Shown here piece by piece: positions 1 to 38,347 of a DNA stretch of 38,347 nucleotides. The DNA is from Solirubrobacterales bacterium (GTDB taxonomy: Bacteria; Actinomycetota; Thermoleophilia; Solirubrobacterales; Solirubrobacteraceae). Made by a program: the position numbers and the translations under genes. Below the pieces are notes generated by a model that saw nothing but the letters and a program-made list of their open reading frames with translations, was not told the DNA's origin and did not search any database. Numbering within the stretch: position 1 is the first letter of the stretch; each line of letters opens with the position of its first letter. The stretch lies in NCBI GenBank assembly GCA_003151895.1, contig PLYX01000084.1:1-38347 (forward strand), read 5' to 3'.

Positions 1-400
1 GATCGACGAGCTCGGCGGGATGGTGGAGGCGGTCAAGCGCAACTACCCCCAGCGCGAGATCGCCGACGCCGCGTTCACGCTGCAGCAGGAAATCGACGCA
101 GGCGAGCGGATCGTGGTGGGCGTCAACCGCTACACCGAGGGCGACGACGGCCGGCACGAGATCCTGCGCATCGACCCGACCCTGGAACGCAAGCAGATCG
201 ACCGCCTGCAATCCGCGCGTACACGCCGCTCGGGCGCCGAGGTCGAGGGCGCCCTGGCCGAGCTGCGCGCGGCGGCCGCCGGCGAGCGCAACCTGATGGA
301 CCCGCTGATCGAGTGCGCCCGCGCCGGCGCCACCGAGGGCGAGATCGTCGAGTCGCTGCAGCAGGTGTTCGGGCGCTACACCGAGTCACCGGTGTTCTGA
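1..400 (+). CDS. Methylmalonyl-CoA mutase large subunit/catalytic chain, C-terminal fragment (5' end outside window)
   Basis: Frame open from window start; ...IDELGGMVEAVKRNYPQREIADAAFTLQQEIDAGERIVVGVNRYTEG... resembles the C-terminus of the MMCM catalytic domain. Confidence 0.75.
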   Translation, partial: IDELGGMVEAVKRNYPQREIADAAFTLQQEIDAGERIVVGVNRYTEGDDGRHEILRIDPTLERKQIDRLQSARTRRSGAEVEGALAELRAAAAGERNLMDPLIECARAGATEGEIVESLQQVFGRYTESPVF

Positions 401-403
401 CGG

Positions 404-2269
404 ATGCTGCGCAGGACGCTCGTGCTGCTTGGAGCGGCGATCCTCACGGGATCGATCGCCGCATTGGCATTCGGGGCGAAGCGGATCGCCGCCGAGAACG
501 CGCCCTACAAAGGACCGTCGGCGCCCCAGTGCGTGCCCTCGCGGCTGGGCCGCACGGACGTCCTGCCGGGCACGAAGCTCGCGGTTTCACCGCTGCCGGA
601 CTCGCTCGACGCCTCCTACGCCACCCAGATCAGCCTGCTCGGGTATCCCGCGAGCGCCTTGTCGGGGATCTCGGTCAACGGGACCGCCAGCGGCGGCCAC
701 TCCGGCCGGCTGGAGGCCTACTCGCAGGGCGACGGCGCCAGCTTCGTGCCATCCAAGCCGTTTCGCTCCGGCGAGACCGTGGTGGTACACGGCAAGCTGA
801 CCGTCGCCGGCAAACGCTATCCGTTCGCGTTCTACTTCACGACCGCCGTGCGCGACCCGATCGGACACCCGGCGTCTAGCGCCAAACCGGCGGGCAGGCC
901 AACTGAACTGTCGGCCTTCCACTCGCGCTCCGACCTGCACGCGCCACTCGTGACGGTCACCGCCTCCTCCCCGCGGCAGTCCCCCGGAGACCTGTTCCTC
1001 GCCCCCTACTCCGGGCCGGGCCAGGACGGGCCGATGATCGTCGACGGCGCCGGCAACCTCGTGTGGTTCGACCCGCTCCCCTCGGGCACCGAGTCGACCA
1101 ACCTGCAGGTGCAGCAGTACGAAGGCAAACCGGTGCTCAGCTGGTGGCAGGGGTACATCCCGCCGCAGGGATTCGGCGAGGGCGAAGACGTGATCGCCGA
1201 CTCCTCCTACCGCCAGATCCTGCGCATGCGCGCCGGAAACGGCCTGCCGGCGGACCTGCACGAATTCAAGATCACTCCTCAGAACACCGCCCTGCTTACG
1301 GTCTTCGACCCGATCCGCTGCAACCTGTCGAGCGTCGGCGGCCCGAGCAACGGCGCCGTCACCGACAGCCTCTTCCAGGAAATCGACGTGAGGACGCATC
1401 TCGTCAGGCGCGAGTGGCATCCGCTCGATCATGTCGCCCTGACCCAGTCCTACGCAAGCCCGGCTAACGCCAAGCCGGAATGGCCGTACGACTACTTCCA
1501 CCTCAACTCGATCGACCCGCGCCGCGATGGGTCGATCCTGATCTCCGCGCGCAACACCTCGGCGCTGTACGAGCTCAGCCCGAGCACCGGCGAGGTGATC
1601 GCACAGATCGGCGGCAAGCACGGAAGCGAGAAGCTCGGCGCGGGCGCCACCACCGCCTACCAGCACGACGCCGAGGAACTGCCCAACGGCGACTTCACCA
1701 TCTTCGACAACGGCGCTGTCCCCAAGGTGCACCCCCAGTCGCGCGGGCTGATCGTGTCGGTCAACCCCAACACGAGGACCGACACGCTGGTCGGCGAGTA
1801 CGAGCACCCCAAACCGCTGTCGGCGGCCAGCCAGGGCAACTTGCAGCCGCTCGAAAACGGCGACATGTTCATCGGCTGGGGCTCAGAGCCGTACTTCTCG
1901 GAATACACCGCCACGGGCGCGCTCGTGTTCGACGCGCGCATGCCTGCGAAAACCCAGTCCTACCGCGCCTACCGCTTCCCGTGGACGGGCGCCCCGACGG
2001 GCGCCCCGTCGATCGCGGCGGCCACCGGGGCAGGCGGCGCAGTCACGGTGTACGCGAGCTGGAACGGCGCCACCGGCATCGCGAGCTGGAACGTGCTTGC
2101 GGGGCCGGCCCCGACACAGCTCGGCGTCGTGGCGAGCGCTCCGCGGTCGGGCTTTGAGACGGCCATCGCGACCCCGCCCAACCCGGGCGGCGCGCCGGCC
2201 TACGTGCTGGTCCAGGCGCTCGACGCGGCCGGCAACGTGCTCGGCACCTCGCGCGCGATCAAGGGGTAG
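404..2269 (+). CDS. Secreted arylsulfotransferase (ASST)-family protein
   Basis: 621 aa; N-terminal hydrophobic signal; ...DLHEFKITPQNTALLTVFD..., ...YDYFHLNSIDPRRDGSILISARNTSALYELSPSTGEVIAQIGGKHG... typical of ASST beta-propeller proteins. Confidence 0.72.
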   Translation: MLRRTLVLLGAAILTGSIAALAFGAKRIAAENAPYKGPSAPQCVPSRLGRTDVLPGTKLAVSPLPDSLDASYATQISLLGYPASALSGISVNGTASGGHSGRLEAYSQGDGASFVPSKPFRSGETVVVHGKLTVAGKRYPFAFYFTTAVRDPIGHPASSAKPAGRPTELSAFHSRSDLHAPLVTVTASSPRQSPGDLFLAPYSGPGQDGPMIVDGAGNLVWFDPLPSGTESTNLQVQQYEGKPVLSWWQGYIPPQGFGEGEDVIADSSYRQILRMRAGNGLPADLHEFKITPQNTALLTVFDPIRCNLSSVGGPSNGAVTDSLFQEIDVRTHLVRREWHPLDHVALTQSYASPANAKPEWPYDYFHLNSIDPRRDGSILISARNTSALYELSPSTGEVIAQIGGKHGSEKLGAGATTAYQHDAEELPNGDFTIFDNGAVPKVHPQSRGLIVSVNPNTRTDTLVGEYEHPKPLSAASQGNLQPLENGDMFIGWGSEPYFSEYTATGALVFDARMPAKTQSYRAYRFPWTGAPTGAPSIAAATGAGGAVTVYASWNGATGIASWNVLAGPAPTQLGVVASAPRSGFETAIATPPNPGGAPAYVLVQALDAAGNVLGTSRAIKG

Positions 2270-2462
2270 CGGTCGCTTCTGCCTCGCCTGGCTCGCCTGT
2301 ACCCGCCAGGGTGAAGTCGACCTTGTCGCACACGCCGCAGTCCGGGCAGGGCCAGTCGTCCGGCACCTCGCTGAAGGGCGTGCCGGGTGGGAAGCCCTCG
2401 CGCGCATGGCCGGCCTGCTCGTCGTACACGTAGCCGCACCCGGGACAGCGCCAGCGGCTCAT
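2259..2462 (-). CDS. Rubredoxin
   Basis: MSRWRCPGCGYVYDEQAGHAREGFPPGTPFSEVPDDWPCPDCGVCDKVDF: two CPxCG-type knuckles; directly downstream of alkB. Confidence 0.92.
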   Translation of the reverse strand: MSRWRCPGCGYVYDEQAGHAREGFPPGTPFSEVPDDWPCPDCGVCDKVDFTLAGTGEPGEAEATATP

Positions 2463-2508
2463 CGCGACCCCTTCCGCCACGCGGTGGACATCCCCGAGCG
2501 GCTCATCC

Positions 2509-3789
2509 CTACTCCTCCCGCCCCGCGGCCCCCGTGGCCCCCGTGGCCGCAACCGCGGTCGCAGGCGTGCCATAACGCGCGAGCATCCGCCGGCGGGCGC
2601 GCGGGTTGATGTTGGCGCGCGTCACCTCGTGGCCGTAGTGGGCGAGCAGGCGACGATCCATGATCCGCCGCCACAGCGGCGGGATCGTGGCGATCACGAT
2701 CATGCCGGCGTAGCCCGTCGGCAGCTGCGGAGCCTCGTCGACGTGGCGCAGCGCCTGGTAGCGGCGCACAGGGTTGGCGTGGTGGTCGGAGTGGCGCTGC
2801 AGGTGGTAGAGCAAAACGTTTGAGACCATGTTGTTGCTGTTCCAGCTGTGCTCGGGGCGCGTGCGCTCGTAGCGCCCGTCCTCTCGACGCCCGCGCAGCA
2901 GGCCATAGTGCTCGAGGTAGTTGACGACCTCCAGCAGCGAGAAGCCGACCACCGCCTGGATCAGCAAGTAGGGGAGCACGACCGGCCCGAACGCGATCAC
3001 GAGCCCCGCGAACAGCGCGAGCGACATCGCCCATGCGTTCAGGATGTCGTTGCGCAGCGTCCAAGGTCCGCGCCCCGTGCGCGCAAGGCGCGTGCGCTCA
3101 AGCCCCCAGGCCGAGCGCAGGCTGCCGAGCACCGTGCGCGGCCAGAACGCGTAGAAGCTCTCCCCCAGGCGCGCGCTGGCAGGGTCCTCGGGCGTGGCCA
3201 CGCGCACGTGGTGGCCGCGGTTGTGCTCGATGAAGAAGTGGCCGTAGCCGGTCTGGGCGAGCGCGACCCGGCTGAGCCAGCGCTCGTGGCTCGTGCGCTT
3301 GTGGCCGAGCTCGTGGGCGGTGTTGATCGCGATGCCCGCCACCATCGCGATCGTCAACGCCAGCCCGATCGATTCGATCGTCGATAGGCCGCCGTGCGAC
3401 CACATCCAGCAGGCGAAGATCAGGCCAGCGTACTGGATCGGAAGGTACAGGTAGATGACCCAGCGGTAGTAGCGGTCCTCCTCCAGCCACTTGATGACGC
3501 TGTCGGGCGGGTTGCTGGGATCCAGCCCGCCGAGGATGTCGAGCAGCGGGAAGACGCCGAAGATGAGCACCGGGCCGTAGAACCAGAAGACGCCGAGTCC
3601 GGTCGCCTCCACCAGTCCCCAGGAGACGAACGGCAGCAGCGGCACGATCAGGGCGAGCAGCCAGGCATAGCGCTTGGGGTCGCGCCACGCCGGCTCAAGG
3701 ACGGACGGGTGGGACTGCTGCCCCCGCGCTGCGGGCCGCTCCCCCTGCGCGACGGGCTGCACCGACGCCTGTACCTGCTCAGAGCTCAT
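2509..3789 (-). CDS. alkB: Alkane 1-monooxygenase
   Basis: 426 aa; His-box motifs HELGHKR, EHNRGHH and LLYHLQRHSDHH; multiple TM segments; rubredoxin neighbour. Confidence 0.93.
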   Translation of the reverse strand: MSSEQVQASVQPVAQGERPAARGQQSHPSVLEPAWRDPKRYAWLLALIVPLLPFVSWGLVEATGLGVFWFYGPVLIFGVFPLLDILGGLDPSNPPDSVIKWLEEDRYYRWVIYLYLPIQYAGLIFACWMWSHGGLSTIESIGLALTIAMVAGIAINTAHELGHKRTSHERWLSRVALAQTGYGHFFIEHNRGHHVRVATPEDPASARLGESFYAFWPRTVLGSLRSAWGLERTRLARTGRGPWTLRNDILNAWAMSLALFAGLVIAFGPVVLPYLLIQAVVGFSLLEVVNYLEHYGLLRGRREDGRYERTRPEHSWNSNNMVSNVLLYHLQRHSDHHANPVRRYQALRHVDEAPQLPTGYAGMIVIATIPPLWRRIMDRRLLAHYGHEVTRANINPRARRRMLARYGTPATAVAATGATGAAGREE

Positions 3790-3879
3790 CTTCCGCTGCC
3801 TCCTGGACGATCTACACGTTCGGCTGGTTTACAATCCTAGCCGTCGTTGCGGTTCAAGCGGTCGAGCTGTCTCCGATGC

Positions 3880-4150
3880 CGGGTTGGGACGCGAGGTGGT
3901 CGCTCGTCTTGAGCCGTGGATCGCGATGATCGAGGACAAGCTTCAAGAGCTTCTAGCCGATTCTCCCGCTCAGGCGGTGCTTCCGGCGGCCGAGGCGGCA
4001 TTCGCGATCGTCGCCCTTTACCTCGGTGTGGACATGCTCAGCCATCTGCAGGGCGATCACGCGCGCGCCGAGTCACTGCTCGCACTCGGGGAACGCTACG
4101 CGCCATTCATCGGCGCCATGTTGTCCTCTCAAGCGGCGGGAAGTTCGTGA
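3880..4150 (+). pseudogene. C-terminal fragment of a TetR-family regulator (DNA-binding domain missing)
   Basis: ...EVVARLEPWIAMIEDKLQELLADSPAQAVLPAAEAAFAIVALYLGVDMLSHLQGDHARAESLLALGERYAPFIGAMLS resembles a TetR ligand-binding domain; no HTH-coding sequence between alkB and this segment. Confidence 0.55.
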
Positions 4151-4551
4151 TGGGTCCGACGAGAAGCCGCCAGAACGATCCGCACCGCCACGTCGAGGGA
4201 TGGGGTTGGTTCTGCGCATGGGGCGCCATCGGCGCTGCGGCCGCACTCGGCATAGTCTCGCTGGGGCCGCTGGCTCTGGTTCCAGCAATCCTCGTGGCAG
4301 CGATCATGCTCCGACACAGAGCGATACGCAGGTCAGCGTTCGGACTGCTATCAGGCGTCGGCGTCATTCTCCTGGTGGTCGCCTGGGTACAACGCAGCGG
4401 ACCGGGAACCACCTGCTGGCACGCTGCAACAAGCAGCGGGTGCAGCCAGCATCTCAACCCGATTCCTTGGCTGATTGTAGGACTCGGGCTCTTGGTCGCA
4501 GGTGTCCTCGCTCATCGAGCGCGGGAACGAAACAAGCCCGACGCGACCTGA
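4150..4551 (+). CDS. Small integral membrane protein, unknown function
   Basis: ATG at 4150 overlaps the TGA of the preceding frame (TGATG); three hydrophobic helices (AAALGIVSLGPLALVPAILVAAIM, FGLLSGVGVILLVVAWV, IPWLIVGLGLLVAGVLA). Confidence 0.55.
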   Translation: MGPTRSRQNDPHRHVEGWGWFCAWGAIGAAAALGIVSLGPLALVPAILVAAIMLRHRAIRRSAFGLLSGVGVILLVVAWVQRSGPGTTCWHAATSSGCSQHLNPIPWLIVGLGLLVAGVLAHRARERNKPDAT

Positions 4552-4763
4552 CCTCTCGAACCGACGGCTGCGTCGCCGGGGAGCATTCCCACCCGATGCG
4601 TGATCGGCACTGCTGGCGAGAGCAACGCTCTCCTCCTCCATGTAGACGGCAGGAGGAGAGCGTTTCGACTTGCGCTTTCGCTAAGACGAGGCGCTACATT
4701 TATGGTCTCCGAGCGCGCCTTCACATCAGCCTGCGAGGCGCGACGGTGCTCACGGGCGCCCTC

Positions 4764-5720
4764 TCACGCGCGCGGGCGGGGACGCAGCGCTACCGCCAGC
4801 GCGGCGAGCAGCGTGTGCGCCAGCTCCCCGTCACCCTCTATCTCGATCCCGGCCAGGTCGCCGTCCAGAAGCGCGTCGCACCACGAGAGCGGCGAGGCCC
4901 GCACCCTGGCGCCGGGCTCCCGCGTGCCAGGGCTGCGCAACGAGAGGCGCCCGTCGGTGAGCGCGACCTCCACGTCCGACCAGCCACGCTCCGTCCTAGT
5001 GGGCGGTCGCACATGCAGCAGCACCGCGCCGTTGGCGCGCTGCGGCGCCCGCACCGGCGCGCGCAGGAGCAGCTTGACGAGGCTGGGCAGATCGCCGCTC
5101 ATCCAGGGCGCGCTCCGCGGCGTGATACGCCGGCGAAAGCGCGCGGACAGCGTCATCCCGCGCGCCAGCGCCGGTGCCAGCTCGGAGAGCTGGTAGCAGT
5201 GCTCCTCCCGCTGCGGGTCGGGCAGCACGCGCACGAGGCCGCCCTCCATCAGCACGAGGTGGTCCGCGAAGGTGCCCTGCGCGAGCTCCGGCAGCCGCGA
5301 GCGCAGCTCGGTGAAGGACAGCGCCCGCTCGACGAGCAGCTCGCGCATGATCAGCCGCCCCACCGCATCGGCGACCACGCTCAGCGGCGGCGGGGCCGAG
5401 GGGCCACGCAGGCCCGCCGACGCCCGCAGCTCGACGGCCTCGATCTCCTCGGCGATCTCCAGCAGGTCGCGCCCAGCCTGCGTGAGCTCGTCCGCCCTGC
5501 GCCGGTGGTCGGACTCGAGCGGCCGGCTGACCACGATCCCGCTCTCCACAAGACTCCTGAGCGAGCGGTCGAAAGTGGCCTCCGAGACGTAGGGGACGCA
5601 GCGCCTGAGCGCCGAGCGCGCGAGCGAGCCCAACCGGAGCGCGTCTATCAGCGTTCGCGTCGTCTCGCCGGTCAACAGCCCGAAGTAGCCCCCACGGGGG
5701 ACGAGAGGGTCAGGCGATGA
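4764..5720 (-). CDS. Winged-helix (HxlR/MarR-like) transcriptional regulator with C-terminal sterol-carrier-like region
   Basis: Conserved-looking part begins near GGYFGLLTGETTRTLIDALRLGSLARSALRRCVPYVSEATFDRSLRSLVESGIVVSRPL; two wHTH-like segments. The ORF stays open upstream to 6233, so the true start is uncertain. Confidence 0.6.
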   Translation of the reverse strand, partial: SSPDPLVPRGGYFGLLTGETTRTLIDALRLGSLARSALRRCVPYVSEATFDRSLRSLVESGIVVSRPLESDHRRRADELTQAGRDLLEIAEEIEAVELRASAGLRGPSAPPPLSVVADAVGRLIMRELLVERALSFTELRSRLPELAQGTFADHLVLMEGGLVRVLPDPQREEHCYQLSELAPALARGMTLSARFRRRITPRSAPWMSGDLPSLVKLLLRAPVRAPQRANGAVLLHVRPPTRTERGWSDVEVALTDGRLSLRSPGTREPGARVRASPLSWCDALLDGDLAGIEIEGDGELAHTLLAALAVALRPRPRA

Positions 5721-6032
5721 GGCCGCCGAGTAGGACTCGCGCCGCCGCCTCCCCGCGGGCGGGGTACCCAAGCGGTCCTGTTGGCGGATGCGACGTCTCC
5801 TTTCCCCCGTTTCTCTCGTGACGGCCCGGTCGTCACATCCAGACGCGCATGGCCGAGTCACGATCGTAGATGAGTTCAAGTTATCGGTCGCAGTTTGGCT
5901 TGGCTTGAAGGGACGGTCGCCACCAGCGGACGAACGGCCGGCGCACACCCAGCCGATAAGCTCCGGCGGCGTCCGCTCAGACCGGCGCCACGAGCGTGCG
6001 GTCCCGCTCGACGCCGGAGGAAGCTCCGGCCG

Positions 6033-6405
6033 AAGACCGGCGGTACACCCAACCGCGCGCCGATCGGCTACCTGAACGTCAGAAAGCTGATCGAGGGACG
6101 CGAAGTCCGCACGGTGCAGATCGATCCCGAACGCGCCCCACACGTGCGCTGGGGCTTCACCGCGTATGCGACCGGCGCCTACACCCTCGACACGCTCCGA
6201 GACGCACTCGCCGACCGTTACCACCCGCCCCACGCCGACCCGGCCCTCGAAGCCGCTCTCGCGCTCGCAGATAGCCGCGATGCTCGTGAATCCCTACTAC
6301 ATAGGGACCGTCCGCTACGCGGGCGTCGAATACGACGGCAGCCACGAGCCTTTGATCGACAAGGCGACGTTCAACCGCGCTCGCGCCGTGCTCGAAGCGC
6401 ACGGG
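6033..6405 (+). pseudogene. Large serine recombinase remnant (Recombinase domain), frameshifted
   Basis: Frame 1: KTGGTPNRAPIGYLNVRKLIEGREVRTVQIDPERAPHVRWGFTAYATGAYTLDTLRDALADRY (6033-~6225); continues in another frame: PLSRSQIAAMLVNPYYIGTVRYAGVEYDGSHEPLIDKATFNRARAVLEAH (6253-6405). No catalytic resolvase domain and no zinc ribbon. Confidence 0.75.
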
Positions 6406-6629
6406 CACGCCGGGGCGCCCGGTTCAGATTGGCTTAAACAAGCGGTTTCCGGCTGTTCTGCAAACGATCTGCAAGCGAGAGCCGGGTTTCAGACCGAGGT
6501 CCGTGCCGCCAGAGGCCACGCGTATGCCATCGTGAACGGATGTACAACGCCGTCCACTGGCAGACGCGTCAGAAGGGCTACTGGAACAAACCCTTTACAT
6601 GGTCCCTGCTTATGTGTAGGCTTTGTTCC

Positions 6630-7241
6630 ATGGCAGAACGCAACCCTGCGACCACACTGCTGCACGACCGGTTCGACGGGCGGCCGTTTCGAGTGTCGGA
6701 GGCAGTCAAGGCCGGCGTCAGCCGCAGCACCCTTTACCGCCTGCGCGAGCGCGGAGAATTGACGGCGGCTGGGCGCGGGGTCCTCCAGCTGCCCGAAGCA
6801 GGAATGGGAATGCTGTCGGGCTTGGCGGTCGTGTCGGCGAGGGTGCCGGAAGGCACCATCTGCCTGAACTCGGCACTGGCCTACTGGGAGCTCACCGACG
6901 AGATCCCCGCACGTGTGCACCTCGCGGTACCCCGGGGCGCGCACCGGCCAATCATCGAGCAGCCGACGACGATCATCCATGTCTTCAACGCCGCCACCTT
7001 CAGGCTCGAGCGCCAGCAGGCTCGCACTGACGCCGACGAGCCGTTCTGGATCTACTCGGCCGAGCGGTCGATCGTTGACGCGATGCGAATGTCGCGCTGG
7101 GTCGGCCGCGACGTCGCGTTGCATGCGCTCGGCCGGTACACGAGCCGTCCTGGCTCAAGGCCTGCTCGCCTGGTGGACCTGGCCCGCCCGCTAGGTGGCA
7201 GCGCACAGCTGCAGACTGCTTTGGAGGTGCTCCTCAGTTGA
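6630..7241 (+). CDS. Type IV TA antitoxin, AbiEi family
   Basis: N-terminal wHTH (FDGRPFRVSEAVKAGVSRSTLYRLRERGELTAAGRGVLQL), then AbiEi-like ...VPEGTICLNSALAYWELTDEIPARVHLAVPRGAHRP...; 3' overlap with the AbiEii ORF. Confidence 0.8.
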   Translation: MAERNPATTLLHDRFDGRPFRVSEAVKAGVSRSTLYRLRERGELTAAGRGVLQLPEAGMGMLSGLAVVSARVPEGTICLNSALAYWELTDEIPARVHLAVPRGAHRPIIEQPTTIIHVFNAATFRLERQQARTDADEPFWIYSAERSIVDAMRMSRWVGRDVALHALGRYTSRPGSRPARLVDLARPLGGSAQLQTALEVLLS

Positions 7242-8137
7242 ACGACGGAGACCTCATCGACCAAACCGCCAAGGCGGCCTTCAAGGCCCTACAGGCCAGG
7301 GCTCGCATCGAACACGCCGGCAATACACAGCCGCTGCTGGTCGTGTACGCGGTGGAGGCATTCCTACGACGCTTGGCCGCCTCCGAGCATGCTGAGCGTA
7401 TGGTGCTCAAGGGCGGGATGCTGATGGCGGCCAACAGCATCCGGCAGATGACGAGGGACGCCGACCTTTCAACGCATGGCGTGGCGAACGATCAGGACGA
7501 AGTCCGTCAACTGGTCGCCGAGATCTGCGCCCTTCAACCCGACCCGCATGACGGTGTGACGGTCGATCCAGCCACGATCAGGACTGAACCGATGCGCGAG
7601 GACGACGAGTACGAGGGCGTCCGCTGCAAGCTGGTGGCCACGCTCGGCAAAGCGCAGATCCCGTTTGCTCTTGATTTCTCCTTCGGCGACCCAACGCGTG
7701 CGACCGTCATCCAGCTAAAGTCGGTCATCGACCAGCCAGCAGTCAGGCTGCGCGCCTATCCACTCGCGCTGAACCTAGCGGAGAAGATCGTTACTGCCAT
7801 GCAGCGGCGCGAGACCAACACCCGCGACCGGGACTTCGCCGACCTTTGGGTCACGAGCCGCACCCATCGACTCGCCGCCGCCGAGCTACGTGAACATGTG
7901 TGGTCGGTCGCGGGCCATCGTGGGCAGCCGATCATCACTATGGCGCAGGCGCTCGCGAACATGCCCGACCGCCAACAGCCCTATGCGGCGATGGTCACTC
8001 GCATGTGTTACCTATCGCTACCGCCGGAGCTCTGGCGAGACCTGACCGACGGAGTGATCGCCTTCCTCGACCCAATCCTCAGCGCTGAGGACAGCCACTT
8101 CACGTACTGGGACCCCACAGAGCTGCGGTGGCGATAA
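7238..8137 (+). CDS. AbiEii/AbiGii-family nucleotidyltransferase toxin
   Basis: ...MVLKGGMLMAANSIRQMTRDADLSTHG (NTase GG..T.D.D motif) and ...LALNLAEKIVTAMQRRETNTRDRDFADLW; TTG start at 7238 overlaps the abiEi TGA (TTGA). Confidence 0.82.
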   Translation: MNDGDLIDQTAKAAFKALQARARIEHAGNTQPLLVVYAVEAFLRRLAASEHAERMVLKGGMLMAANSIRQMTRDADLSTHGVANDQDEVRQLVAEICALQPDPHDGVTVDPATIRTEPMREDDEYEGVRCKLVATLGKAQIPFALDFSFGDPTRATVIQLKSVIDQPAVRLRAYPLALNLAEKIVTAMQRRETNTRDRDFADLWVTSRTHRLAAAELREHVWSVAGHRGQPIITMAQALANMPDRQQPYAAMVTRMCYLSLPPELWRDLTDGVIAFLDPILSAEDSHFTYWDPTELRWR

Positions 8138-8419
8138 CAACACCTGCCTACGACCCGGTCGATGGGAAATTCTAGGGGGCGACGACAAAACTTCTATCGG
8201 GGCGAACGGTCATCGACGGCGGCTATCTCATTGCCACCGTCTACACCAAGCTCGCCCGCATCCCTGCAGCCGCGCGGCGGAAACGGTACGAAAAATGTCG
8301 ATTGCCGCCCGGGGCACCATGATTGCCGTCCCCAAAGCCGAGCCGCTGCGGCCAGCTTGCGGTCGCTGTCGACCGCCACGTCGCCGATCGCTATGTAGGG
8401 CGAGTCAAGCTGTGCTTCT

Positions 8420-8718
8420 ATGCGGGCGAGTACCTGGACCAGATGGCGGCGCAGGAGCGCCAGGTGGATATCGGCCGCGTGCGGCTTGGAAGACGACCGT
8501 GGTCGACCTCGTCATCCATCCCGACGACGCCGGCGGACTGAACAACGTGGCGACGGTGATGCCGACCTCTGGATCGCCGCCACCGCGATCCGCTCGCATA
8601 TCCCTCTCGTCGCGCACGACGCGGTCTTTGCCGACTGCCCGGCCGCGAGCTCAGGACGGAGCTCAATACGCAACACGCCCTTAAGGCCGCGCTGGCGATC
8701 TGCTCTGATCGCATCACC
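8420..8718 (+). pseudogene. PIN-domain (VapC-like) toxin remnant, frameshifted
   Basis: GDADLWIAATAIRSHIPLVAHDAVFADCP (8558-~8641) resembles a PIN C-terminal half; the frame then shifts to GRELRTELNTQHALKAALAICSDRIT leading into the ATG at 8719. Confidence 0.5.
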
Positions 8719-8928
8719 ATGAACAGCGATACTGAGCATCAGCCACCTGAGCCCTGGGTGACCAAGCAGCAGCTCGCCGACCACCTTGGCGTCACGCGAC
8801 GCTGGATCGAGACCCAACAACCCCTTGACCTGCCCCACCTGCACACCGGCGGCATGAATCGCTACCGCATATCCGACGTCGAGTCCTGGCTACACGAACA
8901 CTACGGCTCTCCAGCAAGAAACGCCTGA
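8719..8928 (+). CDS. Excisionase/MerR-like helix-turn-helix DNA-binding protein
   Basis: 69 aa: WVTKQQLADHLGVTRRWIETQQPLDLPHLHTGGMNRYRISDVESWLHEHY matches the excisionase-type HTH_17 pattern. Confidence 0.75.
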   Translation: MNSDTEHQPPEPWVTKQQLADHLGVTRRWIETQQPLDLPHLHTGGMNRYRISDVESWLHEHYGSPARNA

Positions 8929-8949
8929 TCCCAACCCGCCTATGACGAT

Positions 8950-8974
8950 CCCCTCCGTAAGACACCGGAAGGGG
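8950..8974 (+). terminator. Hairpin downstream of the excisionase-like gene
   Basis: CCCCTCCG-taagacac-CGGAAGGGG, 8 bp stem with one bulge, 21 bp after the stop codon. Confidence 0.4.
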
Positions 8975-9044
8975 CTTCCAGGTGTTCGCCCTGATGCGCT
9001 TCTATTCGCTTCTCTGCGCGGATGTTCGCGGAATCTGAAGGTTA

Positions 9045-9074
9045 TCGGGGAGATCGGATTTGAACCGACACCCC
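9045..9074 (-). other. tRNA 3'-end fragment (T-arm plus acceptor 3' strand), putative att-site remnant
   Basis: Minus strand GTCGG-TTCAAAT-CCGAT forms a 5-bp T-stem with a 7-nt T-loop, followed by CTCCCCG-A. The 5' half is absent because the oxidoreductase CDS ends at 9075. Confidence 0.55.
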
Positions 9075-10088
9075 CTACTCCTCCTCGCCCACCTTGAGCA
9101 CAAGCTTACCCACGTTCTCACCGGCGAACAGCTTGACGAGCGCGTCGGGGAAGCGCTCGAAGCCCTCGATCACGTCCTCGCGAGCGACGAGCCTGCCGTC
9201 GGCGATCCAGCCGGCCATCTCGCGCGTGGCCTCCGGGGCGCGGCTCATGTAGTCGACCACCACGAATCCCTCCATACGGGCGCGGTTGACGAGCAGCGAC
9301 ATGTAGTTGGAGGGGCCCTTGACCGCGTCGAGATTGTTGTACTGGGAGATCGCCCCGCAGATCACCACGCGCGCCCCGCGCGCCAGACGGGCGAGCGCCG
9401 CGTCGAGGATGTCGCCGCCGACGTTGTCGAAGTACACGTCCACGCCCGCCGGGCAGTGCTGCTTGAGCGCCGCGCCGACGTCCTCGCTCTTGTAGTCGAT
9501 GGCCGCGTCGAAGCCGAGCTCGTCGACGATCCACTTGCACTTCTCGGGCCCGCCGGCGATGCCCACGACGCGGCAGCCCTTCAATTTCGCGATCTGTCCC
9601 ACCACGCTGCCGACGGCGCCGGCGGCGGCTGAGACGACGACGGTCTCGCCCTCTTTCGGAGCGCCCACCTCGAGCAGGCCGAAGTAGGCGGTTATGCCGG
9701 GCATCCCGAGCGCCCCCAGATAGGTGGGCAGCGGAACAGCCTCCGTGTTGACCTTGGAGACGGCGTTCTCGTCGCACACGGCGTACTCCTGCACCCCGAG
9801 CCAGCCCGATACGTAATCGCCCGCCGCGAGCTTCGTGCTCTTGGACTCCACGACGCGTCCGGCGGTGGCGGCGCGCATCACTTCGCCGAGCGCCACAGGC
9901 GGGACGTAGGAGCGGCCCTCGTTCATCCAACCGCGCATGGCGGGGTCGAGCGAGATGTAGAGGATCTCCACGAGGGACTGCCCCTCCTCGAGCTCCGGTA
10001 CGGGCTCCTCGACGTAGTCGAAGTGCTCGCGACCGACCATCCCCCGCGGGCGGGCGGCGAGACGGAACTGGTGGTTGACGGCGTCCAT
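9075..10088 (-). CDS. NADP-dependent (zinc-free MDR) oxidoreductase, CurA/PTGR-like
   Basis: ISLDPAMRGWMNEGRSY, GVQEYAV, GMPGITAYFGLLEVG, VVVSAAAGAVGSVVGQIAKLKGCRVVGIAGG (nucleotide-binding), YFDNVGGDILDAAL. Confidence 0.88.
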   Translation of the reverse strand: MDAVNHQFRLAARPRGMVGREHFDYVEEPVPELEEGQSLVEILYISLDPAMRGWMNEGRSYVPPVALGEVMRAATAGRVVESKSTKLAAGDYVSGWLGVQEYAVCDENAVSKVNTEAVPLPTYLGALGMPGITAYFGLLEVGAPKEGETVVVSAAAGAVGSVVGQIAKLKGCRVVGIAGGPEKCKWIVDELGFDAAIDYKSEDVGAALKQHCPAGVDVYFDNVGGDILDAALARLARGARVVICGAISQYNNLDAVKGPSNYMSLLVNRARMEGFVVVDYMSRAPEATREMAGWIADGRLVAREDVIEGFERFPDALVKLFAGENVGKLVLKVGEEE

Positions 10089-10226
10089 TGCGGCTCTCCT
10101 CGCTTCGGGCTTTACGTGCAGTCAGTGTGTCAGGCCGCCGGAGGATTCGAACGCGGGATGCGGATGGAGCGATAGGCTCGTGCCCCCATTCCCCTCGGGC
10201 CCCCGCCTCAAGCCAGGAGAAGACCC

Positions 10227-11447
10227 ATGGACTTCGAGCATTCACCCCGCACCCGCGAGCTCCTCGAGCGCCTGATCGCCTTTCAGGAGCGCGAGGTGGG
10301 ACCGCGCGAGGAGCCCTACCACCGCGAGCTGCTTTCGCGCGGCGACCCGTGGGTCGTGCTGCCCGCGATCGAGGAGCTGAAGGCGAAGGCAAAGCAGGAG
10401 GGGCTGTGGAACCTGTTCCTCCCCGACGAAGAGCACGGCGCGGGGCTCTCCAACGTCGAGTACGCCCCGCTCGCCGAGCGCATGGGCCGCTCGATGATCA
10501 CGGCCGAGGTGTGCAACTGCAACGCGCCCGACACGGGCAACATGGAGGTGCTGTGGCACTTCGGCTCCGATGAGCAGAAGCAGCGCTGGCTCGCGCCGCT
10601 GCTCGACGGGAGCATCCGCTCGGCGTTCTGCATGACCGAGCCCGAGGTGGCCTCCTCCGACGCCACCAACATGCAGGCCACCGCCGTGCTGGAGGGCGAG
10701 GAGGTGGTGGTGAACGGGCGCAAGTGGTGGAGCACCGGCGTGGGGCACCCCAACTGCGAGGCGATCATCTTCATGGGCCTGACCGACCCCGAAGCCGACC
10801 GCTACCACCAGCACTCGATGGTGCTCGTGCCGATGGACGCCCCCGGCGTGAAGGTCGAGCGGATGCTCGAGACGATGGGCTTCCTCGACGCTCCCGCGGG
10901 ACACGGCGAAGTGTCGTTCGGCGACGTGCGACTGCCCGCCTCGTCGATCATCGGCGGCGCGGGCCAGGCGTTCGCGATCGCCCAGGCGCGACTGGGCCCC
11001 GGGCGCATCCACCACTGCATGCGCCTCATCGGGCTCGCGGAGCTGGCGCTCGAATTGGGTTGCAAGCGCGCGAGCGAGCGCGTGGCGTTCGGCAAGCCGC
11101 TCGCCAACCTCGGCGGCAACCGCGAACGAATCGCCGACGCGCGCATCGCGATCGACCAGGCGCGCCTGCACGTGCTGCACGCGGCATGGCTGCTGGACGA
11201 GAAAGCGCCAGAGGCGATCGGCGCCGTGTCGCAGATCAAGGTGGCGACGCCCAACATGGCCCAGGGGGTGGTGGACATGGCGATGCAGCTCCACGGCGGC
11301 GCGGGCCTCTCCAACGACGTGCCGCTCGCGGGCGCCTGGATCGCGGCGCGCGCGCTGCGCTTGGCCGACGGCCCCGACGAGGTCCACCGCGGCGTGATCG
11401 CGCGCCTGGAGCTGGCGCGCTACGGCAAGGGGAAGTGGTCTTCGTAG
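10227..11447 (+). CDS. Acyl-CoA dehydrogenase
   Basis: 406 aa; FCMTEPEVASSDATNMQA, NGRKWWSTGVGHPNC, CKRASERVAFGKPLA, QLHGGAGLSNDVPLA. Confidence 0.93.
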   Translation: MDFEHSPRTRELLERLIAFQEREVGPREEPYHRELLSRGDPWVVLPAIEELKAKAKQEGLWNLFLPDEEHGAGLSNVEYAPLAERMGRSMITAEVCNCNAPDTGNMEVLWHFGSDEQKQRWLAPLLDGSIRSAFCMTEPEVASSDATNMQATAVLEGEEVVVNGRKWWSTGVGHPNCEAIIFMGLTDPEADRYHQHSMVLVPMDAPGVKVERMLETMGFLDAPAGHGEVSFGDVRLPASSIIGGAGQAFAIAQARLGPGRIHHCMRLIGLAELALELGCKRASERVAFGKPLANLGGNRERIADARIAIDQARLHVLHAAWLLDEKAPEAIGAVSQIKVATPNMAQGVVDMAMQLHGGAGLSNDVPLAGAWIAARALRLADGPDEVHRGVIARLELARYGKGKWSS

Positions 11448-11474
11448 AGGACGCAAAGGCTGACGCGGGCATGA

Positions 11475-12416
11475 GTGGAAGATCACCTCTACCGGGTGAT
11501 GCGCGCGCACGGCGGTAATCGTAGACTTGACGCGGCTATGGACGAGCACGACGACGAGGACACCTTCGCGTCGCGCCCGGACAGGCCCGCCGAACCGGCC
11601 CGGCCAAGGACGGCCGAGCCCGGCGAGCGGAGCCCGGGGAGGGGGACCTGGCGCGACGCGCTGCTCACGCTCGAGAGCCCCGAACGGACCGACATGGACG
11701 ACCCGAGCCTGGAGTGGCGGCGGCTGTTCTCCGAGATGCTCGGCACGTTCCTGCTCGTCATGGCCGGGGCCGGCGGGGGTGTCGTGGGCGCGGTCAGCCA
11801 CGGCCAGATCAGCCGCACCGCCGCCGTGACCGCCCCCGGGCTGACCGTGATGGCGGTGATCCTGTTCATGGGAGCGATCTCGGGTGCCCACCTGAACCCG
11901 GTCGTGACCGTCGCGTTCGGGCTGCGTGGCGACTTCCCATGGAAGCGGGCGTTCGGGTACATCGTTGTGCAGCTCGTCGGCGCGACGCTCGCGTGCGTGC
12001 TGCTGTGGGGCGTGTTCGGGATGGTGGGCAACCTGGGCGCCACCACGCCCGGCCCCGGCATCCACGACTGGCAGGCGATGATCGTGGAGCTCGTGCTCAC
12101 CGCCGGGCTCGTGAGCACGATCCTCGGGACGGCCTCCAGCGCGCAGAACGTGGGCGCGCTGTCGGCGCTCGGGGTGGGCGGCTACATCGTGCTCGCCGGC
12201 CTGTGGTCGAGCCCGATCAGCGGCGCCTCGATGAACCCGGCGCGCTCGTTCGGGCCGGACCTTGTGCTGGGCGACTTCACGAGCTATTGGGTCTACATAG
12301 CCGGCCCGCTCGCGGGCGCGATACTCGCGGTGGGGATCGCCTACGCCCTGCGCGGCCCGGGAGGGGACCCCGGCGGCAAGGCCGCCGGCAGCGGGCGGCT
12401 GACCTCCCCGCCATGA
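11475..12416 (+). CDS. MIP-family channel (aquaporin/glycerol facilitator); ATG at 11539 is an alternative start
   Basis: Two NPA-box positions: SGAHLNPVVTVAFGLRG and SGASMNPARSFGPDLV; six hydrophobic segments. Confidence 0.88.
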   Translation: MEDHLYRVMRAHGGNRRLDAAMDEHDDEDTFASRPDRPAEPARPRTAEPGERSPGRGTWRDALLTLESPERTDMDDPSLEWRRLFSEMLGTFLLVMAGAGGGVVGAVSHGQISRTAAVTAPGLTVMAVILFMGAISGAHLNPVVTVAFGLRGDFPWKRAFGYIVVQLVGATLACVLLWGVFGMVGNLGATTPGPGIHDWQAMIVELVLTAGLVSTILGTASSAQNVGALSALGVGGYIVLAGLWSSPISGASMNPARSFGPDLVLGDFTSYWVYIAGPLAGAILAVGIAYALRGPGGDPGGKAAGSGRLTSPP

Positions 12417-12471
12417 CGCCGACGCGGGAGGCCCCCGGGCATCCGCGCGCGGGGCTCGCCGTCTCGGTGCT

Positions 12472-13380
12472 CTACCTCGAGACAGCCAGCGCGAGCTGGT
12501 TGCCGAAGGGGTCGCGGACCAGCAGATCTTCGTCGATCGCCTGCGCCTCGTGACCCTCGGCCGCGATCCGAGCCGCCACCCGGTCGCGCTCTGCGGCGCT
12601 CGGCAGCACGATCGTCGCGTGCCTGAGCGTGGCCGAGCCTTGGGGCGGCGGTGAGGCGCCGGCGCTCTCCCAGGTGTTGGCGCCGAGATGGTGGTGGTAG
12701 CCACCGGCGCTGAGGAAGGCCGCGCGCGAGCCGAGCGCGGCCATCAGCGCAAAGCCGAGCACGTCACGGTAGAAGACGATCGTCCCTGGGATGTCGGCGA
12801 CGCACAGGTGGACGTGCCCCATCACCGTCCCGGCGGGAAGGCCGTCGAATGGCTCGCTCGCCGGATCGGCCAGCTCCCCGAGCAGGCTCGCGGTGTCGAG
12901 CGGCAGCGTCGTCATCCGATCGGCGACTCTCCCCTCCCACACATGGCGCGGACGGTCCCAGTAGATCTCGATGCCGTGCTCGTCGGGGTCGCTGAGGTAG
13001 ATGGCCTCGCTGACGAAGTGGTCGGACATCCCGACGAGCACGACTCGCTCGCGAGCGGCATGGGCAAGCCAGCGCGCAAGGTCGGCGCGACCGGGCAGCA
13101 GCAAGGCGAAGTGGTAGAGGCCACAGTAACCGTGCGCGGGTCGCGCGCCCATCTGCTCGACGAGCACGAGCAGATCCTCGCCGCCGACTCCAAGCACCGC
13201 GCTGCCGTCTGCCCATTCGCGCACGCGCAGGCCGACGGCGCGCTCGTAGTAGTCGATCGAGCGTGAGAGATCGGCGACCGTCAAGTGGACCGCACCCATT
13301 CGCGTTGTGGCCGGCATCTGGGCAACGGCGGGCGCGCCGGCCGCCTCGGCCTGCTCGGGATCGCGCGGCGCTGTGCTCAT
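12472..13380 (-). CDS. VOC-family protein (catechol-2,3-dioxygenase-like)
   Basis: Two glyoxalase-fold modules: MGAVHLTVADLSRSIDYYERAVGLRV... and MGHVHLCVADIPGTIVFYRDVLGFALMAALGSRAAFLSAGGYHHHLGANTW. Confidence 0.88.
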   Translation of the reverse strand: MSTAPRDPEQAEAAGAPAVAQMPATTRMGAVHLTVADLSRSIDYYERAVGLRVREWADGSAVLGVGGEDLLVLVEQMGARPAHGYCGLYHFALLLPGRADLARWLAHAARERVVLVGMSDHFVSEAIYLSDPDEHGIEIYWDRPRHVWEGRVADRMTTLPLDTASLLGELADPASEPFDGLPAGTVMGHVHLCVADIPGTIVFYRDVLGFALMAALGSRAAFLSAGGYHHHLGANTWESAGASPPPQGSATLRHATIVLPSAAERDRVAARIAAEGHEAQAIDEDLLVRDPFGNQLALAVSR

Positions 13381-13463
13381 GGCTCCACAATAGGCACAAG
13401 AGCGCTCCTGACGTGCCCGAGTCAAGCGGCCGCGAGGACGCAGGGCGCTCGCCGAGGAGCGCG

Positions 13464-13835
13464 CTACGCGCTGAGCATGCGCGCGTCGGCCTGCGTCCAC
13501 GCGGCCGCCGCCACCACCGCTGAGACGAGTAGCACCGCCGGCCACGCGCCGATCGCGAGCGCCAGCAGGTGGGACGCGACGAAGGCGCCAAGGCCAACGC
13601 ATGCCAGGATCGCCGCGGTTTGCGCGCCATGGCGACGCCTCCACGCCTGGACGCACCAGAGGCCGCCGAGCGCCAGCACCACGCTGCCGAGCGGGCGCGA
13701 GCCCGTGCTCACCGCTACGGCGTAGGCGAGAATCAGGGACGCGGCGGCAACCGGGGCTGTCGGCAGGCGAGCCACTAAGGTCAGCCTAACGGGACTCGAC
13801 AAGCAAGAGCTGGCGCATTGGCAGCATGAGGGCAA
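13464..13835 (-). CDS. Small hydrophobic membrane protein
   Basis: 123 aa ORF with several TM-like stretches; start uncertain. Confidence 0.4.
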   Translation of the reverse strand: MPSCCQCASSCLSSPVRLTLVARLPTAPVAAASLILAYAVAVSTGSRPLGSVVLALGGLWCVQAWRRRHGAQTAAILACVGLGAFVASHLLALAIGAWPAVLLVSAVVAAAAWTQADARMLSA

Positions 13836-13919
13836 GCTAGGACGCCCACATCAAGCGCGATGCACCGCGGCCATAGATTGGATCCTGCCTCTCGCGGAGG
13901 TATCCTGGTGGAAGCTTCC

Positions 13920-14132
13920 ATGGACACCAGGGCACAGATAGCCGCAGACGCCATCGGTTCGGTGAGAGCCGAGGGCCTTGAGCCGGGTAGGACCGTAGTC
14001 CAGGTCCTTGACCGCTGGATCGGCGGGGCGATTGAGACCGAGCAGCTAGGAGAGGCCGCACAGCGCCTCGCGACCGGGCAGTCGGTGGCCCATCTTCTCA
14101 GCCACCTCAAGCCGGTCTCACCACACCCCTGA
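13920..14132 (+). CDS. VbhA-like antitoxin-domain protein (orphan)
   Basis: MDTRAQIAADAIGSVRAEGLEPGRTVVQVLDRWIGGAIETEQLGEAAQRLA resembles the VbhA antitoxin helical motif (A..SVRAEGL.P...V...L.R...G.I); RBS-like ggaggtatcc upstream. Confidence 0.5.
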   Translation: MDTRAQIAADAIGSVRAEGLEPGRTVVQVLDRWIGGAIETEQLGEAAQRLATGQSVAHLLSHLKPVSPHP

Positions 14133-14264
14133 TCCGCGGGACCTTTACGCCACGCCGAGAGCTGAACGCTACTGCTGTGGAAACAGGGGATCTCCTACTG
14201 GAAGGTGGGGCTCGGGTACGCGCCGGCGGCGCCGTCGCGGGCGTGGGCGTGCCAAGATGCCGCG

Positions 14265-15026
14265 ATGGAGCTCGAGTCGGTAGCCGCTTCCGTCGCGGGC
14301 ATCCCGTTCATGACCCCCGACCTCGGGCGCCGGGTGTACGAGCACATTCGCTCGACGCGCCCTGAGCAGGCGCTCGAGCTCGGCACGGCGCACGGCGTCT
14401 CCGCCGCCTATATCGCCGCCGCGCTGGAGGCCAACGGCAGTGGCCATCTCATTACGGTCGACCACGGCGGCGCCGCCTACGCGCCCTCTCCCGAGGAGGT
14501 TCTCGCCGGCGCCGGTCTCGCCCATCGCGTGACCGTCGTGCGCGAACACAGCTCCTACAACTGGTTTCTCAAGCAGCAGATCGAGGCAGCGAGCGACGCT
14601 GCCGGCAACTGCAGCCCCATGTATGACTTCTGCTACCTCGACGGCTCGAAGAACTGGAACATCGACGGGCTCGCGGTCGTGCTGGTCGAGAAGCTGCTGC
14701 GTTCCGGCGGCTGGCTGCTGATGGATGACATCGAGTGGACCTACGAGGACAACCCATGGATCGTGCCCGACGGCGACGGACGCCCGCTCGGACCGCTGTC
14801 TGACAGCGAGCGCACGCAGCCGCATCTGCGCGCGGTGTTCGAGTTGATCGTCAAGCAGCACCCGTCCTTCACCCGCTTCATCCGCGAAGACGAGTGGTAC
14901 GGGTGGGCGCAAAAGCGCACAGATGGCGCGCGGCGCTATGAGCTTGCAACCAGCCGCCCTCTGGGGACGTTGCTGGCCGCGGAGCTCCGCCGCCGCGTCC
15001 GGCGATCGCGGAGGAAGGGCTCGTGA
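14265..15026 (+). CDS. Class I SAM-dependent methyltransferase (Methyltransf_24-like)
   Basis: QALELGTAHGVSAAYIAAALEANGSGHLITVDHGG (SAM motif I), YDFCYLDGSKNWNIDGLAVVLVEKLLRSGGWLLMDDIEW. Confidence 0.75.
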   Translation: MELESVAASVAGIPFMTPDLGRRVYEHIRSTRPEQALELGTAHGVSAAYIAAALEANGSGHLITVDHGGAAYAPSPEEVLAGAGLAHRVTVVREHSSYNWFLKQQIEAASDAAGNCSPMYDFCYLDGSKNWNIDGLAVVLVEKLLRSGGWLLMDDIEWTYEDNPWIVPDGDGRPLGPLSDSERTQPHLRAVFELIVKQHPSFTRFIREDEWYGWAQKRTDGARRYELATSRPLGTLLAAELRRRVRRSRRKGS

Positions 15027-16330
15027 GCCTCCTCAACACCGTCCGACTGCAGCCACCTCGGCTCCGCCCGGTTCGCATCGCGGGCGCGGCGCTCGCACTC
15101 GCGGCGCTGCCAACGCTGGCGTTGATGGGTTGCGGCTCGAAGACTCGTGCGGATGACTCCTCGGCCGGCACAGCCGCGACGGTCCAATCGGCCTCCCCAC
15201 AATGCGCGAGCGCGGTGGCGCTGGCGTTTGGGCAGGTCGCCGAACACATCTACAAGGAGTTCGCGGGCGGCCGTGTCGTGGGGCCCGCGGTACGACGCCT
15301 GCAGAGCTCTCCGGCGCTGATCGCGGCGGTGCAGAGCGGCGATCCCGCCGCCGCCAGGGCGGCTCTGCGCCCGCTTATCCACGGTCAGCTCGCGCGCGTG
15401 CGCGTGACAGCCGGTGGACGAACGCTCGCGGAATACGGCAGCGCGGAGGCGGTCGCGCCCGTCACCGCCCCGCTCCGGAACGCGGCGGGGAACACGATCG
15501 GCACACTCGTTGCTTCCGAGCAGGGCGCGCGCGGGTACGTCGACACGGTGGGCAGCTTCGTGGAGGCGTACGTGCTCGTGCGCGCCGGCTCGCAGCAGCT
15601 CGGCGGCACCACACGGCAGGCACCGAATACCCTCCCCAACAGCGGCGAAGTGTCTTTCGGGGGCAGGCGCTACTCGGTGTACTCGTTCACCGGCTCGCGC
15701 TTTCCCACCGGGTCGCTGCGCGTGTACGTGCTCGCGCCCGACCCATCCGCCTCCGCTTGTGGCCATACGAACGCAGAAACCGTGGCCAACACGATCGGGG
15801 GGGCTGCCGTGAATATCTACCGCGACGAGCAGTCGGGCGCGAGGGCGAGGGCCGTGGTGGGTGACTTCGAACGCTCGCGCTCCTTTCAGCAAGCGGTTGC
15901 CACCGGCGACACGCCCGCCACCGAAGCGGCGATCGTGGCGTTCTTCAGAACTCGGCTGCACGTGGTGCGGGTGCGGGCGACGCTCGGGGGGCGGCTCGTG
16001 GCGGACGTTGGCGGCCCGCACGTGCTTGCGCCCACCGGCGGGAGGGTGCGCGACGCTCGAGGCCGTGTCGTCGGCCACTTCCTGCTCTCGGTGCAGGACG
16101 ACCTCGGCTACCTGATCCTCTCCCACCGCTTCACCGGCGCGCAGGTGCTCCTGCGCCAGGGCACACGGCAGATCATGGGCAACCTCACCCCCGGTCCCGC
16201 GTCGGTCCCGGATCGCGGCGAAGTGGTCTACCGCGGCGTGCACTACCAGGCCTATTCGTTCATGGCGCAGGCGTTCCCGTCAGGGCCGTTGCGCATCTCC
16301 CTGCTCATACCCCCAATCCCCGGGAGCTGA
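15023..16330 (+). CDS. Lipoprotein with two tandem homologous sensor-like (cache-like) domains
   Basis: Lipobox LALMGC; two ~180-aa halves share the order (A)..IY.....G......V...F..S......V..GD..A..AA...(L)....L..VRV...G...A and GEV...G..Y..YSF....FP.G.LR. GTG start overlaps the methyltransferase TGA. Confidence 0.6.
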   Translation: MSLLNTVRLQPPRLRPVRIAGAALALAALPTLALMGCGSKTRADDSSAGTAATVQSASPQCASAVALAFGQVAEHIYKEFAGGRVVGPAVRRLQSSPALIAAVQSGDPAAARAALRPLIHGQLARVRVTAGGRTLAEYGSAEAVAPVTAPLRNAAGNTIGTLVASEQGARGYVDTVGSFVEAYVLVRAGSQQLGGTTRQAPNTLPNSGEVSFGGRRYSVYSFTGSRFPTGSLRVYVLAPDPSASACGHTNAETVANTIGGAAVNIYRDEQSGARARAVVGDFERSRSFQQAVATGDTPATEAAIVAFFRTRLHVVRVRATLGGRLVADVGGPHVLAPTGGRVRDARGRVVGHFLLSVQDDLGYLILSHRFTGAQVLLRQGTRQIMGNLTPGPASVPDRGEVVYRGVHYQAYSFMAQAFPSGPLRISLLIPPIPGS

Positions 16331-16363
16331 TCAGGGGCCGGCGGGGACCCGCGAAAACGACCA

Positions 16364-16380
16364 GCCGCCCTCTGGGCGGC
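16364..16380. terminator. Hairpin between convergent genes
   Basis: GCCGCCC-TCT-GGGCGGC perfect 7-bp stem between convergent stops at 16330 and 16425. Confidence 0.5.
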
Positions 16381-16424
16381 CCTCCCCCAAAACGAGATGC
16401 CCCCTCAAACGCGAAGCGGCGGCC

Positions 16425-18215
16425 TCAGATCATGCTCGTGGTCATCCGCTCGATCTCCGCGATCGAGGTTTGACCGGCGCGCACCTTCGCGATCCCGTCG
16501 TCGCGCATGCGGCGCATCCCTTGACGCACGGCGGCGGCGGAGATGTCGTCCACCGAGGCGCGGCTGAGCACGAGCGAGCGTATCTCCTCTGTAATGGACA
16601 TTACCTCGTAGATGCCCATCCGCCCGCGATAGCCGGTGGTGGCGCAACGCGAGCAACCGACCGGCTCGAATGCCTCGGACTCGTACAACCCATATTCGGC
16701 GAGCAGCGACTCGGGCGCTTTGCTCGCTCGCTTGCAGTGCTGGCAGAGCACCCGCACGAGTCGCTGGGCGACGATGCAGTCGATCGCGGAGGAGATCAGA
16801 AACGGCTCGATGCCCATGTCGATCAGCCGGCCGAGCGCGCTGGGGGCGTCGCGTGTGTGCAGCGTGGAGAGCACGAGGTGGCCGGTGAGCGCCGCCTCCA
16901 CCGCGATGTGGGCGGTTTCGCGGTCGCGGATCTCGCCGACCATGATCACGTCCGGGTCGGCGCGCAGCATCGCGCGCAGTCCGCCCGCAAACGTCATGCC
17001 CGCCTTGGGGGCCACCTGCATCTGCTTCACCCCCGCGATCCGCGACTCGACCGGATCCTCGATCGTGAGGATAGAGCGGCTGCCGTCGTTGATGGCGCCG
17101 AGCGCGGCGTAGAGCGTGGTGGACTTGCCGCTGCCGGTCGGCCCGGTGACGAGCACGGCGCCGTTCGGCCGGGCGATCGCGTAGGCGAAGCGATCCTGCT
17201 CGGTGCGCTGCATGCCCAGCGATTCCAGCCCCCGCACGGTGACCCCCTTGTCGAGGATGCGCAGGTAGGCGCCCTCGCCGTACACGAGCGGCAGCGTTGT
17301 CACGCGCACGTCGACACGGCGCCCGCCGACGGTCAGCGCGAAGCGCCCGTCCTGCGGCATGCGCCGCTCGGAGATGTCCATCTCGGACATGATCTTCACG
17401 CGCGAGATCACGTTCGTCGCCATCGAGCGCTTCAGAGTGGAGGTCTGGGAGAGCACGCCGTCGATCCGGAACAGCACGCGCATGTCGCCCTCGCCCGGAT
17501 CGATGTGAATGTCCGATGCGCCCTGCTCGATCGCATCGGCGATGATCGAGTGCACGAGCTTGATCACGGGCGCGTCCTTGTCGGCCTCGTCCATCACGAG
17601 CTCCGCCTCGGCCTGAACCTCCTCGTCGACGATCTCTTCGACGGACTGCTCCACGCGCGAGAGGCGCATGATCAGGATGTTGAGATCCTCGATCGACGCG
17701 GACGCGGCGCGCACGCGCCGGCCGGTGAGCATCGCGATGTCGTCGACCGTGAGCACGTTCGTGGGGTCGGCCATCGCCAGCAGCAGCGTGCCGTCCTCCA
17801 GGAACCCCACCGGCACCGCCTGGTAGCGCCTGATGGCCTCCATGTCGATCAGGTTGACCGCCCCCATGTCGAGCTCGTACACCGACAGATCGATGTAGTC
17901 GAGGCCGTAGCGCTCGGCCACGACGCGTGCGAGCTGGTCGTGGCGCAGGATGCCCTGCTCGACGAGAATCTGACCGGTGGGCTTGCGCTGGGCGCGTGCG
18001 ATTTCGACCGCTTCCTCCACCTTCTCGCGCGTGGCGAACCCGAGGTCCACGACGACATCCCCGATCAGCCGTCCGGGGCGCAGCTCGCCGGCGGCCTGGG
18101 TAAGCGCCGTGGACTTGACCGAGCCGCTGTGAGCAGGCGTACGCGCACCCTCGGCGGGGCGCAGGAGCGTGAGCTCGCTCACGGATGCACCGGTTGAACT
18201 GGGTTGATCCCCCAC
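16425..18215 (-). CDS. Type II secretion/type IV pilus assembly ATPase GspE/PulE (PilB-like)
   Basis: N-terminal MshEN-like domain (GQILVEQGILRHDQLARVVAERYGLDYIDL), Walker A GPTGSGKSTTLYAAL, tetracysteine CQHC...CSRC, YRGRMGIYEVM. Confidence 0.93.
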   Translation of the reverse strand: MGDQPSSTGASVSELTLLRPAEGARTPAHSGSVKSTALTQAAGELRPGRLIGDVVVDLGFATREKVEEAVEIARAQRKPTGQILVEQGILRHDQLARVVAERYGLDYIDLSVYELDMGAVNLIDMEAIRRYQAVPVGFLEDGTLLLAMADPTNVLTVDDIAMLTGRRVRAASASIEDLNILIMRLSRVEQSVEEIVDEEVQAEAELVMDEADKDAPVIKLVHSIIADAIEQGASDIHIDPGEGDMRVLFRIDGVLSQTSTLKRSMATNVISRVKIMSEMDISERRMPQDGRFALTVGGRRVDVRVTTLPLVYGEGAYLRILDKGVTVRGLESLGMQRTEQDRFAYAIARPNGAVLVTGPTGSGKSTTLYAALGAINDGSRSILTIEDPVESRIAGVKQMQVAPKAGMTFAGGLRAMLRADPDVIMVGEIRDRETAHIAVEAALTGHLVLSTLHTRDAPSALGRLIDMGIEPFLISSAIDCIVAQRLVRVLCQHCKRASKAPESLLAEYGLYESEAFEPVGCSRCATTGYRGRMGIYEVMSITEEIRSLVLSRASVDDISAAAVRQGMRRMRDDGIAKVRAGQTSIAEIERMTTSMI

Positions 18216-18258
18216 GCTTTGATGATCGGCATGAGCGAGCCTGGACTTGAGACGGCGG

Positions 18259-19245
18259 CTAGCGTCCGAGGCCCTGCTCGAAAGCGCCCTTCACGCCCGC
18301 GTCGAGCGCGTTGAGCCGCTGCAGCGCGAGCGCCTCAGCCGAGGCGAAGCGCTGGGTGCCGGCCCCGGCGGGGCCGTCTCCACCGTGGTGGGTGAGCACG
18401 CAGTGCTCCAACGCCAGGCGGCGCTCGGCCGCCAGCGCAGGCGGCGCGTGTGCGGCGATCAGGCGCAAGCCGAGCTCGACGTGGCCGAGCATACGACCCT
18501 CCTCCGTACGAGTGATCTCGGCGCCGTAGGCATACTCGCGCGCCTTGCCGAGGTCGTGGACGAGCGCGGCGCACAGCAGCAGGTCGCGGTCCAGGCGCGG
18601 ATGCACCGCGCACAGCTCCACCGCCATCATGGCGACAGCAACCGTGTGCTCCAGCAGCCCCCCGAGGAAGGCGTGGTGGACGGAGGAGCGCGCCGGGCCG
18701 GAGGATGGGAGCGAGCACGGGGCGCGGCGCAGGCCGGCGCGCAGCTCGCGATCGGCAAGCAGGCGGTCGAGCAACGCTTTGTATCCGGGGTCATACACCT
18801 CGCGGGCGAGGTGCTCGAGGAACCCTTCGAGCTCGTCGAGGTCGCGACGCGACACGGGCAGGAAGCGAGCGGCCTCCTCGTCGCCGGCGTCGACGCGCGC
18901 GATCTGCTCGACCGTGACCTGGATATCTCCGCGGAAGCTCTTGGCGCGCCCGCGCACGCGCACGAGGTCGCCGCGCTCGAAGCGTCCGGCGAGCAGGTCG
19001 GCGTCGTCGAACGCCCGGCCCGTGACGCTGCCGGTCTGGTCGCGCAGCTCAACCGTGAGGTAGGGGGCGCCGGAGCGCGCCAGGAGGCGCTCCTTGCGCG
19101 CGCACGCGAACACCGCCTCCACGAGGTCGCCGTCGCGCAGCGTGGCGATCGTCTGCGCATCGCCCGCGCCACCGTCCGGGGCGGAAGCGCCGGTGGCCCC
19201 CGGCTCGCCGGCCGGCGCACTGGTGGTGGAGCTCTTGGTGGACAT
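18259..19245 (-). CDS. OB-fold plus HD-domain protein (YhaM-like 3'-5' exoribonuclease)
   Basis: OB-fold: ...YLTVELRDQTGSVTGRAFDDADLLAGRFERGDLVRVRGRAKSFRGDIQVTVEQI; HD: GGLLEHTVAVAMM...LLLCAALVHDLGKARE. Confidence 0.75.
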   Translation of the reverse strand: MSTKSSTTSAPAGEPGATGASAPDGGAGDAQTIATLRDGDLVEAVFACARKERLLARSGAPYLTVELRDQTGSVTGRAFDDADLLAGRFERGDLVRVRGRAKSFRGDIQVTVEQIARVDAGDEEAARFLPVSRRDLDELEGFLEHLAREVYDPGYKALLDRLLADRELRAGLRRAPCSLPSSGPARSSVHHAFLGGLLEHTVAVAMMAVELCAVHPRLDRDLLLCAALVHDLGKAREYAYGAEITRTEEGRMLGHVELGLRLIAAHAPPALAAERRLALEHCVLTHHGGDGPAGAGTQRFASAEALALQRLNALDAGVKGAFEQGLGR

Positions 19246-19264
19246 GCGGTGTCCATGATGTACG

Positions 19265-20149
19265 GTGGTTCGGATGCAGCCGCTCATCTGGGATCGCCGC
19301 CCCGACGGCTTGAGGGCCCCGGCGATGGTGTGCTCGTTTCAGGGTTGGAACGATGCGGGCGACGCGGCGTCGACCGCGACCGCATTCCTCGGGCAGGCGC
19401 TGGGCGCAGAGCGCTTTGCCCAGATCGACACGGAGGAGTTCTACGACTTCCAGGCCAACCGCCCGCACGTGAAGATCGACGAGACCCAGGCGCGCGTGAT
19501 CTCCTGGCCGTCGGTTGAAATCTTCGAGGCCCGCGCCCCGCGTGCCCACCGCGATCTCGTGATCGTGCAGGGCGCCGAGCCGTCGATGCGCTGGCGCTCG
19601 TTCAGCGCCCTGATCGTGGACCTCGCCGAAGTGCTCGACGTGCAGCTCGTGGTGACGCTCGGGGGGCTGTTGGCGGATGTGCCGCACTCCCAGCCGGTGG
19701 CAATGACGGGCTTCGCCTCCGATCCCGCACTGATGGAGCGGCTTGGATTGAAAGCGAGCAGCTACGAGGGTCCCACCGGGATCGTGGGCGTGCTGCACGC
19801 CACCTGCGCGCAGGCGGGGCTGCCCTCGGCGAGCGTGTGGGCGAGCGTTCCCCACTACGTGGCTGCCGCCGCGAGCCCCAAGGCGGCGCTCGCGCTGCTG
19901 CGCAAGCTGGAGCTGATGGTGGGGGTTTCGGTGGACGTCACCGAGCTGGAGGAAGCCGCCGGCGAGTATGAGCACCAGGTGGGGTTGGCCGTGCAGTCAG
20001 ACCCGGACATACAGGCGTTCGTGGAGCGCCTGGAGCGGCGCGCCGCGGAGAACGACCAGGCGGCGATCAGCCCGCAGGACCTGCCCTCAGGGGACCTCTT
20101 GGCGCGCGAATTCCAGCGCTTTTTGCGCCAGCGCGGGATCGAGAGCTGA
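19265..20149 (+). CDS. PAC2-family protein (ATG at 19274 is an alternative start)
   Basis: ...MVCSFQGWNDAGDAASTATAFLGQALGAERFAQIDTEEFYDFQANRPHV..., ...LLADVPHSQPVAMTGFASD... typical of the actinobacterial PAC2 family. Confidence 0.85.
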   Translation: MVRMQPLIWDRRPDGLRAPAMVCSFQGWNDAGDAASTATAFLGQALGAERFAQIDTEEFYDFQANRPHVKIDETQARVISWPSVEIFEARAPRAHRDLVIVQGAEPSMRWRSFSALIVDLAEVLDVQLVVTLGGLLADVPHSQPVAMTGFASDPALMERLGLKASSYEGPTGIVGVLHATCAQAGLPSASVWASVPHYVAAAASPKAALALLRKLELMVGVSVDVTELEEAAGEYEHQVGLAVQSDPDIQAFVERLERRAAENDQAAISPQDLPSGDLLAREFQRFLRQRGIES

Positions 20150-20200
20150 GCAGAGCGACCACCGCCCGCCTCGCGGTCAGGCGTCGCGGCCGTGTTTGAT

Positions 20201-21469
20201 CTACGGGCCTGAGGCGACGCCGTAGGTGACGGCGGCCGACCCCATCAGCAGTTTGCCGGAGCCATACTCGGACTCGGCCTTGGAGGGCTGGAAGCCGGGT
20301 GAGAGCGGGATCGTCTTCTTCAGGGCGTACATCACGAACTCGATCGTGTCGCTCTTGCCGTGGGCTGGGCAGATCGGGCTGTAGGCGGCCTTGCCGGCGG
20401 TGTTGGCGCCGACCACGGCTCCTGCCGGCACTTGACCGGCGGCGACCCCGGTCGAGCTCGGGGAGATCCCGCCGACGATCCAGCGGATGCCACCGGTTGA
20501 CCCGGAGGAGTTGTCGTCGATGACGAACAGCACGAGCTCGGCAGCGTGCGCGGGGACGTGCTGCCAGGAGAGCGGCGGGGAGCTGCCGGCGCCCGCGCAG
20601 GTGTACTGGGCGGGGATCGCCCCGTTGCGTTCGAACGCGGAGCTCGAGATCGAGAACCCACCGGGAGGGGTGTAGACCTCGCCGCTGGAGCTCGACGCGG
20701 AAGAGGTGGCAGACGAGCCGCTCGCGGTCGACCCGCCTGACTTGGAAGCCGCGCTTCGCGAACTCGTGGCGGTGAGGTTTTCCGGCTTGCCTTTGTACTG
20801 CTTGCAGTCTTCCATCACATACCCCGCATGGCAGTCCGTGAGGCCCTTCCAGTGCGCGTGGAAGTTGTTCTCGAAGCCTGTGAGCAGAGCCGTGCGCTGC
20901 GCTGCGCTCTTGCCGGCGGTGACCTTCGCGGCGATGCGCGAGGCGAGCAGTTCGACCTTGATGCGCGCCAGCAGGTCGGCTTCGGTCTCGCCGGACTTGG
21001 CGAGGTACTTCTGCAGCTCGCCGGCCTTCGGGAAGCTCTGGCGCTCGAGCTGGGCGAAGCGCTGCTTGACTTCGGCTTCGGAGATCGTGATCCCGCGGGC
21101 GGCCGCCTCGCCGAGCACCCACTCGGAGGTGATCAGGAAGCCGAGCGCCTGATGGCTCGGCGAGCTCGCGGCGCCGAGCGCCGTCTCGACGGACAGCCAG
21201 TGCTGGTAGCTCGACTTGGGGATCGGGGTGCCGGACACGAACGCGACGGCGTCGGCGGCCGGGACGGCGGCGGTCGAACCCTGTGTGGGGGCGGCGGCGG
21301 GGGACGCCGGCACCGAGGGGGTGGACGTGGAGGAGCCGCCCCCGCAGCCGGCGAGCAGGGCGGCGCTTACGAGCAGGCCGGCGGCGAGCAGCGACAGCGC
21401 CGGGCACAGCGATCTGCGCGTGCGTACGGCCCCTGCCCGCGTGGTGCGTACCTTCATCCGTCCGCTCAT
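20201..21469 (-). CDS. Lipoprotein fusing a SurA-N/PPIase-chaperone-like region to a C-terminal PEBP (YbhB/YbcL) domain
   Basis: Lipobox LLAGC; SurA-like VAFVSGTPIPKSSYQHWL...GFLITSEWVLGEAAARGITISEAEVKQRFAQL; Ser-rich linker; PEBP: NGAIPAQYTCAGAGSSPPLSWQHVPAHAAELVLFVIDDN...HGKSDTIEFVMYAL. Confidence 0.75.
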   Translation of the reverse strand: MSGRMKVRTTRAGAVRTRRSLCPALSLLAAGLLVSAALLAGCGGGSSTSTPSVPASPAAAPTQGSTAAVPAADAVAFVSGTPIPKSSYQHWLSVETALGAASSPSHQALGFLITSEWVLGEAAARGITISEAEVKQRFAQLERQSFPKAGELQKYLAKSGETEADLLARIKVELLASRIAAKVTAGKSAAQRTALLTGFENNFHAHWKGLTDCHAGYVMEDCKQYKGKPENLTATSSRSAASKSGGSTASGSSATSSASSSSGEVYTPPGGFSISSSAFERNGAIPAQYTCAGAGSSPPLSWQHVPAHAAELVLFVIDDNSSGSTGGIRWIVGGISPSSTGVAAGQVPAGAVVGANTAGKAAYSPICPAHGKSDTIEFVMYALKKTIPLSPGFQPSKAESEYGSGKLLMGSAAVTYGVASGP

Positions 21470-21543
21470 CCGTCGTCGAGGCTAATCACAGAGCCTAAAG
21501 CGCAGCGAAAGCCTACTTTATGCCCCCAATTTTGGCATTATTA

Positions 21544-21603
21544 TTCTAAATTAGGCAGCTTACTTTAGAAGTTTAATACTAAAACAGGCAGCCTACTTTG
21601 GAA
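21544..21603. promoter_or_regulatory. Two 27-bp dyad repeats upstream of ATPase gene 1
   Basis: TTCTAAAttaggcagcttacTTTAGAA (21544-21570) and TACTAAAacaggcagcctacTTTGGAA (21577-21603), offset 33 bp, in an AT-rich pocket. Confidence 0.6.
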
Positions 21604-21624
21604 ATAATGCTATCTTGAGCAGAT

Positions 21625-23070
21625 ATGGCGCTCAGTGACGAGGAGATCCTCAGCCAGAATCCATGGTGGAGCGAGAAGGGATGGCCGGCCGACGACCGGC
21701 AGCTCGCCCGGCTCGCCGGCCAGCCCGTGCGCCTGCCCGCGGAGCTGGTCGACACGATCGACCTGAGCAGGGCGGGCATCCACGTGTTGCGCGGCCCGCG
21801 CCAGGTCGGCAAGACGACCGACCTCAAGCTGCTGGTCGAGCGCGCCCTGGCCGAGGGACACGACGCGCGCTCGATCGTGTATCTGACGCTCGACTTGATA
21901 GAGGGCGAGCCGCACGCCGAGTTGGCCCGAACGGTCACACGCGCCAAGGCGCTGGCGATGCACCCGGGACAGAGCATCGTGCTGCTCGACGAGGTGACCG
22001 GCATTCCACGCTGGCAGACGGCGGTGAAGGCCATCTGGGACAGCGGGACGATCGACGATGACGTGGTCGTGTGCAGCGGCTCCTCGGCGATCGATCTACA
22101 ACGGGGCGCCGCCGAGCGACTCCCGGGGCGCCGCGGCGCGGGCCGCGACTATCTCGCGTTGCCGCAGACGTTCGCGTCGTTCGCCCGAGCGATCGACCCC
22201 TCAATACCCCCGTCACCGTGCCTGACGATCGCCGATATCCCTACCGCTGAGGGGGTCGCGACACTGGAGCAGAGCCGCATATACGGAGCGGGGCTCAAGC
22301 ACGCCCTCTCCCTGTACCTGAAGTTCGGCGGGCTGCCGGCGGCCGTCGCCGAGGCATCCACCGGAGCGCCCGACCCCTCAGAGCGGGTCAAGCGGGTGCT
22401 GTATGACTCGCTCGTCAAGGAGGTCCAGCGACGCGGCGCGAGCATTCCGGCGGCCCAAGCGCTGCTCGAGCGAGTACTGCGATCGCTCGGCTCGAGAACC
22501 GATTGGAGCAGGATGGCACGCGAGATGGACGTGCCGCTCTCAAACAGGCGTGGAGCCACGAGCTACCACACTCTGCGCGACTACATCGAGCTGCTGGCGG
22601 GCGGTTACTTCCTGTTCATCCTGTACTTCTGGAGGGCGGGCTCACAGACGAACAGCCTGTCCAACGAGAAGAAGGTGTTCTTCGCCGACCCACTCCTGCA
22701 CACGATCGCGCTCGATCTCACACCAGGACGCACGGCTGACGTTCCCGCACTCGTCGAGAACGCGGTGGGCCTGGCGCTCTACCGTCGCTACGAGCCACAC
22801 GAGCGCTCGATCGAATCGTTTGTGTCGCCCGACCGGCTGCACGTGTGGCGCACCGCCCGAGCCGGCGAGGTGGACTTCGTGGCGGGCCCACGTCGCGAGC
22901 TCGACGCCGTGGAGGTCAAGTACCAGCGCCAGATCGACCTGCGCAGCGCAGCCGGCGTGGCGAAGGCTCATCCCGGACGTCCAGCGGTGATCGCGACACG
23001 GGACGATCTGCGATTCGCAGACGATTACGTGCTTGTTCCGGCTCACCTGCTGCTTTGGGCCCTGGGGTGA
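21625..23070 (+). CDS. DUF4143-type AAA ATPase with C-terminal restriction-endonuclease-fold-like domain
   Basis: Walker A GPRQVGKTTDLKLL; SIVLLDEVTGI; ...GEVDFVAGPRRELDAVEVKYQRQID. Confidence 0.85.
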   Translation: MALSDEEILSQNPWWSEKGWPADDRQLARLAGQPVRLPAELVDTIDLSRAGIHVLRGPRQVGKTTDLKLLVERALAEGHDARSIVYLTLDLIEGEPHAELARTVTRAKALAMHPGQSIVLLDEVTGIPRWQTAVKAIWDSGTIDDDVVVCSGSSAIDLQRGAAERLPGRRGAGRDYLALPQTFASFARAIDPSIPPSPCLTIADIPTAEGVATLEQSRIYGAGLKHALSLYLKFGGLPAAVAEASTGAPDPSERVKRVLYDSLVKEVQRRGASIPAAQALLERVLRSLGSRTDWSRMAREMDVPLSNRRGATSYHTLRDYIELLAGGYFLFILYFWRAGSQTNSLSNEKKVFFADPLLHTIALDLTPGRTADVPALVENAVGLALYRRYEPHERSIESFVSPDRLHVWRTARAGEVDFVAGPRRELDAVEVKYQRQIDLRSAAGVAKAHPGRPAVIATRDDLRFADDYVLVPAHLLLWALG

Positions 23071-23071
23071 G

Positions 23072-23232
23072 TCACCCGCGCGTGGTTTGCTCGGCGATCG
23101 CGCCCTGGACCCGCCAGCCCCTGTCGGTGAGCGTCCAGGCGTTGGGCTCGCCGCGCGAGGCCCCACCGCCGGTGTTCTCGATCGGGCCGATGTCGTGCAG
23201 GCGGGCGAGCGGCGTGCTGGCGCTGGTCCGGT
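23072..23232 (-). pseudogene. Duplicated C-terminal segment of the TetR-type regulator at 24670-25695
   Basis: Minus strand reads LARLHDIGPIENTGGGASRGEPNAWTLTDRGWRVQGAIAEQTTRG*, versus LARLRQLGLIENTGGGATRGEPNAWTLTDKGWGVQGAIAEQTAGG* at 24670. Confidence 0.85.
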
Positions 23233-23239
23233 AGACGGG

Positions 23240-24490
23240 TCAACCGCCGCTCCACAGCCCCGAGACCGGCACCGCCCATATGCGCTCGCCAAACGGCAAG
23301 GTGTGTTCTCCGCAGTACACGACGACGCCTGCCTTGAAGCGGGCGCCGAGCTTGTCTCGCAGGAAGCGCAAGCCGCGCAGACCGGATGCGTCGACGCTGG
23401 TGCCCGCCTTGACCTCAATGCCCACCACCTCGCCGGACGGCGACTCGACGAGCAGGTCGACCTCGCGCTTCTCGGTGTCTCGGTAGAAGTATGGCTCGAC
23501 GCGAATGGTGCTCCAGGTCGCCTGCTTGACGATCTCCATCAGGACGAAGGTCTCGAACAGCATGCCGGCGAGGGCCCCTTGATCGGGGGCGGAGTAGCGC
23601 GTCTCGTCGGCGCCCAAGAGCGCGGCGGCCATGCCGCTGTCCGAGAGGAACAACTTGGGCGTCTTGATCTGCCGCGAGCCGAGGTTCGTCGACCAAGGAC
23701 GCAGCTTGTACAGCAGGAACAGCTGCGAGAGCAACTCGACGTGAGCCTTGATCGTCTTGTCGTCGAGCGCGAGATCGCGCCCGAGCGCGGCGTAGTTGAC
23801 AAGACCGCCGGTACGCGCCGCAAGCAGCCCCAGCAGCCTTTCGAGCTTGGCCGAGTCGATCCGCACCTCGCCCACGTCCGGCAGATCGCGGCCGAGGACG
23901 GTCCGCGCGTAGGAGCGGAAGTAGCGCAGGCGCTGACGCGGAGTACGATCGAGCGCGTCAGGGTAACCTCCGGCGACGACGAGCTTGGCAACTGCGCCGC
24001 GGCCCTTCGGAGCGCCGCTTACTCGCGGCGGCTCGCCGGCGAGCAGCGCGTCGATGACCGAGGTGCGCGTACCGGCAAGCTCGGCTTGCGCGAAGGGCCA
24101 CAGGTTGACGTACTCAACCCGTCCGGGCAGCGCATCGGCGATTGCTCTCGAGGTGATGAGATCAGCCGATCCGGTGAGCAGAAACTGACCGGGTGTGAGA
24201 TCGTCGTCGAGGATCTGCTTGATGGCGAGCATCAGCTCCGGCGCACGCTGAACCTCGTCGATGACGGCCGGCCGCGCCAGCGACAGGGCGAATCCGTCCG
24301 GATCGGCGAGTGCCGACTTGCGCGTCTGCTCGTTGTCTAGGCTGAAGTAGTTTGGAACCAGGCCCGCTGCCTGCAGCTGCTTTGCGAGCGTGCTCTTGCC
24401 CGCCTGACGCGGCCCGACGATCGCCGCGGCGCGACTCACGCTGAGGATGTCGCGCACCTCACCTTCGATGCCTCGTCGAATCAACGCCAT
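23240..24490 (-). CDS. DUF4143-type AAA ATPase (second copy, divergent sequence)
   Basis: Walker A VGPRQAGKSTLAKQL; AVIDEVQRAPELMLAIK; C-terminal EVDLLVESPSGEVVGIEVKAGTSVDASGLRGLRFLRDKLG. Confidence 0.88.
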   Translation of the reverse strand: MALIRRGIEGEVRDILSVSRAAAIVGPRQAGKSTLAKQLQAAGLVPNYFSLDNEQTRKSALADPDGFALSLARPAVIDEVQRAPELMLAIKQILDDDLTPGQFLLTGSADLITSRAIADALPGRVEYVNLWPFAQAELAGTRTSVIDALLAGEPPRVSGAPKGRGAVAKLVVAGGYPDALDRTPRQRLRYFRSYARTVLGRDLPDVGEVRIDSAKLERLLGLLAARTGGLVNYAALGRDLALDDKTIKAHVELLSQLFLLYKLRPWSTNLGSRQIKTPKLFLSDSGMAAALLGADETRYSAPDQGALAGMLFETFVLMEIVKQATWSTIRVEPYFYRDTEKREVDLLVESPSGEVVGIEVKAGTSVDASGLRGLRFLRDKLGARFKAGVVVYCGEHTLPFGERIWAVPVSGLWSGG

Positions 24491-24506
24491 CGTTGCCTCC
24501 AAGTTT

Positions 24507-24598
24507 GCCGACCGATCCGGAATAGGATAGCTGATCAATCCGGAGTAGCATGGCCGACTAATCCGGAATAGGAGACCCGACTATCTCGGACTATGACC
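24507..24598. repeat. Four head-to-tail 23-bp imperfect repeats upstream of ATPase gene 2
   Basis: gccgaccgatccggaataggata / gctgatcaatccggagtagcatg / gccgactaatccggaataggaga / cccgactatctcggactatgacc, exact 23-bp period. Confidence 0.75.
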
Positions 24599-24669
24599 CC
24601 TACGCTGCTTCGGCGCGTGCCACTTTGCGGGCTCTGGCAGGGGTAGAGCCACCCTGCTCGTTTGCCTGT

Positions 24670-25695
24670 CTACCCGCCGGCGGTCTGCTCGGCGATCGCG
24701 CCCTGCACTCCCCATCCCTTGTCGGTGAGCGTCCACGCATTGGGCTCGCCGCGGGTGGCTCCGCCGCCGGTGTTCTCGATCAGCCCGAGCTGCCGTAGGC
24801 GGGCGAGCAGCTTCGACATCTGGCCCTGGTCGGTGACCTCGGCGGTGTCGGCGACGGCCCGGTTGGATGGATAGGATCCCCGCCCACCCAGCTCGGCGAT
24901 CGCCGCCAGGACGCGCACGGTGCGGTAGGTGAGCCGCATCTCCAGGTGACCGAGCGGGTTGCCTTCCGTACGCCGGCTGCCGGCCGCGGTCTTGGGGACG
25001 GGCCGGCCGAGCTCCTTGCGCGCGGCGGCGCGACCGAGATAGGGCAGGACGACCATGCCCATCAGCGGGCTGCTCAGTTCCACGAGCCGTCCCGGCTTGT
25101 CATCCAGGAGCCGTGAGTGCAATACCGAGAGGACCCCGCCGACGACGCCCTCGGCTGTGAGGGGTGGCAGTTCATCGGCTGCCTTTGACTCGTTGCGTCC
25201 TTCGTCGATGAGGCTAATAATTTGGGCGATGCCACGCTGGCGGCACTCCAGCGCTTTGTGGCCCGCGCCCAACGATCCGACGATAAGGAGCTGCCCCACA
25301 CCACGCTCCATGTCAAGGAACGACAGCAATCCGGTGAGAGATGTCCTGATCCGCTCGGCCCACGGTGCTTTGGGGTCGTAGGAGTCGAGCACATACCGTG
25401 AGGCCCGCGCGATCCCGTCGTCAAACGCGGCGAGGAAGCAGTCTTCGCGGTCGGCGAACAGCTCGTAGAACGTGCGGCGAGAGACACCCGCACGCTCCAC
25501 GACGTGCGCGACGGTGACATTCCCCGCGCCACGCTCGCCGCAAACCTCGGCCATCGCGGCGAGTATCCGTGCGCGCTGGATGTCCAATACCCGCTTGTGC
25601 CCGTTAGGGTGCTCGCGCTCCAACCCGTTGGGCGCGACCGTCATCAGCCCGCCGGACGCGGACCCACCAGACGGCGCCCACTCATCGGTTGACAT
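24670..25695 (-). CDS. TetR-family regulator with an additional C-terminal winged-helix segment
   Basis: ARILAAMAEVCGERGAGNVTVAHVVERAGVSRRTFYELFADREDCFLAAFD (TetR HTH); C-terminal LTYRTVRVLAAIAELGGRGSYPSNRAVADTAEVTDQGQMSKLLARLRQLGLIENTG (wHTH). Confidence 0.88.
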   Translation of the reverse strand: MSTDEWAPSGGSASGGLMTVAPNGLEREHPNGHKRVLDIQRARILAAMAEVCGERGAGNVTVAHVVERAGVSRRTFYELFADREDCFLAAFDDGIARASRYVLDSYDPKAPWAERIRTSLTGLLSFLDMERGVGQLLIVGSLGAGHKALECRQRGIAQIISLIDEGRNESKAADELPPLTAEGVVGGVLSVLHSRLLDDKPGRLVELSSPLMGMVVLPYLGRAAARKELGRPVPKTAAGSRRTEGNPLGHLEMRLTYRTVRVLAAIAELGGRGSYPSNRAVADTAEVTDQGQMSKLLARLRQLGLIENTGGGATRGEPNAWTLTDKGWGVQGAIAEQTAGG

Positions 25696-25698
25696 CGT

Positions 25699-27942
25699 CT
25701 ACCCCCTCTTCTTCGCCTTCCTGGCGCTCACGTTCGTCGCCGCCGAGCCGTAGCGTTTGTGTGCCTGCTTGTCGCACTTGGCGCGCTTGCTTTTGGACTT
25801 ATCCTTCTTACACGCCTTCAGCGCCTTTGCGAGCTTCTGGGCGCGGGTGAGCGCCTTCGGCGTGCTTTTCGCGACCGGTTCTTCGGCGGGGAAGACGACC
25901 GGGGTGACGGCTATCAGCGGGACGGAGGGGATCGTGAAGCTCGTGAACACGGTCGTGCGTGCGGCGCCGGCCGTCGTGAACGTCTCGTCCTGGCCGTAGC
26001 TGGCTCCCGCCCGGTTGGTCGCCGCGACCCGGTAGTGGTAGGTCATGCCCGGAGCGAGCCCAACGAGCGCGGTGATCGTGCCTTGGCTGCTCGTGAACGG
26101 CGCCAGCGCAGCGGGGCCCGGTGCGCTCGAACCGTAGCCGGCGGTGGTGCCGTACTGCACTTCGTAGGTCGTTTCAAGCCCTTCCGGGTTCAGTTCGCCC
26201 TGGATCACCGCGCTGTCTTCGTTGACGAACTGCGCGGACTGCGCTCCGACGACCGGTGGTGTCGTGAGGGGTTCCGCGGGGGCTGTCGTGAACGTCTCGT
26301 CCGGACCGGTTTCCGTGGCGTTGCCGTTATCCGCGACGACCGCGTAGTGGTAGGTCGTGCCGGGTTCCAGACCGTAGAGTTCCACCGAGGCGACCGTTTT
26401 GTCGAGCAGACCCGACCCGGCGCTCGCACGAGCCGAGGCCAATTCGTTTGCTTCACCTGTCCCGTAGAGGATGTAGTACGTCGCTTCCAGCGGCGCTTCG
26501 ATCTCCGGGTCGATCGGCGACGGCTTGATCAGCACCGTATGCTGCGTGACTTCAATCGCTTCCGGCAGGCCGGCGATGTGCGGCGGCGTTCTCGTCAGCG
26601 ATTGCACCGTCCCGTCGACCGTTCCCGTGTTGTTGCTCGCCACGACACGGTACTCATAAGCCGTGTTTTCCTGGAGGCCCGTCAGTGTCGCGGTGAACGC
26701 GACGGGAGACCCACCCTGGCCGAATTCCGTTGCGGGAGGCACAGGGGAGCACGCCGCGGCCGCCACGTTTTCCGTGAACCCGGTCGCTTTGAAGACCGCT
26801 TCGGTGACGTACTGGACTTCGCACGCCGCAACCCCCTGGTACTCCGGGTTCAACTGCGCTTCAATCGTATCCGAGGACAACGTCGCACCGACGAGCTTCT
26901 CGCCCGTAACGCTCGGCTTTTCCGCGGTCAGCGTCGTGAATTCTCCGACCGGGTGTGCGACTGTGCCCTTCGCTTCCCCGGTCGCGTTCTTCGCCACCAC
27001 GCGGTAGTAGTACGTCGTGTCCGGCGTCAGACCGCCCCCGAGATCCACCGGGCCAACCGACTGGTTGGCAGAGACACCCGAGCCGACGCCGCCGAACGCC
27101 AGCGTCTTGACGTTTTCCGTGAAGCCACTGTCTGTCGCGTATTCCATGTGATATGTCGTTTCCTGCCTCTCTGGGTTGACCTGCCCTTCGAGGGTCGCGT
27201 CGAACGGCGTGACACCAGATTCGCCCTCGGTGACGACAACGGGCTTCTCAACGGACGTTGTGAACGTCAAGGGCAGCCCGAACGCCGCTTCGCCCACTTC
27301 GTTGGTCGCGACAACGCAGAACGTGTATTCGGTGCTCCCCTCCAGTTCCGTCACCGGAGTCGATACTGTCCTTTTCGTTTCCGTGGTTTCAGCGCCCGGT
27401 GTGGTCGTGAAGCCTTCGCAGGTCCCACCAGAGCCGTAGGCGAAGTAATAGCCATCTTTGGCGGTCGAGTGCGGATTCAGTTCGCCCTTCAGCGTCGCCG
27501 TCGTACCCGTGACCAGTTCCGCTTTGAGCGTTTCCGGAGTTTCCGGGTGCAGCGCGGTCGTGAAGGGGTCTATTTTGGCCTTGGTTTCTTCGCTCGATGC
27601 GTTCTTGGCAATCACCCGGTAGTAGTAGGTCGTGGCCTGTGTAAGCCCTGAAACGGTCAGGCCGACGCCCTGTTCGCCCAACCCTTCGATGGTTTCCGGT
27701 TCACACGGTACGGTCGTGGGCGTGGCAAGCAAGGGTTCTCCGGCCTCATACTGAAATTCGCATTTCGTGGACTGACCGTTCGGATTGATGACGGCTTCCA
27801 GACGTACTTCGGTCGCTTTGGGAGTCGGGGCGCTCTCGCTGACGATCGTGGGCGCCGCAGCCAGAGCCGGGGCAGCGGTGAGGGCAAGGAGACCGACAGC
27901 ACAAGCCAGCCCGAGCAGAGTGAATCGACGAATAATACTCAT
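25699..27942 (-). CDS. Secreted multi-domain protein with about six FN3-like repeats and a basic C-terminal tail
   Basis: Signal peptide MSIIRRFTLLGLACAVGLLALTAAPALA; repeated strands TYYYRVIAKNASSEE, EYTFCVVATNEVGEA, TYYYRVVAKNATGEA, AYEYRVVASNNTGTV, TYHYAVVADNGNATE, TYHYRVAATNRAGAS. Confidence 0.75.
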   Translation of the reverse strand: MSIIRRFTLLGLACAVGLLALTAAPALAAAPTIVSESAPTPKATEVRLEAVINPNGQSTKCEFQYEAGEPLLATPTTVPCEPETIEGLGEQGVGLTVSGLTQATTYYYRVIAKNASSEETKAKIDPFTTALHPETPETLKAELVTGTTATLKGELNPHSTAKDGYYFAYGSGGTCEGFTTTPGAETTETKRTVSTPVTELEGSTEYTFCVVATNEVGEAAFGLPLTFTTSVEKPVVVTEGESGVTPFDATLEGQVNPERQETTYHMEYATDSGFTENVKTLAFGGVGSGVSANQSVGPVDLGGGLTPDTTYYYRVVAKNATGEAKGTVAHPVGEFTTLTAEKPSVTGEKLVGATLSSDTIEAQLNPEYQGVAACEVQYVTEAVFKATGFTENVAAAACSPVPPATEFGQGGSPVAFTATLTGLQENTAYEYRVVASNNTGTVDGTVQSLTRTPPHIAGLPEAIEVTQHTVLIKPSPIDPEIEAPLEATYYILYGTGEANELASARASAGSGLLDKTVASVELYGLEPGTTYHYAVVADNGNATETGPDETFTTAPAEPLTTPPVVGAQSAQFVNEDSAVIQGELNPEGLETTYEVQYGTTAGYGSSAPGPAALAPFTSSQGTITALVGLAPGMTYHYRVAATNRAGASYGQDETFTTAGAARTTVFTSFTIPSVPLIAVTPVVFPAEEPVAKSTPKALTRAQKLAKALKACKKDKSKSKRAKCDKQAHKRYGSAATNVSARKAKKRG

Positions 27943-30900
27943 TTCTTACCCCCACGGCTCGACTTGACGACTTTCTTCTTCTTCTTGACAGCCTGCTTGG
28001 CCTTCGCACAGCCTGTGACCCCGATCGGAGTGGACTGATGGATGACCGCGCCGTTCTGCGCGGTGAACGCCGTCGGCATCGCGAGCTTTGACGTGCAGAG
28101 GTTGCCGTTCGCCGCGAGCGCGGAGTACTTCCCCTCGGGGAGGTAGATCTCAAAGGAGCCGATCGGGACGTCGGGGACCTGCTTGAACGTGCTGCTGGTG
28201 ATCCCGGCTTTCGAGATGAACGTCGAGGCGACGAGGTCGACCCTGACCCCGTAGCCCTGGAGGACCGCGACCAGCGACGGGAACGCTTCGCCGCCGTGGG
28301 AAACGAAGTACACCGGGCCCGTCAACGCGACCGGCAAGACGGGAGTGAGCGCCTTGACGACCCCGATCTTCGACGCGACTGGACAGCCGGCCGGGTTCGC
28401 TTCGAATTGTGCGGCGGTGCACGCCTTCTGCAGCGTCGTCAGCCGCGAGGGCAACTGCTTGGGGAGATCGACCTTCACGCTCGCGATATTCGACTGGCTC
28501 GAGGCCTGGTTGGCGCCCAGCGCCCCGGTCGGGTAGAGCACCTTCGCGTCGAGGCTGGCCCCGTTCGCTCTGGACGTCTTGCCCGAGGTCGAGACTTTGA
28601 AGTTCGGCTTGAACGTCAGCGCCCGGCAGGACCCGACCTGGAAGTGGCTCGAGATCGGCGCGGTCGCGCCTGCGGCGCTCTGCGCGACACCTGAGAACTC
28701 CATCGGGGCGCAGCTCGTCGGGTTGAACATGAACCCGGGCCGGTCGATCACCGTGTTGATCTGACGCAGATTGGTCGGTATGCCGTCCAGTATCTGCGGC
28801 AGCGGTTCGGTTGAGATCGTCAACTGCGCGGTGTGCGGATCGACGCTGATCGCGGCACGCACCACGACCGTTCCCAGGTTGAACGGGCCCGCGATCACGG
28901 GCACCACGATCGACAGGCCAAAGGGAGCACCGCGATAGGGGCCCGTCAGATAGATCGGCGCCGGAGGCTGCCCCGCCTCCGGAACGTACAACGGGTCCGG
29001 GCCGGCACCGGCGCCGACGACCGTATGACCGATCTGCGATTCAGCGGAGCAGGTTCCCAACGAAGCTTGTGGTTCCGGACACAACGGGACCTTGCTGATC
29101 ATCCCCAACAAGCCCTCGGGCGTCTTGAACTGCAGTCCCCCGATCCGCTGCTGACCATCAGAGCGAGAGAGCAGCAGCGAGAAGTCCGTATACCCCCCCG
29201 CCTGGTCGGTCGTGGCGCCGGCGATCAGAGACGGGCTGAACGGCAGCGGCGACTGGCACGCAGATCCCGCAGGGCCATTATCCAGCGCAAAGGCGTTTGC
29301 CGAGCGGAAGTCGGGCGTACCGGGACTGGCCCACGGCGTGAAATCGGCGAGCGAGGAGTACACCCCACACGACGGCGGAGTCGTCAGCGCCGCCTGCGCG
29401 CCGCCGCTGAATATCAACCTGAAATGGGTGAATGGCAACGCCGGCGTGCCCGTGAAGGTCGTAGTCAGCTGTCCGGTTTCTTCGTTGAGGTGCACGTCGC
29501 CGATCAGCTTGAGGTTGACGTCGTCCGCCGAGGCGGCAACCAGAAGCTGCACATTCGGCGGCGAGGACTGCAGCAGGTAGACGGACCCTTCGAGCTTGTC
29601 AGGCAGTAGCGGCGTCTCGATTTCGTCGGTCCCGACCTTCGAATCCGCGGGGCACGACGGCTGAGAACCGGTCCCCACACCGTCTTCGGAGTACTGACAC
29701 GCGCCGAGCCCGTTCGCCTGCCCGGGGCTGATCACCATTCCCTGCGGCAGCGTCACCGTGGTGTTCTGCAGAGTCGAGGTTGCGAGCGTGGTCGGGCTGC
29801 TCAAGCCTTCACCCTGCGGCACGCTCACTTCCACGGTCGTCCCGGACGGCGTGTCGGCGAACGTGGTATCCGGCGAGACAGTCAGATACGGAGTGAAGGC
29901 CGGCAGCAGTTCACAACCAGTCAGCGGCGGGTCCGTGACCGAGTATGACTTCCAGTTCGGGTCGCTCAGATCGGGGGCACCGCTCGCTGTGACGCGTCCG
30001 GGGTGCAGATAGGAGTCCACGATCACTTTGAAGACCAACGGCCTCCCGCACTGGCTGGGTACCGTGAGGAATGGCGTATGTGGCAGCGGCGAGCCCGTGT
30101 CGTGGCTTGCATCGGCCGGGACCCCCCAGATCTGTGCCGTCAATCCTGTGAGCAAGCCCAGTGCGCCGGGAATGTTGGGGGTCTCGCTACTCAAGCCGTA
30201 ATCGCTTTCGGTGCGGACTCCGTTGACCAATTTCACCTGCACGACACCGTTCCCGGCGGTGAAGCCCATCTCGTTCGTGTGCCCATTGGCGGGCTTCATG
30301 TTGAAGATCGTGGAGCTCGGCAAGCCGGATACACCGCCGCTGATACCAAAGTGAATGCCGCCGACCTCGCTCGCGCCAGAACAGCCCCGTTCGAGCGATT
30401 CGCACTGCGCCAGTGCGAGCTCATTGCCGGCCACCCCTGGCGGCAACTGCAAGATCAGATCCTTCACATCTTCGACGGGATCGTATTCCCCGGCGCTCTT
30501 GATCTCGTCATTGAAGAGAAGCGAGAGGGTCACCTGGTAGGGGTGCGCGCCAGCTTGCGTCTCAGGGTTACCGGCAGCATTGGTGAACTCGGCCAGCAGG
30601 CTGCTCGGCTGGATGCCGAAAGGCGCGGGCGTCGAGCTGACCGTCAGCTGCTGATTGAGTGTCGCCGGGGCCATGAGATTACCGGAGCCGTCGGTTCCTC
30701 CGGATACCGTAGCCGTGCTAGCTCCGGTGCCGGCCGAAGCTGTTGTGAGCTTCACAACCGCATATACCACATATCCGGGCGGCATCACGCCTGTATATGT
30801 GCACGGACCCTTGGGCTGGACACACTGCATCTGCGGATTGAACCCACTCACGTCCGGGTATCCATCTTCGCCATGTTCCGCTATTTCGGCCTTAATTTCG

Positions 30901-31178
30901 GCAGGGATGACGCTAGGGTCTTGGATATTCACATTTAGCGTGATCGGATTCTTGCTGCCATCAATCGAGACATCACCCAGGTTGCGTGCCGTCAGCTCGA
31001 TCGTGTCATCTTCACGACTATCTCCGTGCAAAACGCTGTTGGGCGGGAAATACGTGGGGCTCGTCCCCCCGACGATGCTCCAGGCCGGGTCTTCGCTCGC
31101 CAGCGCCGGCGAGGCGCTGAACGCCAATATCGCGAGCAGCGCGGCGATAAGGAGGACCGGCACGAATCGCTTGAACAT
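27939..31178 (-). CDS. Large secreted protein of unknown function with Lys-rich C-terminus
   Basis: 1079 aa; signal MFKRFVPVLLIAALLAILAFSASPALA; C-terminus AKQAVKKKKKVVKSSRGGKK; 4-nt overlap with the downstream ORF. Confidence 0.7.
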   Translation of the reverse strand: MFKRFVPVLLIAALLAILAFSASPALASEDPAWSIVGGTSPTYFPPNSVLHGDSREDDTIELTARNLGDVSIDGSKNPITLNVNIQDPSVIPAEIKAEIAEHGEDGYPDVSGFNPQMQCVQPKGPCTYTGVMPPGYVVYAVVKLTTASAGTGASTATVSGGTDGSGNLMAPATLNQQLTVSSTPAPFGIQPSSLLAEFTNAAGNPETQAGAHPYQVTLSLLFNDEIKSAGEYDPVEDVKDLILQLPPGVAGNELALAQCESLERGCSGASEVGGIHFGISGGVSGLPSSTIFNMKPANGHTNEMGFTAGNGVVQVKLVNGVRTESDYGLSSETPNIPGALGLLTGLTAQIWGVPADASHDTGSPLPHTPFLTVPSQCGRPLVFKVIVDSYLHPGRVTASGAPDLSDPNWKSYSVTDPPLTGCELLPAFTPYLTVSPDTTFADTPSGTTVEVSVPQGEGLSSPTTLATSTLQNTTVTLPQGMVISPGQANGLGACQYSEDGVGTGSQPSCPADSKVGTDEIETPLLPDKLEGSVYLLQSSPPNVQLLVAASADDVNLKLIGDVHLNEETGQLTTTFTGTPALPFTHFRLIFSGGAQAALTTPPSCGVYSSLADFTPWASPGTPDFRSANAFALDNGPAGSACQSPLPFSPSLIAGATTDQAGGYTDFSLLLSRSDGQQRIGGLQFKTPEGLLGMISKVPLCPEPQASLGTCSAESQIGHTVVGAGAGPDPLYVPEAGQPPAPIYLTGPYRGAPFGLSIVVPVIAGPFNLGTVVVRAAISVDPHTAQLTISTEPLPQILDGIPTNLRQINTVIDRPGFMFNPTSCAPMEFSGVAQSAAGATAPISSHFQVGSCRALTFKPNFKVSTSGKTSRANGASLDAKVLYPTGALGANQASSQSNIASVKVDLPKQLPSRLTTLQKACTAAQFEANPAGCPVASKIGVVKALTPVLPVALTGPVYFVSHGGEAFPSLVAVLQGYGVRVDLVASTFISKAGITSSTFKQVPDVPIGSFEIYLPEGKYSALAANGNLCTSKLAMPTAFTAQNGAVIHQSTPIGVTGCAKAKQAVKKKKKVVKSSRGGKK

Positions 31179-31179
31179 G

Positions 31180-33378
31180 TTACTTCCTCCCCTTTGCCGA
31201 CTTCTTGGCCTTCGGCTTCTTTACGCACTTGTTGTGCTTCTTGACAAAACCCTTCTTGCACTTGATGGACTTGGTCTTTGGTTTGACCGGCGCGACCGGT
31301 GACGGCGAGGGCGGTGGGAAGTTCCCGACGCCGTTGAACGTCACACTCGCCGGGGTCGCGAAGATCGGCGGAGCCGCCGGCACCCCCTGACACGAAGTGC
31401 CCGAGCACGCCGGCGCAGCCAGGACCGGGAAGCCACCACTTACTCGCGCGTCGTAGACATCTGGCAGTCCATCCTTGTCCTGCGTCACGAGCTGGCTCAC
31501 GGTGCTGAAGAACACGCCGTTCCCGCTCGGGGTGGAGTCCAGCAGCTCGGCCGCAGAGGCGATCAGGTACAAGTGACCGTTCTCGTACTCGTATACGTTT
31601 GAGTATCCATACGGAGCACCCAGCGGCGCCCCTGGAGTCAGGGAGTCGGGCGAGTTGAAGAACACCCGGCTACCATCATCGCTCATCATCCTGGGCGGCG
31701 GCAGCGTTTCCTCTTCCGGGTAGACGAAGTTACCTTCAGGCGTGGTCGTAGGGACGAACGCTTCGCCAGCGGGCGGCGCTCCCGTCGGGTTGCACGACAC
31801 GCAATTGAGACTCTGTGTGACCGCGTCGTACAGATATACCTCGTTCACGCCATGCTGTTGGTAGGAGGTCAGGTTTTCGCTGTCCAAGAACATCAGATGC
31901 TCCCCGTCGGGCGTCACCTCGAGATTGCCGCGACCCATGCCGCGCGGCGGGTAGAGGCTCATCGCGGTGGCCGGGGCTACGAATGTCGTCTGGCCGCTCG
32001 TTGCGTCATACACGTAAAGATTCGGTTGACCGAAGCTTGCACCTGGAGCAAGTACGCCCGAGGCCACGAAATAGATGCGTGAGCCGTCGCCGGAAGACCC
32101 GACGATGCCCTCGTAGGTGCTGACGCTCGCGCCGTTGGGGTCCTGATAGTGATTGTCAGGCGTCAGGTCCGACAACACGCCCGTCTTCAGGCTGTAGGAA
32201 TAGAGATCGCTGCCCTGGTCTTCACTGCCGGTATTGGCGTTGTTCGTCAACTCCTCGCTCGAAGTGAAGTAGACAGTCGTGATCTTCCCGCCTTCTTCGG
32301 CCGAGCCGGCGTACCACTTGGGCCGCGGACCGTGAGGATCGCGGCCGCCCGGGCCACTGCCGTTCGTCTTCTGCGAGGCGGAGACATTTACAGTTGACGT
32401 ATCGTTCTGCCGTATAAACACTTCCGCCGGAGGACAGCCGACCTCTTCGGTCTTGGGATCCGGGCTGGTGAAGATCACCTCCGAGCCGTCGGCCGACACC
32501 GCGCCGCGTACCGGCGCAAAGCCCGTGGTACCACCTTCGCCTTGCGGGTTGGTTTCATACCACTCGTTTCCCATCGCCGCGCCGCATGGCGGAACGACGC
32601 AGCTCCCGTGCGAAGGATCGCATCCGACCCCCGTGGCGGGCACCAACCCCACGAGCTGATCGGCTCCACCCACAGACTCGTAGACCTCATATCCCTTTTC
32701 GTGCGTATCGGGCACAGAGCCGGAAAGCGACGCCGGCGGCGTCACCAGCGAAGAGCGCTGCTCCCAGACGATGTCGCTCAGATCCGCAGATCCGCCGGCG
32801 AACCATGCGCTATTGCCGTAGCAGCCAGGTATGTTGTTGCAATTTTCGTCGTGGTAATTGTTGAGGATGACCCCGGGTTCCTTGATAGCCGGGGCGGGAG
32901 GACCCGTGATCCATTCGAGCGGGCCACCTGCCCCGTTGCGCAGATAGACGTCCTGGTTGCGACTTGGGTCACGTGGATCGAGCGACATTTCCGTACGGAA
33001 GGCAAAGCGCGAGAAGGCTTCGTTCACGGCATTGAGCAGAACTTCGCGCTGTTCGACGAAATACGCCCCAGCCCCTGGCGGCGGGCCGACCTGTGCTCCG
33101 CTCCAGCCCGTCGGGGTGCGCGTCTCGAGCATCCACGACATGCCACTGGAGAGCAACGCATTGTAGGTACCGCCGTCCACGATCACCTCGTCGCCGCTCG
33201 CGTTGGTGACGACCATGCTGGGCTCCTTGACCTGCGCACCCTTTTCGATGGGACTGACCATCTCGTACTGGCGGTTGTCGGGGAGGTTCGCGAGCGCCGC
33301 GCAGGCGAGCACGAGCAGCATGGTCGTCGCGATACACAGCGAAGCGCAGCTTGCCACGGTCAGTCTACGAACGTGCAT
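31180..33378 (-). CDS. Secreted beta-propeller-like (TolB/WD40-like) protein with a Cys-Lys C-terminal motif
   Basis: ATG at 33378 with SD gaggagggg 7 nt upstream; signal peptide; repeated propeller-like strands (SDLYSYSLKTGVLSDLTPD, NLYVYDATSGQTTFVAPA, EVYLYDAVTQSLNCVSCNPTG); C-terminus IKCKKGFVKKHNKCVKKPKAKKSAKGRK. Confidence 0.72.
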   Translation of the reverse strand: MHVRRLTVASCASLCIATTMLLVLACAALANLPDNRQYEMVSPIEKGAQVKEPSMVVTNASGDEVIVDGGTYNALLSSGMSWMLETRTPTGWSGAQVGPPPGAGAYFVEQREVLLNAVNEAFSRFAFRTEMSLDPRDPSRNQDVYLRNGAGGPLEWITGPPAPAIKEPGVILNNYHDENCNNIPGCYGNSAWFAGGSADLSDIVWEQRSSLVTPPASLSGSVPDTHEKGYEVYESVGGADQLVGLVPATGVGCDPSHGSCVVPPCGAAMGNEWYETNPQGEGGTTGFAPVRGAVSADGSEVIFTSPDPKTEEVGCPPAEVFIRQNDTSTVNVSASQKTNGSGPGGRDPHGPRPKWYAGSAEEGGKITTVYFTSSEELTNNANTGSEDQGSDLYSYSLKTGVLSDLTPDNHYQDPNGASVSTYEGIVGSSGDGSRIYFVASGVLAPGASFGQPNLYVYDATSGQTTFVAPATAMSLYPPRGMGRGNLEVTPDGEHLMFLDSENLTSYQQHGVNEVYLYDAVTQSLNCVSCNPTGAPPAGEAFVPTTTPEGNFVYPEEETLPPPRMMSDDGSRVFFNSPDSLTPGAPLGAPYGYSNVYEYENGHLYLIASAAELLDSTPSGNGVFFSTVSQLVTQDKDGLPDVYDARVSGGFPVLAAPACSGTSCQGVPAAPPIFATPASVTFNGVGNFPPPSPSPVAPVKPKTKSIKCKKGFVKKHNKCVKKPKAKKSAKGRK

Positions 33379-33655
<277 letters not shown>

Positions 33656-33856
33656 CTATTACGGACCCGCCAGCGACACACGGACTCTCAAGCACGTTAT
33701 TCCCCAGTGAATGCACGCGAAATACAACTCCCTCTCAGAAGCGACCCGGTCCCTCTCCCAAGGTCCCTGTCAAACGTTTACGGTCGACCACAGAGCCAAC
33801 CCAAAACCCGACCTTATGTCCCGTCGCACCCTTGACGGATACGAACACGTCGCCAC

Positions 33857-33884
33857 TATATACCCTACTGACGTAAGTTGTCAA
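33857..33884 (-). promoter_or_regulatory. Sigma-A-type promoter of the secreted-protein operon
   Basis: Minus strand TTGACA (33884-33879), 16-bp spacer, TATATA (33862-33857). Confidence 0.6.
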
Positions 33885-34031
33885 GTCGTCTTTGCGAAAT
33901 GCCCTCTCGGGTCTCCGCGCCGAGTTCCGTCGCGGCGCGTGAGGAACATGACGGACAAGAGACCTACGGCTTCAAATTCCGCACCAGCTACAGCGAGCAG
34001 CGGCGGAAGCACCTGAAACGCACCTGACTTC

Positions 34032-35654
34032 TCACCGCTCCCAGGCGGGACAGGCGATCCGGAAGTCGCACAGCCCGCAGGCCGCCGGCGAGGGGGTCGG
34101 CTCGAAGCGCTGCGCGAGGATCGCCTCGCCGACCTCGGCAACGACCGTGGCGATCCAGTCGGGGTCCATCTCGGCGGATGGGACCGGCACCTTCAGGTTG
34201 TCGAGCACGTAGTAGTAGGAGAGGCGCTCCGCCTGCACCTCCCACGACTCGCGCGCCCCAACCGCGTAGAGCGAGAGCTGCACGTCGTCCTTCAGCTGCT
34301 CGGCGGTCTTCGGGCGCGAGGTCTTGTAGTCGATCAGCTCGTACTGACCGTCGGGAAGCTTGTCGACGCGGTCGACGCGGCCGCGCAGATGGTGCGGCCC
34401 GAGCTTGAACGAGAACGAGCGCTCGAACCAGACCGGCTCGGCCTCGTGCGCCTCCAGCCGCTGGTGGTAGAGCACGAGCGCGGCGCGGGCCTTGGTGTGC
34501 AGTTCGCGCTCCTTGTCGCTGTCGCCGAAGCCGCCGCGCCGCCAGCACGCCTCGAACAGCTCCATCATCTGCTGCACCGTGGTGTGCTGGCCGATCGGCG
34601 ATCCCATCGATCGCCGATCGGTGGCGTGATAGCGCTCGAGCACCTGGTGCACGGCGATCCCGAAGCGCTGGTGCAGCGTCTGCTCGGAGGGGATCTTCAG
34701 GACACGCCCGAACTTGTAGCGCAGCGGACAGCTCCTGTACGTGTCGATGTCCGATGCCGACAGCACGAGACCGTCGCCGCGCCGCGGCAGGAAGGCCTGC
34801 AGCGAGGGTTCCTCGCGCCGCGCGAATGCGCTCTGCACGGACGTTGCCACGGCCGGCCGAGCGGTGTCGCCGCCGCCCTCGGGCTCGCCCCGCTCGGCCG
34901 GGGCACCGCCGCGGAACGCGGTGGTCAGCGTGTCGTCGAGCGTGGAGGTCTGAAAGATCTCGCGCTGCAGCGGCGTGCAGGCGGCGAGCAGGCGCTGGTT
35001 GATGTCCGCCAGCGCCTCGGCCACGCTCTGACCGGGCGGGCGCTCCTTCAGCGCGGCGAGCTTCACGAGCTCCAGATAGCGCACCACGCCGTGGGAGATG
35101 TCGAGGTCGGTGTCGAGTCGCAGCTCTCCGAGGCGACCCGCGATCCGCGTGGCCCCCCCGAGCACCTCCTCGCGCATCAACTCGACCGTCGCCTCCAGCG
35201 TCTGCGCTCGTGCCTCGGAGATCGTCTCGCCTCCGAGCAGCCTCGCCTCCGAGGCGGCGGTCAGCTCGGATGTCAACTCCTGCGGACTGCACCCCAGGCG
35301 CGGGCGCAGCGCCTCGAACGCGCTCGCCGCTTCACGGTGCAACGCCTGGAAGCGCGCGATCCGCTCGCGCGCCTCGGGCGGCATCTGCGGCGACTCGACG
35401 GCCGGCCCGAGCGCGGCAACCATGTCGAGCTTCGCCTTGCGCGCAACCTGCACCACCCGCGCGATGTCCAGGAGACGCAACTCGACCGGGGGGCGCCCCA
35501 GCGCGCGCACGACCGCCGCCGAGTCGCGTGGATCGCTCAGCAGGCGCACCCACGCGAGCACGTCGCGCGCGGCCGCGCGCTCGAAGAACTCGATCCCAGA
35601 GGCGGCCACAGTCCAAGCATACGAGCGGACCAGCCCCCAGGTAGTCCATATCAC
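34032..35654 (-). CDS. C-terminal part of a UvrD/AdnA-like helicase-nuclease: partial UvrD_C region plus PD-(D/E)XK nuclease (PDDEXK_1); probably N-terminally truncated
   Basis: SGIEFFERAAARDVLAWVRLLSDPRDSAAVVRALGRPPVELRLLDI (UvrD_C-like), then SASDIDTYRSCPLRYKF...GRVDRVDKLPDGQYELIDYKTSRPK...CGLCDFRIACPAWER. No Walker A/B motifs. Confidence 0.8.
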   Translation of the reverse strand: MIWTTWGLVRSYAWTVAASGIEFFERAAARDVLAWVRLLSDPRDSAAVVRALGRPPVELRLLDIARVVQVARKAKLDMVAALGPAVESPQMPPEARERIARFQALHREAASAFEALRPRLGCSPQELTSELTAASEARLLGGETISEARAQTLEATVELMREEVLGGATRIAGRLGELRLDTDLDISHGVVRYLELVKLAALKERPPGQSVAEALADINQRLLAACTPLQREIFQTSTLDDTLTTAFRGGAPAERGEPEGGGDTARPAVATSVQSAFARREEPSLQAFLPRRGDGLVLSASDIDTYRSCPLRYKFGRVLKIPSEQTLHQRFGIAVHQVLERYHATDRRSMGSPIGQHTTVQQMMELFEACWRRGGFGDSDKERELHTKARAALVLYHQRLEAHEAEPVWFERSFSFKLGPHHLRGRVDRVDKLPDGQYELIDYKTSRPKTAEQLKDDVQLSLYAVGARESWEVQAERLSYYYVLDNLKVPVPSAEMDPDWIATVVAEVGEAILAQRFEPTPSPAACGLCDFRIACPAWER

Positions 35655-35655
35655 C

Positions 35656-35686
35656 GGTATCGCCGCCCGTCAGGGCGGCCGATACC
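35656..35686. repeat. Long inverted repeat between divergent genes
   Basis: GGTATCGCCGCCC-gtca-GGGCGGCCGATACC, 13-bp stem with one bulge. Confidence 0.6.
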
Positions 35687-35719
35687 TGGACACCTTATAT
35701 ATGTGCGTACGCTCTGAGT

Positions 35720-36808
35720 ATGGACGGCATCGACTGGAACGTGGCTCAGAAGGTTGGCGAGATGCTCGCCGGCGGCAGTCCGTACCTCGGCTCGGACGCC
35801 GGCGGCGTGCAGCCGCTCGCCGAGCAGTTCGCCGCCCGCGTGAGCGCCTACACCGGATTGACGCTCCCCGAGAGCTTGCCGCCGATCGAGCTCGTGGACC
35901 GTCCGGCCTGGATTGAAGCCAACATCGCGACGATGCGCCCGCTGCTCGAGCCGCTCAGCGAGCGCCTCGGCCGCGGCTCGGGCCCGCTCGCGCCGGCGAT
36001 GCGCTCGATCACGCAACTGCTGCTCGGCGCCCAGATGGGCGCGGTCACGGGGATGCTCTCCCAGCGCGTGCTCGGCCAGTACGACATCGCTCTGCTCGAC
36101 CCGGCTCGGCCTCCACGCCTACTGCTGCTCGCGCCGAACATCGCGCAGGCCGCGCGCAATCTCTCACTCGACCGCGAGGAGTTCACCGCGTGGGTGGCGA
36201 TCCACGAGGTCACGCACGCCGTCCAGTTCGGCGGAGCGCCGTGGCTGCGCGGGCACCTCGCCGGGCTGTTGCGCGAGTTGATCGACGGCATGCAGGTGAG
36301 CGTCGGGCTCCCCCATTCGGGGACCCCCCATGGCGGGGGGCAGGCAGGCGGCCGCGCGCTGCGGATCCCCGACGCGTCCGACCTGCGCACGCTCGCGCAG
36401 CGCCTGCGCGGCGGCGAGCTGCTGCGCCTCGGACTCGGCGAGGACCGCTGGGCGCTGGTGGAGCGCATGCAGGCCACGATGTCGTTGATCGAGGGTCACG
36501 CCGAGCACGTGATGGACGCCGTCGGCGCCGAGGAGCTGCCCACGCTCGAGCGCATGCGCTCCGCGATGAACCGCCGGCGGCGCGATCGCGGCTGGCCGTG
36601 GCGGATCCTCGAGCGGCTGCTCGGCCTGGAGATGAAGATGCGCCAGTACGAGATCGGACGCAGCTTCTGCGACGAGGTCGTCGCGCAGGCAGGGCGGCAG
36701 GCCCTCACCGTGGCGTGGAGCTCGGCGGAGATGCTGCCGAGCACGAGCGAGCTGGAGCACCCAGAGCTGTGGCTCGCACGAACACATGTTCCATCTGTCA
36801 CAAGCTAG
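35720..36808 (+). CDS. Zinc-dependent metalloprotease, DUF2342 (F420-biosynthesis-associated) family
   Basis: WVAIHEVTHAVQFGGAPWLRGHLAGLL (HExxH), LVERMQATMSLIEGHAEHVMDAVG, MKMRQYEIGRSFCDEVV. Confidence 0.85.
   Translation: MDGIDWNVAQKVGEMLAGGSPYLGSDAGGVQPLAEQFAARVSAYTGLTLPESLPPIELVDRPAWIEANIATMRPLLEPLSERLGRGSGPLAPAMRSITQLLLGAQMGAVTGMLSQRVLGQYDIALLDPARPPRLLLLAPNIAQAARNLSLDREEFTAWVAIHEVTHAVQFGGAPWLRGHLAGLLRELIDGMQVSVGLPHSGTPHGGGQAGGRALRIPDASDLRTLAQRLRGGELLRLGLGEDRWALVERMQATMSLIEGHAEHVMDAVGAEELPTLERMRSAMNRRRRDRGWPWRILERLLGLEMKMRQYEIGRSFCDEVVAQAGRQALTVAWSSAEMLPSTSELEHPELWLARTHVPSVTS
36779..36792 (+). promoter_or_regulatory. LexA/SOS box match 1 (within 3' end of the metalloprotease CDS)
   Basis: CGAACACATGTTCC fits CGAACRNRYGTTYC with no mismatch. 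Confidence 0.6.
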
Positions 36809-36887
36809 TACAGATTCATAGCCATTCTTTACAGGGTCTTCACCCGCGCTTGAGATCCGCGTGTAACGATCTCTTCGAGACGGGTTA

Positions 36888-36901
36888 GGAACATGTGTTC
36901 G
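36888..36901 (-). promoter_or_regulatory. LexA/SOS box match 2 (62 bp upstream of the basic protein gene)
   Basis: Plus GGAACATGTGTTCG; minus strand CGAACACATGTTCC, identical to box 1. Confidence 0.7.
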
Positions 36902-36962
36902 GTGCTAGAGTCGGCATCGACCAGAACAAATGTGCCCCCAGCAAACAGGAGCCCCCCTCCAG

Positions 36963-37346
36963 ATGCCAACAGCGAAGACAACTTCCCCCAAGCCCCGCGC
37001 GACCGCCGCCCCCAAGCGCTCCACGACCGCTCCAAAGCGCGCCGCGGCCGCCTCCAAGCCGTCGAGCACGGCCGAGCGCGCCGTCCTGATCCCCGTCGGC
37101 GCGGCCCTGATCGCCCGTGAGCGGGTGCTCGCAGGCGTGAACGACACGATCGCCAACTACAACAGCACCTCCAAAGCCTCCGCCCAGCTGCGCAAGTTCG
37201 AGCGGCGCGGCAACACCGCTCGCAACCGACTCGAGCGCGAGGTCCGCAAGACGCGCGTCCGCGTCGAGCGTGAGCTGCGCCAGCGCCGGCGCGACGGCGA
37301 AGAGCTCGCGGAGCGTGTCCAGGAGCGCATCCTGAACCTCGTCTAG
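36963..37346 (+). CDS. Small Lys/Ala/Pro-rich basic protein with C-terminal coiled-coil-like region
   Basis: MPTAKTTSPKPRATAAPKRSTTAPKRAAAASKPSSTAERAVLIPVGAALIARERVLAGVNDTIANYNSTSKASAQLRKFERRGNTARNRLEREVRKTRVRVERELRQRRRDG; purine-rich aggagc upstream of ATG. Confidence 0.7.
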   Translation: MPTAKTTSPKPRATAAPKRSTTAPKRAAAASKPSSTAERAVLIPVGAALIARERVLAGVNDTIANYNSTSKASAQLRKFERRGNTARNRLEREVRKTRVRVERELRQRRRDGEELAERVQERILNLV

Positions 37347-37440
37347 CAACTTCCCCCGTCCCGAGCAGGAGAGATCGGGAACGGGAAGGTCTGCCGGCCT
37401 CATATATCCCGCCGGCAGTAGAAGCACCCTCTCCTCCCTC

Positions 37441-37472
37441 GCCGGCGGGGCGATCCCCATCGCCCCGCCGGC
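37441..37472 (+). terminator. Strong hairpin terminator
   Basis: GCCGGCGGGGCGAT-cccc-ATCGCCCCGCCGGC perfect 14-bp stem followed by actttcttct; preceded by a second hairpin CTGCCGGC-...-GCCGGCAG. Confidence 0.75.
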
Positions 37473-37502
37473 ACTTTCTTCTCTGCGACAATGCGAGCAG
37501 AC

Positions 37503-38347
37503 ATGAACGCAGACGAAGTCCTCAAGGCTCTGGAGGTCGTGATCGACCCGGAGCTGCGCCGCTCGATCGTCGAGCTCGAGATGGTGCGCTCGATCGACAT
37601 CTCCGAGAACGGGGTGGTCGACGTGACCGTGTCGCTCACGACGGCCGGTTGCCCGATCAAGGGCCACTTCCAGACGTCTGTCGCCGAAGCCGTGGCGGTG
37701 CTCGACGGCGTCACGCACGTGAACGTCTACTTCGACGTGCTGAGCGACAGCGAGAAGGGCGCCCTGCAGCAGAAGCTCGGGCGCGCCAGCCTGCCCGACG
37801 GGGCGCTCGCGGAGGTGTCGAACGTGCTCTGCATCGGCTCGGGCAAGGGCGGCGTGGGCAAGTCCACGCTGACCGCCAACCTGGCGGCCGCGCTCACCGC
37901 CGACGGCAAGCGCGTCGGCATCCTTGACGCCGACGTGTGGGGGTATTCGATCCCGCGCATGTATGGCCTCGGCGCTACGCGCCCACCGGTCTCCGAGCAG
38001 CGCAAGATCGTGCCCCTGGAGTCGCACGGCGTGAAGGTCATGTCGATCGGCTTCTTCGTCGAGGAGGACGCCGCCGTGGTGTGGCGCGGGCCGATGCTCC
38101 ACAAGGCGCTCAACCAGTTCCTGCAGGACGTCGAATGGGGTGCGCTCGACTACCTCTTGATCGACCTGCCACCCGGCACCGGCGACGTGTCGATGACGCT
38201 CGCACAGCTGCTCCCTCAGGCGCAGTTCGTGATCGTCACGACCCCGCAGCCCACCGCCCAGAAGGTGGCGCGGCGCTCGGCTGAGATGGCCAACAAGGTG
38301 TCGCTTGAGATCTGCGGCGTGATCGAGAACATGTCCGGCTTCACGAC
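37503..38347 (+). CDS. Mrp/NBP35-family Fe-S cluster carrier ATPase (3' end outside window)
   Basis: N-terminal MIP18/DUF59 (VIDPELRRSIVELEMVRSIDI...TTAGCPIK), Walker A CIGSGKGGVGKSTLTANLA, LLIDLPPGTGDVSMTLAQLLP. Confidence 0.93.
   Translation, partial: MNADEVLKALEVVIDPELRRSIVELEMVRSIDISENGVVDVTVSLTTAGCPIKGHFQTSVAEAVAVLDGVTHVNVYFDVLSDSEKGALQQKLGRASLPDGALAEVSNVLCIGSGKGGVGKSTLTANLAAALTADGKRVGILDADVWGYSIPRMYGLGATRPPVSEQRKIVPLESHGVKVMSIGFFVEEDAAVVWRGPMLHKALNQFLQDVEWGALDYLLIDLPPGTGDVSMTLAQLLPQAQFVIVTTPQPTAQKVARRSAEMANKVSLEICGVIENMSGFT

What the first reader, a model, noticed from the sequence alone, without database searches (positions are those of the whole stretch)
25699..33378. Three-gene operon of giant secreted proteins with no gaps
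ORFs of 1079 and 747 aa and one of ~732 aa (from the ATG at 33378) are packed with a 1-nt gap and a 4-nt overlap. All have signal peptides and all end in Lys/Arg-rich tails (KSAKGRK, KKKKKVVKSSRGGKK, SARKAKKRG). One is propeller-like, one has ~6 FN3-like modules and the middle one has no fold I recognise. The base composition looks less GC-rich than the flanks. Together this suggests a co-secreted surface or extracellular complex of unknown function.
Basis: partly seen in the sequence, partly recalled or inferred. Interest (0 to 1): 0.65.

Follow-up and report, generated by a model that had tools for sequence, protein, structure and literature searches.

The report
Expanded surface-protein operons with microsatellite leaders
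The three secreted proteins belong to one of about 27 copies of a surface-protein gene cassette that fills about 7.6% of this uncultured bacterium's assembly; many copies have their own regulator and a conserved, microsatellite-bearing leader, which suggests that the cell keeps a large, individually switched wardrobe of surface complexes.

Summary
In detail: three secreted-protein genes (732, 1079, 747 aa) with a 1-nt gap and a 4-nt overlap, signal peptides and basic tails. The unit is larger: a TetR regulator with an added winged helix follows 3 nt later, and a conserved promoter and leader precede it. It is one of about 27 paralogous cassettes in this 2.9-Mb, 74%-complete genome (223 kb, 7.6% of the assembly). 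A better-assembled congener (G138) has about 33. The middle protein's family was found almost only in Solirubrobacterales.

The first protein is a TolB/S9-like beta-propeller, the middle one a chain of Ig-like sandwiches with eight conserved cysteine pairs, the third Fn3 repeats. Propeller and Ig-stalk co-evolve; the regulator does not follow them.

New here: 7 own and 17 G138 cassettes share a TTGACA-type promoter, a ~225-nt leader, a conserved hairpin and a (CT)11-15 array shortly before the first gene. In 1.13 Mb examined no other dinucleotide array exceeds six units. No Rfam match.

Best reading: a repertoire of alternative envelope complexes, switched one by one by regulator and/or length-variable leader. 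Switching is inferred, not shown; a protein-coding reading of the leader failed a codon-position test.

The parts
33855..33884 (-). sigma-70-type promoter, TTGACA ... TATATAGT
   Evidence: Same TTGACA/TATA arrangement before the leaders of C186, C211, C185, C34 and C278; TTGAC 228-272 nt before the CT array in nearly all leaders
33604..33854 (-). conserved leader of about 225 nt plus array; near-invariant boxes ATA.GRTC.GGTT and GGGAGAGGGAC..GRTCG
   Evidence: 76-88% pairwise identity to four other own leaders over the whole alignment (57% to C278), own and G138 leaders alignable throughout; no Rfam family
33631..33655 (-). hairpin/palindrome GACGCGTCAGCGTCGCTGACGCGTC
   Evidence: 99.6% of cells paired, 11 cells changed on both sides against 1.8 in shuffles; pattern confined to cassette leaders in G000 and G138, one non-perfect hit in 22 other congeners
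33604..33631 (-). (CT)14 microsatellite
   Evidence: All arrays of more than six dinucleotide units in 1.13 Mb of own and G138 loci lie at leaders, lengths 11-15 apart from rows truncated or written on the other strand
33376..33417 (-). GGGG..TCCTCCCC hairpin, SD and start codon of PROP
   Evidence: Same motif before the first gene in C185, C184, C98 and C120
31180..33378 (-). PROP: secreted beta-propeller, 732 aa, Lys-rich tail
27939..31178 (-). BIG: secreted chain of Ig-like domains, 1079 aa, eight conserved Cys pairs, Lys-rich tail
25699..27942 (-). FN3: secreted Fn3-repeat protein, 747 aa, Cys-containing basic tail
24670..25695 (-). REG: TetR_N domain plus C-terminal MarR-like winged helix, 341 aa
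   Evidence: 45-70% identical paralogues next to other cassettes
23075..23218 (-). relic of a second REG C-terminus, beyond a DUF4143 ATPase gene
   Evidence: 77% identity to REG residues 294-341

Best explanation
The cassette makes one of about 27 alternative envelope complexes of an uncultured Solirubrobacterales bacterium. Propeller and Ig-stalk are exported by Sec and work as a pair; Fn3 arms are fused to the propeller or added as a separate protein; basic tails hold the complex to anionic envelope polymers. It acts as an adhesin or ligand-binding head on a stalk. In the leader-bearing class, transcription starts at a sigma-70-type promoter about 225 nt before a hairpin and a CT microsatellite. 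Each such cassette is turned on or off separately by its TetR-winged-helix regulator and by the leader, whose array can change length by slippage, so that cells of one clone can show different complexes. Shown here: repetition of the cassette, gene order, fold classes of the models, conservation of leader, hairpin and array, PROP-BIG co-evolution. Inferred: surface location, ligand binding, switching and its mechanism.
For: About 27 copies in the own genome and about 33 in G138. Conserved order and co-evolution. Signal peptides, Cys pairs and basic tails. Leader, promoter, hairpin and array restricted to cassettes. Array length 11-15 differs even between leaders that are 82-92% identical. Leader and REG go together in G138: 13 of 17 leader cassettes have REG against 1 of 15 others, Fisher p 8e-5 (counted by hand, test).
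Against: No expression, localisation or within-population length data. Roughly half of the BIG copies have no recognisable array leader. REG does not co-evolve with the structural genes, so REG may not be specific to its cassette. Arrays vary only over 11-15 units, which also fits a functional tract of fixed approximate length. Outside the own genome and G138 the leader was not found in the genus except for a 21-base array match in G139.
Confidence: 0.5

Rival explanations
1. Ligand-specific regulation without hypermutation. Each cassette is a separate sensor-controlled operon, as in SusCD loci. TetR-winged-helix regulators read different effectors, and the leader is an attenuator: hairpin plus pyrimidine-rich (CU)n acts as a terminator or Rho loading site, perhaps blocked when the near-invariant GGGAGAGGGA box pairs with the CU array.
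For: Dedicated regulators; promoter spacers differ between cassettes; the predicted consensus structure pairs the purine box with the array; hairpin conserved with paired changes. Pyrimidine-C dimers count among the descriptors of Rho rut sites (PMC9160355); a Rho-dependent leader is reported for a Mycobacterium tuberculosis M-box (PMC12810186, abstract seen).
Against: An attenuator does not need a perfect dinucleotide array; array lengths differ between near-identical leaders; no ligand or enzyme gene in the cassette; the purine-box pairing shows no covariation because the array is invariant.
Confidence: 0.25
2. Frame-based phase variation. The array lies inside an upstream ORF; two phases stop 4-9 codons after the array, and the third stays open towards the start of the structural gene and unmasks its hidden SD by translational coupling.
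For: 20 of 23 full leaders have an open frame with a start before the array; typically one phase is open to about the start of the next gene; 22 of 24 assembled arrays are in a short phase. SD-proximal hairpin in five cassettes.
Against: No third-position excess before the array and only a slight one after it; three leaders lack the frame; open frames of this length are common by chance at 70% GC; the leaders are homologous, so the counts are not independent.
Confidence: 0.12
3. The leader is mainly a DNA element: the palindrome is the operator of REG or a recombination site, and the polypurine/polypyrimidine array promotes gene conversion that shuffles cassettes.
For: Leaders of neighbouring cassettes are 91-92% identical while their BIG proteins are 51-53% identical (gC4a/gC4b, gC3a/gC3c), and leader and BIG identity correlate weakly overall (r 0.28); REG is shuffled relative to BIG; covariation in a palindrome also fits a dimer-binding DNA site.
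Against: Strict strand orientation and position downstream of a promoter in all cases; no integrase or inverted-repeat boundary was noticed.
Confidence: 0.13

Closest known systems
Mycoplasma gallisepticum vlhA surface lipoprotein family with (GAA)n promoters (PMC6258824, abstract)
   Same: Many paralogous surface genes, each with a conserved flank around a short repeat of varying length before the gene
   Different: Here a CT dinucleotide array inside the 5' leader and not upstream of the promoter; multi-gene cassettes with a regulator; an actinobacterial lineage; no demonstrated switching; no sequence relation claimed
Bacteroidetes SusCD-type utilisation loci (from memory)
   Same: Many paralogous operons per genome, conserved pair of envelope proteins, local regulators
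   Different: No TonB-dependent transporter, SusD or enzyme in the cassette; different folds; single-membrane-type exported proteins with basic tails
TolB/S9-peptidase propellers, PrgB and integrin-type Ig stalks
   Same: Fold class by Foldseek
   Different: No sequence similarity to solved chains, low TM-scores, no peptidase domain apparent in PROP
Bacterial leader attenuators and riboswitches
   Same: Promoter, long structured 5' leader, terminator-like hairpin before the operon
   Different: No Rfam match; a CU array in place of a U tract; no ligand known

Membership tests
Repeat-driven phase-variable surface-gene family (vlhA-like in working) | many paralogous surface-protein genes per genome | tested here: met
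   About 27 and about 33 copies
Repeat-driven phase-variable surface-gene family (vlhA-like in working) | short perfect repeat with conserved flanks at a fixed place before the gene | tested here: met
   (CT)11-15 in 24 leaders, no other dinucleotide array above six units
Repeat-driven phase-variable surface-gene family (vlhA-like in working) | repeat length varies within a clone and sets expression | not testable with these tools
   Single consensus assemblies only; no reads or expression data
Repeat in an upstream coding frame (frame-based switch) | array lies in a protein-coding frame under amino-acid selection | tested here: not met
   Flat codon-position differences; three of 23 leaders lack the frame
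SusCD-type utilisation locus | SusC/SusD pair plus glycan-degrading enzymes | tested here: not met
   None of the four window cassette proteins matches such families in Pfam or NCBIfam
Known riboswitch or leader RNA family | match to an Rfam covariance model | tested here: not met
   Only a sub-threshold chance match, then none
TolB/S9-type beta-propeller fold | propeller fold | tested here: met
   Foldseek E down to 8e-12, TM about 0.3; fold class only
TetR-family regulator | TetR_N helix-turn-helix | tested here: met
   TetR_N 40.9 bits, cutoff 24; the extra winged helix is a departure, MarR_2 scored just below its cutoff

The most novel reading that the evidence does not exclude
An uncultured, non-pathogenic-looking actinobacterial lineage runs a repertoire of some 20-35 surface-complex operons in which a conserved leader RNA carrying a CT microsatellite, together with a cassette-borne TetR-winged-helix regulator, switches each operon stochastically: an antigenic-variation-like system with a new leader RNA family and a new Ig-stalk family.
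Probability: 0.33. Interest if true: 0.85.

Novelty: new variant of a known kind. Interest (0 to 1): 0.66.

Why it matters
A lineage that spends some 6-8% of its assembled sequence on alternative envelope complexes, many with their own regulator and a length-variable leader, implies strong diversifying pressure on its surface (phages, predators, hosts or substrates). Repeat-driven variation of surface families is best known from host-associated bacteria; its hallmarks here would make the question of why other bacteria vary their surface directly testable. The leader, the Ig-stalk family and the TetR-winged-helix fusion matched no curated family in the libraries searched.

Tried and rejected
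(1) Foreign island by GC: rejected, the regulator in the same cassette has normal GC. (2) Phage or plasmid origin: no BIG homologue in 50,697 phage or 72,556 plasmid records. (3) Known RNA family: none. (4) Leader as a conserved small protein with in-frame (SL)n: looked attractive, failed the codon-position test. (5) An antiterminator helix between ACGYG and the 5' arm of the hairpin: 97% paired in my helix scan but short, G-C rich and not tested against controls; not claimed. (6) DUF4143 ATPase beside the window cassette as a fifth member: its paralogues are not cassette neighbours elsewhere as a rule. (7) A class-wide sorting tail: the Fn3/propeller tail motif was found only in this genome (20 matches, all cassette genes) among 61 searched; congeners were not in that sample. 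(8) Literature searches found no description of this family; other searches returned only unrelated papers.

Full report
WHAT IS THERE. The three ORFs are as described. They are followed 3 nt downstream by a 341-aa regulator (REG) with an N-terminal TetR_N domain and a C-terminal MarR-like winged helix. The 732-aa protein (PROP) models as a beta-propeller and matches S9-peptidase and TolB propellers with Foldseek E-values down to 8e-12; TM-scores are about 0.3, so only the fold class is claimed. The 1079-aa protein (BIG) has no family match and no sequence match in the PDB. Its model (pLDDT 81, pTM 0.71) is all beta, and the best structural matches are strings of Ig-like sandwiches: PrgB, complement proteins, integrin alpha chains, an adhesin. 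Conserved cysteines fall in eight neighbouring pairs (259/266, 377/422, 494/509, 604/641, 700/710, 823/851, 920/932, 1028/1057), as expected for disulfides in an exported protein. The 747-aa protein (FN3) is Fn3-type repeats.

ONE OF MANY. In the window's own genome (2.92 Mb, 291 contigs, 74% complete) there are about 27 BIG, 24 PROP and more than 20 Fn3 genes on shared contigs. Cassette genes take 223 kb, 7.6% of the assembly (some split or misjudged genes are possible with my simple gene caller). Two layouts occur: separate PROP, BIG, FN3, REG (this window, C21, C98, C184), and a fused Fn3-propeller of about 1,200-1,550 aa followed by BIG, with REG first or last (C34, C100, C186, C211, C278). 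Other congeners have between 2 and 15 tblastn matches; G138 (3.3 Mb, 40 contigs, 92% complete; contig lengths equal those of JANWIP, isolate CRAIB_MAG44) has about 33 copies, with at least 189 kb of cassette genes in the stretches read. The expansion is therefore not an artefact of one poor assembly. By name the family was found in MAGs labelled Solirubrobacterales, Solirubrobacteraceae or simply Actinobacteria, in 10 of 119 genomes of a class-wide sample, nearly all of the same order and the one outside it a weak match, and in no phage or plasmid record. The BIG tree groups copies largely by genome (7 label changes against about 20 in shuffles), so much of the expansion is lineage-specific, yet both genomes occur in several clades.

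MODULES. PROP and BIG identity matrices correlate (r 0.83, p 0.0005 in G138; 0.43, p 0.01 in the own genome), whereas the REG-BIG correlations are 0.02 and 0.07. I read this as an obligate structural pair and a separately shuffled regulatory gene. A REG-tail relic at 23075-23218 is a local trace of rearrangement.

THE LEADER. The DNA upstream of PROP matches upstream regions of other own cassettes at 83-94% identity in its best stretches, while the BIG proteins of those cassettes are only 44-60% identical to each other. The block begins at a TTGACA/TATA promoter, runs about 225 nt, and ends in a hairpin followed by (CT)11-15. In seven own cassettes and 17 mapped ones in G138 it lies on the coding strand shortly before the first gene, whichever gene that is; an eighteenth G138 hairpin lies near a contig end. 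In 1.13 Mb of own and G138 loci no other dinucleotide array exceeds six units. The hairpin is kept by paired changes (99.6% of cells paired; 11 cells with both sides changed against 1.8 in shuffles). Genome-wide the hairpin pattern is confined to leaders in these two genomes; in the other 22 congeners there was one imperfect hit and the reversed control pattern gave none. Covariation of a palindrome cannot by itself separate an RNA hairpin from a dimer-binding DNA site. No Rfam family matches. A second, array-less leader type is shared by C184, C98 and C120, and diverged pieces of the first type lie before C40 and C120. Leader and REG go together: 13 of 17 leader cassettes in G138 have REG against 1 of 15 others (counted by hand; Fisher p 8e-5).

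MECHANISM. Sec export, a propeller head, an Ig stalk, Fn3 arms and basic tails make an envelope-bound binding complex likely (inference). Dozens of alternative copies, local regulators and a length-variable array make separate switching the best reading (inference). The array could act through transcription, RNA folding, recombination or reading frame. The last was tested and is not supported at the protein level: codon-position differences are flat before the array, and 3 of 23 leaders lack the frame. A coupling ORF whose peptide does not matter is not excluded.

COMPARISON. The nearest parallel in working is vlhA of Mycoplasma gallisepticum, where conserved flanks surround a variable (GAA)n before many surface genes (PMC6258824). 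There the repeat lies upstream of the promoter; here it lies in the leader, and the unit is a multi-gene cassette with a regulator. No relation by descent is claimed.

LIMITS. The genomes are MAGs; there are no expression data; array lengths are single consensus values; start codons of many paralogues are longest-ORF guesses; signal peptides were judged by eye or by a regular expression; leader searches used DNA similarity, so diverged leaders in other congeners may be missed; the identification of search handles with named assemblies rests on equal contig lengths; not all members of the genus or class were searched.

Noticed in passing
G018:C7:254180-274387 (L144, L145) and G015:C7:9047-24475: Open frames of 7,223 and 5,628 aa made of many tandem BIG-like units in another family of the same order.
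   Followed up: partly
window 23075-24538: An AAA_14/DUF4143 ATPase gene lies between REG and a second, truncated REG C-terminus, a trace of recombination or insertion beside the cassette.
   Followed up: partly
L016:2893-4359, L020:4309-5646, L022:2807-4171, L029:7759-9201: Proteins of about 445-490 aa matching the TetR part of REG, one confirmed with two TetR_N domains, lie beside some cassettes that lack the array leader.
   Followed up: partly
L016, about 300 nt upstream of 4897 (G000:C184): A run of about 14 C next to Ns in the array-less leader type: possibly a homopolymer repeat, possibly an assembly problem.
   Followed up: no
L023:12291-13160 (G000:C34): A collagen-repeat protein gene lies between REG and the Fn3-propeller gene of one cassette.
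   Followed up: no
L098, L103, L107, L127, L128 and similar loci; G000:C158: A BIG subfamily of about 1,010-1,060 aa without PROP recurs in similar gene neighbourhoods in several species: possibly the non-expanded, older form.
   Followed up: partly
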